Assembly: GCF_004087915.1 (NCBI RefSeq)
Contig: NZ_CP035108.1
Location: 496,001-560,000 of the forward strand
Reading direction: 5' to 3'
DNA from: Geovibrio thiophilus
Lineage (GTDB): Bacteria > Chrysiogenota > Deferribacteres > Deferribacterales > Geovibrionaceae
DNA length: 64,000 nt
The notes below the pieces were generated by a model. It ran no database searches. It was not told where the DNA came from and worked only from the letters and a program-made list of their open reading frames with translations. Shown here piece after piece: positions 1 to 64,000 of the stretch (within the stretch, counting starts at the first letter, position 1; each line of letters opens with the position of its first letter). Made by a program: the position numbers and the translations under genes.

Positions 1-2
1 CA

Positions 3-137
3 ATATCAATGATACAGCGTTACCTGCGCATCGGTTACAACCGTGCCGCCCGCATAGTGGAAATAATGGAACAGAAGGGCATAGTCGCCCCGTCCGACGG
101 CACCTCCAAACCCAGAGAAGTGCTCAAAAGAGATTAA
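3..137 (+). CDS. ftsK: DNA translocase FtsK, C-terminal end (partial)
   Basis: Only the last 44 codons are in the window, and the gene begins upstream of base 1. The reading frame starting at base 3 contains [13 protein letters not shown] and GIVAPSDG followed by PREVL. This is the winged-helix gamma domain that ends FtsK/SpoIIIE translocases and reads the polar KOPS sequences that direct chromosome pumping at the division septum. The stop codon is TAA at 135-137. The bases around the stop (AGAGATTAACAG) recur almost unchanged between the tandem repeat units that follow, so the duplication that built the array began in the tail of this gene. The identification is firm for the visible part; nothing can be said about the motor or membrane domains. 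Confidence 0.88.
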
Positions 138-545
138 CAGGTATTCCCAAGGAAGGGAATGCGCCGTGCGGAGCGAAGCCGTGTTTATCACGGCGCGAGC
201 GTGTGGAATAATCCGACAGGATGTACGGATTATTCCGGTAAGACAGAGATTAGCAGGTATTCCCAAGGAAGGGAATGCGCCGTGCGGAGCGAAGCCGTGT
301 TTATCACGGCGCGAGCGTGTGGAATAATCCGACAGGATGTACGGATTATTCCGGTAAGACAGAGATTAGCAGGCATTCCCAAGGAAGGGAATGCGCCGTG
401 CGGAGCGAAGCCGTGTTTATCACGGCGCGAGCGTGTGGAATAATCCGACAGGATGTACGGATTATTCCGGCAAGACAGCGATTAACAGGCATTCCCAAGG
501 AAGGGAATGCGCCGTGCGGGATTCTTCACCCTGTTCAGGATGGCG
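138..545 (+). repeat. Tandem array of a three-hairpin modular repeat, 116-bp period
   Basis: Three full 116-bp units start at 141, 257 and 373, with a truncated fourth at 489-519. In unit 1, hairpin 1 is ATTCCC (143-148), loop AAGGAA, GGGAAT (155-160). The conserved block GCGCCGTGCGGAGCGAAG follows at 161-178. Hairpin 2 is CCGTG/CACGG (179-193), followed by CGCGAGCGTGTG (194-205). Hairpin 3 has 11-bp arms GGAATAATCCG/CGGATTATTCC (205-236) around loop ACAGGATGTA. The truncated fourth unit keeps hairpin 1 and part of the core, then runs into unrelated sequence that still has CAGGATG at 536-542. The open frames of 60-110 codons across the array simply translate the repeat and are not genes. The rest of the gap, 546-642, holds a TATAAT at 603-608 and the RBS of the next gene. 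Confidence 0.9.
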
Positions 546-642
546 TACTGATGGTAACTGTATTTTCATACGGTATTTCTGGCTTTACTGTTCATAACAC
601 AATATAATAAATTACCTGAAAAACTCATTTAAGGAAGGAACT

Positions 643-1623
643 ATGGCTGATTTAAGCGTGAACTACATGGGGCTCAAGCTGAAAAGTCCGATAATTCTCG
701 GCAGCTCCACCATGTCCAAAACCACTGAGAATATGAAAGCGGCGGAAAACGAAGGGGCAGGCGCCATTATTCTCAAATCTCTTTTCGAGGAAGAACTCAG
801 GCAGGGGGATGCAGGCTACGGCGACAGCTTCCACCCGGAAGCCTATGAATATATAATGAAAGACGCTCTCATGGTTTACGGAACAAAAGGTTACACCGAA
901 ATCATCGAAAAAACCAAAAACACTGTTCAGATTCCCGTTATAGCCAGCATAAACTGCATGGGCGGCAAATGGTGGGCGGGATTCGCGAAGGATATAGAAA
1001 GTGCCGGCGCTGACGCTGTGGAGCTGAACATTGCCTACGTCCCTTTCAGTATCAAAGACGATCCCCGAGATGTTGAGCAGAGGTATATTGACACCGTAAG
1101 GGCTGTGAAGGCTCAGGTGAAGATTCCTGTTGCGGTCAAGATAGGTCCGAACTTCACCTCAATTCCCTATATGGCTTCAAAACTTAAGGAAGCGGGCGCG
1201 GACAGCCTCACCCTTTTCAACAGATACTACCAGATGGCGATAGATACTGACACGCTTAAGCTTAAGCCTGTGCATTACTACAGCACAGAGAACGAGACGT
1301 ATAACGTTCTTCGCTGGGTTTCCGTGATCACCTCTCAGCTCGGTATAAATGTCAGCTCCTCAACAGGGGTTCACTCCTCATCTGCTGTGCTTCAGCATAT
1401 TCTCGCCGGAGCCTCCGCGGTGCAGATGGTTTCAGAGGTTTATAAAAACGGCTTCGGGCGAATCTCCGCGGTACTGGAAGAGGTTGACCAGTGGCTTGAG
1501 CTCCGCAAAAAATCTTCTCTGGCGGAAATCCGCGGGCTCGCCTCCAAGAAAAACGCCGGTGAGCACATGGGTTTTGAACGCACCCAGTACATGAAGATAG
1601 CAGAGGCGATGCTTGTTCAGTAG
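643..1623 (+). CDS. Dihydroorotate dehydrogenase-like flavoprotein
   Basis: This 326-residue protein has the TIM-barrel layout of the class 1 dihydroorotate/dihydropyrimidine dehydrogenase family. It opens with the family N-terminus (YMGLKLKSPIILGSS), followed by a barrel strand INCMGG, the segment VAVKIGPNF with its likely FMN-contacting lysine, and a C-terminal phosphate-binding region SSSTGVHSSSAVLQHILAGA. Such proteins are usually annotated dihydroorotate dehydrogenase-like and are not the dedicated pyrimidine-synthesis enzyme, so the true substrate is unknown. The start is supported by AAGGAAGGA just upstream. The gene is the first in a run with trkA, which begins 9 bases after its stop. 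Family assignment is good; function is inferred only as an FMN-dependent oxidoreductase. Confidence 0.8.
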   Translation: MADLSVNYMGLKLKSPIILGSSTMSKTTENMKAAENEGAGAIILKSLFEEELRQGDAGYGDSFHPEAYEYIMKDALMVYGTKGYTEIIEKTKNTVQIPVIASINCMGGKWWAGFAKDIESAGADAVELNIAYVPFSIKDDPRDVEQRYIDTVRAVKAQVKIPVAVKIGPNFTSIPYMASKLKEAGADSLTLFNRYYQMAIDTDTLKLKPVHYYSTENETYNVLRWVSVITSQLGINVSSSTGVHSSSAVLQHILAGASAVQMVSEVYKNGFGRISAVLEEVDQWLELRKKSSLAEIRGLASKKNAGEHMGFERTQYMKIAEAMLVQ

Positions 1624-1632
1624 GCTTTACCC

Positions 1633-2973
1633 ATGAAAATATTCATAGCGGGCGCAGGCGAGGTGGGGTTCCACATCGCCGAGCAGCTCATACTTGAAAA
1701 CCGTGATGTAGTCGTAATTGAGCGTGACAAGGAGCGTGCGAAGCATGCCTCCAATCACCTTGACTGTCTGGTGATAAACGACGATGCCACCAACATCGAG
1801 GTTCTGAAAGACGCGGGACTTGCCAGAGCATCCGCCTTCATCTCTGCAACCGATTCCGATGAGGTGAACATGATAAGCTGCTTTGTCGTTGCCAGTGAAT
1901 TTAACGTTCCCCTTAAAATTGCCCGTGTAAAAAGCCTTAAATACACCGGAACCCGCATTTTCAGCGGCGGCTATGGAGTTGACTACATAGTTAATCCGGA
2001 GATTGAGGCTGCTAAGGCGATTGTAAACAACATACAGCACGGCGCTACCAGCGATATTTTCAGCTTTGACAACAGCGAAATACAGCTTCGTGATCTTTAT
2101 ATGGACGATGAGCACTTCCTTCTCGGTAAAAACCTTAAGGCAGTTAAAGGAACACTTAAGGAGGAGTTCATAGTCGCCGGTATAATCCGTGAGGATGAAA
2201 TAATAATTCCCGACGGTGAAACGATTATCGAAGAGGGGGATCACGTTTTCATAGTCGCCTCCGTATCCACTTTTGAGAAGATACTCGCCAAGACGGGCAC
2301 TCCCAAGAAGCGCATCAGGACTGTGGTTATAGTCGGCGCCGGAAGAATGGGCAGATACGTTACGGAGAAGCTTCTTAAGCTCGGACGCAGCGTAAAGATT
2401 GTGGATAGGGATTATGAGCTGTGCAAGCAAGTGGCCTCGGATTTTCCGAACGCTCTTGTTATCAACGGCGACATATCCGACAAAAGTGTCTTTGATGATG
2501 AGCACTTTGCGGATAACGATCTGATCGTTACCACCACCAGTAATGAGGAACTCAATATACTCACAGCGATCTACGCCAAATCTCTCGGAGTGAAAAAGGC
2601 TATTGCCTTGGTAAACAAGACAAATTATCTTCATATCTCCGCTGAGCTGGGACTGAACGCCACAGTGAGCCCGAAGATAAGCTCCGTAAACGCTATTCTG
2701 AAATTCATGCGTCAGGGGAATATTCTCAATGTCTTTAAAATATTTGACGGGCGGGCGGAGGTAACCGAATTCAGTCTTGCCTCAAACAATGAGCTCTGCG
2801 GCAAGACCCTCAAGGATACAAAATTTCCCTCCGGTTCCCTTGTGGCGGCTGTCTCCAGAGGGACAAAGCACATCATCCCCGATGGAAATTTCGTTTTCAG
2901 AGAGAAGGACAGGATAGTCACCTTCTCGGCGAAGGAAGCCTCTTCCGCTCTGTCTGAGATGTTTTCCGGCTGA
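1633..2973 (+). CDS. trkA: Trk potassium uptake regulatory subunit TrkA
   Basis: TrkA is the cytoplasmic NAD(H)-binding ring that gates the TrkH potassium channel. The 446-residue protein shows the expected duplicated layout of RCK_N-RCK_C-RCK_N-RCK_C. The first Rossmann motif, AGAGEVGFHIAEQL, is at residues 4-17 and the second, VGAGRMGRYVTEKL, is near residue 235. Acidic residues end the second beta strand of each half (VVIERD, VKIVDRD), as needed for NAD ribose binding. Length is typical. It lies 2 bases upstream of trkH, so the two are certainly co-transcribed. Confidence 0.95.
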   Translation: MKIFIAGAGEVGFHIAEQLILENRDVVVIERDKERAKHASNHLDCLVINDDATNIEVLKDAGLARASAFISATDSDEVNMISCFVVASEFNVPLKIARVKSLKYTGTRIFSGGYGVDYIVNPEIEAAKAIVNNIQHGATSDIFSFDNSEIQLRDLYMDDEHFLLGKNLKAVKGTLKEEFIVAGIIREDEIIIPDGETIIEEGDHVFIVASVSTFEKILAKTGTPKKRIRTVVIVGAGRMGRYVTEKLLKLGRSVKIVDRDYELCKQVASDFPNALVINGDISDKSVFDDEHFADNDLIVTTTSNEELNILTAIYAKSLGVKKAIALVNKTNYLHISAELGLNATVSPKISSVNAILKFMRQGNILNVFKIFDGRAEVTEFSLASNNELCGKTLKDTKFPSGSLVAAVSRGTKHIIPDGNFVFREKDRIVTFSAKEASSALSEMFSG

Positions 2974-2975
2974 TT

Positions 2976-4427
2976 ATGCACTTCAAGGTAATTTTCAAAA
3001 CTGTTTCGGTTCTTATACTTATTCTCGATATTTTCCTTCTCCTCTGCGCCGGAGTTGGCGCTTACTATGAGGAGTGGGCGGCTGTCCGCAGTTTTCTTTT
3101 GTCCATCGCAATAAGCGGCTGCATAAGCTTCGGCATTCTCTTTGTTTTCAGGCACGAGAAGCAGAAGACTCTCTCCACCAGAGACGGGCTCATCACCGTT
3201 ACCCTGAGCTGGCTTGTGGCGTCTACCGTCGCCGCTTTTCCGTATATATTCGACGGCGGCATGCTGACGGTCACGGACGCTTTTTTTGAAACAATGTCCG
3301 GCTTCTCCACCACAGGGGCGACTATTCTGACGGATATAGAAAAAATGCCCGGTTCCCTCCTTTTGTGGCGTTCACTCACTCACTGGCTGGGCGGTATGGG
3401 CATAGTGGTTCTTGGCGTCGCCATTCTTCCACTTTTGGGAATCGGCGGTATGCAGCTTATGCAGGCGGAAGCCCCCGGGCCTTCAGTTGATAAAATAACT
3501 CCCCGCATAGCGGAGACCGCCAAGTACCTCTGGTATGTTTATGTAGGCTTCACCGCTCTTGAAACCTTTCTGCTTGTCTGCGGCGGCATGACCTTTTTCG
3601 ATGCTCTTAACCACAGTTTCAGCACTCTCGCCACGGGCGGGTTCTCCACAAAAAATTTAAGTGTAGGGCATTATGATTCGGCTTATATAGACGGCGTTAT
3701 CACCCTTTTCATGGTGATAGCCGGAATGAACTTCACGCTCCATTTCAGGCTGATGAGCGGAAACTTCAAGGGTATTTTCCGGAATACCGAGCTGAAGGCT
3801 TATCTGCTTGTGTTCTTCGCCGCCAGCGCGGTCATAGCTTTCAGCCTGCATGGAAAGATATACGGCAGCGTCTGGGAGAGCATCCGCTACGCTTCCTTTC
3901 AGGCGGCTTCCATACTCTCAACGACAGGCTTTGCCACAACGGACTATGAATACTGGACATACCTCGGTCAGGTAACGCTTCTGGTGCTGATGTTCGTGGG
4001 GGGCTGTTCGGGCTCCACTGCAGGAGGGATAAAGGTTGTGAGGATAGCGACGCTTCTTAAACAGGGATTTAACGAAATGAAGTTTCTTGTGCATCCCAGA
4101 GGAGTATTTATTCTGAAAATAAGCGGCTATCCCGTACGGAAGAACATAGTTTACGCCATAAGCGGCTTCTTCTTTCTGTATGTCTGTACCCTTCTGGTTG
4201 TAACATCAGCTCTCGCAGCGTCGGATATTGATCTGCTCACCTCATTTACTGCCGCCTTGGCGACAGTGGGCAACATCGGTCCCGGGTTCGGCAACGTGGG
4301 TCCTGCGGAAAATTATGCCTTTCTGCCGGATCATGTGAAATGGATTCTCAGCTTTGCCATGATGGCGGGAAGGCTTGAGCTTTACACCGTGTTCGTTCTG
4401 TTTACGCCCATGTTCTGGAAGAAATGA
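2976..4427 (+). CDS. trkH: Trk potassium uptake channel subunit TrkH
   Basis: This is the membrane-embedded pore subunit of the Trk system in the inner membrane, 483 residues with about ten hydrophobic segments. The four pore loops of the superfamily are visible as STTGAT, ATGGFST, STTGFAT and GNIGPG, whose glycines form the selectivity filter. The loop GGCSGSTAGGIKVVR precedes the last repeat, as in other TrkH proteins. It follows trkA directly and overlaps hypF by four bases (ATGA). A second, KtrB-like homologue is at 25551-26858, so the cell has two potassium uptake pores. Confidence 0.95.
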   Translation: MHFKVIFKTVSVLILILDIFLLLCAGVGAYYEEWAAVRSFLLSIAISGCISFGILFVFRHEKQKTLSTRDGLITVTLSWLVASTVAAFPYIFDGGMLTVTDAFFETMSGFSTTGATILTDIEKMPGSLLLWRSLTHWLGGMGIVVLGVAILPLLGIGGMQLMQAEAPGPSVDKITPRIAETAKYLWYVYVGFTALETFLLVCGGMTFFDALNHSFSTLATGGFSTKNLSVGHYDSAYIDGVITLFMVIAGMNFTLHFRLMSGNFKGIFRNTELKAYLLVFFAASAVIAFSLHGKIYGSVWESIRYASFQAASILSTTGFATTDYEYWTYLGQVTLLVLMFVGGCSGSTAGGIKVVRIATLLKQGFNEMKFLVHPRGVFILKISGYPVRKNIVYAISGFFFLYVCTLLVVTSALAASDIDLLTSFTAALATVGNIGPGFGNVGPAENYAFLPDHVKWILSFAMMAGRLELYTVFVLFTPMFWKK

Positions 4428-6652
4428 CAAAGACTTATATAATCAGGATCAAAGGAATTGTGCAGGGAGTGGGCTTCCGCCCGTTTGTTTATAACCTCGC
4501 CGCAGAGCGGGGGCTTAAGGGTTATGTGCTGAACGACTCAAAGGGTGTGCAGATAGGGCTTGAGTGCTCGTATGATGCCGCCCGCTCATTTGCGGAGGAC
4601 GTCAGGCGGCTTGCCCCGCCGCTTTCGCACATCATTTCGACTGAGATCACCGAAGGCAGCGAGAGCGCATTTAAAGGCTTTGAAATCCGTGAATCAGTGG
4701 ATACGGACGGACTGACCCTTGTTTCTCCTGATGTGGCTCTCTGCCCCGACTGCCGCAGAGAGCTCTTTGACACATCGGACAGACGCTTTAATTACCCGTT
4801 CATCAACTGCACAAACTGCGGTCCGAGATATTCCATAATAAAATCCATCCCCTACGACCGCAGAATGACTACCATGAGCGCATTTGACATGTGCGCCGAC
4901 TGCGCGTCCGAATATAAAAATCCCGCCGACAGACGCTTCCACGCCCAGCCGGACTGCTGCCCCGTCTGCGGACCTCAAGCTTACGGATTCGGACTTGAGG
5001 GTGACGCGGCTCTGAACAGGGCGGCGGACGCTGTAAACTCCGGTGAAATACTCGCTATGAAGGGTCTGGGGGGGTATCATCTCATATGTGACGCTCTGAA
5101 TGAGGCTGCGGTGGGAAAGCTTCGTGAACTCAAGCGCAGAGGAGAAAAGCCCTTTGCCGTGATGTGTGCGGATGTTCAGACTCTTGAAAAATACCGCACC
5201 CTGAGTGACACGGAGCGGAACATAATCGCAAGTCCTCAGGCTCCGATCCTGCTTCTGGACTGGGAAAATCCGCCTTTTCCTGATTCGGTGAACCCTATGG
5301 GAAGCAATATAGGCGTGATGACCGCTTACACTCCGCTGCATGCTCTGCTGATGAGCCGCCTTAATACGGATTTCATAATAGCCACCAGCGGCAACCTGCG
5401 GGATGAGCCTATCTGCATTGACGAAGCGGACGCACAGCAGAGGCTAAAATATTACACTGACAATTTTCTCCATCATAACAGAGATATACATAACAGAGTA
5501 GACGATTCGGTTGTTGCCGTGGCGGGCGGATTCCCCTATGTGCTCCGCCGTGCACGGGGCTTTGCGCCTTACCCTGTCATGCTCCCTTTTGAGGCTGATA
5601 AGCAGGTCGCTGGAGCCGGAGCGCATCTTAAAAACGGAATATGTTTCGCTTCCGGCGCTTATGCCTTCCCCAGCCAGTACATCGGTGATTTGGACAATCC
5701 GGAGACGAGAGATTTCTATACCGAAACATGGGGCAAGATGAAGAATCTCCTCGGCATCGAACCGCAGACAGTTATTACAGACATACATCCCGATTATTTC
5801 AGCACCCGCTATGCCGCAGAAACAGGGGCGGAAGTTGTGACATTACAGCACCATCTGGCGCATTTTTACGCCGTTCTCGGTGAAAACGGACACAAGGGCG
5901 ACGCCCTAGGTCTCATACTTGACGGAACCGGCTTGGGAACAGACGGCAGGATTTGGGGCGGAGAACTCTTTGTCAGGAAAGATCAATATGTGACACGTGC
6001 CGCCCGTCTGCCTTATATTCTCCAGCCCGCCATGGACACGGCAGCCAAAAAGCCCGCCATGATGCTTGTGTCTGTTATGAAATCCTACGGGCTTGAAAAA
6101 TATGCAGACTTCCTCTACGGCAGGTTCCCTGAAATGCGGGCGGCTCTCAGACTCACCGAAAAAATGGTGGAAACAGGGTTCAACTCCATAGAAACATCAA
6201 GCACGGGAAGGCTTTTTGAAGCCGCCGGAGCATTGGTTTCAGGCATTGCGGAAAACGATTTTGAGGCGCATCTTGCCATCAAGCTGGAATATATGGCTGA
6301 TAAAACTGTCACTGACTCTTATCATACGGAACCCATGAACCCCGCAGGGCTTTTTGACGGTCTGTTCAGCGACCTTGCCTCCGGTACGGATTCTGCCGTA
6401 TGCTCCGCAAGGTTCCACAACGGGTTCGCCAGAATGCTCACTGCTGCCTGCATAAAATACGCAGCAGGGATAAAAACTGTCGCCCTCTCCGGCGGAGTGT
6501 TCCAGAATATGCTTTTGCTGGACAGGGTTACAACTCTGCTCCGCCAAAATGGGTTCACTCCCCTCATTCACGGACGCATCCCCGCCAATGACGGCTGCAT
6601 CTCACTCGGTCAGGTCTGCGGGTATGTTTACGGTGACGATATAAAATTATGA
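4424..6652 (+). CDS. hypF: Carbamoyltransferase HypF, [NiFe]-hydrogenase maturation
   Basis: HypF uses carbamoyl phosphate and ATP to carbamoylate the C-terminal cysteine of HypE, the first step in making the cyanide ligands of [NiFe]-hydrogenase. The 742 residues show an acylphosphatase domain (GIVQGVGFRPFVYNLA, residues 11-26) and paired zinc fingers (CPDC 107-110, CTNC 129-132, CADC 157-160, CCPVC 178-182). A YrdC-like domain spans about 195-385. A Kae1-like domain carries HHLAHFYA, LILDGTGLGTDG and LSGGVFQN. The start ATG overlaps the trkH stop. No other hyp or hydrogenase gene is in the window, so the link to trkAH is positional only. Confidence 0.95.
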   Translation: MTKTYIIRIKGIVQGVGFRPFVYNLAAERGLKGYVLNDSKGVQIGLECSYDAARSFAEDVRRLAPPLSHIISTEITEGSESAFKGFEIRESVDTDGLTLVSPDVALCPDCRRELFDTSDRRFNYPFINCTNCGPRYSIIKSIPYDRRMTTMSAFDMCADCASEYKNPADRRFHAQPDCCPVCGPQAYGFGLEGDAALNRAADAVNSGEILAMKGLGGYHLICDALNEAAVGKLRELKRRGEKPFAVMCADVQTLEKYRTLSDTERNIIASPQAPILLLDWENPPFPDSVNPMGSNIGVMTAYTPLHALLMSRLNTDFIIATSGNLRDEPICIDEADAQQRLKYYTDNFLHHNRDIHNRVDDSVVAVAGGFPYVLRRARGFAPYPVMLPFEADKQVAGAGAHLKNGICFASGAYAFPSQYIGDLDNPETRDFYTETWGKMKNLLGIEPQTVITDIHPDYFSTRYAAETGAEVVTLQHHLAHFYAVLGENGHKGDALGLILDGTGLGTDGRIWGGELFVRKDQYVTRAARLPYILQPAMDTAAKKPAMMLVSVMKSYGLEKYADFLYGRFPEMRAALRLTEKMVETGFNSIETSSTGRLFEAAGALVSGIAENDFEAHLAIKLEYMADKTVTDSYHTEPMNPAGLFDGLFSDLASGTDSAVCSARFHNGFARMLTAACIKYAAGIKTVALSGGVFQNMLLLDRVTTLLRQNGFTPLIHGRIPANDGCISLGQVCGYVYGDDIKL

Positions 6653-6697
6653 TGTAATTGCAAAATATATTGAGTTTTGGGAAGGGTTTCTCCTGTC

Positions 6698-6730
6698 TTG
6701 GGAAAACTTTTTATAAAAAGCTTTTCCCAA
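6698..6730. repeat. Near-perfect 33-bp palindrome, dispersed repeat (copy 1)
   Basis: Between hypF and lnt, the arm TTGGGAAAAC at 6698-6707 is matched by the reverse complement (G)CTTTTCCCAA ending at 6730, around the centre TTTTTATAAAAA. It is followed by ACCCTTTCAAAAA. A clearly related copy in the other orientation is at 50414-50445. The element resembles a palindromic, terminator-like sequence I recall as widespread in diverse genomes. It may act as a bidirectional transcription terminator or be a small non-autonomous mobile element. No ORF is needed to explain this gap. Confidence 0.7.
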
Positions 6731-6828
6731 ACCCTTTCAAAAATTTTAATCTGCTTCGTAAAGGTGCAGCAACGGATGCGGAATGTCCGTCTTTACCTTG
6801 GGTTTTCCTATGGCGGTATATATTAATT

Positions 6829-8322
6829 ATGAACAATAAGGCAGATATGAATAACCTGTTTCATGCGGCGGCGCTGCTGTTTGTATCGGTAATGCTTCTC
6901 ATTCTGGCATCTCCGGGGATGGACAGAGGGTTTTTGGCGTGGTTTGCTCTTGTGCCTTTGTTTATCCTTGCGGAAAAAAGATACATCCGCCCTTTTTGGG
7001 CAGGGCTTCTGTTCGGAGAGTTTTATTACTTTTTCGGAATCTCATGGCTGTCGTTTCCTCTGACGGATATAGGCAGTGCGCCCCTTTTTGTATCATGGAT
7101 AGTTACTGCGGTTTTTGCCGCCTATCTCGGTCTGTATTACGGGCTGACGGCGTATGTTTTCGCACGGAGCAGGGGCTCGCTGCTTTTTGTACCTGTTGTT
7201 TTTGCCGCGGGAGAGTTTTTCAGGGGGATTTTCCTCACAGGCTTTCCGTGGCTGACGTTGGGGCAGACTCAGTATCTGTATCCCGAACTTCTTACCGTGA
7301 CCTCGTTTTTCGGGGAATACGGGCTGAGCTTTCTGATAGTTACCGGAAACCTTCTGGTTTATCACGGCATACGCGGCAGAAGGCACATTCTGTTTGCTGC
7401 GGGTATTTTTCTTCCCGTTCTGCTGTATCTGGCGGGTTCCGCTATGCCGGAGCCTGAGAGCGGAGGCACGGCGAAAGTACGTATGATCCAGACTGGCGTC
7501 GCGCAGGAGGAAAAGTGGGATGAGGAACGGAAAGAGCGGGTTATAAGCACGGTTCAGCAAATGCTTCTGGGGAGCGGGTTTAAGGATTTTGACCTGCTTG
7601 TTCTGCCGGAAACGGCTTATCCTGTTCTGGTGCAGGATGACGCTATAATAGATCTCACCCTCTCCACCATAGGGGAGGACACTCCGGTTCTCATAGGCGT
7701 TATGCGCAGGGAAGAGAACGGAGACGAAAGAAAATACTACAACAGTGCAGCTCTTTACGCAGGGCAGGGTTCCGCCGTTTACGACAAGGTGCATCTTGTC
7801 CCCTTCGGCGAATATTTCCCTATGAGCGGGCTGTTTAAGGCTATAGACGACTTCTTTTTTAACGGAGCTCATGATTACAGCAAGGGCGAACGCCTCAGCG
7901 TGTTTGATCTCGGGAAAATGAAGATAGCACCCATGATCTGCTATGAAGGCGCTTTCTACCGCCAGCTTGCGGCACAGGCAGCCGCAGGAGCGAACATGGT
8001 CGTTATAATTTCCAATGACAGCTGGTTTGGCTTCTCCCACGGGCGTTATCAGCACCTTGCCGTGGATGTTATGCGGGCAGCGGAATTCGGCAGATGGATT
8101 GCCCGCTGCACACAGTCCGGCATATCTGCCTACATTGACCCCAAAGGACGCATAAAGTCCGTCATGGGTGTGGGTGAAAGCGGTTATCTGGACTATGAAG
8201 TGAACCTTGTTCAGGGGCGGACGTTCTTCGGTTTATACGGCTATACATGGCTTGGAACGCTATTATTTGTGAGCTTATCGGCAGCACTTATAAAGCGGAT
8301 TCGCAGACATAATAAGCCTTGA
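6829..8322 (+). CDS. lnt: Apolipoprotein N-acyltransferase
   Basis: Lnt adds the third acyl chain to the N-terminal cysteine of lipoproteins at the outer face of the inner membrane. From ATG 6829 the protein is 497 residues, with an N-terminal set of about six membrane helices, a nitrilase-fold periplasmic domain and a last C-terminal helix. The nitrilase catalytic triad is visible: Glu in VLPETAYP, Lys in YDKVHLVPFGEY and Cys in PMICYEGAFY. The frame stays open upstream to a TTG at 6658, but that extension runs through a palindromic repeat and does not look like protein, so ATG 6829 (or 6847) is preferred. The gene supports a diderm cell envelope. Confidence 0.93.
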   Translation: MNNKADMNNLFHAAALLFVSVMLLILASPGMDRGFLAWFALVPLFILAEKRYIRPFWAGLLFGEFYYFFGISWLSFPLTDIGSAPLFVSWIVTAVFAAYLGLYYGLTAYVFARSRGSLLFVPVVFAAGEFFRGIFLTGFPWLTLGQTQYLYPELLTVTSFFGEYGLSFLIVTGNLLVYHGIRGRRHILFAAGIFLPVLLYLAGSAMPEPESGGTAKVRMIQTGVAQEEKWDEERKERVISTVQQMLLGSGFKDFDLLVLPETAYPVLVQDDAIIDLTLSTIGEDTPVLIGVMRREENGDERKYYNSAALYAGQGSAVYDKVHLVPFGEYFPMSGLFKAIDDFFFNGAHDYSKGERLSVFDLGKMKIAPMICYEGAFYRQLAAQAAAGANMVVIISNDSWFGFSHGRYQHLAVDVMRAAEFGRWIARCTQSGISAYIDPKGRIKSVMGVGESGYLDYEVNLVQGRTFFGLYGYTWLGTLLFVSLSAALIKRIRRHNKP

Positions 8323-8371
8323 ATAAATAGACGATGTGTATTAATGTTCATACATCTTTAGGAGGCAAAGT

Positions 8372-8578
8372 ATGGGTTCAGTAGGTTCTCAGCAGATTCT
8401 GATCATCCTTATAATCGCTCTGGTTATATTCGGTGCGGGCAAACTTCCTCAGATCGGTGACGGTCTCGGAAAAGCCATAAGGAACTTTAAAAAGTCCGCA
8501 AAGGATGCAGAAGACGCCCTCGATATTACTCCGGAAACGGAGAAAAAGAAAATCGAGAACGAAAACAAAGACGCCTGA
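8372..8578 (+). CDS. tatA: Sec-independent protein translocase subunit TatA/TatE
   Basis: TatA forms the protein-conducting element of the twin-arginine pathway for folded proteins in the inner membrane. The 68-residue protein has one N-terminal membrane helix (about residues 8-24) and the FGAGKLPQIGDGLGKAIRNFKK hinge and amphipathic helix of the family, whose hallmark is the FG pair followed by the K/R-rich amphipathic helix. It ends in a short acidic tail. The RBS AGGAGG lies just before the ATG. tatB and tatC are not adjacent. Confidence 0.92.
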   Translation: MGSVGSQQILIILIIALVIFGAGKLPQIGDGLGKAIRNFKKSAKDAEDALDITPETEKKKIENENKDA

Positions 8579-8611
8579 TCACATCAGGGCTGTCTGACGG
8601 TGCGGTTTTAA

Positions 8612-9295
8612 GTGGCTGGCGGAACTTTCGGTTCTTACATAGATACGGATTCCCCTCTTCATAGGCTGCATCCCGCTGTTAAGGCGGTTTCTGTTATTAT
8701 ATTGACGATTACGGCCGGAACGGTGAAGTCATCTTCCGGTCTGTTTTATTTCGGAGCTGTTTTTCTTGCGGTTCTCTTTGTCTCAAAGATTAAACCCCTG
8801 TTTTTTCTGAGGGCGCTTGTGCCGCTTTCTCCTGTTCTTGCTGTCTCCTTCGCCAGTCACTGGTTTTTCGGTGTGAGGGATACGGAGTATTCCCTTTTCA
8901 TAGTGTTCAGGCTCACGCTTCTTATCTTTTTTTCATCCCTGCTCACGTTTCTTATCAGAACAGATGATCTCACAGCGCTTTTTTACCGTGTGTTCCGGAT
9001 TATCCCGTTTACCGATGCCAAGGGATTGAGCGTTTCCCTCGGCTGTGCTCTCAGCTTTGTTCCTGTGTTCTTCTCCTTTTTCAAGCCCTCAGGCGGAAGG
9101 CGCATAGGCAGGCTCTTCTCCGTTAAGGAGTTTCTGGCTCCGCTGGCGGAGAAGGCACTCAGTCATTCAGGAGATTCGGTTCAGGCTATGTTTGAGAACT
9201 TTGATGAGCGGATGCGGCTTCCGTATATGAAAAAGGCGGATTATACTGCCGTCTTTTGCATAATCATTCTTTCCGCCGGCGGGTACTATGTTTAA
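8612..9295 (+). CDS. CbiQ/EcfT-family transmembrane protein (orphan)
   Basis: This 227-residue polytopic membrane protein begins at a GTG and has the EcfT/CbiQ opening, in which DSPLHRLHPAVK is the usual family signature at the start of the first membrane segment. EcfT is the transmembrane coupling subunit of energy-coupling-factor vitamin and metal transporters. No EcfA ATPase or S component is next to it; its neighbours are tatA and truA. The C-terminal region usually holding the Ala-Arg-Gly coupling motifs is not obvious: only PSGGRRIGR is seen. It may be a divergent member or work with subunits encoded elsewhere. It overlaps truA by 8 bases. Confidence 0.68.
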   Translation: MAGGTFGSYIDTDSPLHRLHPAVKAVSVIILTITAGTVKSSSGLFYFGAVFLAVLFVSKIKPLFFLRALVPLSPVLAVSFASHWFFGVRDTEYSLFIVFRLTLLIFFSSLLTFLIRTDDLTALFYRVFRIIPFTDAKGLSVSLGCALSFVPVFFSFFKPSGGRRIGRLFSVKEFLAPLAEKALSHSGDSVQAMFENFDERMRLPYMKKADYTAVFCIIILSAGGYYV

Positions 9296-10022
9296 CAGAA
9301 AATGTATTGTGGAATATGACGGAACGGACTTCTGCGGCTGGCAGGCACAGAAGGAAGTGCGTACCGTTCAGATGGAGATAGAGAACGCTCTTGAGACGAT
9401 GTATAAAGACAGGCTTTTTGCCATAGGTTCAGGGAGAACGGACGCAGGGGTGCATGCCCTGAATCAGGTTTTCAACTTCCGCACGGATAAGCACATTCCC
9501 TTAAGCGGCTTTGTGATGGGTATCAACACGCTTCTTCCCAAAGATATTGCGGTGAAGCATGCTGAGGATGTACACGAGGACTTCCATTCCCAGAAATCCG
9601 CCGTGAGCAAAACATATATGTACAGGCTCCTTGTCCGCTGGACACCTTCGGCTCTGGATAGGAACAGAGTCTGGTGGCTTAAGAAAAAACCGGATACGGC
9701 ACTGATCAGGGAGCTTCTGAGGGCTGTTGAGGGTGAGCATGATTTCGCCTGCTTCTGCGCTGCGGAGGGGATGAAGGAGAATACGGTAAGAACGATTTAT
9801 CATACAAAGGTGTACGAAGACGGAGATTACATCAGCCTTGAGATAAACGGCAGCGGTTTTCTGCACATGATGATACGGATTATAACCGGAACAGTTGTCA
9901 GGGGCGCTTTTCGGGGGCAGAAGCCTTCGGATATGCTGGAGATTATCCGCGGAAAGGACAGACGAAAGGCGGGGATGACCGCTCCCGCCTGCGGGTTATA
10001 CTTAAAGGAAGTATTCTATTAG
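9288..10022 (+). CDS. truA: tRNA pseudouridine(38-40) synthase TruA
   Basis: TruA isomerises uridines 38, 39 and 40 in the anticodon arm of tRNAs. The 244-residue protein matches the family length. The catalytic aspartate is Asp52 in GSGRTDAGVHA, and the motifs YDGTDFCGWQ near the N-terminus and FLHMMIRIITGT near the C-terminus are standard for the family. It overlaps the EcfT-like gene by 8 bases and is the last gene before a repeat array on the opposite strand. Identification is secure. Confidence 0.96.
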   Translation: MFNRKCIVEYDGTDFCGWQAQKEVRTVQMEIENALETMYKDRLFAIGSGRTDAGVHALNQVFNFRTDKHIPLSGFVMGINTLLPKDIAVKHAEDVHEDFHSQKSAVSKTYMYRLLVRWTPSALDRNRVWWLKKKPDTALIRELLRAVEGEHDFACFCAAEGMKENTVRTIYHTKVYEDGDYISLEINGSGFLHMMIRIITGTVVRGAFRGQKPSDMLEIIRGKDRRKAGMTAPACGLYLKEVFY

Positions 10023-10028
10023 ATAATC

Positions 10029-10341
10029 AGAAACGGCACATCCTGTTGCCTTAATTATCCAAAATTTACCATCCTTGGAGATTTTGGACACACGCTCGCG
10101 GACGGATAAACCGTCCTTCGCTCCGCACGGCGCAGCATCTGTTTTGCCGCTCCAAAAACTACATCCTGTGTTTTTTCCGCACACGCTCGCGGACGGATAA
10201 ACCGTCCTTCGCTCCGCACGGCGCAGCATCTGTTTTGCCGCTCCAAAAACTACATCCTGTGTTTTTTTCGCACATGCTCGCGGACGGATAAACCGTCCTT
10301 CGCTCCGCACGGCGCAGTTCCATCCATGGAACTGTTTGCGT
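10029..10341 (-). repeat. Tandem array of the three-hairpin modular repeat, 91-bp period
   Basis: Read on the minus strand, the array starts at about 10341 with hairpin 1 GTTCC/GGAAC around loop ATGGAT. Three copies of the core then follow with a 91-bp period, marked by CACACGCTCG or CACATGCTCG at 10089, 10180 and 10271. Hairpin 2 is GACGG/CCGTC. Hairpin 3 carries CAGGATG in its loop at 10253-10259 and 10162-10168. The last unit has loop CAAGGATGG near 10070-10078 inside CCAAAAT/ATTTTGG arms, then one more CAGGATG hairpin at 10039-10045. The array lies directly 3' of the minus-strand lipoprotein gene and convergent with truA. Confidence 0.88.
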
Positions 10342-10367
10342 CATTGCTAACGGAAGTTATATATTTA

Positions 10368-10403
10368 GAGACTGCTTCGTCGCTTCAGCTTCTCGCAGTG
10401 ACA
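10368..10403. repeat. Short imperfect inverted repeat of a widespread type
   Basis: The segment reads GAGACTGCTTCGTCGCTTC and then AGCTTCTCGCAGTGACA, with ACTGC (10371-10375) and GCAGT (10395-10399) as outer arms. It resembles a short, widely dispersed intergenic repeat (ATTGCTTCG...CGCAATGAC) that I remember from many unrelated bacterial genomes. It lies between the repeat array and the end of the minus-strand lipoprotein gene, where it could form a hairpin in the 3' end of that transcript. Confidence 0.5.
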
Positions 10404-10424
10404 CAGCAACTAGTCAGCGTTTAG

Positions 10425-10991
10425 TCACTTGTGGAAAATGTCCTTTACCATGCCGTTTTCGTCAAAGCTTATGTATGTCTTCTGGAACAGGTTCAGGTGA
10501 TAAATCCAGCTTTCGCTGTTCAGTGACGGAGTAAGATCAACGGGCGGCGTACCCAGCGCCTTCAGCAGCATATCCTTCGTCATGCCTTTTGCCGCTTCAC
10601 CGTTGCGGATAAGATCCTGCGCCTGCTCGGGATAGGCAGACAAATCAGCCTTAGCCGCTCCTAGGAGCTTGTTGCGGTAATCCGTGAGGCTCATTCCGCT
10701 GTTGTCCTTATCGTTGGACACCACAATCTTATGCCTTCCGTCAACTGTCCTTATCTCAAAGGATTCGTCTCCGGTGAGGTCATAACCGCCGATAGAGCGT
10801 ATCTTCACAGGAGTATTGATCGGTATAAGAGTGCCTTCACGGTAATTGGCGGATTTATGGATACCCGCTTTATAGAAGAACGAGTACTGAGTGTAGTAGG
10901 TGGTGTCGTCCATGGATGTGGTTTTCTTCCCAACAGTAACGCAGGCGGCAACCGAAATCAGCACCGCCAGCATCAGAAGTATCCGCTTCAT
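10425..10991 (-). CDS. Predicted lipoprotein with BamE/SmpA-like C-terminus
   Basis: This 188-residue protein starts with a lipoprotein signal peptide (MKRILLMLAVLISVAAC), with Cys17 in the lipobox VAAC. The C-terminal part has the pattern GMTKDMLLKALGTPP, then SWIYHLN, then ISFDENGMVKDI. This resembles the GMTkdqVlaaLGtP and strand-strand layout of BamE/SmpA/OmlA domains found in outer-membrane assembly lipoproteins and other small envelope proteins. It is probably outer-membrane attached, with function unknown. It lies 12 bases downstream of a small charged protein gene on the same strand and is followed by a repeat array. Confidence 0.7.
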   Translation of the reverse strand: MKRILLMLAVLISVAACVTVGKKTTSMDDTTYYTQYSFFYKAGIHKSANYREGTLIPINTPVKIRSIGGYDLTGDESFEIRTVDGRHKIVVSNDKDNSGMSLTDYRNKLLGAAKADLSAYPEQAQDLIRNGEAAKGMTKDMLLKALGTPPVDLTPSLNSESWIYHLNLFQKTYISFDENGMVKDIFHK

Positions 10992-11003
10992 TAGCTTTCT
11001 CCC

Positions 11004-11237
11004 TTACCCTTCGCAGGGTTTTATGAAAATTTTGGTTTCAACGTCGATGTACTCCGAGTACCATGCCGCAAAACCGTTCTCAATCCACTTTAAGTCAGCC
11101 TCGCTCATATTTTCGGTAAGTCTTTCGTACTCCGTTTCACGGTCTCTTGCTACCAGCTTTTCGCCTTCGGTAAGTTCTTCCCAGTCATCTTTCATGCGGG
11201 TGAATTCCTTTTTGAGTTCAAGAGCTTTTTCTTTCAT
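11004..11237 (-). CDS. Small charged hypothetical protein
   Basis: This 77-residue protein is rich in Glu and Lys with a predicted helical N-terminal half (KALELKKEFTRMKDDWEEL). It has no signal peptide or recognisable domain and only one Cys, at the C-terminus. The start has GGAGG nine bases upstream on the minus strand. It is followed 12 bases later by the lipoprotein gene, so the two form a small operon. I do not recognise it. Confidence 0.6.
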   Translation of the reverse strand: MKEKALELKKEFTRMKDDWEELTEGEKLVARDRETEYERLTENMSEADLKWIENGFAAWYSEYIDVETKIFIKPCEG

Positions 11238-11351
11238 GACAATTACCTCCGGTTAATGTTCATTTGTTAGCGGATATTGATACCATAATTATCTTAATAT
11301 GTTTTGTCAACACCTCTTGCGGAAACGAATCGCGGCTACTACTATATTAGC

Positions 11352-12191
11352 ATGAAAACTATAACGGTTCTGACCGCTGTTTTACTGTGCTTTCTGCCGG
11401 ATTCCGCATTCGCTTGGGGTTTTCAGACTCACCTTGCGATCGCCAGCAATATTCTCTCGTCCGCAGAGGGGATAATAAAAGCATACCCCGCGCACTTCAT
11501 GCTGGGCAACATTTTTCCGGATTTTTTCCTGTTTCTTAAGGATTTCTCACAATATAAACGCAATCTTGAAACACATTCATGGAAGACGGTTTCAGAGCTT
11601 TTCAACGGAGTAAAGAGCGACGGGGAGCAGGCTTTCGCCCACGGGTACGCCGCACATCTCTCTGCGGACATAGTGGCGCACAACCGTTTTGTTCCTCAGC
11701 ATCTTATGTACATGGGGAAGGGGCGTATGGGTTCGCATCTTATGTTGGAATACGCAGAGGAAGCACTGCACAATAACCGCTACAGCGGAACAATGATGAA
11801 GCTCATGACCGAAGCGGAGGAGCTTGGGGAGTTGTTCATACGGGTTATGAACATTGACCCCGCCTTCTTCACTAAGGAGATGCACACGCTGCGCCTTGCC
11901 CTGAGCTATCAGAAAATGTTCAGACTCCAGAAGGCAGTGAAGGCGTATAAGCTTGCTACAATGCCCTCGTTTCAGGAGCACTGCGTCAGCTTCCGCATAG
12001 AGGCGGAAAAGCTTGCGGGGCTCTCTGTCTCCAAGGGATTTGAGCATCTCAGTGATTACGACCCCACAGGAAAGACCGCCATGGAAAAAGCGCGGGAAAA
12101 GCACGACAGGCTGGTTAAGAATGTCGGCATACGCAAGATGAAGGAACGCTACCGCAACGGGAATGTTTATTCATATACCCCGACGGATTAG
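11352..12191 (+). CDS. Secreted zinc-dependent phospholipase C-domain protein
   Basis: From ATG 11352 the protein has 279 residues with a clear signal peptide ending SAFA, leaving Trp22 as the mature N-terminus. This is exactly the arrangement in zinc phospholipases C, where the N-terminal Trp is a zinc ligand. The other ligands are in place: His27, Asp57 (IFPD), His75, the HGYAAHLSADIVAH segment (His97, His102, Asp106, His110), and HLMLE (His129, Glu133). The likely role is hydrolysis of phospholipids or another phosphodiester in the periplasm or outside the cell. An in-frame ATG at 11304 would bury the signal peptide and is rejected. The substrate is unknown. Confidence 0.8.
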   Translation: MKTITVLTAVLLCFLPDSAFAWGFQTHLAIASNILSSAEGIIKAYPAHFMLGNIFPDFFLFLKDFSQYKRNLETHSWKTVSELFNGVKSDGEQAFAHGYAAHLSADIVAHNRFVPQHLMYMGKGRMGSHLMLEYAEEALHNNRYSGTMMKLMTEAEELGELFIRVMNIDPAFFTKEMHTLRLALSYQKMFRLQKAVKAYKLATMPSFQEHCVSFRIEAEKLAGLSVSKGFEHLSDYDPTGKTAMEKAREKHDRLVKNVGIRKMKERYRNGNVYSYTPTD

Positions 12192-12396
12192 CGGATGTTA
12201 GGATTTGTAACTTTATTATTCAATATGACTCAGGCTAAATATCTATTTTCTATTCTTTGTTAGTGCCATAATTATTGTTGATATTTTAATATATCATAAT
12301 GCTAATTCATTGAAAGCAATTATGGTTGAAAATGATTGCCATTGTTGTTCAAATAGTGTTACTCTCAGAGAGATGTTAATGTTTTAATTTATTAAA

Positions 12397-13158
12397 ATGT
12401 TAGAGGTTAGCTGTATGCCAGTGATAACTGAAACAATGATAGCAGCAGCGTATATACAAGGGAAGAAATTTTATAGTGGAGAGATATCAAGAAGTGAAGC
12501 CATTGATTATCTTATTGAAAATTATAAAATGAATCCAACTTCTGCAAGTCATTACATACAGGTGTTAGATTGTATGATGAAAGGAACTCGTTATTCGCGA
12601 AATATTAATAATTATTCGGCAAAATATTTCCTGAGAAAAATATTTGATGACTTTGGATATGAAGGGTTAAGTAAAGCGTTGAATGCCGTTAAAGCACATA
12701 TTGAATACTATGCTAAACTTCCAAAGGGTGGGAATTTGGTAGCACTGCAAAAAATACTTGATGACTTTTCAATGCTGAAAAACTCTATGAATCAAATTGA
12801 TATTCCAGAGGAAATACCTTTTGATGCTCCAATATATGAAGGTGCCAAAAAAACTATTACTGTTAACATTTATGAACGAGATCCTGCTGCAAGAGACAAA
12901 TGTCTTGATACAAAAGATTATAAGTGCTTGGTTTGCGATTTCGAGTTTTATACATTTTATGGAGAGCTCGGAAAACAGTTTATTCATGTGCACCATGTGA
13001 AACCTCTCAGTACTATAGGTCAAGACTACATTGTTGACCCTATCAGTGATTTAGTTCCTGTTTGTCCAAATTGCCATGCTATGCTGCATAAAAAGAAACC
13101 TGAGCCTTATTCAATAGAGGAGCTTAAAAAAATGATTTTATCTAAAAAATTGAGTTAG
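12397..13158 (+). CDS. HNH endonuclease, AT-rich and probably acquired
   Basis: The 253-residue protein ends in an HNH nuclease domain. Cys pairs CLVC and CPNC bracket the catalytic segment HVHHVKPLS, followed by DLVPVCPNCHAMLH, the classic histidine-asparagine-histidine metal finger used to nick or cut DNA. The N-terminal 110 residues are helical, of the type found in stand-alone HNH restriction-like proteins. The gene and the 205-base leader are much richer in A+T than neighbours and use codons such as ATA, TTA and AAT freely, a sign of horizontal transfer. TTAGCGG occurs on both sides (12188-12194 and 13154-13160). Start could also be ATG 12415. No methylase partner is adjacent. Confidence 0.82.
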   Translation: MLEVSCMPVITETMIAAAYIQGKKFYSGEISRSEAIDYLIENYKMNPTSASHYIQVLDCMMKGTRYSRNINNYSAKYFLRKIFDDFGYEGLSKALNAVKAHIEYYAKLPKGGNLVALQKILDDFSMLKNSMNQIDIPEEIPFDAPIYEGAKKTITVNIYERDPAARDKCLDTKDYKCLVCDFEFYTFYGELGKQFIHVHHVKPLSTIGQDYIVDPISDLVPVCPNCHAMLHKKKPEPYSIEELKKMILSKKLS

Positions 13159-13214
13159 CGGGGACTTTAACCAATTTCATTAATTTATATTGTATTTATT
13201 ATTTAAAGAGAGCC

Positions 13215-13272
13215 CAACTCCAAAGATGGAATTGAGCCGTGCGAAGCGAAGGTTTGCTCAGCAAGGTGTGAG
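13215..13272 (+). repeat. Degenerate single copy of the modular hairpin repeat
   Basis: Hairpin 1 is CAACTCC (13215-13221), loop AAAGAT, GGAATTG (13228-13234), with one mismatch. The core is GCCGTGCGAAGCGAAG at 13236-13251. Hairpin 2 is a small TTGC/GCAA stem at 13254-13264, followed by GTGTGAG in place of GCGAGCGTGTG. Hairpin 3 is not recognisable. The copy is oriented like the others, 57 bases downstream of the HNH gene and on the same strand. Confidence 0.65.
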
Positions 13273-13315
13273 CTATTAAGTTGACTTTCATCCCTCATTA
13301 ACCTATATCTGACAG

Positions 13316-14137
13316 ATGATTGAAATAATGCAGCTTATCCCTGTCGGGATACTTGCGGGCATTCTCGGCTATCTGCTGGGCATAGGCGGCGGAGTGCTGA
13401 TAGTTCCCGTGTTGGTTCTTATCTTCGGCTATCCTGTTCATACCGCCGTGGCGGCGTCCCTTGCGTCCATAACTGTGGGGAGCGTGCTCATATCCGCCTC
13501 CAACCTGAACAGGAATCTCGTCAACGTGCCTCTGGCGGTGACTCTTGAGACAGTGACCATTCTCGGCGCTCTCATCGGCGGCTATATCAGCGTTTCGGTG
13601 AGCGAAAGACCGATTCTCATAATGTTTTCCATCATTACTCTTATCACAGCCTATCTTATGTGGAAAAAAACCGTCAGCACCGAAGATGCTGAAACCCCTC
13701 CTGATGAAGGCAGCGGGTTCTACTCCGGCTCCTATACGGACGAGGTGCGGGGAAGGGTTATCCACTACAGGGTTAAGAGGGTTCATCTCTCCATGCTTGT
13801 TTCTTCTGCCGCGGGAGTAATTTCCAGCATGCTCGGCGTGGGCGGCGGCTTCTTCAAGGTTCCTGCTATGAATATTCTCTCCGGCGTTCCTCTGAGAGTC
13901 GCCACAGCCACAAGCAACTTCATGATTGGCTTCACCGCCGCAGCCGGTTCGGTGGCTTACATATTCCACGGCTACGTCCGCCCGCAGATCGCCGGGTCGA
14001 TAATAGTCGGTGTTCTCATAGGTTCGGCGTTCGCAACGGCAAAGCTCCGCAAGGTCACGGATAACAGAATTAAGAAGATTTTTATAGCCGTTCTTCTGCT
14101 CATAGCCGTGCAGATGTTCATTAAGGCGCTGGGGTGA
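13316..14137 (+). CDS. TauE/SafE-family sulfite/organosulfonate exporter
   Basis: This 273-residue inner-membrane protein has the two-fold repeated TauE/SafE architecture. Each half begins with a glycine-rich helix, GILGYLLGIGGGVLIVPVL in the first half and ISSMLGVGGGFFKVPAM in the second, the hallmark of the family. A cytoplasmic loop of about 45 residues (EDAETPPDE...) separates the halves. Family members export sulfite, sulfoacetate or related anions, but the substrate here cannot be told from sequence. The stop overlaps the start of a DUF1634 gene, a common partnership for this family. Confidence 0.85.
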   Translation: MIEIMQLIPVGILAGILGYLLGIGGGVLIVPVLVLIFGYPVHTAVAASLASITVGSVLISASNLNRNLVNVPLAVTLETVTILGALIGGYISVSVSERPILIMFSIITLITAYLMWKKTVSTEDAETPPDEGSGFYSGSYTDEVRGRVIHYRVKRVHLSMLVSSAAGVISSMLGVGGGFFKVPAMNILSGVPLRVATATSNFMIGFTAAAGSVAYIFHGYVRPQIAGSIIVGVLIGSAFATAKLRKVTDNRIKKIFIAVLLLIAVQMFIKALG

Positions 14138-14460
14138 AATCCATGGAAAAAACTCTGGGCAGGCTTCTTAAATATATCGGTCTTTTCGGTGTGGGAATCG
14201 TTATCCTCGGGCTTACTGAAAGTCTTCTGGGGTTTGGTTCCGAATACGTCAGCAAGAGCATAGCGGGGCACATAGCGGGCGCATTAGCCCTGAACGGCGC
14301 GGATACCGTAATGACGGGCATCTGGATTGTGGTTGCCGCTCCTGCCGCGGGGATACTTTATGTCCTCCGGTACGGACTGAGGAGCAGGAATTACCGGCTC
14401 GCCGCCATGTGTCTTATTATAATTGCCATGCTCTGCGTGGTTATGGTTATAGGGGAATAA
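14134..14460 (+). CDS. DUF1634 small membrane protein, partner of TauE/SafE
   Basis: The 108-residue protein has three hydrophobic helices (about residues 14-36, 60-80 and 87-105) and little else, matching DUF1634. The GTG start overlaps the TauE/SafE stop (GTGA); an ATG at 14143 is an alternative. Proteins of this family are usually encoded beside a TauE/SafE exporter, so it is probably an accessory subunit. No biochemical role is known to me. Confidence 0.72.
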   Translation: MKSMEKTLGRLLKYIGLFGVGIVILGLTESLLGFGSEYVSKSIAGHIAGALALNGADTVMTGIWIVVAAPAAGILYVLRYGLRSRNYRLAAMCLIIIAMLCVVMVIGE

Positions 14461-14462
14461 TT

Positions 14463-15245
14463 ATGAACTGCTTCAGTATTTCGGTTTCCGGCAGATCCGC
14501 CCTTATCCTCCTTGAGAAAAAATGCACGGATCCGCAAGCCCTCTGCCGTGTTCTGGAGGATGCCGAAGCGGACAGAGGAATAGACTTCATTCGTCTGAGA
14601 GGCGCAGACGGCAGCTTCACTATCGGACGTGCTGTCAGTGAACTTCAGACATTCGGAGAGAAAGAGGCGAGGGTATACGCCGAACGTGGGCAGCGGCTGG
14701 TGAAAACCATGCGCGGGCTTAAGAAGCTCATCATCGCCGAGATAGACGGTGAGGCGTTCGGTCCCGGGTTTGAGATTGCTCTCGCCTGTGACATTATATT
14801 CGCCACGGCATCGTCAAGATTCGCGTTTCCTGAGGTAAATCTCGGCGTTATCCCGGGCTTCGGGGGAACGCAGCTCGCCGCCCGCAGGGTTTATGAAACA
14901 TTTGTGAAATACCTTGTCTTCACGGGTGATTCCGTCACGGCGGAGGAACTGTACGCAAAGGGCATCGCCAATGCGGTTTTCGCCGATGGAGCCTCAATGA
15001 ACGCACACACAGATGCCCTCTGTGCAAGACTTTCAGAGAAGAGCAGCTTCATACTCGGGCTTGCCAAGGAAACATTGAACTCCGGTATTGAGATGGACTT
15101 TGACAAGGCGCTTCTCTTCGAGCAGAACGCATTCACCTTCTCATTCTCCTGTGAGGACAAGCGGGAGGGGATGGGTGCTTTCATAGAAAAAAGGAAACCG
15201 ATGTTCAAAAACCGCTGGGAAGACCTGAGGTTTGAGGAGGAGTGA
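14463..15245 (+). CDS. Enoyl-CoA hydratase/isomerase family protein
   Basis: This 260-residue crotonase-fold protein carries both glutamates used for hydration of enoyl-CoA. They lie in GFEIALACD (equivalent of rat Glu144) and FPEVNLGVIPGFGGTQ (equivalent of Glu164). The oxyanion-hole segment EAFGPG is present. It therefore may act as an active hydratase on a CoA thioester. The next gene, which it overlaps by one base, is a paralogue lacking these residues. There is no thiolase or acyl-CoA dehydrogenase nearby, so the pathway is open. Confidence 0.8.
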   Translation: MNCFSISVSGRSALILLEKKCTDPQALCRVLEDAEADRGIDFIRLRGADGSFTIGRAVSELQTFGEKEARVYAERGQRLVKTMRGLKKLIIAEIDGEAFGPGFEIALACDIIFATASSRFAFPEVNLGVIPGFGGTQLAARRVYETFVKYLVFTGDSVTAEELYAKGIANAVFADGASMNAHTDALCARLSEKSSFILGLAKETLNSGIEMDFDKALLFEQNAFTFSFSCEDKREGMGAFIEKRKPMFKNRWEDLRFEEE

Positions 15246-15892
15246 TGATAAGCCTCACTCTGAAGGATGTTACAGCGATTGTAAGGCTCACTCCGCCGGA
15301 AGGCAGGTTCACCCTGCTTGACGCGCCCACCATAAAGAAAATAATCAGAACGCTTAAGGAAGTTTCCGAAAGCCCCGCAAAGGTTATACGCATTCAGGGA
15401 GGCTCCGGCTGTTTCGCTGTCGGTGCGGATCTCAAGACGATGTACGGCTATGACGGTTTTACCGCAAAGGGTTTTTCCATGCTTGGCAACTCTCTGTTTA
15501 ATCTCATGCGCACTATGCCGCAGGTGATAACAGGGGAGATCGACGGTTACTGCATGGGCGGCGGTATGGATTTTGCCGCCGCGTGCGATTTCCGGCTTGC
15601 AACGGCGGAAAGCGTGTTCGCCCACCCGGGAACCAAGCTCGGCATAATCACAGGCTTCGGCGGAACTCAGGCTATACCCAGAATCATGAAGCCCGCTGCC
15701 TCTGCGGAATTTTTCTGCACAGGGGAGATGTTCCGCTCTGAGGAGATGAAGCGCGGCGGCTTTCTCACAGAGATTTTCCCTTCAGCGGCGGATATGGATT
15801 CCTATGCCGCGCACCTGTGTGCTAAAATTGCCGCTAAGGACAGGGAGCTTCTCAGTCGCATGAAAAGAGGCTTGTTCCACAAGGGGTTATAA
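15245..15892 (+). CDS. Crotonase-fold protein lacking both hydratase glutamates
   Basis: The 215-residue protein has the crotonase core: oxyanion-hole segment FAVGADLK, glycine loop GYCMGGGMDFAAACD and motif HPGTKLGIITGFGGTQ. Where hydratases have Glu144 it has Asp (GGMDFA), and where they have Glu164 it has Gly (HPGTK). It should not be a normal enoyl-CoA hydratase. It may act as an isomerase, thioesterase or decarboxylase, or be a structural partner of the upstream paralogue. Start ATG 15245 is preferred (GAGGAGGAG just upstream); GTG 15242 is possible. It is shorter than usual (about 260), lacking part of the C-terminal helices. Confidence 0.78.
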   Translation: MISLTLKDVTAIVRLTPPEGRFTLLDAPTIKKIIRTLKEVSESPAKVIRIQGGSGCFAVGADLKTMYGYDGFTAKGFSMLGNSLFNLMRTMPQVITGEIDGYCMGGGMDFAAACDFRLATAESVFAHPGTKLGIITGFGGTQAIPRIMKPAASAEFFCTGEMFRSEEMKRGGFLTEIFPSAADMDSYAAHLCAKIAAKDRELLSRMKRGLFHKGL

Positions 15893-15929
15893 CTCTTATT
15901 ATTTTTTTGTCATGTTTTGTAAAATCTTC

Positions 15930-15956
15930 TTAAGTTTTTTCCGTTTTAGCCGATAA
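15930..15956 (+). promoter_or_regulatory. Sigma-28 (FliA)-type flagellar promoter
   Basis: TTAAGTTT at 15930-15937, 11 bases, then GCCGATAA at 15949-15956. The enterobacterial sigma-28 consensus is TAAAGTTT-N11-GCCGATAA, so 15 of 16 conserved bases match with exact spacing. Transcription should start near 15963 and run to the coiled-coil gene at 16103, leaving a leader of about 140 bases. A 53-codon frame at 15970-16131 in that leader is possible but unsupported. Confidence 0.8.
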
Positions 15957-16102
15957 GAAAGAAGCACGGATGCAATTATTTTACAGGGAAGTTGCCATAG
16001 AGGTGCGCCCGTGCGCAGAACCCCTTTCTTACCAGTGTTTTCAGGCTTTTCAGAAGGTTCCCGCACAGTTCCCAGCACCCCGGATTTTTCAGGGGGTCAG
16101 AT

Positions 16103-16477
16103 ATGAAAGTCGAACGCAGCAACGCAGTTGAACAGCAGGTGAGCCGCAATTCATCGGATGAGGTCGTTAAGTACAGCAACTCAGCCATAGCCGAAACCGT
16201 GAGCCGCATTGAGGATAAGCGCCTCATGCGCATAGCGGAGTATGATACTATAGAATATCACAAAGAGCTGAGAGTTAAGGACTTTAATAAGATGGAGAAG
16301 ACAAAGACTCTCCGTCTGGCGGAATACGGCGAAATAATGGAGGAGCGGGCTGAGGTCAAGCAGCTGCTCGTAAAGCTTGAGGAAAAGCAGGAACAGAGGC
16401 TCACGAAGGAATACCGTGATCAGCAGTATCTGACCGAACTTTTCATGAAGGGACTGCATTTTGACGCTCTGGTCTGA
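16103..16477 (+). CDS. Small coiled-coil protein under a sigma-28 promoter
   Basis: The 124-residue protein is highly charged and almost entirely helical, with heptad-like stretches (VKQLLVKLEEKQEQRLTKEY). It has no signal peptide, membrane segment or known domain. The RBS AGGGGG lies 8 bases before the ATG. The leader begins with an excellent sigma-28 promoter, which normally drives late flagellar and chemotaxis genes, so a role in flagellar assembly or motility is inferred from regulation only. It could be an export chaperone or a structural accessory. I do not recognise the family. Confidence 0.65.
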   Translation: MKVERSNAVEQQVSRNSSDEVVKYSNSAIAETVSRIEDKRLMRIAEYDTIEYHKELRVKDFNKMEKTKTLRLAEYGEIMEERAEVKQLLVKLEEKQEQRLTKEYRDQQYLTELFMKGLHFDALV

Positions 16478-16546
16478 AACCTTTTTCTTGCGGGGTTTGA
16501 AAAGGGCTGTTATAACTCCCTCTACTCATAAACAAAGGAAACTGAC

Positions 16547-17224
16547 ATGATAATACACGGCAGGAACACAGTTGCTGAAGCGCTTAAGCTCGGTCTTGTA
16601 AAAAACCTTTTTCTCCGCAAAGGCTCTACATTCAGGGAGAAGCCTGATGATCTTGAAGCGGCGGAGTTCGGCAGGAAGGAATTTGAGCATCGCTTCGGTG
16701 ACGAGGCGCAGGGCGTTGCGGCTGAGATCAATGATATAGAGCCCAAAGACTTCGTCCGCCACAGGAAGGAGATAGAGGGGAATGTCCTGATCCTTGACAG
16801 GATTCAGGATCCGCACAACTACGGAACCATAATCCGTGCGGCGAACTGTTTCGGCGTGAAGACAATTATCGTGGCGAGATACCATCAAGCGCCCATCACT
16901 GCCGCCGTCTGCAAGGCTTCAAGCGGGACGCTTTTTTACGCCGATGTTTACGAAACCACTAACATCAGCTCCGCTGCGGAGGATTTACAGAGAATGGGAT
17001 ATAAAATCTACGCCGCCGATATAGACAGCGAAACTGTACTGAAAGATGTGGAGTTCGCTGAGAAATCAGCAATTATTCTCGGCTCTGAGGGAAAAGGGAT
17101 ACGCCCGGGCGTGCTTGAAAAGGCGGATACCGCCTTCCGCATACCCATGAGCGGGGACATAGACTCTCTGAATGTTTCCCAGAGCGCGGCAGTTATACTC
17201 CACGCGCTGTACAGCTCAAAATAA
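16547..17224 (+). CDS. rlmB: SpoU-family 23S rRNA 2'-O-methyltransferase, RlmB-like
   Basis: This SPOUT (trefoil-knot) methyltransferase has 225 residues. Motif 1 is DPHNYGTIIRAANCFG, motif 2 is IILGSEGKGIRP and motif 3 is MSGDIDSLNVSQSAAVILH, all complete including the catalytic Arg and Asn. An N-terminal substrate-binding domain (IIHGRNTVAEAL) is typical of RlmB, which methylates G2251 of 23S rRNA, though tRNA-modifying relatives look alike. It ends exactly where the convergent minus-strand gene ends, with no spacer between stop codons. Confidence 0.9.
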   Translation: MIIHGRNTVAEALKLGLVKNLFLRKGSTFREKPDDLEAAEFGRKEFEHRFGDEAQGVAAEINDIEPKDFVRHRKEIEGNVLILDRIQDPHNYGTIIRAANCFGVKTIIVARYHQAPITAAVCKASSGTLFYADVYETTNISSAAEDLQRMGYKIYAADIDSETVLKDVEFAEKSAIILGSEGKGIRPGVLEKADTAFRIPMSGDIDSLNVSQSAAVILHALYSSK

Positions 17225-17740
17225 TTACTTAACCGATTCCTCAAGCTCATCGAACGCGTTTCCCGCGCGTTCGTGGGACAGGGAGTATTTCAGCTTCTCA
17301 AGCCTTTCCTCCTGATAGCTTAAGAGTTCGTTCTTCTCTATGCACGCCTTGGAGAAGGCTGTCCGTATGTCTTTGTCATAGACTATGTTTCTGAACTTCA
17401 TCGTCTTCGTGATGAACAGAGGAAGCTCCGCGTCCTTCATGAACGCCTTTACGAACTCTTTCTCTTTCGGGTCTTTAAGCTCTCTGTAATTGTCATACAC
17501 CGCAACCTGAAGTATGCCGTCTATCTTCTCCGCCATGAGGGTGTTTGATTTGCCCTTTAGAGCGTCCACGGCGTCATAGCCGCCCTGCTCATGGGTGAAG
17601 ACGCATATCTCGCTTGGAGATTCCTTGTAGAACCAGCCGGGCGCGCCCTCTATCTTAACAATGGGTGTCGCCATTACGTAATATTTGAAAAGATAAGCGG
17701 CCAGAGCCTTCGCCAGAGCCAGAGCAATTGATTCAAACAT
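17225..17740 (-). CDS. Hypothetical protein, possibly LPP20-like
   Basis: This 171-residue protein has a short hydrophobic N-terminus (MFESIALALAKALAAYLF) and then a soluble domain with PGWFYKESPSEICVF, DALKGKSNTLMAEKIDG and a charged helical C-terminus. The W-(F/Y) then A-x-G-K/A-L-A pattern loosely recalls LPP20-type envelope proteins, but no lipobox Cys is present. It is tail-to-tail with the methyltransferase gene without any spacer. Function unknown. Confidence 0.6.
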   Translation of the reverse strand: MFESIALALAKALAAYLFKYYVMATPIVKIEGAPGWFYKESPSEICVFTHEQGGYDAVDALKGKSNTLMAEKIDGILQVAVYDNYRELKDPKEKEFVKAFMKDAELPLFITKTMKFRNIVYDKDIRTAFSKACIEKNELLSYQEERLEKLKYSLSHERAGNAFDELEESVK

Positions 17741-17823
17741 GGGCGCACCGCCTGAGTAAGATGTCTATGAATGAATTATACAGCGAAAATGTATGCTCGG
17801 CAGGGTAATTTTTACAGATAAAT

Positions 17824-17854
17824 GAAAAAGCCTCCGTATTTTTTGCGGAGGCTT
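17824..17854 (-). terminator. Intrinsic terminator of the ccm operon
   Basis: On the minus strand AAGCCTCCG, a 9-base loop, CGGAGGCTT and then TTTC form a strong hairpin with a U-tract. It lies 10 bases after the ccmC stop. Confidence 0.88.
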
Positions 17855-17864
17855 CGGTATCTTA

Positions 17865-18530
17865 TTAAGAGGCTCTTTCCAGAGCGTCGAATCTGCGTTT
17901 TGCCCTTGCGAAACGCACTCTCTTAATCAGCAGGCTTAGATACAGCAGCGTGAAGATCAGGAGCGCAAAGAACATTGCGTGGAGCATCATGGGATGAAGT
18001 CCGCCGCCTCCTTTCTGTACCACGTTGGGGTGTATGGTGTTTTTCCAGATGCGGATAGAGAAGAAAACGATCGGCACATCAATAAAACCGATTATGCCCA
18101 CAGCGGCGGCGAATCTCGCCCTCTTGCTGTCCTCATCTATGAACTTTCTCAGCATTATGTAGCCCACGTAAATGAACCAGAGGATAGCCGTGGTGGTGAG
18201 CCGCGGATCCCATGTCCACCATGCGCCCCATGCCGCCTTGCCCCAGATGGGTCCGGTGGTGAGAACGATCGTGCAGAAGAGCAGCCCGATTTCGGCGGAG
18301 CTCTCGGCTATATCGTCAAAGCAGAAGTCGTCCTTGATCAGATAAAGAATGCTTGTGCAGAAGGTTACAAAAAACGCGAAAAACGAGATCCACGCTGACG
18401 CCACGTGAAAGTAGAATATCTTCTGGTTCGGTCCCAGAGATTTTGCCACGGGCGCATAGATAAAAGCCATATAAAGCCCGACGGGAACAAGGAGAATAAG
18501 GGCTGCATCAAGAATTTTTTCTTTGTTCAT
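17865..18530 (-). CDS. ccmC: Heme exporter/handling protein CcmC
   Basis: CcmC is the six-helix membrane protein that loads heme onto CcmE in system I cytochrome c biogenesis. The 221 residues show the tryptophan-rich WWD segment WGAWWTWDPR at residues 101-110 and flanking histidines (FYFHVASAW, GGLHPMML), which are expected heme ligands on the periplasmic side. It is the last gene of ccmEFABC, separated by 3 bases from ccmB and followed by a terminator. CcmD is not seen downstream. Confidence 0.95.
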   Translation of the reverse strand: MNKEKILDAALILLVPVGLYMAFIYAPVAKSLGPNQKIFYFHVASAWISFFAFFVTFCTSILYLIKDDFCFDDIAESSAEIGLLFCTIVLTTGPIWGKAAWGAWWTWDPRLTTTAILWFIYVGYIMLRKFIDEDSKRARFAAAVGIIGFIDVPIVFFSIRIWKNTIHPNVVQKGGGGLHPMMLHAMFFALLIFTLLYLSLLIKRVRFARAKRRFDALERAS

Positions 18531-18533
18531 AAG

Positions 18534-19211
18534 CTATTCCTCTACTATGAAGTCGAACACCGCGAAAACCACAGCGGTGAAAATGATGTCGAATATTAAA
18601 AGGATTTTCAGCCACGGGTACGCCAGCGCATGGTCATGACCGAGAACGAAAATATTAAGACTCTGCACTGATGCGAGAATTACCGGAACAAGTATCGGCA
18701 GAAGCAGAAGGGGAAGCATGACCTCTCTTGTTCTGGTGTTTACGGATATGAGTGAGAACAGCGTTCCCAGCACGGCAAATCCGTATGTTCCGAGGAAGAA
18801 GACGGCAGCCGTCAGAGCGCCGCCGGCGAATACGTTTACATTGTACAGCACGGTGAAAATGGGGATTGTGATTATCTCCACCATCGCCATGAACGTGAAG
18901 TTGCTCAGCACCTTGCCGAAGAAGATAGAGCTCGGATCCACGGGAGAGAGCAGAAGCGCCTGAAGGTTGCCCCCCTGAACCTCTGTCATCATCGATTTGT
19001 TCAGCCCGAGAAGCCCCGCAAAAACAAAGCTCATCCACAGTATTCCGCCGACAACTTCGTTTTTCATGTCGCTGCCGGGTTCAAATATGAAGCTGAAAAC
19101 CACAACCACAAGGAGCGAGAAGACAAGCATGGAGTTAACCACTTCCTTCGATTTAAACTCCTCAAGAATATCTTTCCTGAATATGCAGAGAACAGTATTG
19201 AAATAGCTCAT
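18534..19211 (-). CDS. ccmB: Heme ABC exporter permease CcmB
   Basis: CcmB is the membrane subunit of the CcmABCD complex that releases holo-CcmE using ATP hydrolysis by CcmA. The 225-residue protein has six predicted helices and the family segment (QGGNLQALLLSPVDPSSIFFGK) near the middle, in which LLSPVDPSSIFFGK is typical. It is flanked by ccmA (one base upstream) and ccmC. Confidence 0.93.
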   Translation of the reverse strand: MSYFNTVLCIFRKDILEEFKSKEVVNSMLVFSLLVVVVFSFIFEPGSDMKNEVVGGILWMSFVFAGLLGLNKSMMTEVQGGNLQALLLSPVDPSSIFFGKVLSNFTFMAMVEIITIPIFTVLYNVNVFAGGALTAAVFFLGTYGFAVLGTLFSLISVNTRTREVMLPLLLLPILVPVILASVQSLNIFVLGHDHALAYPWLKILLIFDIIFTAVVFAVFDFIVEE

Positions 19212-19212
19212 T

Positions 19213-19920
19213 TCAGCTCACCGCCTGCATGTATATGTTCTCAAACTCCTTCTCGGGGACATCTTCCTTTTTTTGATCCAGAGTGAATTTTCCGCCTTTC
19301 ACCACCACGATTCTTGAGGCAAGCTCGTAGCCTCTGGGGAGGTTGTGGGTTACCATCACTATGGTTTTTTTAAGGGAGAACTGTTCCTTGAGAATGCCGG
19401 TGAGAACGAGAGAGGCATGCTGGTCAAGCCCTGTGTAGGGTTCATCCAGCAGGATAATGTCGGGATCGTGCATAAGCGCGCGCGCTATGGAAAGCCTCTG
19501 GAGCATACCCCTTGAAAAGGTTCTGACTCTGTCGTGTTTTCTGCCGAGGAGCTCGACTCTTTTCAGCAGAAAATCCGCCCGTGCGTTGAGGTCTTTCAGC
19601 CCGTAGAGCCTGCCGTAGAAGACGAGGTTTTCCAGTGCGCTCAGGTTTTCATATAAAAAAGGCTGGTGAGAAATAACCCCGAAATGCTTTCTGAAGTCGT
19701 CCTTCATTTTCTTTATGGGCGTGCCCTTAAAAAAAATATCACCCTCACTCGGTTTTGTGAGGGTGGAAAGGATTTTCAGAAGGGTGGACTTGCCCGCTCC
19801 GTTAGGTCCGAACACGGACATGAAGTCACCTTCGGCAAGTTCAAAGGTCACACCCTTAAGTGCTTCGGTGTGACCGTATCTCTTTTTAACATTATCCAGC
19901 CTGAAAATAGGCTCAGGCAT
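19213..19920 (-). CDS. ccmA: Heme ABC exporter ATPase CcmA
   Basis: This 235-residue ABC ATPase has Walker A FGPNGAGKSTLL (about residues 35-46), signature FSRGMLQRLSIARAL and Walker B DIILLDEPYTGLD, followed by the switch histidine VTHN. Its place between ccmF and ccmB identifies it as CcmA, which powers release of heme-loaded CcmE. Its start overlaps the ccmF stop by 8 bases. Confidence 0.94.
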   Translation of the reverse strand: MPEPIFRLDNVKKRYGHTEALKGVTFELAEGDFMSVFGPNGAGKSTLLKILSTLTKPSEGDIFFKGTPIKKMKDDFRKHFGVISHQPFLYENLSALENLVFYGRLYGLKDLNARADFLLKRVELLGRKHDRVRTFSRGMLQRLSIARALMHDPDIILLDEPYTGLDQHASLVLTGILKEQFSLKKTIVMVTHNLPRGYELASRIVVVKGGKFTLDQKKEDVPEKEFENIYMQAVS

Positions 19921-21853
19921 TTTTTCTCCTGCCGGTAACAGTGTAGAAGGCGCCTATGCACATAATGCCGCAGCCTATCCACAGCCATATAAGCAGAGGC
20001 TCATAGACCACCTGAATACCTATGTAGTTTTCAGGCTTGGAGTAGCTGGCGAGTATGAAGTAAAGGTCGCCCTTCAGCTTGGAGTAGATCGCAACCTCCG
20101 CCCATGCTTCCTCACGTTTGTTGTAGAAGCGTCTTTCCGGAGCGACGGTTACTATCTTATTACCGTTTTCCGTTACTGTAACAGGAGCGTAGACAGATGT
20201 AAAGTTCTGACCCTGATTTACGGTAAGCTCGCCCACGTGCATTTCATAGTTCCCGAAGGTAAAGCTCTCCCCGGGGGCGACCACATGCTCATCTTTAATG
20301 TTATAGAAGGACGAGGCGATGATTCCGTAAGCCATGATAACAACGCCAATGTGAACCATAAGACCGCCGTAGTGCCTGCGCTGGGTGAGCATCACTCTGG
20401 GACCGTTGTTTTTGACGGAGAGGACGATTCTTGTGATGATTGTCGCCAGAGAAAGGGTTGTAACGCCTGTGAGTATAAGAGGGATAGGCAGCGTGTAGCC
20501 TTTAACGTACATGATTACCATGGACGCAAGCGCAGCAATCACAGCGGGGATGATCTTTTTATAGAAGCTCTCCCCTGCCTCCTTTCCGAACTGCGCCATG
20601 GGGGCAAGACCAGCGAAAAGCAGTATCAGTATGAAGAAGGGTGTGGATACTTTGTTGAAGTAAGGGATGTTGACCGTAAGCTTGTTGCCCACAACGCCGA
20701 ATATCCCCATTATGCCGTAGTACGCCTGAGATATAAGAGGCATGGTTGTTCCCACGAGGACAACAATCATGAGACCGAGGAAGAGCCAGTTTGCTATAAA
20801 GAACATGCCTTCCCTTGAGGAGAAGTGGAAGTCCTTTTCTTCGGGGTCTTTGTAAAGCTTAATGTTGGTTAAGAGAACAGCGAGGTAAGCCACTGTGGAG
20901 GCAATCATAAATACTATGAAGAAAGTGCCGAGGCTTGATTTCCCGAACGAGTGAACTGATTCAATAACGCCGCTTCTCGTGAGGAATGTGCCGAATATGC
21001 AAAGCAGGAAGGACGTCATAAGAAGTGTATGAGTCCAGATTTTCAGCTTGTTTCTCTGCTCGTATATGAGAGCGGAGTGGAGGTAGGCTGTGCCTGTTAT
21101 CCAAGGGAGAAGAGACGCGTTTTCCACTGGATCCCATGCCCAGTAGCCGCCCCAGCCGAGCTCAACATAAGCCCACTGACCGCCGAGAACTATGCCGATG
21201 GTGAGGAAAACCCATGTGAAGATAGCCCAGCCTCTGCTTTCTTTAACCCAGAGGTTGGAGCCGTCGCTTGTCATCATGGAAGCGATGGCGTGCCCGAGAG
21301 GGACTGTGAAGCCCGCAAAACCGAGGAAAAGGGTAGGCGGATGATAGATCATTCCGGGGTTCTGGAGAAGGGGATTCATGCCCACGCCGTCCTGAGGGGT
21401 GAAGCCCAGCTCAGCGAAGGGATTGGTCACGAAACAGGTAAGGATCAGGAAAAAGGAAGAGGCAACGCTTATGACAAAGAGAACAGAGCTCTTGTATCTT
21501 GAATCGAAGTTCCTGAGCCTTATCATTTCTATAATGGCGAAGATGACAAGAATCAGAGCCCAGAACAGAAGCGAACCCGCCTGACCCGCCCAGAAAGCGC
21601 TGAGCTTGTAAGCAAGGGGAAGCGCAAGGTCTGTGTACTGCGCCACGTATTCGATTTTAAAATTGCTTGTGATAAGCGCCAGAAGAAGAACCAGAGAAGC
21701 AATGCCTATTGCCGTCGTCTGCGCTATGAGGAAATATCCTCCGATTTTATCGTAAATTTTGTTTTCACTTCTCATTCCGCTTAAGTAGAAATAAGAAGCG
21801 CCCGCGCCTGCTATCAGCGCAAGGAGCATAAACAAAAATCCTGCTCCGCCCAC
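19913..21853 (-). CDS. ccmF: Cytochrome c heme lyase subunit CcmF
   Basis: CcmF takes heme from CcmE and, normally with CcmH, ligates it to the CxxCH motif of apocytochromes c in the periplasm. The 646-residue polytopic protein has the WWD motif WGGYWAWDPVENAS at residues 234-247 and histidines in PGMIYHPPTLFLGFAG. Length is normal. No ccmH, ccmG or ccmI follows, so the ligation partner is either encoded elsewhere or absent, as in the variant system described with Cys-type CcmE. Confidence 0.95.
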   Translation of the reverse strand: MGGAGFLFMLLALIAGAGASYFYLSGMRSENKIYDKIGGYFLIAQTTAIGIASLVLLLALITSNFKIEYVAQYTDLALPLAYKLSAFWAGQAGSLLFWALILVIFAIIEMIRLRNFDSRYKSSVLFVISVASSFFLILTCFVTNPFAELGFTPQDGVGMNPLLQNPGMIYHPPTLFLGFAGFTVPLGHAIASMMTSDGSNLWVKESRGWAIFTWVFLTIGIVLGGQWAYVELGWGGYWAWDPVENASLLPWITGTAYLHSALIYEQRNKLKIWTHTLLMTSFLLCIFGTFLTRSGVIESVHSFGKSSLGTFFIVFMIASTVAYLAVLLTNIKLYKDPEEKDFHFSSREGMFFIANWLFLGLMIVVLVGTTMPLISQAYYGIMGIFGVVGNKLTVNIPYFNKVSTPFFILILLFAGLAPMAQFGKEAGESFYKKIIPAVIAALASMVIMYVKGYTLPIPLILTGVTTLSLATIITRIVLSVKNNGPRVMLTQRRHYGGLMVHIGVVIMAYGIIASSFYNIKDEHVVAPGESFTFGNYEMHVGELTVNQGQNFTSVYAPVTVTENGNKIVTVAPERRFYNKREEAWAEVAIYSKLKGDLYFILASYSKPENYIGIQVVYEPLLIWLWIGCGIMCIGAFYTVTGRRKNA

Positions 21854-21895
21854 TGTTCACCTCGAAAATTTAAGATTTGCAAAACATCACCGTTA

Positions 21896-21922
21896 GGTTT
21901 TCGCCTTCTATAGACGAAAACC
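21896..21922. promoter_or_regulatory. Hairpin in the ccmE-ccmF spacer
   Basis: GGTTTTCG (21896-21903) and CGAAAACC (21915-21922) form a perfect 8-bp stem with an 11-base loop in the 156-base gap between ccmE and ccmF. It lacks a clear U-tract on the minus strand. It could tune ccmF expression or RNA stability. Confidence 0.5.
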
Positions 21923-22009
21923 CGCCTGCCGCAATAAACTTTGCATAGTATACTAAGTTGATAAGGATTTGTATAAAAAGTTCTCTAAAGGATCGTTAAA
22001 ATATAATAA

Positions 22010-22432
22010 TTATCCTTTAGCCGCCTCTTCCTCAGGATCCACCTCGTATTTTGAGGGGCATTTTGTCAGAAGAGTTTTAGCAATAAACTTTTTGTTTTCA
22101 ATGTCATAGTTGCCTTCAATGATAACGTGGATCTCTTCTTTGAAGGTGTCGGGGATGATGCCTTTGTAGTCAACGGTCATGACCGCTCCGCCCTCTTCAA
22201 CGTCCATGATGTCGAAGACAAGATGTCTGTCTTTTGTGTTTTTGGTGATTGTTCCGGTGATTACCTCTCCGCTCACACGCATGCCCTTCTGGTTAAGTTT
22301 TTCAGGGTTATGAAGAACTTCGCCGACTGTGAGGTAGTACACGCCTTCTGATTTGAAGCCGCTGAAAAGCATGAATGAAATGGCAATGACAACAACCGCT
22401 GTAGCAACGAGAAATTTCTTGTTTTTGTTCAT
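22010..22432 (-). CDS. ccmE: Heme chaperone CcmE, Cys-type (CxxxY) variant
   Basis: CcmE is the periplasmic, membrane-anchored heme chaperone of system I. The 140-residue protein has an N-terminal anchor helix and an OB-fold beta barrel (GMRVSGEVITGTI...VDYKGIIPD). Where most CcmE proteins carry HxxxY, with His covalently bound to heme vinyl, this one has CPSKY, giving Cys125 and Tyr129. Such CxxxY proteins are known from sulfate reducers and archaea, where the system usually lacks canonical CcmH. That matches the absence of ccmH here. It is the first gene of the ccm operon. Confidence 0.92.
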   Translation of the reverse strand: MNKNKKFLVATAVVVIAISFMLFSGFKSEGVYYLTVGEVLHNPEKLNQKGMRVSGEVITGTITKNTKDRHLVFDIMDVEEGGAVMTVDYKGIIPDTFKEEIHVIIEGNYDIENKKFIAKTLLTKCPSKYEVDPEEEAAKG

Positions 22433-22451
22433 TGGCTGACTCCGTAACGTC

Positions 22452-22479
22452 TTGACTTTGATTTTATAATGTACATAAT
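22452..22479 (+). promoter_or_regulatory. Candidate sigma-70 promoter facing ccdA
   Basis: TTGACT at 22452-22457, a 16-base spacer and CATAAT at 22474-22479. It lies in the divergent ccmE/ccdA region, about 165 bases before the ccdA start. Confidence 0.4.
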
Positions 22480-22650
22480 CCGACCGTTGATCAAGGAAAA
22501 AGTTTTGTAAAAGATATTAATGAAAGCAGATTTTACGGGCTTTTCAGTATCGTTTTAGCGTAATATCTGAATATAATATGTGCTCTTTAAGAACATTTCC
22601 CTTCGCCGTCTGTCTTTACCTGTGGAAAAAATGAGTATAAGGTAGTGATT

Positions 22651-23391
22651 ATGAATGAAATAGGATTTATTACGGCTTTCACCGCGGGTGTGCTCTCCTT
22701 TCTCTCCCCCTGTGTGCTTCCTCTTCTCCCTGCGTATCTGTCTTTTATATCAGGGGAGACAATAGACACCCTCACGTCCGGCGAATCTAAAAAAGCCAGA
22801 GCGAAGGCGGTTCTGGGCGCTGTCTGCTTCGGACTGGGCTTTCTTCTTGTATTCGTGATTCTCGGAGCGAGCGCCACGGCGGTCGGCAAGGCGCTGGCAC
22901 AGCATAAAATAATCCTCGGGCGGATAGCAGGGCTCCTTATCATTGTTCTCGGTCTGCATATGGCGGGGATTTTCCGTATAAACAGGCTGCTCGTGCAGAA
23001 AAAATGGAACTATAAGCGCAGGGCGGGGGCTCCGTTTCTGCTTCAGGCGTTTTTTCTGGGGATTGCGCTTGTTCTCGGCTGGTCGCCCTGTCTCGGACCT
23101 GTGATAGCGGCAATATTCGCCATGGCTTCCCAGCAGGAGACCGTGGTTCAGGGTATAGGGCTTCTTGTCACATTCGGATTAGGGCTTTGGATTCCTTTTC
23201 TTCTTGCCGCCCTTGCCGTCGGGCACGTGATTTCCGGCATGAAAAAGGCGGGCAGGATCGTAATGGTTGTGGAAAAAGTATCCGGCGCGCTGCTCATTAT
23301 AATAGGCGTGCTTATGACGACAAACAGCATGGCTATGATGAGCGCCTATCTTGTCAGGTGGTTTCCGTTCCTCGGCAGCATTAACTTTTAG
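22651..23391 (+). CDS. ccdA: Thiol-disulfide transporter CcdA (DsbD membrane domain)
   Basis: CcdA carries reducing equivalents across the inner membrane to keep apocytochrome cysteines reduced for heme ligation. The 246-residue protein has six helices and the two conserved intramembrane cysteines, in LSFLSPCVLPLLPAY (Cys21) and LGWSPCLGP. ATG 22651 is preferred over the in-frame GTG at 22645 because AAGG is properly spaced. It is divergent from ccmE, so reductant supply and heme chaperoning are encoded together. Confidence 0.92.
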   Translation: MNEIGFITAFTAGVLSFLSPCVLPLLPAYLSFISGETIDTLTSGESKKARAKAVLGAVCFGLGFLLVFVILGASATAVGKALAQHKIILGRIAGLLIIVLGLHMAGIFRINRLLVQKKWNYKRRAGAPFLLQAFFLGIALVLGWSPCLGPVIAAIFAMASQQETVVQGIGLLVTFGLGLWIPFLLAALAVGHVISGMKKAGRIVMVVEKVSGALLIIIGVLMTTNSMAMMSAYLVRWFPFLGSINF

Positions 23392-23526
23392 GTTCGTATC
23401 CGTTATTTTGTACTTTTTTTGGGTTCGATTTTATAATATATTACTTTGATTTTTTGGAATGAACGGATTTCCGTCCTAAAAATGCGGATAAGAGATATTT
23501 CAAATACAGTAAGGAGCATTTTTTAT

Positions 23527-24276
23527 ATGGCAGGACATAGTAAGTGGGCGAATATCAAGCACAGAAAAGCGGCTCAGGACGCCAAAAAAGGCAAAGTCTT
23601 TACCAAGGTTGCCCGTGAGATAACGGTCGCGGCGAAGGAGGGGGGCGGCGATCCGGATATGAACCCCCGTCTGAGGCTCGCTCTTGACAAGGCAAAGGCC
23701 GTGAACCTGCCGAAGGATAATGTTGACAGGGCTATTAAGAAAGGCACCGGCGAAGGCAATGAAGCCGCATATGAAGACGTAACTTACGAAGGCTACGGTC
23801 CGGGCGGCGTGGCTATTCTCGTTAAGACACTTACCGACAACAGAAACAGAACCGTCGCCGAAGTCCGCAGCACAATGACAAAAAAAGGCGGCAGCATGGG
23901 AGAGGCGGGCTGTGTCGCTTGGATCTTCGAGCAGAAGGGCATACTTGAGATAGCCAAAGACAGGGCGGACGAGGACAAACTTCTGGAAGAGGCTCTTGAA
24001 GCGGGAGCGGAAGACGTTGTGGATGACGGTGATGTTTTCGCTGTGCAGTGCGCGTACGCTGATTTCATGGATGTGAAGGCAGCTCTTGAAGGCAAAGGCT
24101 ATGCCTTTGAATTCGCCGAAATCACCATGAAGCCTAAAAATACCGTTCCCGTAAATGTGGAAGACCTGCGCAAGATAATGAACATCACCGATGCCATTGA
24201 GGATCTGGACGATGTTCAGGAAGTTTACTCCAACTTTGAGGCTGATGACGATGTCATGTCCCAGCTTGAGGACTAA
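23527..24276 (+). CDS. yebC: YebC/PmpR-family protein
   Basis: The start MAGHSKWANIKHRK is the invariant beginning of the YebC/PmpR/TACO1 family, so ATG 23527 is chosen and the 27 in-frame codons before it are discarded. The 249-residue protein has the full three-domain length, with VEVRSTMTKKGGSMGE-like segment (AEVRSTMTKKGG) in place. Family members have been described as transcriptional regulators and more recently as ribosome-associated factors helping translation of proline-rich stretches. Its stop abuts ruvC, a common arrangement. Confidence 0.95.
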   Translation: MAGHSKWANIKHRKAAQDAKKGKVFTKVAREITVAAKEGGGDPDMNPRLRLALDKAKAVNLPKDNVDRAIKKGTGEGNEAAYEDVTYEGYGPGGVAILVKTLTDNRNRTVAEVRSTMTKKGGSMGEAGCVAWIFEQKGILEIAKDRADEDKLLEEALEAGAEDVVDDGDVFAVQCAYADFMDVKAALEGKGYAFEFAEITMKPKNTVPVNVEDLRKIMNITDAIEDLDDVQEVYSNFEADDDVMSQLED

Positions 24277-24765
24277 TTGTCCCGTATAGTTATCGGGATC
24301 GATCCCGGGCTGAACTGCACAGGAGTGGGCATTGTGCGGGCTTGGCCGGGCAGGGTGGAGCATGTCTTCCACGGCGTGCTCCGCACCGACAGCAAAAGAC
24401 CTCTTCCCGAGCGTCTCGGTGTTATATGCGCCGGGCTGAGGGAGATTGTGGGCGAATATAAACCGGAAATATCCGCTGTTGAAGATGTTTTCCAGTCGGT
24501 AAATATAAAAAGCGCCATGCTTCTCGGACAGACAAGGGGCGCTATAATTGCCACACTGCTCTCCTGCGGCATGCCTGTGAACGAATATACGGCGCTTCAG
24601 GTGAAGAAGTCTGTCGTGGGCTACGGCAAGGCGGATAAGGAGCAGGTTCGCCACATGGTGGAGGTTCTGCTCGGCATTAAGATGGGCAAAAGCCCGCTGG
24701 ACGCGTCCGATGCGCTGGCTGTGGCTGTGTGTCTGGGGCTTGAGATAACCGGGAGGCGGTATTGA
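24277..24765 (+). CDS. ruvC: Holliday junction resolvase RuvC
   Basis: RuvC cuts Holliday junctions symmetrically after branch migration by RuvAB. The 162 residues carry the acidic active site: Asp9 in GIDPGLNCTG, Glu in AVEDVFQS, and the two Asp of LDASDALAVA. Start is TTG 24277 immediately after the yebC stop, giving MSRIVIGIDPG, which matches the family N-terminus. Its end overlaps ruvA by four bases. ruvB is about 37 kb away on the other strand. Confidence 0.94.
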   Translation: MSRIVIGIDPGLNCTGVGIVRAWPGRVEHVFHGVLRTDSKRPLPERLGVICAGLREIVGEYKPEISAVEDVFQSVNIKSAMLLGQTRGAIIATLLSCGMPVNEYTALQVKKSVVGYGKADKEQVRHMVEVLLGIKMGKSPLDASDALAVAVCLGLEITGRRY

Positions 24766-25334
24766 TTTACAGAGTAAAGGGGAGGCTTCTTGAGAAACAC
24801 CCCGATTTCGCGGTTATAGACACAGGCGCGATTGCCTTTAAAATAGGAATATCCATGCAGAGCTTCGCCACACTGCCCGATATAGGCGAGAAGGCGACCC
24901 TCTATACGCTTATGAATGTCCGTGAGGACGACATAAGCCTGTTCGGTTTCGTCACCCTTGAAGAGAAAAAGCTGTTCATCCTCCTCACCTCTGTCAGCAA
25001 GGTGGGTCCGAAGCTGGCTCTTGCGATCCTTTCGGGGCTTGATGTGAAATCATTTGAAAAGGCTGTGGTTTCCGGCGATGTGGTGAAGATCAAGGGGATT
25101 CCCGGGATCGGGCTGAAAACGGCTGAAAGGATAATCCTTGAGCTGAAGGATAAATTCGACCTCGTATTCAGGACAGAAGCCAAGCCGGACGACAATTCAG
25201 AGGATGTGGTCAGTGCCCTCTGCAACCTCGGTTACACCAGAAAAGACGCCGAGAACGCTGTCCGCACCTCATACTCAGGGGAAAACTCATTTGAAGAAAA
25301 CCTCAAAAAAGCGCTGAGGGGACTTTCCGGATAG
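24762..25334 (+). CDS. ruvA: Holliday junction DNA helicase subunit RuvA
   Basis: RuvA is the tetramer that binds the four-way junction and recruits RuvB rings. The 190-residue protein has the N-terminal OB-fold, two helix-hairpin-helix motifs (LTSVSKVGPKLALAIL and IPGIGLKTAERIILELKDK) and the C-terminal RuvB-binding domain (DVVSALCNLGYTRKDAENAV). The TTG start overlaps the ruvC TGA, so ruvC and ruvA are translationally coupled, both from TTG codons. Confidence 0.94.
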   Translation: MIYRVKGRLLEKHPDFAVIDTGAIAFKIGISMQSFATLPDIGEKATLYTLMNVREDDISLFGFVTLEEKKLFILLTSVSKVGPKLALAILSGLDVKSFEKAVVSGDVVKIKGIPGIGLKTAERIILELKDKFDLVFRTEAKPDDNSEDVVSALCNLGYTRKDAENAVRTSYSGENSFEENLKKALRGLSG

Positions 25335-25373
25335 CTTAATTAGCTTATACATATATGTTTTATTTTATTTGTA

Positions 25374-25402
25374 TTGACTTGCGGAGGTGGCGGGAATATA
25401 AA
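25374..25402 (+). promoter_or_regulatory. Sigma-70 promoter of the KtrB gene
   Basis: TTGACT at 25374-25379, a 17-base spacer and TATAAA at 25397-25402. It would give the KtrB gene a leader of about 140 bases. I looked for a known potassium or c-di-AMP riboswitch signature in that leader and did not see one. Confidence 0.65.
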
Positions 25403-25550
25403 CTCCGCATGCAAACTGTCGGATGTTCACTCAGGAACACAGTAGTTTCAGACCTCACCGCGGCACTTCCGGTTTCTCCGCCGCAAATATCAGCAATCTT
25501 TCACACTCTTTTTCAGGAAAAAATGCAGCCTTAAAAATTCAGGAGAATGT

Positions 25551-26858
25551 ATGCGATTCATATCGGGATTGAAGCCTTTTCAGTTTCTTGTGTTGGGGTT
25601 TTTGTCGTATGTTGTTATCGGAACAGCATTTTTATCTCTTCCGATTTCTCAGGTCACTTGGGTAAGCACCATGGACAACCTTTTTAATGTTACATCCGCC
25701 GTTTCCACAACGGGGCTCAGCACCGTGGGTGTATCGGATTCCTACACCCTTTTCGGTCAGATAGTTATTCTGGTTTTGTTCCAGTTGGGCGGGATAGGCT
25801 ACATGACTCTGACCTCGTTTATCATCCTTGCCAGAGGCAGGCAGCTGTCAGAGCTGAGAAACGGTGTACTCGGGACAGAGTTCAGCCTCCCTGCGGAGTT
25901 TAAGATCCACAGCTTTATTTTTCAGGTAGCTGTTTTTACACTGACAATTGAGCTTATCGGAACCATGATTCTGTTTATGGAGTTCAGGTCTGCCGGAGTG
26001 GATTCTCCGTTTTGGATGGCATTGTTTCATGCGGTGTCGGCGTTCACCACATCAGGTTTCAGCACTTTCAGCAACAGCATGGAGAGTTTTAAGGGCAACT
26101 GGGTGATATGTGTTACCGTCGGGGCGCTCTGCTATATGGGCTCGATAGGGTTTATTGTTCTGCATGACGCGTTTCTGGCGATAAAGAGCAAAGCGTACAG
26201 AATAACCTTCACATCAAAGGTTATTCTGGTCATTACAGCGCTGATCTTCTTTGTGTGTGCTCCTCTTTTTTACCTTTCAGAGCCTTCACTGCGCAGCACT
26301 GGTTTTTCGGAGGGTGTACTCATTTCCGCATTTCAGATCATGACAGCATCCAGCACCGCAGGCTTCAATACTGTGTCCATAGGCGGGCTTGCCCCCGCTT
26401 CGCTTACTCTTCTGATTATAGCAATGGTGATTGGCGCGTCTCCAAGCGGCACTGGCGGCGGAATAAAAACCACTTCGGTCTCGTCCTGCATAGGCATTGT
26501 TGTGAGCATTCTCAGGGGCAGAAGCTCTGTAACCTTTTTCGGGCATTCAATTCCCAACGTAAGACTTATGACGGCGGTTGCTTCCGTATCGGTTTATCTC
26601 GCAGTGCTTGCGGCAGGTGTCTTCATGCTGAGCATCACGGAGAAGCAGGAGTATATAAAGCTGGTTTTTGAAGCTGCATCCGCTCTGGGTACGGTAGGCT
26701 TGAGTATGGGGATAACCGGGGAACTCAGCGGTGCGGGAAAAATGATAATAACATTTCTGATGTTTGCTGGAAGGGTTGGACCTCTCACCATCGGGCTTTC
26801 TCTTTTCCACTCAGCCAAGGAAGCGGGAAAGCCTAAGAAGAGCGATCTTGCCGTGTAG
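25551..26858 (+). CDS. KtrB-type potassium (or sodium-dependent) uptake pore
   Basis: This 435-residue membrane protein has the four pore-loop repeats of the TrkH/KtrB superfamily: VSTTGLSTVGV, FTTSGFSTFSN, SSTAGFNTVSIGG and LGTVGLSMGITG, with the filter glycines in place. The segment PSGTGGGIKTTS precedes the last repeat. It is shorter than TrkH (483) and resembles KtrB, which works with the RCK protein KtrA. No ktrA is adjacent, so it may pair with a distant KtrA or with TrkA. A promoter and long leader precede it and a terminator follows. Confidence 0.88.
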   Translation: MRFISGLKPFQFLVLGFLSYVVIGTAFLSLPISQVTWVSTMDNLFNVTSAVSTTGLSTVGVSDSYTLFGQIVILVLFQLGGIGYMTLTSFIILARGRQLSELRNGVLGTEFSLPAEFKIHSFIFQVAVFTLTIELIGTMILFMEFRSAGVDSPFWMALFHAVSAFTTSGFSTFSNSMESFKGNWVICVTVGALCYMGSIGFIVLHDAFLAIKSKAYRITFTSKVILVITALIFFVCAPLFYLSEPSLRSTGFSEGVLISAFQIMTASSTAGFNTVSIGGLAPASLTLLIIAMVIGASPSGTGGGIKTTSVSSCIGIVVSILRGRSSVTFFGHSIPNVRLMTAVASVSVYLAVLAAGVFMLSITEKQEYIKLVFEAASALGTVGLSMGITGELSGAGKMIITFLMFAGRVGPLTIGLSLFHSAKEAGKPKKSDLAV

Positions 26859-26865
26859 TTTTAAC

Positions 26866-26898
26866 GTCTCTTCCGTTACTGAGCGCAGCGGAAGAGAC
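26866..26898 (+). terminator. Intrinsic terminator after the KtrB gene
   Basis: GTCTCTTCCG (26866-26875) pairs with CGGAAGAGAC (26889-26898), a 10-bp stem followed by ATATCTTTTTATT. It lies between convergent genes and may serve both. Confidence 0.82.
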
Positions 26899-26906
26899 AT
26901 ATCTTT

Positions 26907-27158
26907 TTATTCAACCTTTTCGCCGGTTTCCGAATCCACAAGGTGGAGCTCACCGTTCGTTATGCCGATGCCGACTTCAAGGCAGCTGTAGACGAATTCC
27001 TCAAAGCTCATGCCGTTTACTTCGCAAGCCTGATTGATTTCGTCCATAAATTCTTTTTCCATGGCAAATGCCATGCTCACCATATTCTCTTCATCAATTT
27101 CCTGATCATGGTCGTGGCTTCCGCAGCCGCCGCTTCCGCATCCGCATTTGTCGCTCAT
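26907..27158 (-). CDS. Small Cys/His-rich protein
   Basis: This 83-residue protein opens with a metal-ligand cluster (CGCGSGGCGSHDHD: four Cys and two His in the first 18 residues), followed by an acidic helical domain (FEEFVYSCLEVGIGI). The N-terminus resembles soft metal-binding tails seen in nickel or zinc chaperones and SlyD-like proteins. The body has no domain I recognise. It is 9 bases downstream of the hybrid kinase gene and probably co-transcribed with it, which hints at metal handling linked to the sensor, but that is inference. Confidence 0.6.
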   Translation of the reverse strand: MSDKCGCGSGGCGSHDHDQEIDEENMVSMAFAMEKEFMDEINQACEVNGMSFEEFVYSCLEVGIGITNGELHLVDSETGEKVE

Positions 27159-27167
27159 GCTGTCTCC

Positions 27168-29324
27168 TTATATAAATCCGGTGAAATTATCTATCGTTCC
27201 GGTTAATGAGTCAATATCGAACTCTTTTGCATCTTTTGCAAGTTTTTCTGCCCAGTTTTTCAATTCTTTTATATTTTCCTTTTCAGCAAGTGCCAGAGCA
27301 AGGGCGGCGAAGCTTTCCATATCGCTTATTACAAACCTGCGTGAAATTTGCTGCCATCTGGCGTGCAGCTCGGTTCGTATTATTTCCCGCTGTTCAGGGG
27401 TTATTCCTGCGCCCGGGGCATGCTCATGTCTTTTCTCCGGCTGCTTGACCCTGTGTTTAATAAAGACTTTCAGCGCATCTGTAAGTTCTGATGAAATTAT
27501 GGGCTTTTTTACATATGCCGCACAGCCGCAGGCGAAAGCCTCTTCCATTCTGTCGCTGAGAACATCTGCGGAAACAGCGATAATGGGTATGTGCGCCGTC
27601 GCGCTGCTGCCTTTGAGCATTTTCGCCGCCGCATAGCCGTCCGTTCCGGGCATTTTCATATCAAGCAGTACAATGTCAGGCATATGTTCAGAGGCTTTTG
27701 CAAAAGCCTCCTGTCCGTTTTCAGCCTCAATGAAAGTGAAGGGATGCTCCTTCAGAAGCAGACGGATCAGGAAGCGGTTGTGGGGGCTGTCGTCCGCGAT
27801 GAGAATCCTTGCCGGTTCAAAATGCACTGCTCCGCTGTCTGTTTTTTCCGGACGGGGCTGATCACAGATCCTGATATTACCGAATTTCACGGTGAAAAGC
27901 GAGCCTCTGCCCTTTATGCTTGATACACTCACAGTGCCGTTCATAGCCTCAGTGAGCTTTTTGGTGATGGCAAGTCCCAGCCCTGTTCCGCCGTATCTGG
28001 CGTGATCCTGTCCCTGCTGCTGGGCGAAGTTTTCAAATACCGCCTCAAGCTGGCTTTGCTCTATCCCCATGCCGCTGTCCTCAACGGTTATAGTCACTGA
28101 GCGGAGATTGCCTTCTGCCGCTTCCTCCCTGCATGATATTTTGATAAAGCCGCTGTCGGTAAATTTCACTGCGTTTCCCACAAGGTTGAAGAGTATCTGC
28201 CGAAGCCTGATGCCGTCAAAGAGAATCTGCCTGCTGCAACCGCCCGTGTCCAGAATCAGTTTAAGCCCTTTTCTTTTGACTGTTTCAGAGAAGATGTTCA
28301 CCGTCTCGTCAACAACTGCGCATATATTAAGCGGCACGGGGTTTATATCTATCCTGCCGGATTCTATTTTGGAGAGGTCAAGCAGGTCGTTGATAAGCTT
28401 CATAAGTGTTTCGCCGCTGTCCTTAATGGTGTTCAGCAGGTTTGCGTGTTCGGGCTCGTTTATGTCCCTGCTAAGAATTTCGGCGAAGCCGAGGATAATG
28501 TTCATCGGTGTGCGTATTTCATGGCTGATATTGGCGAGGAATTCGCTTTTTGCCCTGTTTGCCGTGTCCGCCGCTTCCTTCGCCGCCCTCAGTTCCTCTG
28601 TACGGCTTACTTTCAGCAGGTTGTCGTGATAGCGGGCAAAGAGAATGTTGAGGGATTCTGTGAGCACACCCAGCTCATCCTTGGCGTGTCTTTCGGATAT
28701 GTTGATGCTGTATATGGACTGGCTTGAGGGGTCGGCTCCGGCGAGCTTCTCGGCTATTTTCTGAATCTGTCTTACAAGGGTGAGGTGGAACGAGACAGCG
28801 TAAAGCAGCGAAAGCACGGCGGTCACAAGAAATGTGCTTATGAAAACTGTTCCCGCGTGGGACGCGAAATCCTCAGAGATATTTCTGATATTCGGCTGTA
28901 TTTCGGCGTAACCGGCGTAGTGCCAGTTTTTGCCGTAAATCAGGGGAAAACGGAAAGACATTTCCCCCGTGTACATTTTTTGAATAAGGATGATGAAATA
29001 GCCTGCTTCCGTGCTCCGTGCCTCACTTTCGGCGAGAACCTCATTTTTATCATTTACCAGAATGACCTTTTTGACTATTCCAGCCTCCACCAGCCCGTCT
29101 GTTATGCCCTGAGCAAGACTTTTGTTTCCGGTGACGAGGGCATGCCCCGCAGTCTGCGACATCATGGAGGTCATTTTTTCGAGGCGGCTTTTCACACCAG
29201 CCTGCTCCTTCCTGAAATCGAACCACAGCAGAACTATGCTGAGCAGCAGTCCCAGCGTGAAAGCAATGAAAAATGTCATCTTTGCCTGTTTATACGGCAG
29301 GCTTTGGGTAAATTTAACTTTCAT
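27168..29324 (-). CDS. Hybrid sensor histidine kinase with receiver domain
   Basis: The 718-residue protein is an inner-membrane sensor: helix at about 16-34, a periplasmic domain of about 120 residues, a second helix near 165-185, HAMP and a short coiled coil. A HisKA domain follows (FLANISHEIRTPMN, phospho-His in SHEIRTP), then an ATPase domain (NLVGNAVKF, DSGMGIEQ, GTGLGLAITKK) and a receiver (LIADDSP, LLDMKMPGTDG with the phospho-Asp). The last 80 residues look like a helical output tail (DAKEFDIDSL) but lack a clear Hpt histidine, so phosphate must go to another partner. The ligand is unknown. Confidence 0.88.
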   Translation of the reverse strand: MKVKFTQSLPYKQAKMTFFIAFTLGLLLSIVLLWFDFRKEQAGVKSRLEKMTSMMSQTAGHALVTGNKSLAQGITDGLVEAGIVKKVILVNDKNEVLAESEARSTEAGYFIILIQKMYTGEMSFRFPLIYGKNWHYAGYAEIQPNIRNISEDFASHAGTVFISTFLVTAVLSLLYAVSFHLTLVRQIQKIAEKLAGADPSSQSIYSINISERHAKDELGVLTESLNILFARYHDNLLKVSRTEELRAAKEAADTANRAKSEFLANISHEIRTPMNIILGFAEILSRDINEPEHANLLNTIKDSGETLMKLINDLLDLSKIESGRIDINPVPLNICAVVDETVNIFSETVKRKGLKLILDTGGCSRQILFDGIRLRQILFNLVGNAVKFTDSGFIKISCREEAAEGNLRSVTITVEDSGMGIEQSQLEAVFENFAQQQGQDHARYGGTGLGLAITKKLTEAMNGTVSVSSIKGRGSLFTVKFGNIRICDQPRPEKTDSGAVHFEPARILIADDSPHNRFLIRLLLKEHPFTFIEAENGQEAFAKASEHMPDIVLLDMKMPGTDGYAAAKMLKGSSATAHIPIIAVSADVLSDRMEEAFACGCAAYVKKPIISSELTDALKVFIKHRVKQPEKRHEHAPGAGITPEQREIIRTELHARWQQISRRFVISDMESFAALALALAEKENIKELKNWAEKLAKDAKEFDIDSLTGTIDNFTGFI

Positions 29325-29385
29325 AACCCATGATCAGACAGAACCGGTAAATTATCAATATAAAAGTGTATGTTAAAGGGTGTTT

Positions 29386-30372
29386 TCAGAGTTTAATTAC
29401 TGTCCGTCCGGCTGCTCTCCCTGTGAGCATGGCTTTTATTTTTTCATCCAGTCCGCCTAGGTCTGTTTCCGCTGTGAGTTCATTGAGTCCTGCGGGTTTC
29501 CATTTGCCGCCGAGCCTGCTCCATGCCTTGATCCGCCTGTCCTTCGGGCATTCTACCGAGTCGATCCCTATGAGGCTTACACCCCTGAGTATGAACGGAA
29601 AGACGTTCAGCGGGAGCTCAGGCGACAGCGCGAGCCCGCAGCAGGAAACAGCGCCGCCGTATTTCACCGATTTTAGCATGGACGCGAGGGCGTTTCCGCC
29701 GAGAACATCTATCCCGCCGTCCCACATCGGCTTCATCAGCGGTTTTTCCGAACCTGCGGTGAAATCCGCGGATGATATTACGCTTGCCGCACCGATGGAC
29801 CTGAGGAAAGGCTCAAGCTCCGGCTTGCCTGTCACGGCGCACGGGGAGAAGCCTTCCGCCGCGAGTATGGAGAGAGCTATGCTGCCTACTCCGCCTGTGG
29901 CTCCGGTTACGGCGATTTGCCCGCCCCTCAGCCCCATATGGAGCAGCCCGTCTGCGCAGAGTGCCGCTGTAAGCCCCGCTGTGCCGATTGACATGCTCTC
30001 TTTCATCGTCAGTCCGGCAGGCAGAGGCAGAACCCAAGCAGAGGGCACACGGATGTATTCACCGAAGCCGCCCGGAGTGTTCATTCCGAGGTCATAGCCA
30101 GTGACTATAACCATGTCGCCCTCTCTGAAACTGCCGTCTGTGCACTTTGCCACTTCCCCTGCGGCGTCTATGCCCGGCGTGTGCGGATATTTCTTCGTCA
30201 CTCCCTTGTTGCCGGAGGCGGAGAGGGCATCCTTGTAATTCAGGGATGAGTAGCGCACACGGATCAGCACCTCTCCGGCGGGAAGATCATCTGTGCTGCG
30301 CTCGGTAATGCGTCCTGAATATGTGCCGTCCCCGTTTTCCGATGTCACGTAAGCCCTGAATCCGATGCCCAT
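29386..30372 (-). CDS. acuI: Acrylyl-CoA reductase/YhdH-type quinone oxidoreductase
   Basis: This 328-residue zinc-independent medium-chain dehydrogenase belongs to the YhdH/YhfP/AcuI group. Family features are the N-terminal SSLNYKDALSASGNKGVTKKYPHTPGID-type segment (core LNYKDALS), the nucleotide-binding loop VTGATGGVGSIAL and the C-terminal GRTVI end. AcuI reduces acryloyl-CoA to propionyl-CoA with NADPH and protects against acrylate or DMSP products. The exact substrate here is inferred. It follows the iron alcohol dehydrogenase gene by 11 bases in an operon. Confidence 0.85.
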   Translation of the reverse strand: MGIGFRAYVTSENGDGTYSGRITERSTDDLPAGEVLIRVRYSSLNYKDALSASGNKGVTKKYPHTPGIDAAGEVAKCTDGSFREGDMVIVTGYDLGMNTPGGFGEYIRVPSAWVLPLPAGLTMKESMSIGTAGLTAALCADGLLHMGLRGGQIAVTGATGGVGSIALSILAAEGFSPCAVTGKPELEPFLRSIGAASVISSADFTAGSEKPLMKPMWDGGIDVLGGNALASMLKSVKYGGAVSCCGLALSPELPLNVFPFILRGVSLIGIDSVECPKDRRIKAWSRLGGKWKPAGLNELTAETDLGGLDEKIKAMLTGRAAGRTVIKL

Positions 30373-30383
30373 ATGCTCCTCCG

Positions 30384-31550
30384 TCAGTAAGCCATTTTAA
30401 GAATGGCAAGTACGTCTTTTGATTTAAGCTTTTTAAATTCACCTATTTCGCCGAAGCGCACAGCGCCTTCTGCCATTTTCCGCAATGAATCTTCTTCGAC
30501 CCCTGTCTCAGAGAGCCTTGCGGGCAGACCTACGGAGTTATAGAAGGTTCTCAGGCGGTCGATCCCCTCAAGTGCGGCGGCTTTTTTATCTGCGCTTTCC
30601 GCAACGCCGAAAACGTTTACGGCGAGATTGTAAAACTTGTCGGTATTATTGTCGTCCATCACGTACTTCATCCAGTTGGGGAAAAGGATCGCAAGCCCTG
30701 CCCCGTGGGATATATCAAAAAGTGCGCTCACTTCATGCTCAATGGAATGGTTTGCCCAGTCTCCTTCCCTGCCGAGGGAGAGGAGGGTGTTCAGGGCAAG
30801 GTTCCCCGCCCAGAGGATCTCGGCTCTGGCTGTGTAGTCGTTGGGTTTTTCCATTACGATCGGCGCATATTTCAGGCAGGTTTTAAGCAGAGCCTCCGCC
30901 AGCCTGTCCTGAGTAAAAGTGTCCGGCGTGGGTGAGAAATACTGCTCAAAGATGTGACTCATTATGTCGGCTATCCCCGCCGCCGTGTGGAAGGGGGGGA
31001 CGGAATAAGTGTACTCGGGATCAAGAACGGAAAACTTAGGCCAGAGAATGGGTGAATACACAGCCAGTTTCTGCTGAGTTTCGATATTTGAGACAACTGC
31101 GTTTCCGTTGGACTCCGAACCCGTGGCGGCGAGAGTGAGCACCGTTCCGATGGGGATTGCTTTATTGATCGCCGCTTTGCGCAGAAAGAAGTCCCACGGG
31201 TCGCCTTCATAATTGACAGAGCCGGCTATAGCCTTGGCGCAGTCTATCACGCTGCCGCCGCCGACGGCTAGGATGAAGTCTATATTCTCCTCCCGGCATA
31301 TGCGGACGCCTTCACGCACGCTTGTAATGCGGGGGTTGGGCTCAATGCCTCCCAGCTCGGTATAAAAAAGCCCTCTGTCGGTGAGCTTGTCCGTGATGGT
31401 CTGAAAAAGTCCTTCCCGTTTAATCCTTTTGCTGCCGTAGCAGATGAGAACACGGGTAGCCCCGTATTTTTCTATCTGTCTTCCCAGAACCTTTATCTGG
31501 TTTCTGCCGAAGAAAATTTTTGTGGGAATATTAAGGGTGAAATTGTCCAT
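30384..31550 (-). CDS. Iron-containing alcohol/butanol dehydrogenase (YqhD/BdhA type)
   Basis: This 388-residue group III dehydrogenase has the nucleotide loop VGGGSVIDCAKAIA (GGGS motif). Metal ligands are as in YqhD: Asp and His in AGIADIMSHIFEQYF, and two His in NHSIEHEVSALFDISHGAGLAIL. Such enzymes reduce aldehydes with NADPH. Paired with the AcuI-like reductase downstream, a role in aldehyde/acrylyl detoxification or reductive disposal is plausible. Length is typical. Confidence 0.9.
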   Translation of the reverse strand: MDNFTLNIPTKIFFGRNQIKVLGRQIEKYGATRVLICYGSKRIKREGLFQTITDKLTDRGLFYTELGGIEPNPRITSVREGVRICREENIDFILAVGGGSVIDCAKAIAGSVNYEGDPWDFFLRKAAINKAIPIGTVLTLAATGSESNGNAVVSNIETQQKLAVYSPILWPKFSVLDPEYTYSVPPFHTAAGIADIMSHIFEQYFSPTPDTFTQDRLAEALLKTCLKYAPIVMEKPNDYTARAEILWAGNLALNTLLSLGREGDWANHSIEHEVSALFDISHGAGLAILFPNWMKYVMDDNNTDKFYNLAVNVFGVAESADKKAAALEGIDRLRTFYNSVGLPARLSETGVEEDSLRKMAEGAVRFGEIGEFKKLKSKDVLAILKMAY

Positions 31551-31668
31551 TCGGTGTCCTCCGTAATACTATAAGGATAGCATTTATACGGATTGGTTCA
31601 AGCCCCGTGTTCCCTAATTGCCTTTACTGTGTGCGGATATTCTGGTATTAATCCGTTTAGAGGGCGCT

Positions 31669-32526
31669 ATGAAGAAAAACATAGGAAAAATATTAATAAA
31701 AGTAATCATGGTTCTGCTGATTCTCGGTCTTGTGGGGAGGGCGGTTTATGTTCTCAGCGGGGCTGAGGGCGGACACCTGCCGGAAAATACCGTTGCGGAA
31801 CTCTCCATAACCGGAATAATTTATGACGCGGACGGCATAATCGAATCGTTGGAAGAGCTTTCTAAAAATGAGAAAGTCAAAGGCATAATCCTCAGGGTGA
31901 ACAGCCCGGGCGGAGTTATCACCCCTACTAAGGAAATTTTCGATTATATCCAGACAATCAACAAGCCTGTTTACGCCTCCATGGAGAGCGTGGCGGCTTC
32001 CGGCGGATATTATGTCTCCGCGGCGTGCGACCGCATATTCGCCATGCCCACCACAATCACCGGCAGCATAGGGGTTATCATGCAGCTTTCCAACTATGAA
32101 AAGCTGATGAACACCATCGGCATAAAAAACTTTGCCCTGAAAAGCGGTGAGTTTAAGGACATAGGCTCTCCCGACAGGGAGATGACCGATGCGGAGAAAG
32201 AGATTCTCATGACCACCGTTATGGATATGTACGAGCAGTTTATAGAGGATATTCAGAAACGCAGGAACATGGATGAGGCGGTGCTCAGGGCTCAGGCGGA
32301 CGGCAGGGTATTCACCGGAAAGCGCGCTTTCGATATGGGCTTCGTGGACAACCTCGGCAGCAGAAGAGACGCTTTTGAAGAGATGAAAAACGAACTGAAG
32401 CTTGAGAATGTTGAGCTTCGGAGCTTCGATAAGGAACTCACTGTCTGGGATAAATTCTTCGGCAGCTTCAAAGGGGTCAGCTTATCCGGCGGAGCTCACT
32501 TCATGTATCTGTACAAAGGATATTGA
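31669..32526 (+). CDS. sppA: Signal peptide peptidase SppA, short form
   Basis: SppA degrades cleaved signal peptides in the inner membrane. From ATG 31669 it is 285 residues with one N-terminal membrane helix (residues 7-29). The catalytic Ser111 is in VAASGGYYVSAAC and the general-base Lys163 in SGEFKDIGSPDREMT, the standard Ser-Lys dyad. Length matches the single-domain (about 300-residue) SppA, not the 600-residue E. coli form. The in-frame upstream ATG at 31618 would put 17 extra residues ahead of the membrane anchor and is not preferred. Confidence 0.92.
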   Translation: MKKNIGKILIKVIMVLLILGLVGRAVYVLSGAEGGHLPENTVAELSITGIIYDADGIIESLEELSKNEKVKGIILRVNSPGGVITPTKEIFDYIQTINKPVYASMESVAASGGYYVSAACDRIFAMPTTITGSIGVIMQLSNYEKLMNTIGIKNFALKSGEFKDIGSPDREMTDAEKEILMTTVMDMYEQFIEDIQKRRNMDEAVLRAQADGRVFTGKRAFDMGFVDNLGSRRDAFEEMKNELKLENVELRSFDKELTVWDKFFGSFKGVSLSGGAHFMYLYKGY

Positions 32527-32533
32527 CACATAA

Positions 32534-32567
32534 GCACCTCACGCTCCCGTGAATGAGAGTGAGGTGC
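32534..32567. terminator. Bidirectional hairpin between convergent sppA and sulP genes
   Basis: GCACCTCAC (32534-32542) pairs with GTGAGGTGC (32559-32567), extended inside by CTC/GAG after a mismatch. There is no good U-tract on either strand, so it may be a weak terminator or an RNA end stabiliser. Confidence 0.65.
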
Positions 32568-32583
32568 GCACACTGAGCCGCAT

Positions 32584-34212
32584 TTACTGCTGTGCGGCTT
32601 TCTTCTTTCCATCTTCACATATATGTTTTCTTGCATGTCTGAATGCCTCCGCCAGTGTGGGGAAAATATGCTGTTGAGGCAGGTATCCGCTTATCTCAAG
32701 ATCCGTGAGCCTTTCTTTCAGCGCGTCATTAGCCACTATCATGGCTATTATTCCGCTTTCCTTTATGTTCACAAGCATTTCCGTGAGGGCGAAAAATCCC
32801 GAATAGTCGATGAACGGAACCTTTGAGCAGTTGAAGATAACCACCTCATTATCCAGTATCATTCCCACTTTGCCCACTACCTGAGTGGCGGAGCCGAAGA
32901 AAAACGGACCGTTTACATCCACAACCCTTATCAGGTGTCTGCCGTTCGGGGACGCGCCGCAGGGGGCGGTATCGTCTATGTCCAGATCTATGTCGTCCAC
33001 CTGAGTCTGTGTCTGTTTGGCAATGCGGTAGGTGAGAAGAACGGAAGCCGCCACCAGCCCCACGCCGACAGCCACAATGAGATCCACGAATACAGTGAGA
33101 ACAAGCACTATAGACATCACGGCTATGTCGTGTCTCGGCGCCTTCTTGATTATTTTCAGGAAGCGGTAATCGACAATATCGAACCCAACCTTGATAAGTA
33201 TTCCCGCCAGAACCGCGAGAGGAACCTTCTCCGCCTGCTCGCCGAAGCCGAGAACAAACCCCAGAAGCAGCAGGGCGTGGATAACGCCGGATAGTCTTGT
33301 CGTTCCGCCTGATTTGACATTTATCACAGTGCGCATCGTCGCCCCTGCCCCGGGTATTCCCCCTGCCAGAGCGGAAAGCATGTTTCCCAGCCCCTGTCCG
33401 AAGAGCTCCTTGTCCGGCTTGTGCTTTGAGCGGGTCAGTGAATCGGACACAAGAGAGGTGAGCAGGCTGTCTATGGAACCGAGAACGGCGAGGCTCAGCG
33501 CCGTGGTTACTATAAAAGTAAGCTGCGATATGGAGAATGCAGGCATATGAAACGAAGGCAGACCGGACGGAATATCGCCTATTACCGCAGTATTAAATCC
33601 CATGATGCCTGCAAAAGCGGTTACTCCTATGAGGGCAATGAGCGGTGAAGGGAAAACCCGTGTGATCTTTTTAGGCGTGAGAAAAACTATTGCTAAGGTG
33701 ATAAGCCCAAGAGCGAGATCAGGAATATGAAAGTCAGTAAAAATCCTGTCCGCTTCGGCTACGGCGATGAGCGGCGAACGGACACTCTCCGCCCCTGTGA
33801 GCGGATGGATCTGGAGAAGGATTATTATGATGCCTATTCCCGTCATGAAACCGGAGATCACCGGATAGGGGATGTAGCGTATCAGTCCTCCGACACGACA
33901 GAAGCCGAGAAGCATCTGGAAAACGCCGCCGAGGAATATGATGGTGACCACAAAGGTCATATCCCCGTGATAGAGGGCGACTGCGGAGGCGGTGACCACT
34001 GTCATGGGTCCTGTGGGACCTGAGATCTGAACGGGAGTTCCGCCGAGGAGAGCCGCTGTGAGCCCCAGAATTATAGCGCCGTAAAGCCCCGCCTGCGCGC
34101 CTGCTCCGCTTGCCACGCCGAAAGCCAGCGCAAGGGGGAGGGCTATAACCCCTGCGGTTATTCCTCCGTACAGATCCCCCGCCAGTCTTTTTGTATAGTC
34201 TCTCTTCCTCAT
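32584..34212 (-). CDS. SulP-family anion transporter with STAS domain
   Basis: The 542-residue protein has about 12 hydrophobic segments and the SulP family opening (YGGITAGVIALPLALAFG), with ISGPTGPMTVV in the transport core. A C-terminal STAS domain (about 430-535, containing VVIFNCSKVPFIDYSG) follows. SulP proteins move sulfate, bicarbonate or C4 acids. The long QISGPTGPMT motif with GVASG suggests the sulfate/bicarbonate group, but the substrate is not certain. It is convergent with sppA. Confidence 0.88.
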   Translation of the reverse strand: MRKRDYTKRLAGDLYGGITAGVIALPLALAFGVASGAGAQAGLYGAIILGLTAALLGGTPVQISGPTGPMTVVTASAVALYHGDMTFVVTIIFLGGVFQMLLGFCRVGGLIRYIPYPVISGFMTGIGIIIILLQIHPLTGAESVRSPLIAVAEADRIFTDFHIPDLALGLITLAIVFLTPKKITRVFPSPLIALIGVTAFAGIMGFNTAVIGDIPSGLPSFHMPAFSISQLTFIVTTALSLAVLGSIDSLLTSLVSDSLTRSKHKPDKELFGQGLGNMLSALAGGIPGAGATMRTVINVKSGGTTRLSGVIHALLLLGFVLGFGEQAEKVPLAVLAGILIKVGFDIVDYRFLKIIKKAPRHDIAVMSIVLVLTVFVDLIVAVGVGLVAASVLLTYRIAKQTQTQVDDIDLDIDDTAPCGASPNGRHLIRVVDVNGPFFFGSATQVVGKVGMILDNEVVIFNCSKVPFIDYSGFFALTEMLVNIKESGIIAMIVANDALKERLTDLEISGYLPQQHIFPTLAEAFRHARKHICEDGKKKAAQQ

Positions 34213-34485
34213 CCGGTTAAGCCCGCCTGTATGTGAACCTTATGCAGTAAGCGTATGCGGTTTTATGAACTATATCTTATAATGAAATTGTCTCTGTTTG
34301 CGTCCTCCGTGTCAATCTGTTTTCAGGGGAAAGTTAAAAAAATACTGCTGCTGCATAAGCTGTAAATTAATTACATTTAACTAATAATAAAATTAATAGA
34401 GAGGCTGTTTATGCTCACGAGTCTTTACTGTTGAATATACCCCGTATGTTGACATATACTTGCCTATTGTGCACTGAACGGAGGG

Positions 34486-36012
34486 ATGATGTTTTGCAGG
34501 ATTTTTTCCGCCCATGTGGCGGGGATTGAGGGTGTTCTCATCGAGGTTGAGGTGGACACGGCAAATGTCGGTCTGCCGTCTTTCAGCATGGTGGGGCTGG
34601 CTGAGGCGTCCGTCCGTGAAAGCCGTGACAGGGTGCGCTCTGCCCTCAAAAACATGGGTTTTTCCATATTCAACAAGCCCATAACGATCAACTTCGCCCC
34701 CGCCGATTTCCGCAAGGAGGGCACAGGGTTTGACCTTCCGGTGGCAGTGGGGCTTCTGAAATCCGCAGGACACATAGAGGCGGATACGGATAAGACTCTT
34801 TTCATAGGCGAGCTCTCGCTGGACGGCAGGCTTCGCCCTGTGAGCGGGGTTTTGTCAGTAACTTACGCCGCCCGTGAAAAAGGCTTCGACACCGTAATCC
34901 TGCCGAAGGAGAATGTCGCTGAGGCTTCCCTCGTCAGCGGAATCAGGATAGGCGCCGCCGAGAGCCTTTCGGAGGTGCTTGCGTGGCTCGGAGGAAACGG
35001 AGGGGTGAGCTTCGCCGAAAATACCGGAGCCGCACAGCGCAAATTCAGCGAGCAGATGCACGATTTCAGGGATGTGAAGGGGCAGTTTACCGCCCGCCGG
35101 GCTGCGGAGGTCGCGGCGGCGGGGATGCACAATATTCTCATGATAGGACCTCCGGGGAGCGGAAAGACCATGATAGCCCGCAGACTCCCGGGGATTCTGC
35201 CTCATCTTGATATGGAAGAGGCTATAGAGACGCTTAAGATTCACTCCGTGGCGGGACTGGTCAAAAATGTCTCCGACATAAGCTTTGAGCGCCCGTTTGT
35301 CTCCCCCCATCATACAAGCAGTTCTGTTTCCATAGTGGGCGGAACCTCCCGCGCCAAGCCCGGGCAGGTGAGCATCGCCCACAACGGCATACTGTTTATG
35401 GACGAGTTTCTGGAGTTTAACCGCAGCGTGCTTGAAACCCTCCGCCAGCCGATGGAGGATAAGGAGGTTACTGTCGCCAGAGCGGACAGGACTGTGAAAT
35501 ATCCCGCCTCCTTCATGCTTGTCGCCGCCTGCAATCCATGCCCCTGCGGATATTACGGAGATTCCAAGCGAGAATGCTCCTGCGCCCCGTCTCAGGTGCA
35601 GAAATACCGTGCCCGTCTCTCCGGTCCCCTGCTGGACAGGATAGACATACACATGGAAGTTAAGGCTGTTGACCTGAAAGAGCTGGCAGGGCTTGACGAC
35701 GGAGAGAGCTCCGAAAGCATGAGGGAAAGGGTGATTAATGCCCATAATGCGCAGAAAGCCCGCTTCAGGGATGAGAAGATAATGCTCAACTCCCAGATGG
35801 GCGAGAAGCAGATTAAAAAACACTGCAAGCTGGACGACAGGAGCATGAAGCTTCTGGAAAATGCCTGCGACAGGTTCGGGTATTCTGCCAGAGCATATTC
35901 CAAAATACTCAAAGTCGCCAGAACGCTTGCCGATATGGAGAATAGTTCTGATATTCAGTCTAAACACGTACTTGAGGCGCTGCACTACAGGCTTCTGGAC
36001 AGAGAGAGCTGA
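34486..36012 (+). CDS. comM: YifB/ComM-family Mg chelatase-like AAA+ helicase
   Basis: This 508-residue protein starts with the YifB N-terminal domain (VEVDTANVGLPSFSMVGLAEASVRE, a Lon-protease-S5-like fold) and continues with a magnesium-chelatase type AAA+ module. Walker A is GPPGSGKTM, Walker B is ILFMDEF and zinc-like Cys residues lie in CNPCPCGYYGD. ComM-type members are hexameric helicases that promote branch migration during natural transformation and recombination. Length is normal. ATG 34486 or 34489 both follow GGAGGG. The 273-base gap upstream holds no gene; it is AT-rich and I see no confident promoter. Confidence 0.9.
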   Translation: MMFCRIFSAHVAGIEGVLIEVEVDTANVGLPSFSMVGLAEASVRESRDRVRSALKNMGFSIFNKPITINFAPADFRKEGTGFDLPVAVGLLKSAGHIEADTDKTLFIGELSLDGRLRPVSGVLSVTYAAREKGFDTVILPKENVAEASLVSGIRIGAAESLSEVLAWLGGNGGVSFAENTGAAQRKFSEQMHDFRDVKGQFTARRAAEVAAAGMHNILMIGPPGSGKTMIARRLPGILPHLDMEEAIETLKIHSVAGLVKNVSDISFERPFVSPHHTSSSVSIVGGTSRAKPGQVSIAHNGILFMDEFLEFNRSVLETLRQPMEDKEVTVARADRTVKYPASFMLVAACNPCPCGYYGDSKRECSCAPSQVQKYRARLSGPLLDRIDIHMEVKAVDLKELAGLDDGESSESMRERVINAHNAQKARFRDEKIMLNSQMGEKQIKKHCKLDDRSMKLLENACDRFGYSARAYSKILKVARTLADMENSSDIQSKHVLEALHYRLLDRES

Positions 36013-36172
36013 GTCGGGACAAATTGCGTGTATGACAGTCTTTTTTCATTAAAAACCATATGAATCTCACTAATTATTAACAAGGAAATTATTTTTATTA
36101 ATAAGCCATATGTCTATGTATGTTTTCCTGAAATGTGATAATATGAATCATAATTAAGTACTAGGGATTAAC

Positions 36173-38209
36173 TTGGAATCTGATAATGTGTTTTTAAGTG
36201 AAAATGTTCTTTTTGAGCTGCTTGACCATTCCTTTGAAAAAGCATCCGCGCCCCTTATCTGGCAGTCTGAAGACGGCGGTATTCTGCGGGTTAATGATGC
36301 CGCCGCCGCTTATTTCGGCTACACAAGGGAGGAGATGGTCGGGATGAACGCTGCCGGGCTGAGTCCTGATCTGGACGCTGATGCCCTGAGGACGGAATGG
36401 AGCGAAATACTCCGCAGCGGGAGTATCTCCCTGTGCGCACGTCACATATGCGCAGGCGGGGAAATCAAACACGCTGAAATAGTCAAAACCCTTGTGACGG
36501 CTGGAAACAGTGAGATCTCCCTTGTGACAGTGGAGAATGTCAGCCCGCTTAAGCAGAAAACCGATGAGATCCAGTTCCTTTACGAAATAATGGACATGTC
36601 AAACGATGCGATCTTCGTGATAAGACCGTCGGACGGCAGGGTTATGTACGCCAATGAGAAGGCGTGTGTGAGTCTTGGTTATTCTCCGGAGGAGCTGAAA
36701 GGCATTCCTCTGGACTATTTCCGTATGTCATCAAAGGACTGGGGAGAGTTCGCACCTTATCTCAGCAGGCTTTCCGAAGCGAACGGCAACATGCTTTACT
36801 GTGCCCATAAACGGAAGGACGGTTCGGTTTTTCCTGTGGAAACAAGCCTTAAATCATTCATACGCGATAACGAGAAATATAATATAGCCGTAGTCAGGGA
36901 TATAAGTGAGAGGCTCCGCTTCTTCAAAGAGATGGAGGAAAAAAACACGACACTTGAAAAGCTTAATGACAGGCTCACCGCGGAAGTCGTGGAGAGAACC
37001 ATGGAGCTCCACTTCACCGAGGAAAAATACGAGACATATGTCAAAAACGCCCCCGACCCGATTTTTTTTACCGATGAAAAGGGGAGACACAAGGACGTTA
37101 ACGAGGCATTGTGCCTTATCACCGGCTACACAAGGGAGGAGCTGCTCTCCACAGGGATCTTCGGGCTTGTGGCTGAGGACAGTCTGCGTGACGCTGAAAG
37201 CGCGTTCAAAGAGATGCGGAAAACAGGCAAGGCTTCCGTGTCGCTCAAACTTGCCAAGAAAAACGGCGAGAAGTTTTACATCTACCTGAATATTGCCGAA
37301 GTGGAAGGCGGGGTTTATATGGGCATCTGCAAGGATGTCACCCGCAGTGTTCTCCTTGAGGAGGCGCTCAAGAAGCTTAACGAGGAGCTGTCCGAGCGTG
37401 TGCGTGAGGAAGTGGCGCTCAGGCAGAAGCAGGAGGGCTTTCTTTTCGAGCAGAAGAAGCTTGAGGATATGGGGCTTCTCATAAACGCCATAGCTCACCA
37501 GTGGCGTCAGCCGATAAACGCGCTGATACTTTATATTCAGGATATTATGGACACCTACGAATCCGGCGAGCTGTCGGGGGAGTATATACACACCTTTGAA
37601 ACTGTGTGCAAGGATCTGGTGATCCACATGTCCAAAACAATTGATGATTTCCGTACATTTTTCGCTCCGGACAAAACCAGAACCTGTTTTGACGTGGCGG
37701 CGGAAATGGTCAGGCTTATGAAGCTTCTCCGTGTTCAGCTCCATGACAGGAAGATAAGCTACCGCATTTACTGCATATGCGCTGACAAGACGCACGACTG
37801 CACGGAGGATGCTGTGATGGATGACTGTCCGGGCGGAAGGGCGCTGGTCTGCGGTTATCTGGATGAGTTCAAGCAGGCGCTGATGAACATTGTCTACAAC
37901 GCAGTGGACGCCATAGAGGAGAACTTCGCCAAGGGCATTGTGCAGAAGGGATTCATCAGGATCGAAATTGAGAATACGCCCGGTCATGTTGTTCTGCGCA
38001 TAAAAGACAACGGAACGGGAATCAGCCCCGAGAAGCTTTCAAAGGTTTTCGACCCCTACTACACCACAAAGGAGGAGGGCAAGGGAACGGGCATAGGGCT
38101 TTATATGGCTAAGATGGTCATAGAGAAGCACAACGGTGGCAGGATAAGCGCCGGCAACGCTGACGGAGGCGCTTTTTTTGAGATACTCATTCCCAAATCA
38201 TCCGGATAG
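36173..38209 (+). CDS. PAS-domain sensor histidine kinase (HQWRQP type)
   Basis: This 678-residue cytoplasmic kinase has three PAS domains (about 15-130, 135-260 and 285-400) linked by coiled coils, then a kinase core. The phospho-His is in INAIAHQWRQPINAL. ATPase motifs are NIVYNAVDAIEE, IKDNGTGISPEKL and KGTGIGLYMAKM. It starts at TTG 36173 after TAGGGA, and no better ATG is near. It faces a paralogous kinase and a lone receiver gene three bases past its stop. No membrane helix is present, so it senses an internal signal. Confidence 0.86.
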   Translation: MESDNVFLSENVLFELLDHSFEKASAPLIWQSEDGGILRVNDAAAAYFGYTREEMVGMNAAGLSPDLDADALRTEWSEILRSGSISLCARHICAGGEIKHAEIVKTLVTAGNSEISLVTVENVSPLKQKTDEIQFLYEIMDMSNDAIFVIRPSDGRVMYANEKACVSLGYSPEELKGIPLDYFRMSSKDWGEFAPYLSRLSEANGNMLYCAHKRKDGSVFPVETSLKSFIRDNEKYNIAVVRDISERLRFFKEMEEKNTTLEKLNDRLTAEVVERTMELHFTEEKYETYVKNAPDPIFFTDEKGRHKDVNEALCLITGYTREELLSTGIFGLVAEDSLRDAESAFKEMRKTGKASVSLKLAKKNGEKFYIYLNIAEVEGGVYMGICKDVTRSVLLEEALKKLNEELSERVREEVALRQKQEGFLFEQKKLEDMGLLINAIAHQWRQPINALILYIQDIMDTYESGELSGEYIHTFETVCKDLVIHMSKTIDDFRTFFAPDKTRTCFDVAAEMVRLMKLLRVQLHDRKISYRIYCICADKTHDCTEDAVMDDCPGGRALVCGYLDEFKQALMNIVYNAVDAIEENFAKGIVQKGFIRIEIENTPGHVVLRIKDNGTGISPEKLSKVFDPYYTTKEEGKGTGIGLYMAKMVIEKHNGGRISAGNADGGAFFEILIPKSSG

Positions 38210-38212
38210 ATA

Positions 38213-38563
38213 TTAATTGCCCAGCTCCCTGAGACATTTGAAGAACTCGTCTCTGTCAATGGGCTTGAAAAGCTTTATGACCCCGTCCAGCCTGTCGGCT
38301 TCCTCTCTGTAGGCGGTCGTCACAACTATTTTTGTTTCCGGTCTCTCCTCCTTTATCCTGTCCACCAGCTCGAATCCGCTCATCTCCGGCATGGCGAGAT
38401 CGGTTATGACTATATCGGGCTTATGCTCCCGAAAAACAGCCAGAGCTTCCCGCCCGTTCTTAACAGTGTAAACTTTTCTGAACTCTCTCACGAGTATCAT
38501 GGACATAATTTTGCTGACCATTGCGTCATCTTCAGCGTAAAGAACTGTTTTATTCTTCATCAA
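38213..38563 (-). CDS. Stand-alone response regulator receiver
   Basis: The 116-residue CheY-like receiver has the acidic pair in YAEDDAMV, the phospho-Asp in DIVITDLAMPEMSG, the conserved Thr in VVTTAY and the Lys in KLFKPIDRDE. With no output domain, it likely relays phosphate or binds a target directly. Its start overlaps the end of the kinase gene by 14 bases, so the two are translationally coupled and almost certainly partners. Confidence 0.92.
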   Translation of the reverse strand: MMKNKTVLYAEDDAMVSKIMSMILVREFRKVYTVKNGREALAVFREHKPDIVITDLAMPEMSGFELVDRIKEERPETKIVVTTAYREEADRLDGVIKLFKPIDRDEFFKCLRELGN

Positions 38564-40634
38564 GGGCTCCCCCTCTGGGCAGGTTTATGGTAAAGCAGGC
38601 TCCGTTTCCGGTGTTTGAAGCCGTCAGTCTGCCGTCCATATGCTGTTCTATCAGCAGTTTCGTCATATAAAGCCCTATGCCCGTTCCCTTGCCCTCTTCC
38701 TTTGTGGTGAAGTAAGGCTCGAATATTTTGAGGAGATACTCCTCCGGTATGCCTGTGCCGTTGTCGGAGACGGAAACCGTGACGGATCTCTCTGTGCTGC
38801 GTATATCGACGTTTATTTCTCCGCGGATGTTCCGTTTATTATTCTGCGCAGCGGATTCTATTGCGTCTGCGGCGTTGTAAATAATGTTGATCACCGCCTG
38901 CTTGAATTCGCCGGCGTAGCCGTATACAAGCGCTTTGCCGTCAGATGTCCCGTGTCCGCTCTGCGGAAGGGCGCCGTTGATTTTTATATCAATGTGTTTG
39001 GCGGCGAACTGGACTTCAATGAGTCCCGCAAGCTCGGTCACTTCCTTTACCGCATCGTAATGGATCTTTTTCTTATCCGGAGCGAAAAACAGCCTGAAGT
39101 CATCTATGGTGGAGGATATGTGCCTGATTATCCCCATGCTTGTGTCGGAGAAGGTATTCATATACTCCCCGTCAATGAGTCCCCGTTTCCAGCATTCGTG
39201 AGCGTCCTGCACATAAAGCCCGAGAGCGTTTATGGGCTGGCGCCACTGGTGGGCTATGGCATTTATCATCTGCCCCATGTCGGCGAGTTTTTTCTGTTCC
39301 TGTATTATCTGTTCCTGCCTGTGCCGTGCCTCGACTTCCGTTTTGACCTGCTCCTTGAGGCTCTCGTTCATTTTTTTCAGCTCGTTCTCAAGAGTAACAG
39401 TTGATGTGGCGTCCTGACAGAAACCAATGTATCTGTTTTCGGCTATTTTAACCACGGAAATTCTCATGAAGAATGTTTCCTTGTTTTTCCGCATAAATTT
39501 CAGCGTTTCGGAGACAATTCCCTCCTCAAAAAGAACCTCTTCCGCTTTACGGGCGTTTTCCACGGAATCGGGCGGCCAGAGGTCAACAACCATCATGGAA
39601 AGGAGCTCCTTTTCACTGTAGCCCGTTATGCGGCATGCCTCTTTGTTCACTTCCACTATGAGCCCATTGTGGTCGGATATGAATATGCTTATGGGAGCGT
39701 TGTTTACATAGGTGCGGTATTTGTTTTCGCTGTATTCCAGCGCTCTCTGCCTCTCCATCAGTTCCTTATGGAAAAATTTCGCGTCCAGCCAGCCTTTAAG
39801 GGCGGGAGCAAGGAGCATGACCGCTTTATTGAGTATTTTGACATCCAGTTCGTTGAATCCGCCCTCTTTTTCCGCCAGAACAATTTCGCCGAGAAGCAGA
39901 TTCTTGTGAACAACGGGCACTGCTATGCAGTTGTTGAAGGGAGTGTGCCCTTGGGGGATATTAACGCAGTCGTTTTCGACAACGGTTTTTCTCTTATTCA
40001 GCGCCTCACCCCATGCGCCGCTCCATTTTTCTCTGGGAAAGGAGGCGGAAGTTTTTCCTTTTTCTGGAAAAACCAGCGAAGGGCACACCAGTGTGCCGTC
40101 AATATCAATATATCCCGCAAAACCGTGAAGGGAGCTTATCTCTTTCCTGATAACACCCAGAATGCTGCGGAATATATCGCTTTCATCATTCATGAGGAAT
40201 GAGTTCATCAGCTCCGCGTGGAGACGGTTGTCAATTTCGGATAATGTTTTCTCGGTAATATCATGGAATATGTTGAAAACATAGGATCTGCCGTCCGCAG
40301 TGAATACAGAGGAGTGAAACTCAAGATGGTGCAGCCCGCCGGATGAGTCTCTGTGACAGGTTGTCACCGTATCAATCCTTTTCTCCAGCACACGTCCGAT
40401 CAGCCCTAGTGTCTTCTCCGGCTTGGAGATGGTCAGATCAAGTATGCGTTTGGAGGTAAGCTCCTCAATGCTGTATCCGTAAAGCCTGCACGCGGCTTCG
40501 TTGGCATCGGTTATTCTGGTTGTTTCCGGCTCAAAGGTGAGCATGCAGGCGTTGGCGTGCCTGAAGATGTGAGCGTAATCCGGAGCGGATTCACCGCTCC
40601 TCTGTTCGTTCTCTGTGGAATTAAGCAATATCAT
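38550..40634 (-). CDS. PAS/GAF sensor histidine kinase paralogous to the facing kinase
   Basis: The 694-residue soluble kinase has an N-terminal PAS (about 15-130), a GAF-like domain (about 140-295), a second PAS (about 305-420), a coiled coil and a kinase core. The H-box INAIAHQWRQPINALGLYVQD and ATPase motifs (NIIYNAADAIESA, SDNGTGIPEEYL, GKGTGIGLYMTKL) are nearly the same as in the convergent kinase at 36173-38209. The two genes therefore look like an inverted duplication with diverged sensors. It is followed by its receiver gene. Confidence 0.88.
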   Translation of the reverse strand: MILLNSTENEQRSGESAPDYAHIFRHANACMLTFEPETTRITDANEAACRLYGYSIEELTSKRILDLTISKPEKTLGLIGRVLEKRIDTVTTCHRDSSGGLHHLEFHSSVFTADGRSYVFNIFHDITEKTLSEIDNRLHAELMNSFLMNDESDIFRSILGVIRKEISSLHGFAGYIDIDGTLVCPSLVFPEKGKTSASFPREKWSGAWGEALNKRKTVVENDCVNIPQGHTPFNNCIAVPVVHKNLLLGEIVLAEKEGGFNELDVKILNKAVMLLAPALKGWLDAKFFHKELMERQRALEYSENKYRTYVNNAPISIFISDHNGLIVEVNKEACRITGYSEKELLSMMVVDLWPPDSVENARKAEEVLFEEGIVSETLKFMRKNKETFFMRISVVKIAENRYIGFCQDATSTVTLENELKKMNESLKEQVKTEVEARHRQEQIIQEQKKLADMGQMINAIAHQWRQPINALGLYVQDAHECWKRGLIDGEYMNTFSDTSMGIIRHISSTIDDFRLFFAPDKKKIHYDAVKEVTELAGLIEVQFAAKHIDIKINGALPQSGHGTSDGKALVYGYAGEFKQAVINIIYNAADAIESAAQNNKRNIRGEINVDIRSTERSVTVSVSDNGTGIPEEYLLKIFEPYFTTKEEGKGTGIGLYMTKLLIEQHMDGRLTASNTGNGACFTINLPRGGALDEE

Positions 40635-40636
40635 TA

Positions 40637-40709
40637 TTCAGTCCTTGAATTGTGTATATGTTAGATCATATATACGGCGTCGGTAAATGCAATAAAAATC
40701 AGGACTGAA
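40637..40709. promoter_or_regulatory. Nested inverted repeats upstream of the kinase gene
   Basis: TTCAGTCCT (40637-40645) and AGGACTGAA (40701-40709) are perfect 9-bp arms. Within them TATATG (40655-40660) and CATATA (40667-40672) form an inner inverted repeat. The segment fills the 103-base gap between the ablB stop and the kinase start. It could be an operator for the kinase operon or a terminator for ablAB; there is no U-tract. Confidence 0.45.
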
Positions 40710-40737
40710 ATGGGATAAAATTAAAGATGCCGCTTGC

Positions 40738-41571
40738 TCAGCACCCTGCGAATTTATGCCAGATGTTCATAGTTTCCGTTCCGCCGCAGATGTTTGTGTT
40801 GTTGATAAGCCTGCCGCCGAAGCTGTAGTTCCGTTTTGCGAAGGTGATGTTCATTCCGAAGGAGAGGGAGCGGGCGATTGTAAAAAATGTGCTTATGCCG
40901 AGTTTGGGCACTTCCTGTTCCATTTTTGCCAGAAGAGCGTTCGCGTATCCTCTGCCTCTGGCTTCGGGCAGGGTGGCGAAATCGGTCATTTCCGCGGCAT
41001 TGATGTGCGGATTCATTTCCGCGCTTGCCAGAGCGGTTATTCTGCAGTCCTCCCTTATGCCGAAATATGCCGCGGATTCCTTCATCGTCTGTCTTATATA
41101 GTCCGCGTCGTGTATGGGAAAAGGGTAAGACTCAAAAACCTGTTTGTAAACACCTGCCATTTCGTCCGCATCGGCGGGCGCCATCCGTTCGCAGAGGTTC
41201 GTCATTGGCGGTTCGGTCTCATCCGGTTTGTAGCTGAGGGCTTTGAGGAGTATTTCAGACTGAAGCTTTCTGTCCCTCTCCTCTCTGCGCGCGGGATCAA
41301 TGAACTTGGAGAGGAAAACCGCCTTTTCGTAAGGAGCGTTCCTGAGGGGAAGCTCCGCCTCGGTGATGTAGCCTCTCTGTATGAAAATATCCGCCTTTTC
41401 AGCCGGAACCTTTGCTATTATTTTGGAGTAGCCGTTTCTCTCCGCCAGCTCCTCCGCCTTTGCGGCAGTCTCCTCTCCGCAGGTAGCGGGAAAGGAGAGT
41501 ATGTAAAGCCTGTCGCTGAATTTTCCATGGTGGACAGCCGCTCCGTCCAGATTTATGATTTTATCCGTCAT
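40738..41571 (-). CDS. ablB: beta-Lysine N6-acetyltransferase AblB
   Basis: AblB acetylates L-beta-lysine to N-epsilon-acetyl-beta-lysine, a compatible solute. The 277-residue protein has a GNAT fold in its C-terminal half, with the acetyl-CoA loop [19 protein letters not shown], and ends with [16 protein letters not shown], typical of the family. It overlaps ablA by 11 bases on the same strand, which fixes the identification. Confidence 0.92.
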
Positions 41572-42877
41572 CGTTTCTTCTCCTGAGTCTTTCAGTGTCC
41601 TCCGGAACGAGGGTTATCTTGTCGTCATAGTCAGCCATAAGTCTCTCTATACCTATGGCGGCGGGGTTTTCCTCTCCCGTCACGTTAAGGACGAGGCTGC
41701 ATGTCTCGCAGTTCCTGTCGCAGAAGACAGGTTCGTATGAATCAGGCTCCTTGTATGAGCATATTACCCCTTCGTAGTTGCGGAGTATAACCTTGTTGGT
41801 TGACCATGATACCACATAGTTCGGACTCACGGGGATCTTGCCCCCTCCGCCGGGTGCGTCGATCACATATACAGGCACGGCGAATCCGCTCGTGTGCCCT
41901 CTGAGCGCTTCGATAATCTCAATCCCTTTCCCCACGGGAGTACGGAAGTGGGACAGCCCTTCGGAGAGGTCGCACTGATAAAGGTAATAAGGGCGGACAC
42001 GGTTGCTGACCAGTTTCTGAACCAGCTTTTTCATTATGTAAGGGCAATCGTTTACTCCGGCAAGAAGCACAGACTGATTGCCCAGAGGCACACCGGCTGA
42101 GGTGAGCCTGCGCAGGGCTGCGGCTGATGAATCCGTTATCTCTCTGGGATGGTTGAAATGCGTGTTCAGCCAGAGATTCGGGTAACTGCCGAGAAGCTCC
42201 GCCAGTTCTTCCGTTACACGATAGGGCAGGACTACGGGCATACGTGTTCCGATTCGGATTACCTCCACATGCTCTATGGCGCTGAGTTCGTCCAGAATCC
42301 ACTCTATTGCGGAATCAGTAAGCATCAGCGGATCACCGCCGGATATGAGCACGTCTCTCACTTCGGGGGTCTTTCTGATGTAGGCAAGCCCTTTCTCAAG
42401 GGTATCTCTGTCGGGGATGAAGTCCCTGTCTCCGACTTTACGCTTTCTGGTACAGTGACGGCAGTACATAGCGCACATATTGCTTACATGAAAAAGAACC
42501 CTGTCGGGGTAGCGGTGGGTTATGCACTCCGCCGGGCTGTCAATATCCTCTGACAGCGGGTCGCTCATCTCCCAGTTTTCGGTTATAAGCTCGTTAACAG
42601 AGGGGAACGCCTGCCTGAACACGGGATCATCCCGCCAGTTTTCACGGTCTATAAGCGAGGCGTAGTAAGGGGTGATGGCGATGGGAAATTTCTCCGCCGT
42701 CATCTCAAGCTGCCTGCGCTCCTCCGGTGTGAAGCTTATTCCCAGCACCTCCTCAAAGGTTTTAATGTCCTTAATCGTTCTTCGGAGCTGCCAGTGCCAG
42801 TTTTTCCAGTCCTGCATGCCGGAATCGGGCTGGATGGATTCGGCGATGGACTTTTGGTTAGGTGTGTATATACTCAC
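41561..42877 (-). CDS. ablA: Lysine 2,3-aminomutase AblA
   Basis: AblA is a radical-SAM and PLP enzyme that converts L-lysine to L-beta-lysine, the first step of N-acetyl-beta-lysine osmolyte synthesis. The 438 residues contain the radical-SAM cluster motif [15 protein letters not shown], the SAM-binding GGDPLML segment and [13 protein letters not shown] near the C-terminus with the PLP lysine. Three Cys near the end (CDRNCETC) resemble the zinc site of lysine 2,3-aminomutases. With ablB it forms a salt-stress operon. Confidence 0.95.
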
Positions 42878-42914
42878 TGTTTCCTCCTTGGTTTTGATTA
42901 ATTATACCTTATGT

Positions 42915-42948
42915 AGATATATTTTCAACATGAAATATAAATATATCT
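42915..42948. promoter_or_regulatory. Perfect inverted repeat upstream of ablA
   Basis: AGATATATTT at 42915-42924 and AAATATATCT at 42939-42948 are perfect 10-bp arms around a 14-base spacer, 37 bases upstream of the ablA start. The size and place suit a dimeric repressor operator or an AT-rich promoter element for the osmolyte operon. Confidence 0.5.
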
Positions 42949-43042
42949 AAGAATAAATCATCTTAAATGGGCATAAAAGGCTGTTTATGGAGTTTTTAAG
43001 ATTATTTAGATGTTAAAAGTTCCTGAAATGTGCCGTTCTTGG

Positions 43043-43071
43043 TTGACAAACAGAAATCCCTCTGATATTTC
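43043..43071 (+). promoter_or_regulatory. Sigma-70 promoter of rlmH
   Basis: TTGACA at 43043-43048, a 17-base spacer and TATTTC at 43066-43071. The ATG of rlmH starts 10 bases after the -10 hexamer, so the transcript would be nearly leaderless. No Shine-Dalgarno sequence is visible before this ATG. Confidence 0.65.
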
Positions 43072-43081
43072 CGTTTAATTT

Positions 43082-43513
43082 ATGAAACTGAAGATCGTGA
43101 TGTCCTCACGGATACGTGACAAAGCTGTGGACGAACTCACAGCGGAATATGTGAAAAGGATGGGCGCCTACGCCGAGTGCTCCGTGGTTGAGGCTTTTTC
43201 TCCGAACAAGGCAAAACAGCTCCCCCTGCTTCTGAAGGCGGGCGAGGGTATGCTGGTGGGCATGGACCCTAAGGGCAAAAGATTCACCAGCGAAAAATTT
43301 GCGGCTTGGCTGGAAAAAAAGCTTGAAGAATACGGCGGAGTTACTTTTTTTATCGGCGAGGCAGACGGACTGCACGAAGAGCTTAAGGCCCGTTTAGACG
43401 ATACAGTCTCTCTCTCGGATATGACAATGGCGCACAGAATAAGCCTTGTTGTTCTCGCAGAGCAGCTTTACAGGGCATTAACAATAATTAAGGGTCATCC
43501 CTACCATAAATAG
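43082..43513 (+). CDS. rlmH: 23S rRNA pseudouridine-1915 N3-methyltransferase RlmH
   Basis: RlmH methylates pseudouridine 1915 in helix 69 of 23S rRNA, acting on whole 70S ribosomes. The 143-residue SPOUT protein shows VTFFIGEADGLHEE (SAM loop) and the C-terminal LSDMTMAHRISLVVLAEQLYRA segment ending in GHPYHK, which is diagnostic. The gene lacks an RBS and lies just after a strong promoter, suggesting leaderless translation. dksA follows 11 bases later. Confidence 0.94.
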   Translation: MKLKIVMSSRIRDKAVDELTAEYVKRMGAYAECSVVEAFSPNKAKQLPLLLKAGEGMLVGMDPKGKRFTSEKFAAWLEKKLEEYGGVTFFIGEADGLHEELKARLDDTVSLSDMTMAHRISLVVLAEQLYRALTIIKGHPYHK

Positions 43514-43524
43514 GAGGGTAATGT

Positions 43525-43890
43525 ATGATGGATGCTGAAAGGTTGAGCTACCATAGACAGAAACTTCTCGATATGAAGAAAGAGCTTATCGAGAAGCTGA
43601 ACGAGAAGTATAACGAAGCGATCAAGCTCGGTACTGAAGGGGTTCAGGATTCCGCTGACGAGGCTTACAACATCTACAACAAAAACCTCATGCTCGGTAA
43701 GGTTGAAACCGACGCGCTTAAGCTCAGGCTTGTTGAGCAGGCTCTCCAGCGTATCGCGAACGGAACCTACGGAGTGTGCATCGAATGCGAGGAGGAAATA
43801 GAGCAGAGAAGGCTCGAATATGTTCCCTTCGCCAGATACTGCACCGACTGCAAATCCGAACTGGAAAAAAAAGGTCTCATAAAAATGTAG
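43525..43890 (+). CDS. dksA: DksA/TraR-family zinc-finger regulator
   Basis: DksA-type proteins enter the RNA polymerase secondary channel and, with ppGpp, tune rRNA and amino-acid promoters. The 121-residue protein has a coiled-coil hairpin (residues 8-75) and a C4 zinc finger with Cys85, Cys88, Cys106 and Cys109. The acidic residues expected at the coiled-coil tip are in QDSADEA. It is slightly shorter than E. coli DksA (151). A strong terminator follows. Confidence 0.88.
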   Translation: MMDAERLSYHRQKLLDMKKELIEKLNEKYNEAIKLGTEGVQDSADEAYNIYNKNLMLGKVETDALKLRLVEQALQRIANGTYGVCIECEEEIEQRRLEYVPFARYCTDCKSELEKKGLIKM

Positions 43891-43897
43891 CATAAAT

Positions 43898-43927
43898 CCG
43901 GCGGAGGCGTTTTTTCGCTTCCGCCGG
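43898..43927 (+). terminator. Intrinsic terminator after dksA
   Basis: CCGGCGGAGGCG (43898-43909) pairs with CGCTTCCGCCGG (43916-43927) around TTTTTT, with one mismatch or G-T pair, and is followed by TGTTTTGTTTTATTTT. Confidence 0.9.
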
Positions 43928-44066
43928 TGTTTTGTTTTATTTTGACTTACTGAAAAGTCTTTTTCTGTTGCCGTTTTTCCCCGCCTCTATTATCTTAACG
44001 CTTGCGCGCATATGCCGTGAGAATATGGTACTGTTAAAAACCATTCCTCTGTGTGCTTCCTGCACT

Positions 44067-44133
44067 CAGCGAAGGTTTGCTTTGCAAACTGCGAGCGTGT
44101 ATAAAAAATTCTTATGGATGAAGAATTTTTTAT
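44067..44133 (+). repeat. 5'-truncated copy of the modular hairpin repeat before gpmI
   Basis: CAGCGAAG (44067-44074) is the end of the conserved core. Hairpin 2 is GTTTGC/GCAAAC (44075-44089) and is followed by GCGAGCGTGT (44091-44100). Hairpin 3 has perfect 13-bp arms, 44101-44113 and 44121-44133 (AAAAAATTCTT / AAGAATTTTTT), with loop ATGGATG. It ends 18 bases before the gpmI start codon, so it would form in the gpmI leader as well as downstream of dksA. Hairpin 1 and the GCGCCGTGCGG half of the core are missing. Confidence 0.8.
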
Positions 44134-44151
44134 TGTTAATAAAGGTGTGAA

Positions 44152-45675
44152 ATGGCTGCAAAACTCATATTACTGATACTTGACGGCTGGGGCTGCCGTG
44201 AGGATAAAAGAAACAACGCCGTTTTCGAGTCCCGCCCCGCCAATTTTCTCAAACTGATCGACACATGCCCCCATACATTGCTTGACGCCAGCGAGGAGCA
44301 GGTCGGACTGCCCGCCGGACAGATGGGCAATTCCGAGGTGGGGCACACCAACATAGGCGCAGGGCGCATCGTATATCAGGATTTTCTCAAAATAAGCATG
44401 GATGTACGCTCCGGTGTTATCGGGCAGAACTCCAACATCAGCACATTTTTTGATGACACCCTCAAGGGCTCCGGCAGGCTGCACTTCTTCGGTCTTCTCT
44501 CTGACGGCGGTGTCCACAGCCACATTGACCATCTGAAAGGTCTGGTGACGATGGCGCAGAGCAAAGGCATCAGACAGATATTTATCCATGCGTTCACAGA
44601 CGGCAGGGATACTCCTCCCAAAAGCGGCATTGAATACATGAGGCAGCTTGAGGCGTTCCTTGATGAAACAAAGGCGGGGCATATTGCCACCGTCTGCGGA
44701 AGATACTTCGCCATGGACAGGGACAAGAGATGGGACAGGGTCGAGAAGGCTTACAATATGCTCCGTCTCGGTTCGGGAGTCACGGCTCCGTCTGCTGTGC
44801 AGGCAGTCCTTGACGCCTACGCCAAGGGTGAAACCGATGAGTTCATACAGCCTGCGGTTATCGAAGGCGTCGACGGAAAGGTGAAGGACGGAGATTTTGT
44901 CTTCTTCTATAACTTCCGCGCGGACAGAGCCAGAGAGCTCTGCCTTGCGTTCAATGACCGCAGCTTCGGCGGGTTTGCCAGAAAGGATCATCCTCAGGTT
45001 AATTTCATGACACTGACGAGATACGAGAAAAATTACACCTTCCCCGTGGCTTATCCGCCCGAGGAACTTAACGATATATTCGGCGAAGTCATCAGCAGAG
45101 AAGGCTTGAAGCAGCTCAGAATAGCCGAGACCGAGAAATACGCTCACGTGACTTACTTTTTCAACGGCGGGCGTGAAACTGTCTTTGAGGGTGAGGAGCG
45201 GGAGCTTATCGAATCGCCGAAGGACGTACCGACTTATGATAAAAAGCCTGAAATGAGTGTTTATAAGGTCGCCGAAAAATTCAGAGAGGTTTTCCTGAAG
45301 GGTGACATAGATGTGGCTGTGATGAACTTCGCCAATCCGGACATGGTCGGTCACACAGGGGTTGAGGAAGCGGCAGTGAAGGCATGCCGCGCCGTGGACG
45401 AATGCCTCGGCGGGATAATCCGCATCGCAGATGAAACCGGCGCTGTGCTCGCTGTGACTGCGGATCACGGCAACTGCGAGCAGATGTGGGATTATGAAAA
45501 TGATCAGCCCCACACCGCACATACCTTGAATCCTGTGCCCTTTATAGTTTATAATTATAAATGCGTACTTAAAAGCGAAAAGGGCAAGCTGGCGGATATA
45601 GCGCCTACACTCCTTGATATAATGGGGATAGAAAAGCCTGAAGCAATGACCGGAGAGTCGCTTCTGGTTAAATAA
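44152..45675 (+). CDS. gpmI: 2,3-bisphosphoglycerate-independent phosphoglycerate mutase
   Basis: GpmI interconverts 3- and 2-phosphoglycerate using two Mn ions. The 507-residue length is standard. The N-terminal metal site ILDGWG, the catalytic Ser in QMGNSEVGHTNIGAGR, the segment TDGRDTPP, and the metal ligands NFANPDMVGHTG and VTADHGNCEQM are all intact. RBS AAAGG lies before the ATG, and one hairpin of the repeat family lies immediately upstream. comF follows 25 bases later. Confidence 0.96.
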   Translation: MAAKLILLILDGWGCREDKRNNAVFESRPANFLKLIDTCPHTLLDASEEQVGLPAGQMGNSEVGHTNIGAGRIVYQDFLKISMDVRSGVIGQNSNISTFFDDTLKGSGRLHFFGLLSDGGVHSHIDHLKGLVTMAQSKGIRQIFIHAFTDGRDTPPKSGIEYMRQLEAFLDETKAGHIATVCGRYFAMDRDKRWDRVEKAYNMLRLGSGVTAPSAVQAVLDAYAKGETDEFIQPAVIEGVDGKVKDGDFVFFYNFRADRARELCLAFNDRSFGGFARKDHPQVNFMTLTRYEKNYTFPVAYPPEELNDIFGEVISREGLKQLRIAETEKYAHVTYFFNGGRETVFEGEERELIESPKDVPTYDKKPEMSVYKVAEKFREVFLKGDIDVAVMNFANPDMVGHTGVEEAAVKACRAVDECLGGIIRIADETGAVLAVTADHGNCEQMWDYENDQPHTAHTLNPVPFIVYNYKCVLKSEKGKLADIAPTLLDIMGIEKPEAMTGESLLVK

Positions 45676-45700
45676 AATTAAAAAGGGGGCGGGAGAGGAA

Positions 45701-46363
45701 ATGTTTTCTGAGATTTTCCGCCCTGTATGCGCAGGCTGCGGCGAGGATTCGCCTGAGGGTATCTTCTGTGCTGAGTGCGCAGACAGTCTGCGCAGCCTGA
45801 AAATGTTCTGCCGAACCTGCGGACACCCGCTCAATGTGGACGCTCTCACGTGCGGCTTCTGCCCTTCGAGGCGGTATGACAGGCTGTTTACCGACTATCT
45901 GTACGCTCCGCCTCTTAAGGAACTGCTCAAGAAGATCAAGTTTGCTTACGGAGTGAGAGGTATTTTTCATCTTGGTGAACTGATTAAGCAGCCGGAAAGT
46001 GTTTTTTCGGGGTATGATATAGTTACACCCGTGCCCTCTCACTACACACGGAAGCTCCGGAGAATAATCCATCCGGCGGATGTTCTGGCACGGCACATAG
46101 CGGGTCTGAGCGGAAAGCAGTCTGAAAGGCTCATTATCCGCAGGAAGAAGACCGGCTACCAGTGGAAGCTGAAGAAAAAGCAGAGAATAAGGAACGTAAG
46201 CGGAGCCTTCACCCTCAGCGGTGAATGCTCGGGAAAGAAAGTCCTCATAGTTGACGACATTTACACAACAGGATCCACTGTCAACGAATGCGCCAAGGTT
46301 CTCAAAATAAACGGAGCGGAGCTTGTGGACGTGTACGCCCTAAGCTGCTCAGGGTATTATTGA
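45701..46363 (+). CDS. comF: ComF-family phosphoribosyltransferase-like protein
   Basis: The 220-residue protein has the ComF double zinc-knuckle N-terminus (CAGC, CAEC, CRTC, CGFC between residues 10 and 65) and a C-terminal phosphoribosyltransferase fold with the PRPP loop VLIVDDIYTTGSTVNE. ComF proteins are needed for DNA uptake in naturally competent bacteria, possibly moving single strands through the inner membrane. A yifB/comM gene is also in the window. Confidence 0.9.
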   Translation: MFSEIFRPVCAGCGEDSPEGIFCAECADSLRSLKMFCRTCGHPLNVDALTCGFCPSRRYDRLFTDYLYAPPLKELLKKIKFAYGVRGIFHLGELIKQPESVFSGYDIVTPVPSHYTRKLRRIIHPADVLARHIAGLSGKQSERLIIRRKKTGYQWKLKKKQRIRNVSGAFTLSGECSGKKVLIVDDIYTTGSTVNECAKVLKINGAELVDVYALSCSGYY

Positions 46364-46376
46364 TGGAGTTTTTTAG

Positions 46377-48026
46377 ATGAAGATGCTGGACATGCTCGCA
46401 TCCAACCTTGCAGGGCTGGATTTCCCCATGTTTGCGTATCTGCCCCGTACGGGGAAAATGTACCGTATAGACGGGGGGAAGACGTCACCTATGCCCGTTC
46501 CCGAAACTATCAGACCGGGACTTGAGGACGAGTCCAAGTCTGTGATATATTTCAGGAAAGGGGATGAAATAATCGTATTTTTCTTCTTCCGCATCATCGC
46601 GGAAGGGAGTGAGATTATTCTTGTCATTCAGGACACCAAGGGCGGTCAGCGCCCTGCCAGAGTGCTTTCTCTTTTTGCTTCCAAAGCCCTCACCGAAAAG
46701 CCCGCCCCGACGCCTGAGCCTGTTTTCAGAAACTACTCAGCCGATGAATCACTGCGCCGTGAACTGGAGAAAATGATAGGGCGGGTGACCGAGCTTGAGA
46801 TAGGCATCAGCGAAAAGGACGCAAAGCTTCTTGAGCTTCAGCGCAGGCTGTTTGTCCAGAATGAGCTTCTGGACAGGATGGAAAGCGCTGAAAGCAAGGA
46901 TGAGGGGCGGCTTGAAGAGATCATGGAGCTCAAAGAGCAGATAGTCGCCAAGAACGAGGAGATCTCAAGCCTTGAGACCGAAATACAGTCGCTTCAGATT
47001 GAGGCGGAATCACTCAGCGGCAAGCTGGGCAGCTATGATGATGTTCTTTCGGATAATGATGTAAAGATACACGAGCTCGAAACCGAGCTGGAGAACCAGA
47101 GTGAAGAACTGGTGCAGGCGGAAGACCTGATCGGTGTTCTCAAGACCAGCCGCAACAAGATCAGAAAGCTCATGGACGGTCTGCCCATGCCGCTTTTCTC
47201 TGTGGATAAGCACTACATTGTCAAAAACGTCAACCGTGCGGCGGGAGCATTCGCGGGAAACGGTCCCCTGAACGAGATAGTCGGTCAGGAATGCTATAAG
47301 GTGTTTTACGGATTTGACAAACCCTGCTCATGGTGCCACCTGCCGGACGCTCTGGAAGGAAAGGAGACCACGGAGCATATAGATGTCTATAAGGGCGATA
47401 AACTGCTTAAAATAGAGCAGCAGATGTATCCCGTGCCGAATAATGAAGGCGAAGTGGACGAAGCGGGCGAGCACCTCTTTGACATGACAGAGCAGTATGA
47501 GCTGATAAACTCCCTTGAGACTTACAAGGGACAGATCAAAAAATATAAAATGTCTAAGCTGAATGACATTAACGAAATAGAAGAGCTCAAAAAGGAATAT
47601 ACCACTCTGAATGAAAGCTATGAGGATCTTCAGGTTAAGTTCCAGAAAATTCGTGTGACACTGGAAAGGCTTCTCTCCGAAGACAAGATGAACGAACTGC
47701 TGCGCACCAGAAACGAAAACGCCGAGCTCCGCAACAAGCTCACCCGTGCGGCAAGCGCCCTCCGGAATTATCAGGTTAATCTGGACGAAAGCAAGACCAG
47801 ATATACCGAGCTGAATAAAAAGACGGTTTACCAGCTTGAGAGGCTGATAAACGTGCTCAATAACAAGGCAACCCTCAAGCAGCCTGATATGGAACAGAGT
47901 TTCGCTTTCATAAACAGCGAAATTGCCCGCCTTAAACGTGATTATGATAAACTTTGTGGTGGAAAAACAGCCAAAACAAGTGTAAATGTTAGTGACGCCG
48001 GAGAAAGGGCGCAGGAAGCGGATTGA
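46377..48026 (+). CDS. Long coiled-coil protein with central PAS domain and CxxC
   Basis: This 549-residue soluble protein has a small N-terminal domain (1-100), a coiled coil (about 120-260), one PAS domain (about 265-370) and a second coiled coil (about 375-500). The PAS carries Cys306 and KPCSWCHLP (Cys317, Cys320, His321), a cluster that could bind a metal, an iron-sulfur centre or heme, or act as a redox switch. No kinase, cyclase or receiver follows. It starts 13 bases after comF. The architecture suggests a scaffold or signal-sensing cytoskeletal-like protein. I do not recognise the family. Confidence 0.72.
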   Translation: MKMLDMLASNLAGLDFPMFAYLPRTGKMYRIDGGKTSPMPVPETIRPGLEDESKSVIYFRKGDEIIVFFFFRIIAEGSEIILVIQDTKGGQRPARVLSLFASKALTEKPAPTPEPVFRNYSADESLRRELEKMIGRVTELEIGISEKDAKLLELQRRLFVQNELLDRMESAESKDEGRLEEIMELKEQIVAKNEEISSLETEIQSLQIEAESLSGKLGSYDDVLSDNDVKIHELETELENQSEELVQAEDLIGVLKTSRNKIRKLMDGLPMPLFSVDKHYIVKNVNRAAGAFAGNGPLNEIVGQECYKVFYGFDKPCSWCHLPDALEGKETTEHIDVYKGDKLLKIEQQMYPVPNNEGEVDEAGEHLFDMTEQYELINSLETYKGQIKKYKMSKLNDINEIEELKKEYTTLNESYEDLQVKFQKIRVTLERLLSEDKMNELLRTRNENAELRNKLTRAASALRNYQVNLDESKTRYTELNKKTVYQLERLINVLNNKATLKQPDMEQSFAFINSEIARLKRDYDKLCGGKTAKTSVNVSDAGERAQEAD

Positions 48027-48107
48027 GAGGGTTTTCAACAGAACGCCGTCTCACTTTTCCGGCTTAGTGCCTTTTGACTCTGTCTGCGTAATCAGGACGG
48101 TATGCTG

Positions 48108-48129
48108 ACTCCGTTTAAGCGGAGTTTTT
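48108..48129 (+). terminator. Intrinsic terminator before gap
   Basis: ACTCCG (48108-48113), loop TTTAAG, CGGAGT (48120-48125) and then TTTTC. It separates the PAS/coiled-coil gene from gap. Confidence 0.75.
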
Positions 48130-48150
48130 CAGTTTAATGTGAAAATTTAA

Positions 48151-49167
<1,017 letters not shown>

Positions 49168-49188
49168 TCCGGCTGCGGGCAGAACGAG

Positions 49189-50358
49189 ATGGCTAAGAGC
49201 ATAAAGGATCTTGAGTTAAAAGGAAGAAGACTGTTCATGAGGGTGGATTTCAACATCCCCCTCAAAGACGGCGTGGTTCAGGACGATACCCGCATCCGTG
49301 AGGCACTTGAGTCAATAAGATATGCCAAGGACGCAGGGGCGAGAGTTGTTCTCGCCTCTCATCTGGGCAGACCGAAGGGTGAGAAAAATCCGGCGTATTC
49401 CCTTGAGCCCGTTGCGGAATATATAAGCAGAAATTACTTCCACGTTGACTTCATAGACGACTGCGTCGGTGAAAATGTGCAGCAGACTGTCAGCAGAATG
49501 CGTGACGGTGAAGTGCTGCTCCTTGAGAACCTCCGCTTCTACAAGGGTGAGGAGAAAAACCTTCCCGAGTTCACCGCGGAGCTGGCGAAGCTCGCGGACG
49601 CTTATGTGAACGATGCCTTCGGCACATGCCACAGAAAACACGCTTCCGTTTACGGGCTTCCCGAAATCATTCAGGACAAGGCCGCGGGTTTTCTCGTTGA
49701 GAGGGAGATAAAATATTTTGAAAAGCTCTTGAAAAACGCGGACAGACCCTTCGCCGCTATCCTTGGCGGGGCAAAAGTCTCGGATAAAATAGGCGTAATC
49801 GAATCGCTCATATCACTCACCGACAGAATCTTCATCGGCGGCGCAATGGCTTACACCTTCCTTAAGTTTAAGGGCGTAAAAACAGGCATCTCTCTTGTTG
49901 AGACCGATCAGGATGAGACAGTGGATAAAATCCTCAGAAAAGCGGCTGAAAAAGGTGTGCAGATCTATCTTCCCGTTGATCATGTTGTTGCGCCTGAGTT
50001 CAGCTCAGCCACAGGCTCAATCACTGACGGGGCGGATATTCCCGATGGTATGATGGGGCTTGATATAGGACCCAAAACCACTCAGATGTACATTAAAGCT
50101 CTTGAAGAGTGCAAAACCGTCCTCTGGAACGGTCCTATGGGCGTATTTGAGAAGGAGCAGTTCTCCAAGGGCACATTCTCGCTGGCAAGGGCTCTGGGCG
50201 ACAGCGACGCTGTGGTGGTCGTAGGCGGCGGTGACTCCGTTTCCGCGGCTTGTCAGGCAGGTGTCTCCGAGAAACTGGCGCACATCTCCACCGGCGGCGG
50301 CGCCTCTCTGGAATACATAGAGTTCGGCAGGCTGCCCGGAATAGAAATTTTAGGATAA
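49189..50358 (+). CDS. pgk: Phosphoglycerate kinase
   Basis: Pgk transfers phosphate from 1,3-bisphosphoglycerate to ADP. The 389 residues contain the N-terminal [11 protein letters not shown], substrate segments [11 protein letters not shown] and [12 protein letters not shown], and nucleotide segments [13 protein letters not shown] and GGGDSVSAA near the end. Length is typical. It forms an operon with gap, and gpmI is 4 kb upstream, so lower glycolysis/gluconeogenesis genes cluster here. Confidence 0.97.
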
Positions 50359-50413
50359 AAAAAATAAAGTTTCCACTTCATTTGCGAAGCGGGTCCAAGT
50401 CTTTTAAGGGGTT

Positions 50414-50445
50414 TTGGGGAAGCTTTTTTCAAAAAGTTTCTCCAA
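50414..50445. repeat. Palindromic dispersed repeat (copy 2)
   Basis: TTGGGGAAGCTTTTTTC (50414-50430) followed by AAAAAGTTTCTCCAA (50431-50445) is an imperfect palindrome preceded by TTTTAAGGGGTT. It matches the element at 6698-6730 in inverted orientation. It lies 55 bases after pgk and can fold into a terminator-like hairpin. Confidence 0.7.
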
Positions 50446-50450
50446 TTACT

Positions 50451-50716
50451 TTTATAATAGTTCAGAAACGGCACGTCCTGTCCGTTTCTTCACACGCTCG
50501 CGCCTTGCAGTGCAAGGCTTCGCTTCGCACGGCGCACTCCCTTCCGTGGGAGTGTTTATTTTCCGCCGCTGACCTTATCTTAATTTATAATAGTTCAGAA
50601 ACGGTACGTCCTGTCCGTTTCTTCACACGCTCGCGCCTTGCGGGGCAAGGCTTCGCTTCGCGCGGCGCACTCCCTTCCGTGGGAGTGTTTATTTTCCGCC
50701 ACTGACCTTATCCAGA
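50451..50716 (-). repeat. Tandem pair of the modular hairpin repeat, 133-bp period
   Basis: Two units, 50584-50716 and 50451-50583, share about 95% identity. On the minus strand each has hairpin 1 CACTCCC/GGGAGTG with loop ACGGAA. The core is GCGCCGTGCGAAGCGAAG or GCGCCGCGCGAAGCGAAG. Hairpin 2 is GCCTTG/CAAGGC (or GCCTTGC/GCAAGGC), followed by GCGAGCGTGTG. Hairpin 3 is AGAAACGG/CCGTTTCT with CAGGACG in the loop (50474-50480 and 50607-50613). The unit boundary at 50716 lies inside the last codons of the PilZ gene. The first unit ends with a copy of those codons (TTTTCCGCCGCTGACCTTATC on the plus strand is the start of that shared part, trimmed here to its core TGACCTTATC). Confidence 0.9.
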
Positions 50717-51120
50717 GCCATATTGTTGATTTTCTTTTCGTCGCCTTTTTTGATTGCGGTGAACTGGATTCCGCAGAGCTTGTGTGTGCGCCATGCGACA
50801 CGTCCTCTTATTATATCGCTGGCGAACAGATCTACAGTCAGCGGCATATTAGGACATTTGATGCAGGCGATTTTCTTCATGGAATGTTTGTTGCCGATTT
50901 CCACCTCTTCACCTTGGAGAAGGTTGTTGTTGTGGAAAATGCACAGTCCCCCCGCGCTGTAGTCATGCACTCGGGCGATAAAGCATGTGGAGGTCTCCTT
51001 CAGTCCTGTTTTCTTATCCGTTTTCAGCACTGTTACGCATAGTCTGAAATCACCGGACGCGCGCCTGAAGTTCCTCTTACGTTCCCCTTTGCCGATTAAT
51101 CCCTTAATTTTATCAAGCAT
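50689..51120 (-). CDS. PilZ-domain protein (predicted c-di-GMP receptor)
   Basis: PilZ domains bind cyclic di-GMP with an Arg-rich N-terminal motif and a D/NxSxxG strand. The 143-residue protein has KRNFRRASGDFRL at about residues 15-27 and VHDYSAGGLCIF near residue 52, matching both. The C-terminal ACIKCP and RVAWRTHKLCGIQF strands complete the barrel. There is no other domain, so it is a single-domain receptor of the motility or adhesion type. Its last codons are part of the downstream repeat unit. Confidence 0.8.
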   Translation of the reverse strand: MLDKIKGLIGKGERKRNFRRASGDFRLCVTVLKTDKKTGLKETSTCFIARVHDYSAGGLCIFHNNNLLQGEEVEIGNKHSMKKIACIKCPNMPLTVDLFASDIIRGRVAWRTHKLCGIQFTAIKKGDEKKINNMALDKVSGGK

Positions 51121-51194
51121 TGTGTCTGAACCTTTAAATATTTATACAATTCTACATGAATTTGTTATAAAATTACAAGACCTCGGAGAAAAAA

Positions 51195-51590
51195 ATGACA
51201 GATGTTGCGGCAGCAGTGATTTTCAAAGACAATAAAGTATTCCTCGCCAGAAGAGGAGCCGCTCAGAGGCTCGGCGGCTTCTGGGAGTTTCCCGGCGGAA
51301 AGATTGAGCAGGGAGAATCCGGCGCGGAGGCTATAATCCGTGAGATCAAAGAAGAACTCGGGATAAATGTTCAGGTGGGCGGACTCATCGGTCAGTGCGT
51401 ACACCATTATGATACATGGTCTATCAGGCTTATTGTCTATGAGTGTGACTGGATTTCCGGACGTCTCGTACCCAGAGTTCACGATGACACTGCGTGGGTA
51501 GGCGCTGACGAGCTTGCGTCTTACAGCCTCGCTCCGGCGGATGTCCACTTTGTGGAGCCGGTGCGAGCCATAATGCTCAGCAGAGCCTAA
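51195..51590 (+). CDS. Nudix hydrolase, MutT-like
   Basis: The 131-residue protein has a perfect Nudix box, GKIEQGESGAEAIIREIKEE followed by LGI. It is of MutT/8-oxo-dGTP diphosphatase length, with the SAAVIFKDNKVFLARR-like N-terminus (AAVIFKDNKVFLARRG) and GFWEFPGGK before the box. It probably sanitises the nucleotide pool, though other nucleoside diphosphate substrates are possible. Divergent from the PilZ gene and convergent with the DUF815 gene, whose stop codon it overlaps by three bases. Confidence 0.88.
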   Translation: MTDVAAAVIFKDNKVFLARRGAAQRLGGFWEFPGGKIEQGESGAEAIIREIKEELGINVQVGGLIGQCVHHYDTWSIRLIVYECDWISGRLVPRVHDDTAWVGADELASYSLAPADVHFVEPVRAIMLSRA

Positions 51591-52321
51591 GACCTGTCCA
51601 GAAGCATCTGCACGGCGAATTGTTTTGCTATTCTTCCGCTTCTTCCGCCCCTGTCCATGGCATAGTTTTCAGCCAGCCTCTGCCAGTCGTCAATGTTAAG
51701 TCCGAATTTCTTAAGATAATGCTCTGCTATGCTGAGATAAGGCTCCCTGCGCATGGGATAGAAGCCGATGTTTATGGCGAAGCGTGATTTGAGGGAAATT
51801 TTTTCGTTCTCCTCGTCACGGTCGTATATATCGTTGGTGTCTGCGGCTTTGTCCGGAACCATGTGGCGCATGTTTGATGTCGCTACTATCATGCAGTTTG
51901 CCGGACGCTTCTCCAGCCCGCCTTCAAGGACTGATTTGAACCTTCTGAAAAGAACATCGTTCCTGTCGAACGATATATCATCAAAATAAATTATATAATA
52001 ATGCTTTGAATCCCTGCGGATGGTGGAGTTGAGAGCGTGAAGCTCATCTATGTCTTCCTGACGGAATTCCACAGCCCGCAGCCCTGCTTCGTGGTACTCG
52101 GTGAGGAGCATTTTTATTATGGATGATTTACCCGCCCCTCTTTCCCCCCAGAGGAGCATATCAAGGTGAGCTCCTCCTGAAACGAAGGAGCGTATATTCT
52201 TTTCCGCTGCCTCTATCTGGTTTTCAAGACCCACAAGGTCTGTGCGGTGAACCGAATCCATATCCTCTATGGAATCGAGAGCGCCGTTCCGCCATCTGAA
52301 CGCACGTACTCCGCTCATCAA
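51587..52321 (-). CDS. DUF815-family P-loop ATPase
   Basis: This 244-residue AAA-type ATPase has Walker [12 protein letters not shown], Walker [13 protein letters not shown] and a sensor region [11 protein letters not shown], matching DUF815. Such ATPases are widespread but their role is poorly defined. It overlaps the start of hemB by four bases and so is the last gene of the heme operon, though nothing in the protein itself points to heme. Confidence 0.82.
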
Positions 52322-53286
52322 AGGAGCCTTGCCGCGTCTTTGGCAAAGTATGTGAGAATGAGTTTGGCGCCTGCTCTTTTCATGGAGAGAAGGGATTCAA
52401 ACATCACCTTCTCATAGTCCAGCCAGCCTCTCTGTGCGGCGGCGTGCACCATGGCGTATTCACCGCTTACGTTGTATGCGGCTATGGGTTTGTCAAAGTT
52501 GTCGGCAAGCTCACGGATAATGTCCAGATAAGGCAGACCGGGCTTAACCATGAGTATATCCGCTCCCTCCTCAACATCCGTCATCGCCTCCCGCAGGGCC
52601 TCACGCCTGTTGGCGGGATCCATCTGGTAGGTTTTGCGGTCGCCGAAGGCGGGAGTGCTTTCCGCCGCTTCACGGAAGGGACCGTAAAACGCCGAGCTGT
52701 ATTTGACGGCGTAGCTCATTATGGGGATGTTGTGGTAGCCGTTGCCGTCCAGAATGTCTCTGATGGTGATTATGCGTCCGTCCATCATGTCACTGGGGGC
52801 AACCATGTCCGCACCCGCCTCAACGTGGCTGAGGGCTTCAAGGGCGAGATATTTCAGGGTTTCGTCATTATCCACATCATTGTTCTTAATGATTCCGCAG
52901 TGACCGTGGTCTGTATATTCGCACATGCAGACATCGGTTATTACGTACATTTCAGGCACTTCGTGCTTTATGGCTCTTATGGTGTTCTGGATAACGCCGT
53001 GCTTGTCGTATGCCTGTGAGCCCATGGCGTCCTTATGCTCGGGGATTCCGAAGAGGATTACAGAGGGAACGCCCAGCGCCTTGAGCTTTTCGCATTCAGT
53101 GACTATATGCTCTATGCTCATCTGGTAAATGCCGGGCATGGAGGAAATCTCTTTTTTTATCCCTTCGCCTTCTGCAACGAAAAGCGGATAGATAAGATCA
53201 TCAACAGATACCTGATTCTCTCTTACCATTCTTCTGATCGCGGGGTTGCTTCTGAGCCTTCTGCCTCTGTCTATGGGAAATGCCAT
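52318..53286 (-). CDS. hemB: Delta-aminolevulinate dehydratase (porphobilinogen synthase)
   Basis: HemB condenses two 5-aminolevulinates to porphobilinogen. The 322 residues show the zinc-site motif [14 protein letters not shown] with three Cys, so it is a zinc enzyme. The two Schiff-base lysines are in [14 protein letters not shown] and [11 protein letters not shown]. The length and the N-terminal [14 protein letters not shown] are standard. It is the fifth gene of hemX-hemA-hemC-hemD-hemB. Confidence 0.96.
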
Positions 53287-53287
53287 T

Positions 53288-53989
53288 TCAAACTCCTTTG
53301 TAAAGATTAGCTATCAGCTCCGTCATGCCTTCTATGGTCTGCACCTGCGGATAGACGGATTCGTGTCCCCTGTCCTTAAGATACTGCCATGTGGTTTTAC
53401 CTATGCTGACAAGGGTGACTTCGCTTAAGTTCTCGGTCTGCGCAAGCAGGCTTTCCGCCGCACTTGGGGCGGTGAGAGTTATAATATCTATGCCGTTTTC
53501 TTTTATATACTTGTCAGTGTAGCCTTTTTCATATATCACAGGCGAGGTTTTGTAGGTGCTTATCCTGTCCACTTCTGCTCCGCGCTCGGCGAGATAGCCG
53601 CAGAGGTCTCCCGCACGCTTTTCTGCACCGGGGGAGAGGACTTTCAGCCCCTTCACGTCAATTTCCGAGAACATGCGTATCAGTCCTTCCGCTGAAAATT
53701 CGTCCGGCACACCGTCCGGCGTGATGCCGTATTCCTGAAGTTTTTTTGCGGTTTTTGCTCCTACTGCGACAGTGTAGCGGAACTTCACCCTGCCGAAATG
53801 CTGAGCGAAAGTAGACACAGCGACAGGGCTGGTGAAAACGGCTACATCGTAATCCTTTTCAGGGATGGGTTCACCCGTGGGAACAGTCTCTATGAGCGGC
53901 AGAGCGAACACCTGAAAACCTTCATTCTCAAGGAGTTTCACAAGTTCCGCCGACTGGCTTTTCTGTCTGGTTACAAGAACCTGTCTCAT
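53288..53989 (-). CDS. hemD: Uroporphyrinogen-III synthase
   Basis: HemD closes hydroxymethylbilane with inversion of ring D. The family is poorly conserved. The 233-residue protein shows [21 protein letters not shown] at the start (core VLVTR), [12 protein letters not shown], and [12 protein letters not shown] plus [15 protein letters not shown] near the end, all typical. It overlaps hemC by four bases and precedes hemB by one base, so position supports the call. Confidence 0.9.
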
Positions 53990-54906
53990 TTTGAGTATAT
54001 TTCGTCCAGTATTTCTTTTCCGCCTGCGGCGAGTATGGATTCTGCGAGTTCATAGCCTATTTCCGCGGCGTCCTGAACACTGCCCTTGTTTTCTGCTTCG
54101 ATGTATGTTTCGCCTATAAGGTCGGAAACAAGCCCCTTCATGATTATGCGGTCGCCTTCAATGACGGAATGTCCGGCTATGGGAGCCTGACATCCTCCCT
54201 CAAGCCTTCTGAGGAAGGTTCTTTCACATCTTACCCTTGTTTCTGTGGGTTCGTGGCGGAGGAAGTCGAGAAGCTGTTTGCTCTCCTTGTCGTCACTGCG
54301 GACTTCGATTCCAAGAATCCCCTGACAAACGGCGGGGAGCATGTCTTCGGCTGATATTACATCCGTAACCCTGTCGTGGTATTCAAGGCGCACAAGCCCC
54401 GCGCGGGCAAGGATTATGGCATCGTATTCACCGTCATCAAGCTTTCTCAGGCGGGTGTTCACATTGCCTCTGAGATCCTTTATCTCAAGATCGGGGCGGA
54501 GACGGGCAAGCTGAACCTTCCTGCGGAGGCTGCTTGTGCCGACTACTGCGTTCTGAGGAAGATCTGCGATTGTTTTATATTTTACGGATACGAAAGCGTC
54601 CTCCGGCGTTTCCCCTTCGGGGCTGGCGTAAAGCTCCAGACCTTCGGGAAGGAGCATGGGAACATCCTTCATGCTGTGTACGGCTATATCAGCTTCGTTT
54701 TCAAGCAGCGCCGTTTCTATTTCCTTCACGAAAAGCCCCTTGCCGCCTATTTTAGCCAGAGGCACATCGAGTATTTTATCTCCTTGAGTTTTTATGACGA
54801 GGAGTTCGCATTCGACCTTGTGCTCCTTCTCAAGCAGTGCCTTGATGTGATTAGCCTGCCACAGAGCGAGCATGCTTCCCCTTGTTGCGATTCTTACTTT
54901 TTTCAT
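53986..54906 (-). CDS. hemC: Hydroxymethylbilane synthase (porphobilinogen deaminase)
   Basis: HemC polymerises four porphobilinogens on a covalent dipyrromethane cofactor. The 306-residue protein has the N-terminal RIATRGSMLALWQA, the substrate segment VHSMKDVP, the arginine-rich GTSSLRRKVQLARLRPD and the cofactor-binding Cys in LEGGCQAPIAGHS. Length matches the family. It is coupled to hemD by overlapping stop and start. Confidence 0.96.
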   Translation of the reverse strand: MKKVRIATRGSMLALWQANHIKALLEKEHKVECELLVIKTQGDKILDVPLAKIGGKGLFVKEIETALLENEADIAVHSMKDVPMLLPEGLELYASPEGETPEDAFVSVKYKTIADLPQNAVVGTSSLRRKVQLARLRPDLEIKDLRGNVNTRLRKLDDGEYDAIILARAGLVRLEYHDRVTDVISAEDMLPAVCQGILGIEVRSDDKESKQLLDFLRHEPTETRVRCERTFLRRLEGGCQAPIAGHSVIEGDRIIMKGLVSDLIGETYIEAENKGSVQDAAEIGYELAESILAAGGKEILDEIYSK

Positions 54907-54921
54907 TATCTGTCCCCTGAT

Positions 54922-56187
54922 TTATTCTTTTAAGTCGAAAATAATTTTCACCGCTTCGTCAAGGCTGTAGTTCTCTTTGCCCGGCGCGAGGTCTTTAAGG
55001 TTGTTCAGCGGCGTGTGCAGAACCTTGTTCATGAACGCGCTGAGCAGATATTCCAGCTTCCTGCGCTCATTTGCGTCCGTGACCTTGAACTTGTCACAGA
55101 AGCGGTCGAGCTCAAGCATCCTTTTTTCATCAAAGCTTTCACGAAGCGCTTTTATCACCGGAACAATCTTCATCGATTCCACCCAGCGGTAAAAGTCTGT
55201 AACTCCGTTTTCAATATATTCCATAGCCTTAACAGCCTCTTTCTGTCGGAGCTTTTTATTTGACTCCACCACGGCTTTCAGGTCGTCTATGTCGTAAACG
55301 TAGGCGTTTTCAATATCCGCCACTGCGGGGTCTATGTCTCTCGGCACTGCTATGTCTATGAAGAACATCGGTTTGTGCTTGCGCCTGATCATAACCGGCT
55401 TGATGTCCGGCGCTTCGATCATGTAGCCGCTGGCTCCGGTGGAGGAGAGAACAATGTCCGCATGGCTGAGCTCCTCACGGAATTTATCCAGAGGTACGGC
55501 ATTTCCTCCAACCTCAGCGGCGAGCTTTTCCGCCTTTTCAAATGTTCTGTTTGTAACCGTGATGCCTCCGATGCTTGCGCTGCGGAGGTGTTTACAGGCT
55601 ATCTCGCACATTTCGCCCGCTCCGACAACGAGGGCGTGTTTGTCCTCAAGGCTTCCGAAAATTTTTGAGGCCAGCTCCACGGCTGCGGAACTGACGGAGA
55701 CGGGGTTATCGCCTATGCCTGTGTTGGTTCTTACCTTTTTAGTGGTTTTGATTACGAATTCTTCCAGCTTGCGGACGAATGTTTTCGCCGCTCCAAACTT
55801 GCGGGAGTTTTCAAAGGCATCCTTCACCTGACCGAATATCTGCGGCTCGCCCATCACGAGAGAGTCCAGCCCGCCCGCCACACGGAATATATGGCGTACA
55901 GATTCCTCACCGCAGTAAATATAAGTGTACTTACGGAGAATGCTGCGGTCGATTTTGCACTGCTCGGCTATGATATTAAGCACACTGTCCACGTTACAGA
56001 GGAAGTCATCGGTGACTATGTAGTACTCCACCCTGTTGCAGGTGGAGATCACCATAGCCTCATATATTCTGTCATTCAGGAGGATGTTTGAATAAAGCTC
56101 CTCCAGCACCGCTTCGGCAACGGCCAAAGTTTCCCGCACCTCTACAGGGGCGGTATTATGGTTAAGTCCTACAACTGCCAACTGCAT
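54922..56187 (-). CDS. hemA: Glutamyl-tRNA reductase
   Basis: HemA reduces glutamyl-tRNA to glutamate-1-semialdehyde, the first step of C5 heme synthesis. The 421-residue protein has GLNHNTAPVEVRE, the nucleophilic Cys in STCNRVEYY, GEPQIFGQVKDA and the NADPH loop VVGAGEMCEIACKHL. hemL is not in the window. The gene lies 6 bases downstream of the hemX-like gene. Confidence 0.96.
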   Translation of the reverse strand: MQLAVVGLNHNTAPVEVRETLAVAEAVLEELYSNILLNDRIYEAMVISTCNRVEYYIVTDDFLCNVDSVLNIIAEQCKIDRSILRKYTYIYCGEESVRHIFRVAGGLDSLVMGEPQIFGQVKDAFENSRKFGAAKTFVRKLEEFVIKTTKKVRTNTGIGDNPVSVSSAAVELASKIFGSLEDKHALVVGAGEMCEIACKHLRSASIGGITVTNRTFEKAEKLAAEVGGNAVPLDKFREELSHADIVLSSTGASGYMIEAPDIKPVMIRRKHKPMFFIDIAVPRDIDPAVADIENAYVYDIDDLKAVVESNKKLRQKEAVKAMEYIENGVTDFYRWVESMKIVPVIKALRESFDEKRMLELDRFCDKFKVTDANERRKLEYLLSAFMNKVLHTPLNNLKDLAPGKENYSLDEAVKIIFDLKE

Positions 56188-56193
56188 CTATAT

Positions 56194-56985
56194 TCAGCCC
56201 ATGAGAAAAAACGCGACACCGGCGTACGTTACCACTACGGAAATAAATCCCGCCAGAGTGGAGTAGGCGGTGCTTCTCGGCGTCATGCCTCTGTATTTTT
56301 TTAAATATGTTATCAAGCCGAATATCACCCATGTGATAACGGCGAAGATCATTTTCGGAAGGATGAACCCGAACCGCTCGGGCTCGTAAACTATCCACAC
56401 GAAGCCGGATATAAGCCCGACGCTGAAAAAGTAAAACCCGAGGAGCAGGTTTACCGTGGTGAGGCGGTCTATCTGATTGAGGGGCGGAAAGCGCTTGAAG
56501 ATTATCCCGAAGTTTTTCTTTTTAAGCTCTCTTTCCTGAATGAAGTACATTATGCTCGCCACGGTTGCGAACATGAAGAACGCTGTGCCGATGACAGTGA
56601 AAGGCAGGTGGATAAAAAGCCATATGCCGCTCATTTCCACTGCGTCTTTCGGGGCGGCGGAGGGGAGCACAAGCACAAGTATGCTCAGGATGATTACTAT
56701 GGGGAATATGAAAAGCCCCAGCAGCGGGCGCCTGTATTTCATGAAAAGTATAAGGTATATAAAGGTCAGAGCCAGTGAGACCATGGCGAAAAGATCGCCG
56801 AGGGAATACGACGGGAAGTGCCCGAAGTGTTTCCAGTGGGTAGCTATGCTCCCCGCGAAAAGCAGGAATGAGAGCACCGCAAAGAGATTTGTGAGGTGCT
56901 GGAGATACCTGTTCCCCAGAAAAAGATAAAGCGTGATATGTATAAAAGCGAGGATAGCCGCGCCCAGAGCAAAATCAAAGTGCAT
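56194..56985 (-). CDS. hemX: HemX/CcsA-like cytochrome c assembly membrane protein
   Basis: The 263-residue protein has eight hydrophobic segments and belongs to the HemX branch of the CcsA/ResC superfamily, with LFIHLPFTVIGTAFFMFATVASIMYFIQE (core HLPFTVIGTAFF) as the family region. The WWD heme-binding motif of true CcsA is not present; only GFVWIVYEP stands in its place. HemX in other bacteria lowers HemA levels or supports heme handling. As first gene of the hem operon, regulation of HemA is the likely role. Confidence 0.82.
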   Translation of the reverse strand: MHFDFALGAAILAFIHITLYLFLGNRYLQHLTNLFAVLSFLLFAGSIATHWKHFGHFPSYSLGDLFAMVSLALTFIYLILFMKYRRPLLGLFIFPIVIILSILVLVLPSAAPKDAVEMSGIWLFIHLPFTVIGTAFFMFATVASIMYFIQERELKKKNFGIIFKRFPPLNQIDRLTTVNLLLGFYFFSVGLISGFVWIVYEPERFGFILPKMIFAVITWVIFGLITYLKKYRGMTPRSTAYSTLAGFISVVVTYAGVAFFLMG

Positions 56986-57220
56986 TTTTTCTCCTACTCC
57001 GCCAATGATTCGTAAGTTACAAAAATTATCCTGTTTTGTGAAGCCCGAATATTATTATATAAAATTTTCCCGCTCACGTAAGCTTTTATTTTGACAGCTA
57101 CGTTTTATTTAGGTTCAGAACGGTGTAAGCATTGCCTGATCCGCTATTTTTGCTGCCGTAAATGATGTAAATATTATTTCCCATTGAAAGAGGACATGCC
57201 TTGTAGTATTTTCATCTGCT

Positions 57221-58075
57221 ATGACTTGGGAAAATATAGACTTACATCATAAAGAACTGCTGTACGAGAGGTTCCGCAATATATCGGAGCCCCTTTCCGA
57301 ATACACCTTCGCGAACATTTTTCTTTTCAGAAGAACCCACGAGTATGAAATAGGGCGCAACGGCGAGCCTGTTATCAGGGGTAAAACCTATGACGGGAAA
57401 AAATATATCCAGCCGGTTAACAATCTTCAGGCTTATTCAAAGGAAAAGCTCCTTGAACTCCAGAAGGATGCGGAGTTCTTCTTCCCCGTGTCGGAAGAGT
57501 GTCTGGCGCTGCTTGATCCTGCGACAATAGAATACACCAGTGACGAAGCCGACTCGGACTACATATACACCAGAGAAAAAATGGCAACCTACGCCGGACG
57601 CAAGCTGCACAAAAAGCGCAACCTGATGAAGCAGTTTCATGAGGAGTATGAAGGCACGAGCCGCCCAATATGCGGCGAGGTGAAAGAGGATGCACTGTAT
57701 ATCCTTGAGAAATGGCAGGATCAGGCGGATCTGCCCAAAGAGGAAACCGACTACAGAGCCTGTCTGGAAGCGCTGACACACTGCGATGAGCTTGTGCTCT
57801 GCGGTGAGATATATTACGCAAACGGCAAGCCCTGCGGGTTTATTCTGGGTGAGGAGCTGAACTCGGAGACTTATGTGATGCACTTCGCCAAGGGGCTTGT
57901 GGGCTTCAAGGGTGTTTATCAGTTTATATTCAATGAGTTCGCCAAGCATCTCCCCGAAAAATATAAATACATCAACTTTGAGCAGGATATGGGCAAGGAA
58001 AGCCTGCGCCAGTCAAAACGGAGCTACCTGCCTGATCTTCTCATGAAAAAATACAGGGTAAGGTTCAAGGGTTAG
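57221..58075 (+). CDS. DUF2156 (phosphatidylglycerol lysyltransferase C-terminal-like) protein
   Basis: The 284-residue soluble protein matches DUF2156, a duplicated GNAT-like fold related to the aminoacyl-phospholipid synthase MprF. Features include YTFANIFLFRRTHEYEI near the N-terminus, RKLHKKRNLMKQF in the linker and YINFEQDMGKESLRQSKRSYLP near the C-terminus. No membrane flippase domain is attached. It may use aminoacyl-tRNA or acyl-CoA, but the substrate is unknown. The 235-base gap upstream holds no gene and only weak AT-rich promoter candidates. Confidence 0.8.
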   Translation: MTWENIDLHHKELLYERFRNISEPLSEYTFANIFLFRRTHEYEIGRNGEPVIRGKTYDGKKYIQPVNNLQAYSKEKLLELQKDAEFFFPVSEECLALLDPATIEYTSDEADSDYIYTREKMATYAGRKLHKKRNLMKQFHEEYEGTSRPICGEVKEDALYILEKWQDQADLPKEETDYRACLEALTHCDELVLCGEIYYANGKPCGFILGEELNSETYVMHFAKGLVGFKGVYQFIFNEFAKHLPEKYKYINFEQDMGKESLRQSKRSYLPDLLMKKYRVRFKG

Positions 58076-58208
58076 AGATCAGGTATACGTCCGTCTTTTT
58101 TTCTTATTAAATCAAAGAAGTGTTAAATACTGTCACATAGTGGCTGCCTTCTCCATGTATTATCCGTCATCGCCCTATTCAAATAGGTGCTGATTAAGGA
58201 GGAGAAAG

Positions 58209-59174
58209 ATGGCTGAAACGCTTATTCAGAACAGAAGGCTTATTGAGGCAGACAGGACAGCGGTAATACCCGCTGAAGGGGAACTCCTGTACGCAACCGA
58301 CACAAAGAGACTGTACATCGGTGACGGAACCACGGCAGGCGGCATCCCTGTGGGGGGTACATTCTTTATTACGGAGGACATGACGCTGAATGTTCCTTCC
58401 GACTACGCAGACATAAACGAGGCGCTGGGCTATCTGGCATCATTCAGAATCAAAAACACGGCAACAGTCACGATACAGGTGGCTGACGGCGTGTATACCT
58501 ACACGGAAACAATACTGGTGAAGCACCCTGACGCGCAATTCATAAGAATCATCGGGAACGAAAGTGATCCGGACTCTTGTGAGATAAAAAACCCGCTGCA
58601 GACGTATATCATCCATGTCGAAAGATGCAATCTCGGCTACCTCGGCGGGTTTAAGCTCAACGGCGCAGCGGATCCGGTTAACTATCCTGAAGGGGTGGGC
58701 GTAGAAAGGCGGGGACTTCTGGTTTATTTCAATGCAAGTGTAATGATCGGCAGTATGTCTGCGGTTAACTGCCATTACGGAATTCATGTTTATATGAACT
58801 CAGTAATACGCGGCGTTAATATTACCCTGAGTTCAAACTCACACTCCGGTCTGATTGTTCAATTTAACTCAAGCGCGTCATTTGATGGCTCATGCTCTTG
58901 CAGAGATAATGCTTTTGCCGGAGTTTATGTTCACAGTAATTCAGCTTTTCAGTCCTCTGGTACAGGTACGGAAATAACGAGCAACGATGAGTATGGCATC
59001 TATATTTTATTTAACTCTATTATATCTGTAACAAATATCACTGTAACAGGGAATACTAAAAAAGATATTTATGCACTTAATGCCAGCTACGCAAGAGTTA
59101 CATCGTCTACATACGGGACACTGTCTCCGGCACTCAACGCAATCGGTAACAGTAATTCCATTATAACCGGCTGA
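58209..59174 (+). CDS. Phage tail-fibre-like protein with right-handed beta-helix (orphan)
   Basis: The 321-residue protein starts with a short head domain (IEADRTAVIPAEGELLYATD, then LYIGDGTTAGG) that is characteristic of phage tail-fibre or receptor-binding proteins (major tropism determinant type N-terminus). The rest is a Ser/Asn/Thr-rich parallel beta-helix: repeated strands such as GIHVYMNSVIRGVNIT, GLIVQFNSSASFDG, GVYVHSNSAFQSSG and GIYILFNSIISVTN stack at about 22-23 residue intervals. There is no signal peptide. AAGGAGGAG precedes the ATG and a terminator follows. No phage gene is adjacent. Confidence 0.75.
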   Translation: MAETLIQNRRLIEADRTAVIPAEGELLYATDTKRLYIGDGTTAGGIPVGGTFFITEDMTLNVPSDYADINEALGYLASFRIKNTATVTIQVADGVYTYTETILVKHPDAQFIRIIGNESDPDSCEIKNPLQTYIIHVERCNLGYLGGFKLNGAADPVNYPEGVGVERRGLLVYFNASVMIGSMSAVNCHYGIHVYMNSVIRGVNITLSSNSHSGLIVQFNSSASFDGSCSCRDNAFAGVYVHSNSAFQSSGTGTEITSNDEYGIYILFNSIISVTNITVTGNTKKDIYALNASYARVTSSTYGTLSPALNAIGNSNSIITG

Positions 59175-59191
59175 TATTTTCTGACGTAAAA

Positions 59192-59216
59192 AAAGCCGCC
59201 CTTCCGGGGCGGCTTT
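59192..59216. terminator. Bidirectional intrinsic terminator
   Basis: AAAGCCGCCC and GGGCGGCTTT form a stem around TTCCG, with A-tract before and T-rich sequence after, suiting both the plus-strand beta-helix gene and the minus-strand fabI. Confidence 0.88.
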
Positions 59217-59240
59217 CTGCTGTATTTAAAAAACTTTTTT

Positions 59241-60008
59241 TCAGATTCCGATTACGTTGTACCCGCAGTCAACATGCAGTGTTTCGCCCGTGATCATCTT
59301 TGAAAGATCACTGGCGAGGAATGCCGCAGTATCGCCCACGTCTTCGATGGTTACGTTCTGGTGCAGGGGCGAGCGCTCCTCAATGTGGGCGAGGATGTTC
59401 TTGAACCCGCCTATGCCGGAAGCGGCAAGGGTTTTGATGGGTCCGGCGGAAATGCTGTTTACTCTGATCTTTTTCTCGCCGAGGTCACATGCGAGGTAGC
59501 GGGTGGAGCATTCCAGCGCGGCTTTTGCCACACCCATGAGGTTGTAGTTGGTGACAACCTTTTCCGCTCCGAAGTAGGACATGTTGATCACGCTGCCCCA
59601 TTCGTTCATTATCGGCTCTGCCGCTTTGCAGAGGGCAACGAGAGAGTATGCGCTGATGTCCATGGAGAGCTTGAAGGCGTCTCTGGCGGTGTCGATGTAG
59701 CGTCCTTTCAGCGCTTCGCCGGGGGCGTAGGCTATGGAGTGGATGAGTATGTCTATATTGCCGAAGTCTCCGGCGATCACGCCGAAGGCTCTTTTTATAT
59801 CTTCATCACATGTCACGTCACAGGGAACACAGAGCTTCGCGCCGAGCTCCTCTGCTATGGGAACCACTCTTGATTCAAGCTTTTCGCCTGCGTAGGAGAT
59901 CGCAAGTTCCGCCCCTTCTTCCTTAAATTTTTTAGCAATGCCGTAAGCTATGCTTTTGTTGTTGGCAATGCCGAAGATAAGAGCCTTTTTTCCTGTCAGT
60001 AAGCCCAT
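59241..60008 (-). CDS. fabI: Enoyl-[acyl-carrier-protein] reductase FabI
   Basis: FabI reduces trans-2-enoyl-ACP in the last step of fatty acid elongation. The 255-residue SDR protein has the FabI loop GIANNKSIAYGIAKKF and the Tyr-x6-Lys active site in NYNLMGVAKAALE. ISAGPIKTLAASGI follows, all diagnostic of FabI rather than FabG. It follows radA by 8 bases. Confidence 0.96.
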   Translation of the reverse strand: MGLLTGKKALIFGIANNKSIAYGIAKKFKEEGAELAISYAGEKLESRVVPIAEELGAKLCVPCDVTCDEDIKRAFGVIAGDFGNIDILIHSIAYAPGEALKGRYIDTARDAFKLSMDISAYSLVALCKAAEPIMNEWGSVINMSYFGAEKVVTNYNLMGVAKAALECSTRYLACDLGEKKIRVNSISAGPIKTLAASGIGGFKNILAHIEERSPLHQNVTIEDVGDTAAFLASDLSKMITGETLHVDCGYNVIGI

Positions 60009-60016
60009 GTTGCCTC

Positions 60017-61351
60017 CTAGAATTTGTCAAGAAAGTCTGAAATATTTTTAACTGGGATTATATCAAGTTTTCCGTCAAAGTCTATCTTTTCGGGGAGGTA
60101 TGCGCGCTTTATGCCGAATTTGACCGCTTCGGTCAACCTGTTTTTGATGTTGGCAACATTCCTTGTCTCCCCCGTCAGTCCTACTTCTCCGATGAAAACA
60201 GTGTCTGTCCGAACGGGCTTTTCCCTGAATGAGGAAACTATCGCCGCGCACACTGCGAGATCGGCTGAGGTCTCGGTTATCTTTATGCCGCCGGCTATAT
60301 TCAGGTAAATGTCTGATGCGCCGAGATTCAGTCCGCCCTTTTTATCAAGTACGGCGATCAGCATGTTCAGCCTGTTGGTGTCGAACCCGTTTGCGTTGCG
60401 GCGTGAGAACTGAAAGTATGTGGGTGTTACAAGTGACTGTAACTCAACGAGAAACGCCCTTGTTCCCTCCATTACGGGGACAAGCACCTTGCCCGGCGCG
60501 TCGGATTTTGTGCTGCCGAGAAGCCCGCCGTCCGGACATTCAAGGAGTCCCTGACTGCTCATTTCAAACAGCCCGACTTCGTTTGTGGGACCGAAACGGT
60601 TTTTAACCGAGCGGAGTATTCTTATCCCTCTGGAGTAGTCTCCCTCAAAGTAAAGCACTGTATCCACAAGGTGTTCCAGAACCTTCGGTCCTGCGATATA
60701 TCCGTCCTTGGTAACCTGACCGACGATCAGAGTTGTTATCCCTTTCTGCTTCGCCGCCTCAACCATGCGGTAGGTGACATGCTTCACCTGACCGACGGTT
60801 CCCGGGGCGGAGCTGAGCTCCTCCGAAGCGATCGTCTGCACTGAATCTGCTACAATATATTCAAACTTGTCTCTGTCTGCGGCGGTGAGTATGTCCTCAA
60901 GGGAGTTTGTGGCGAGTATTGAGAGCTTATCTGTCTCTATCCCCAGCCTTTCGGCACGCATTTTTATCTGTGACGGCGATTCCTCACCGGATGCGTACAG
61001 TATCTTAGCGCCCCTTGTGCCGAGTATTCCCGCCACCTGAAGCATTATTGTTGATTTGCCTATGCCCGGCTCGCCGCCGACAAGTACAACGGAACCTTTC
61101 ACGAAGCCGCCGCCCAGAACCTGATCAAGCTCTCCGATTCCGGTTACGGTGCGGTCAACCTCCAGTCCTCTTATTGAACCGAGGAGCAGCGGCTGAACAT
61201 CACGTATCTTTGCGGAAGAGGTGATCTCGTCCTGCGGCATCTCCTCCACATAGCTGCTCCAAGCGCCGCATTCGGGGCATTTGCCTATCCATTTCGGGGA
61301 GACGCTGCCGCAGCTCTGGCAGATGTAGACCGATTTTTTCTTAGCCATCAT
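60017..61351 (-). CDS. radA: DNA repair protein RadA
   Basis: RadA is a RecA-like helicase that drives branch migration and extends recombination intermediates. The 444 residues show the N-terminal C4 zinc finger ([18 protein letters not shown]), Walker [11 protein letters not shown], the KNRFG motif ([12 protein letters not shown]) and a C-terminal Lon-like domain. The ATG at 61351 overlaps the ruvB stop (ATGA); the next codon is also ATG. ruvB and radA are co-transcribed, joining two branch-migration enzymes. Confidence 0.96.
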
Positions 61352-62376
61352 TCCCCCAGAAAATCATTAATGGTGAGCCCGTTTCTAGGCTCCAGATGAA
61401 GGTGCTCATAGGCAAGGCGTGTCGCCATTCTGCCTCTGGGGGTCTTTTTGACGAAGCCTTTATATATAAGGTAGGGTTCTATAACGTCCTCAATGGTGTC
61501 TCTTTCTTCAGAGAGAGTCGCCGCCAGAGTTTCCACACCCACGGGACCGCCCTCATATTTTTCGATTATGGCACGGAGGAAGCCTCTGTCGGAGGCGTCC
61601 AGTCCTTCGTTGTCTATCTCAAGGCGGAGAAGCCCCTCACGGGCTATAGCCAGATCAACAAGTCCGTTGTTGAGCACATCGGCGAAGTCACGCACACGGC
61701 GGAGAATCCTGTGGGCAATACGGGGCGTGCCCCTGCTCCTGCGGGCTATCTCAAGGGCGGCTGCATGCTCTGTCTTGAGGTTCAGTATTCTTGACGCTCT
61801 TGTGATTATGGTGGCGAGGTTTTCCTCATCATAAAACTCAAGCCGCATTATGACGCCGAAGCGGTCACGCAGGGGCGAGGTGAGAAGCCCTGCTCTGGTG
61901 GTGGCGCCCACTAGGGTGAAACTCTGGAGATCAACCTTGATCGTTCTCGCCGCAGGTCCCTGACCGATGATGATGTCGAGCTTGAAGTCTTCCATTGCGG
62001 GGTAGAGAATCTCCTCCACATTGGAGTGCAGGCGGTGGATTTCATCTATAAAGAGAACATCCCCCTCCTGAAGATTGGTGAGAATGGCTGCGAGATCGCC
62101 CGCCTTTTCTATAACGGGACCCGAGGTGGAGTTTATGTTTACGCCCAGCTCACTGGCGATTATGTATGCGAGGGTGGTTTTGCCCAGCCCGGGAGGACCG
62201 TAAAAAAGGCAGTGGTCAAGGCTCTGTCCTCTCTGCTTGGCAGCCTGAACGAAGATCCGCAGGTTTTCCTTAACCTTGTGCTGACCTATGTAGTCGTCCA
62301 GCCTCTGCGGGCGTATGTGGCTTGTGAGTACGTCCTCATCGAATTTATCTTTGGAAAAAATGTTGTCTGAATCCAT
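61348..62376 (-). CDS. ruvB: Holliday junction DNA helicase motor RuvB
   Basis: RuvB is the hexameric ATPase that pumps DNA through the RuvA-bound junction. The 342-residue protein has [18 protein letters not shown] at the start, Walker [12 protein letters not shown], Walker B DEIHRLH, arginine finger segment [18 protein letters not shown] and the C-terminal winged helix ending [13 protein letters not shown]. It is far from ruvCA and is followed by radA and fabI. Confidence 0.96.
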
Positions 62377-62528
62377 CGGAAAAGAATATCAGCAAAGGGA
62401 TTAAAAAGCAACAAGCCAGCAGATGCCCGCTGAATAGCTATCTTTAGTGTAAGTATATGAGAAAAAATACAGTACTTGTTTTTTGATAAGAGGTATGTAT
62501 TTTTTTATAAACAGAAGGAGGACAGCTT

Positions 62529-63557
62529 ATGGAATACAGAAAACTTGCAGGAACAGGCTTAAGTGTTCCGGTTTTCAGCTTCGGCACTGCGACTTTCGGC
62601 GGGGAAGGCGATTTTTTCAAAGCATGGGGTAATACCGATGTTCAGGGAGCAAAACGCCTTGTGGATATATGCCTTGAGCACGGGATCAATTTCTTTGACA
62701 CGGCGAACACTTACTCCCGCGGAGCATCGGAAAGAATCCTCGGCGATGCGGTGAAGGGCAGGCGCGGCGGGCTTATTCTTTCCACCAAGTCCACTTTTCC
62801 TATGGGAGACGGACCGAATGACTGCGGTTCCTTCCGCGCGAATATAATTAAGGAGTTGGAAGGTTCTCTGAAAAGGCTGGGCACTGATTATGTGGATATA
62901 TACTTCATGCACGGGTTCGATGCAACGACTCCGGTTGAAGAAACCCTGAGAACTCTTGATGATATGATTACCGCCGGAAAAATCCGCTGCATAGGCTGCT
63001 CGAACTTCTCCGGCTGGCATCTTATGAAGTCACTCTCCGCATCGGAGAAGCACGGCTGGTCAAGGTATATATTCCATCAGGTTTACTACTCCCTCGTTGG
63101 GCGTGAATATGAATGGGAGCTCATGCCCCTCGCGCTGGATCAGAAGGTTTCTGCGATGGTGTGGAGCCCTCTGGCGGGCGGCGCACTCTCCGGCAAAATC
63201 AACAGAAAGACCCCTCCGAAGGAGGGTTCAAGGTCTGCGGCGATGGACTTTGTGATCTCCTCTGAGTCAGAGTACCTTTTTAAAGCCGTGGACGCTCTTT
63301 ATGAAGTGGCTGAGGAAACAGGCAGAACTGTTCCGCAGGTGGCGCTTAACTGGGTTATAAACAGACCCTCGGTGGCGAACGTTATAATCGGAGCCCGCAA
63401 TGAACAGCAGCTTCTGGACAACTTAGGAGCAGCGGGCTGGAAGCTCACCGATGAGCAGGTTGCCAAGCTGGACGCCGCCACAAATACGAAGCCCGTCTAT
63501 CCTTACTGGCATCAGAACCAGTTTCCGATGCTTGTTCCTTCACCTCTGAAAAAATAA
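62529..63557 (+). CDS. Aldo/keto reductase
   Basis: The 342-residue TIM-barrel NADPH-dependent reductase shows the family tetrad: Asp and Tyr in FFDTANTYSRGASE, Lys in LSTKSTF and His in YFMHGFDATTP. The C-terminal coenzyme site is NVIIGARNEQQLLDNLGA. It resembles the YajO/Tas subfamily that reduces small aldehydes and ketones. RBS AGGAGG precedes the ATG and a terminator follows at 63571. Confidence 0.9.
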   Translation: MEYRKLAGTGLSVPVFSFGTATFGGEGDFFKAWGNTDVQGAKRLVDICLEHGINFFDTANTYSRGASERILGDAVKGRRGGLILSTKSTFPMGDGPNDCGSFRANIIKELEGSLKRLGTDYVDIYFMHGFDATTPVEETLRTLDDMITAGKIRCIGCSNFSGWHLMKSLSASEKHGWSRYIFHQVYYSLVGREYEWELMPLALDQKVSAMVWSPLAGGALSGKINRKTPPKEGSRSAAMDFVISSESEYLFKAVDALYEVAEETGRTVPQVALNWVINRPSVANVIIGARNEQQLLDNLGAAGWKLTDEQVAKLDAATNTKPVYPYWHQNQFPMLVPSPLKK

Positions 63558-63570
63558 TAAACAACATAGC

Positions 63571-63590
63571 AGGGCGGTTCCGACCGCCCT
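63571..63590 (+). terminator. Intrinsic terminator after the aldo/keto reductase
   Basis: AGGGCGGT, loop TCCG, ACCGCCCT and then TTTGTG. Confidence 0.85.
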
Positions 63591-63689
63591 TTTGTGATCA
63601 CATTGACCGTTATTTTGTATTGTATTCAGTCCGGTTCAGACTTATTATCTTTAAAACTGCATAAACAGTGTTTTACACCTTGATCAAGG

Positions 63690-63728
63690 GTGGGTGTTGT
63701 GCTATGTTTGCAACTTAACAATGTTTAG
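63690..63728 (+). promoter_or_regulatory. Candidate leader peptide rich in Leu and Val codons, upstream of ilvD
   Basis: A GTG-initiated frame (GTG at 63690 or 63699, TAG at 63726-63728) encodes V/M-G-V-V-L-C-L-Q-L-N-N-V. Three Leu and three Val are among twelve codons, including the rare CTA. AAGGGTGGG is upstream of the second GTG. Followed by an intrinsic terminator just before ilvD, this layout fits transcription attenuation by branched-chain amino acid supply. The peptide is too short to be certain. Confidence 0.45.
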
Positions 63729-63763
63729 CCTCCCTGAAGTAAGGGCTGGCGCAAATCTTTCTC

Positions 63764-63797
63764 AAAGCCTTGAAACCGCAGGGTTTTTAAGGCTTTT
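63764..63797 (+). terminator. Terminator hairpin in the ilvD leader (candidate attenuator)
   Basis: AAAGCCTT-g-AAACC pairs with GGTTT-tt-AAGGCTTT and is followed by TTTC. It lies about 20 bases before the ilvD start codon, after the end of the previous gene has already been terminated at 63571-63590. A second terminator between a promoter and ilvD points to regulated read-through. Confidence 0.7.
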
Positions 63798-63817
63798 TTC
63801 TACATAAGGAGAGCCTA

Positions 63818-64000
63818 ATGCGCAGCGACAGAGTGAAAAAAGGTCTGGACAGAGCACCGGCGCGTGCGCTTATGTACGGCGCGGGCGTACCCAAAAGCAG
63901 CATGGACAGACCCCACATCGGCATCTGCTCCAGTTTCACCGACCTTATACCCGGACACACGGGCATGAGGGATCTTGAACGTTTCATTGACAAAGGCGTG
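63818..64000 (+). CDS. ilvD: Dihydroxy-acid dehydratase IlvD (N-terminal part)
   Basis: The first 61 codons read [21 protein letters not shown], trimmed to its diagnostic core [15 protein letters not shown], then [20 protein letters not shown]. This matches the start of IlvD, the iron-sulfur dehydratase of isoleucine, valine and leucine synthesis, including the cluster-binding Cys region. AAGGAG precedes the ATG. The gene runs off the window end. Confidence 0.92.

Follow-up and report, generated by a model that had tools for sequence, protein, structure and literature searches.

A flagellin-type sigma-28 promoter and a putative CsrA-controlled leader precede a gene for a small helical protein in the Deferribacterales

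The window analyzed here is a stretch of 64,000 nt, namely bases 496001-560000 of a single-contig 3.0-Mb Deferribacterales genome. It includes a gene for a charged protein of 124 amino acids (16103-16477, + strand), preceded by a promoter and a leader that, judging from sequence comparison with related genomes, are those of a lost flagellin. The reading that we regard as probable is that this is a late flagellar gene, transcribed by FliA (sigma-28) and controlled by CsrA and FliW, with a control region inherited from that flagellin.

The promoter consists of a -35 element, TTAAGTTT (15930-15937, + strand), and a -10 element, GCCGATAA (15949-15956, + strand), separated by a spacer of 11 nt. In a motif scan of the window, TTAAGTTT-N11-GCCGATAA agrees with the sigma-28 consensus in 15 of 16 positions; i.e., the full site at 15930-15956, TTAAGTTTTTTCCGTTTTAGCCGATAA, has one mismatch relative to TAAAGTTT-N11-GCCGATAA. 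The initial annotation had called this a near-perfect sigma-28 promoter with exact spacing, and the description holds, the site being the only match in the window with up to three mismatches. A shuffled window contains 0.76 matches at this threshold, which corresponds, by arithmetic scaling from the 3-mismatch figure, to an expectation of about 0.002 with at most one mismatch. The whole genome contains two sites with at most one mismatch, the second at 1507774, and the spacer is also common to both. With three mismatches allowed, the genome-wide scan returns 71 matches, versus 66 for a reversed control; because the control is equally frequent, these matches are meaningless, and we rejected the loose scan as evidence for a regulon.

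The promoter is kept upstream of the 124-residue gene in three genomes of the window genus, and promoter and leader together are found in 22 genomes, in all of which the -35 element (TAAAG or TTAAG, followed by T) begins exactly 21 nt before the CGA of the -10 element. FliA is encoded in the window genome, with a TIGR02479 match above cut-off (226 bits). Given the typical spacing of sigma-28 promoters, FliA would initiate transcription at approximately 15961-15964. The gene had been proposed to belong to the late flagellar or chemotaxis regulon. The first of these assignments is supported by a spacing that is fixed in 22 genomes from five families, by the many cases in which the promoter drives a flagellin, and by the presence of FliA; for chemotaxis we found nothing specific.

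The second near-perfect site in the genome (1507774-1507800, + strand), which has the same spacer, lies about 190 nt upstream of a 224-residue ORF (MQSMTLSMTSTRFEATAYSS...) whose family we did not recognize; the sister genome G001 has retained both this promoter and a long, GGA-bearing leader. Three further sigma-28-like sites, each with two mismatches, are located at 750261 (- strand), 865016 (+ strand) and 2562909 (+ strand), 47-60 nt upstream of three ORFs. These ORFs are seemingly related, share a motif like DDFRWGxLV, and possibly form a paralogous late flagellar family.

Between the -10 element and the 124-residue gene lies a leader of 146 nt. This leader had been overlooked initially; the annotated promoter and gene stand, and a flagellin-type leader, two CsrA-type sites and a short GTG-started ORF must be added between them. 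The first CsrA-type site is GCACGGATGC (GCANGGANGC; 15964-15973, + strand) and the second is ACAGGGAAGT (ACANGGANGT; 15983-15992, + strand), which reads ACAGGGATGT in both sister species and is close to the CsrA SELEX consensus RUACARGGAUGU (PMC7652899). A Shine-Dalgarno sequence, AGAGGTG (15999-16005, + strand), follows, at the aligned position where other genera have the ribosome site of their flagellin. It belongs to an ORF of 31 residues, MRRTPFLPVFSGFSEGSRTVPSTPDFSGGQI (16011-16106, + strand), whose GTG is aligned with the codon that starts flagellin in those genera. The TGA of this leader ORF overlaps the ATG of the 124-residue ORF in the window species (ATGA). The leader ORF measures 31 residues in the window species, 24 in G001 and 10 in G002, with the first seven residues identical, and in the sister species it ends up to about 60 nt before the 124-residue start. 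Finally, a hairpin with an ACCCC/GGGGGT stem (16077-16097, + strand) covers the Shine-Dalgarno sequence of the 124-residue ORF; the letters of the stem are conserved in the three species, and its energy is not significantly better than that of shuffled sequences.

A search with the leader DNA led to a second genus, in which the leader stands in front of a different ORF of 82 residues. With R1, a covariance model that we built on five sequences, every genome of the family (12 of 12) yielded one strong match, as did members of four further families in the order. Outside its five source sequences, 15 of 17 matches have E-values below 0.01 in the genome search, and the two weaker ones, in G031 and G019, are confirmed by the pattern of sites. 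In total, the promoter and about 60 nt of leader give one strong match in each of 22 genomes from five Deferribacterales families. A second model, built from all 22 sequences (R2), returns the same loci with E-values of 7e-15 to 3e-9, which are not independent because the model retrieves the sequences it was made from; it finds nothing convincing elsewhere.

The pattern of sites is the same in all 22 leaders: GCANGGANGC begins 13-15 nt after the CGA (13 nt in 19 of them) and ACANGGANGT follows 19-23 nt later. Thus, each leader has two GGA sites in an (A/G)CANGGANG(U/C) context, within the range of 10-63 nt that a CsrA dimer can bridge (PMC7652899). The invariant letters of both sites are those of the CsrA consensus, and the variable ones are mainly at positions that CsrA leaves free. 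By chance, such a pair would be expected about 0.02 times per genome. We therefore consider it unlikely that the resemblance to CsrA sites is incidental, i.e., that the leader is a 5'-terminal element for RNA stability or initiation, or a DNA operator. The fixed distance between site 1 and the -10 element would be in keeping with an initially transcribed region or an operator as well, and the stems that could present the GGA motifs show no covariation; nevertheless, two copies of the CsrA consensus, 19-23 nt apart in every leader, together with similar sites in nearly all major flagellin leaders examined, some of them over the ribosome site, argue for CsrA as the ligand.

The stems themselves have 3 bp and are paired in 92% of stem cells; as they are this short and lack covariation, the evidence supports a conserved sequence rather than a conserved structure. 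Because site 2 reads AAGT and not ATGT in the window species, its short stem contains a mismatch, and RNA folding favors a different, longer hairpin over the site stems, which is again not significantly better than shuffles. We accordingly discarded a stable structured RNA, the window leader folding no better than shuffled sequences. A known riboswitch or other RNA family was likewise rejected for lack of Rfam support: there is no match in the window at the gathering threshold, and none convincing at the locus at a relaxed threshold.

The putative regulators are encoded in the window genome, where csrA adjoins fliW, close to flgL. FliW is found in 20 of the 22 leader-bearing genomes, the exceptions being G018 and the 73%-complete G031; finding it is not diagnostic by itself, however, since genomes without the leader carry FliW too. 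Upstream regions of the major flagellins of the relatives contain a GCANGGANG-type or ACANGGATG site in 26 of 27 readable cases, and ACANGGAGG is located at the ribosome site in 14 of the 27, which are not independent because many are orthologues.

Several further features of flagellar loci were noted. In the window genome, the flagellins at 2741078 and 2737775 (- strand) have a terminator-like hairpin followed by T residues between a sigma-28-like promoter and the start codon (e.g., CCGATGTCAGG...CCTGTCATCGGTCTTTTTTTT), which may represent a small RNA or an attenuator. At 2750016 (- strand), a small ORF (MAAVSVQKTKGENSQ...) directly follows a flagellin and has two ACATGGA(T/G)G leader sites, the second of them on the ribosome site. 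Elsewhere, a FliW match within an open frame of 2726 codons (G025:C1:2195000-2195344) and a FlgL-like match within a frame of 3226 codons (G018:C3:9253-9663) suggest giant or fused flagellar proteins.

What stands under the leader differs among lineages. In ten genomes (groups g2, g4, f3, f7 and f8) it runs straight into a divergent flagellin with both Flagellin_N and Flagellin_C domains, mostly of 650-680 residues, although that of G025 is shorter and that of G007 is divided between two frames. In the family f2, the ORF under the leader has 120-137 residues and resembles the last 90-100 residues of flagellin; i.e., it is a C-terminal stub. On either side of the locus, the genera g3 and g4 have the same genes, with the flagellin between them in g4 and the unrelated 82-residue ORF in g3. 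In the window genus, the flagellin start aligns with GTG 16011, the first codon of the short upstream ORF, and the 124-residue protein follows. The window genome encodes three major flagellins and FlgL, among which the divergent flagellin is not found, and no flagellin remnant is visible at the locus. Based on the aligned start, the missing divergent flagellin and the absence of a remnant, we conclude from these sequences that the control region was kept and its flagellin lost in the window genus. The flanks common to g3 and g4 were not found around the window locus, and because the neighborhood differs in this way, it is also possible that the cassette was relocated in the window genus and did not lose its flagellin in situ.

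If the flagellin is gone, promoter and leader might be mere relics, with the 124-residue gene read mainly from elsewhere. The absence of both the divergent flagellin from the genome and any remnant from the locus would fit this idea, which we nonetheless consider very improbable. From the -10 element to base 16013 the species are 91-94% identical, versus 69-78% for the gene, even though dS of the gene is above 1 or saturated between species. Moreover, the region 15800-16700 contains neither a sigma-70-like promoter nor a + strand terminator, and the 124-residue ORF lies at nearly the same distance from the leader in all three species.

In each of the three genomes of the genus, the 124-residue ORF is a genuine gene. 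Its product is 76% and 72% identical in the two other genomes, substitutions occur mainly at third codon positions, and the closest pair gives a dN/dS of 0.11. An AlphaFold2 model, based on the alignment of these three sequences, predicts a disordered N-terminus and a single long helix (residues 17-123, mean pLDDT 81), so that the initial description of a charged coiled-coil protein is borne out as to the ORF and is reasonable as to the fold. That annotation also did not recognize the protein, and neither do the databases: we obtained no significant sequence match in Pfam, NCBIfam or the PDB, no Foldseek match to the PDB with the model, and no relatives outside the genus among 60 genomes and the GTDB contig collection. 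Neither the protein nor the leader ORF has detectable similarity to flagellin. The 124-residue protein was specifically rejected as a flagellin, with no Pfam match over cut-off (Flagellin_N/Flagellin_C) and a score of -1.5 bits against a profile of the divergent flagellins; homology to the 82-residue protein of the sister genus was rejected as well, no similarity being found.

As a separate observation in the window, an ORF at 12397-13158 contains an HNH-endonuclease-like motif (VHHVKPLS...PVCPNCHAMLH) and lies apparently alone among unrelated genes.

Purifying selection on the 124-residue ORF also bears on whether the leader acts mainly in trans, i.e., as an abundant sigma-28 transcript that titrates CsrA in the manner of an mRNA-derived antagonist. 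The downstream ORFs would then be secondary and free to be replaced, which would explain why the leader was kept in three lineages while the coding sequence was replaced or cut down, and why it is better conserved than the gene. There is precedent in C. jejuni, where CsrA is titrated by the flaA leader, and the same paper names the Salmonella fimAICDHF leader as a further case (PMC4894983). We regard this as a minor possibility for the window locus. Two sites suffice for just one dimer; a separate small RNA is not evident, as no + strand terminator follows the leader; the ORF is under selection; and the leader is conserved together with its ribosome site and start codon. A CsrA-sequestering small RNA of the CsrB/RsmZ type was rejected for similar reasons, namely that the conserved sites number only two, that 15800-16700 lacks a + strand terminator, and that Rfam gives no match.

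Control of the gene in cis by CsrA and FliW, the reading we prefer, would operate as follows. The RNA initiated by FliA would carry two CsrA-type GGA sites within its first 30 nt, bridgeable by one CsrA dimer. As long as flagellin is held in the cell and occupies FliW, free CsrA would sit on the leader and keep the adjacent AGAGGTG closed. Because both sites are upstream of this ribosome site, repression would proceed by occluding or remodeling it. Once the hook is finished and flagellin is exported, FliW would remove CsrA, and translation would begin at GTG 16011. As the ribosome site of the 124-residue ORF lies within the hairpin, its translation would probably be coupled to that of the leader ORF. 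This coupling is plausible but weakly supported, because the energy of the ACCCC/GGGGG hairpin is not unusual, and it may not be general, because the leader ORFs are of unequal length (31, 24 and 10 residues). The 124-residue protein would thus be made during filament assembly, probably as part of the late flagellar program, and would most likely be a helical factor that assists a late flagellar step. Against this reading, the protein itself lacks flagellar homology.

Two known flagellin leaders resemble this arrangement. The C. jejuni flaA leader is sigma-28 driven and CsrA-repressed, with two GGA sites 21 nt apart (PMC4894983); the window locus likewise combines a sigma-28-type promoter, two CANGGANG-type GGA sites about 20 nt apart, and csrA and fliW in the genome. 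In contrast to flaA, which encodes a major flagellin, the window gene is not a flagellin gene, its sites are next to the 5' end and precede the ribosome site, and binding of CsrA to them is predicted from the motif. The B. subtilis hag leader has two CsrA sites, one overlapping the Shine-Dalgarno sequence, and FliW as antagonist (PMC7652899). The window leader shares with it two CsrA-type sites in a flagellar-type mRNA leader and the presence of FliW, but neither site covers a Shine-Dalgarno sequence, both being upstream of AGAGGTG, and the product is not flagellin. The divergent flagellins of other Deferribacterales have the same promoter, leader and start position; the window locus differs from them in that its 124-residue product and leader ORF show no detectable flagellin similarity. 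The leader may therefore work like a CsrA-controlled flagellin leader of the hag/flaA type, yet it is not one here, as no flagellin is downstream and no site lies on the Shine-Dalgarno sequence; we view it as a variant of that type. The sigma-28-dependent, UTR-derived small RNAs of E. coli, as outlined in PMC10578931, are a looser parallel: here, too, an untranslated part of a sigma-28 transcript may act by itself, but this leader looks more like an RNA that CsrA would bind than one that acts by base pairing, and it lacks its own terminator.

A control region is generally assumed to go with its gene, and here, across much of an order, a flagellin promoter with its double CsrA-type leader has been kept over a flagellin, a flagellin stub and unrelated small proteins. 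We tentatively suggest, as a possibility that we would not yet favor, that the sigma-28/CsrA control region of flagellin has become an independent regulatory cassette in the Deferribacterales, which persisted in three lineages beyond the full-length flagellin and precedes another small protein in each, serving either as an mRNA-derived sponge for CsrA or to subject a new component other than flagellin to the flagellin checkpoint. The results would extend the FliW-CsrA flagellin checkpoint to this phylum, for which our literature search found no such study. They also provide a natural test of whether a flagellin-type double CsrA leader acts in trans on CsrA, and nominate as candidate late flagellar proteins the 124-residue product of the window genus and the 82-residue product of its sister genus.
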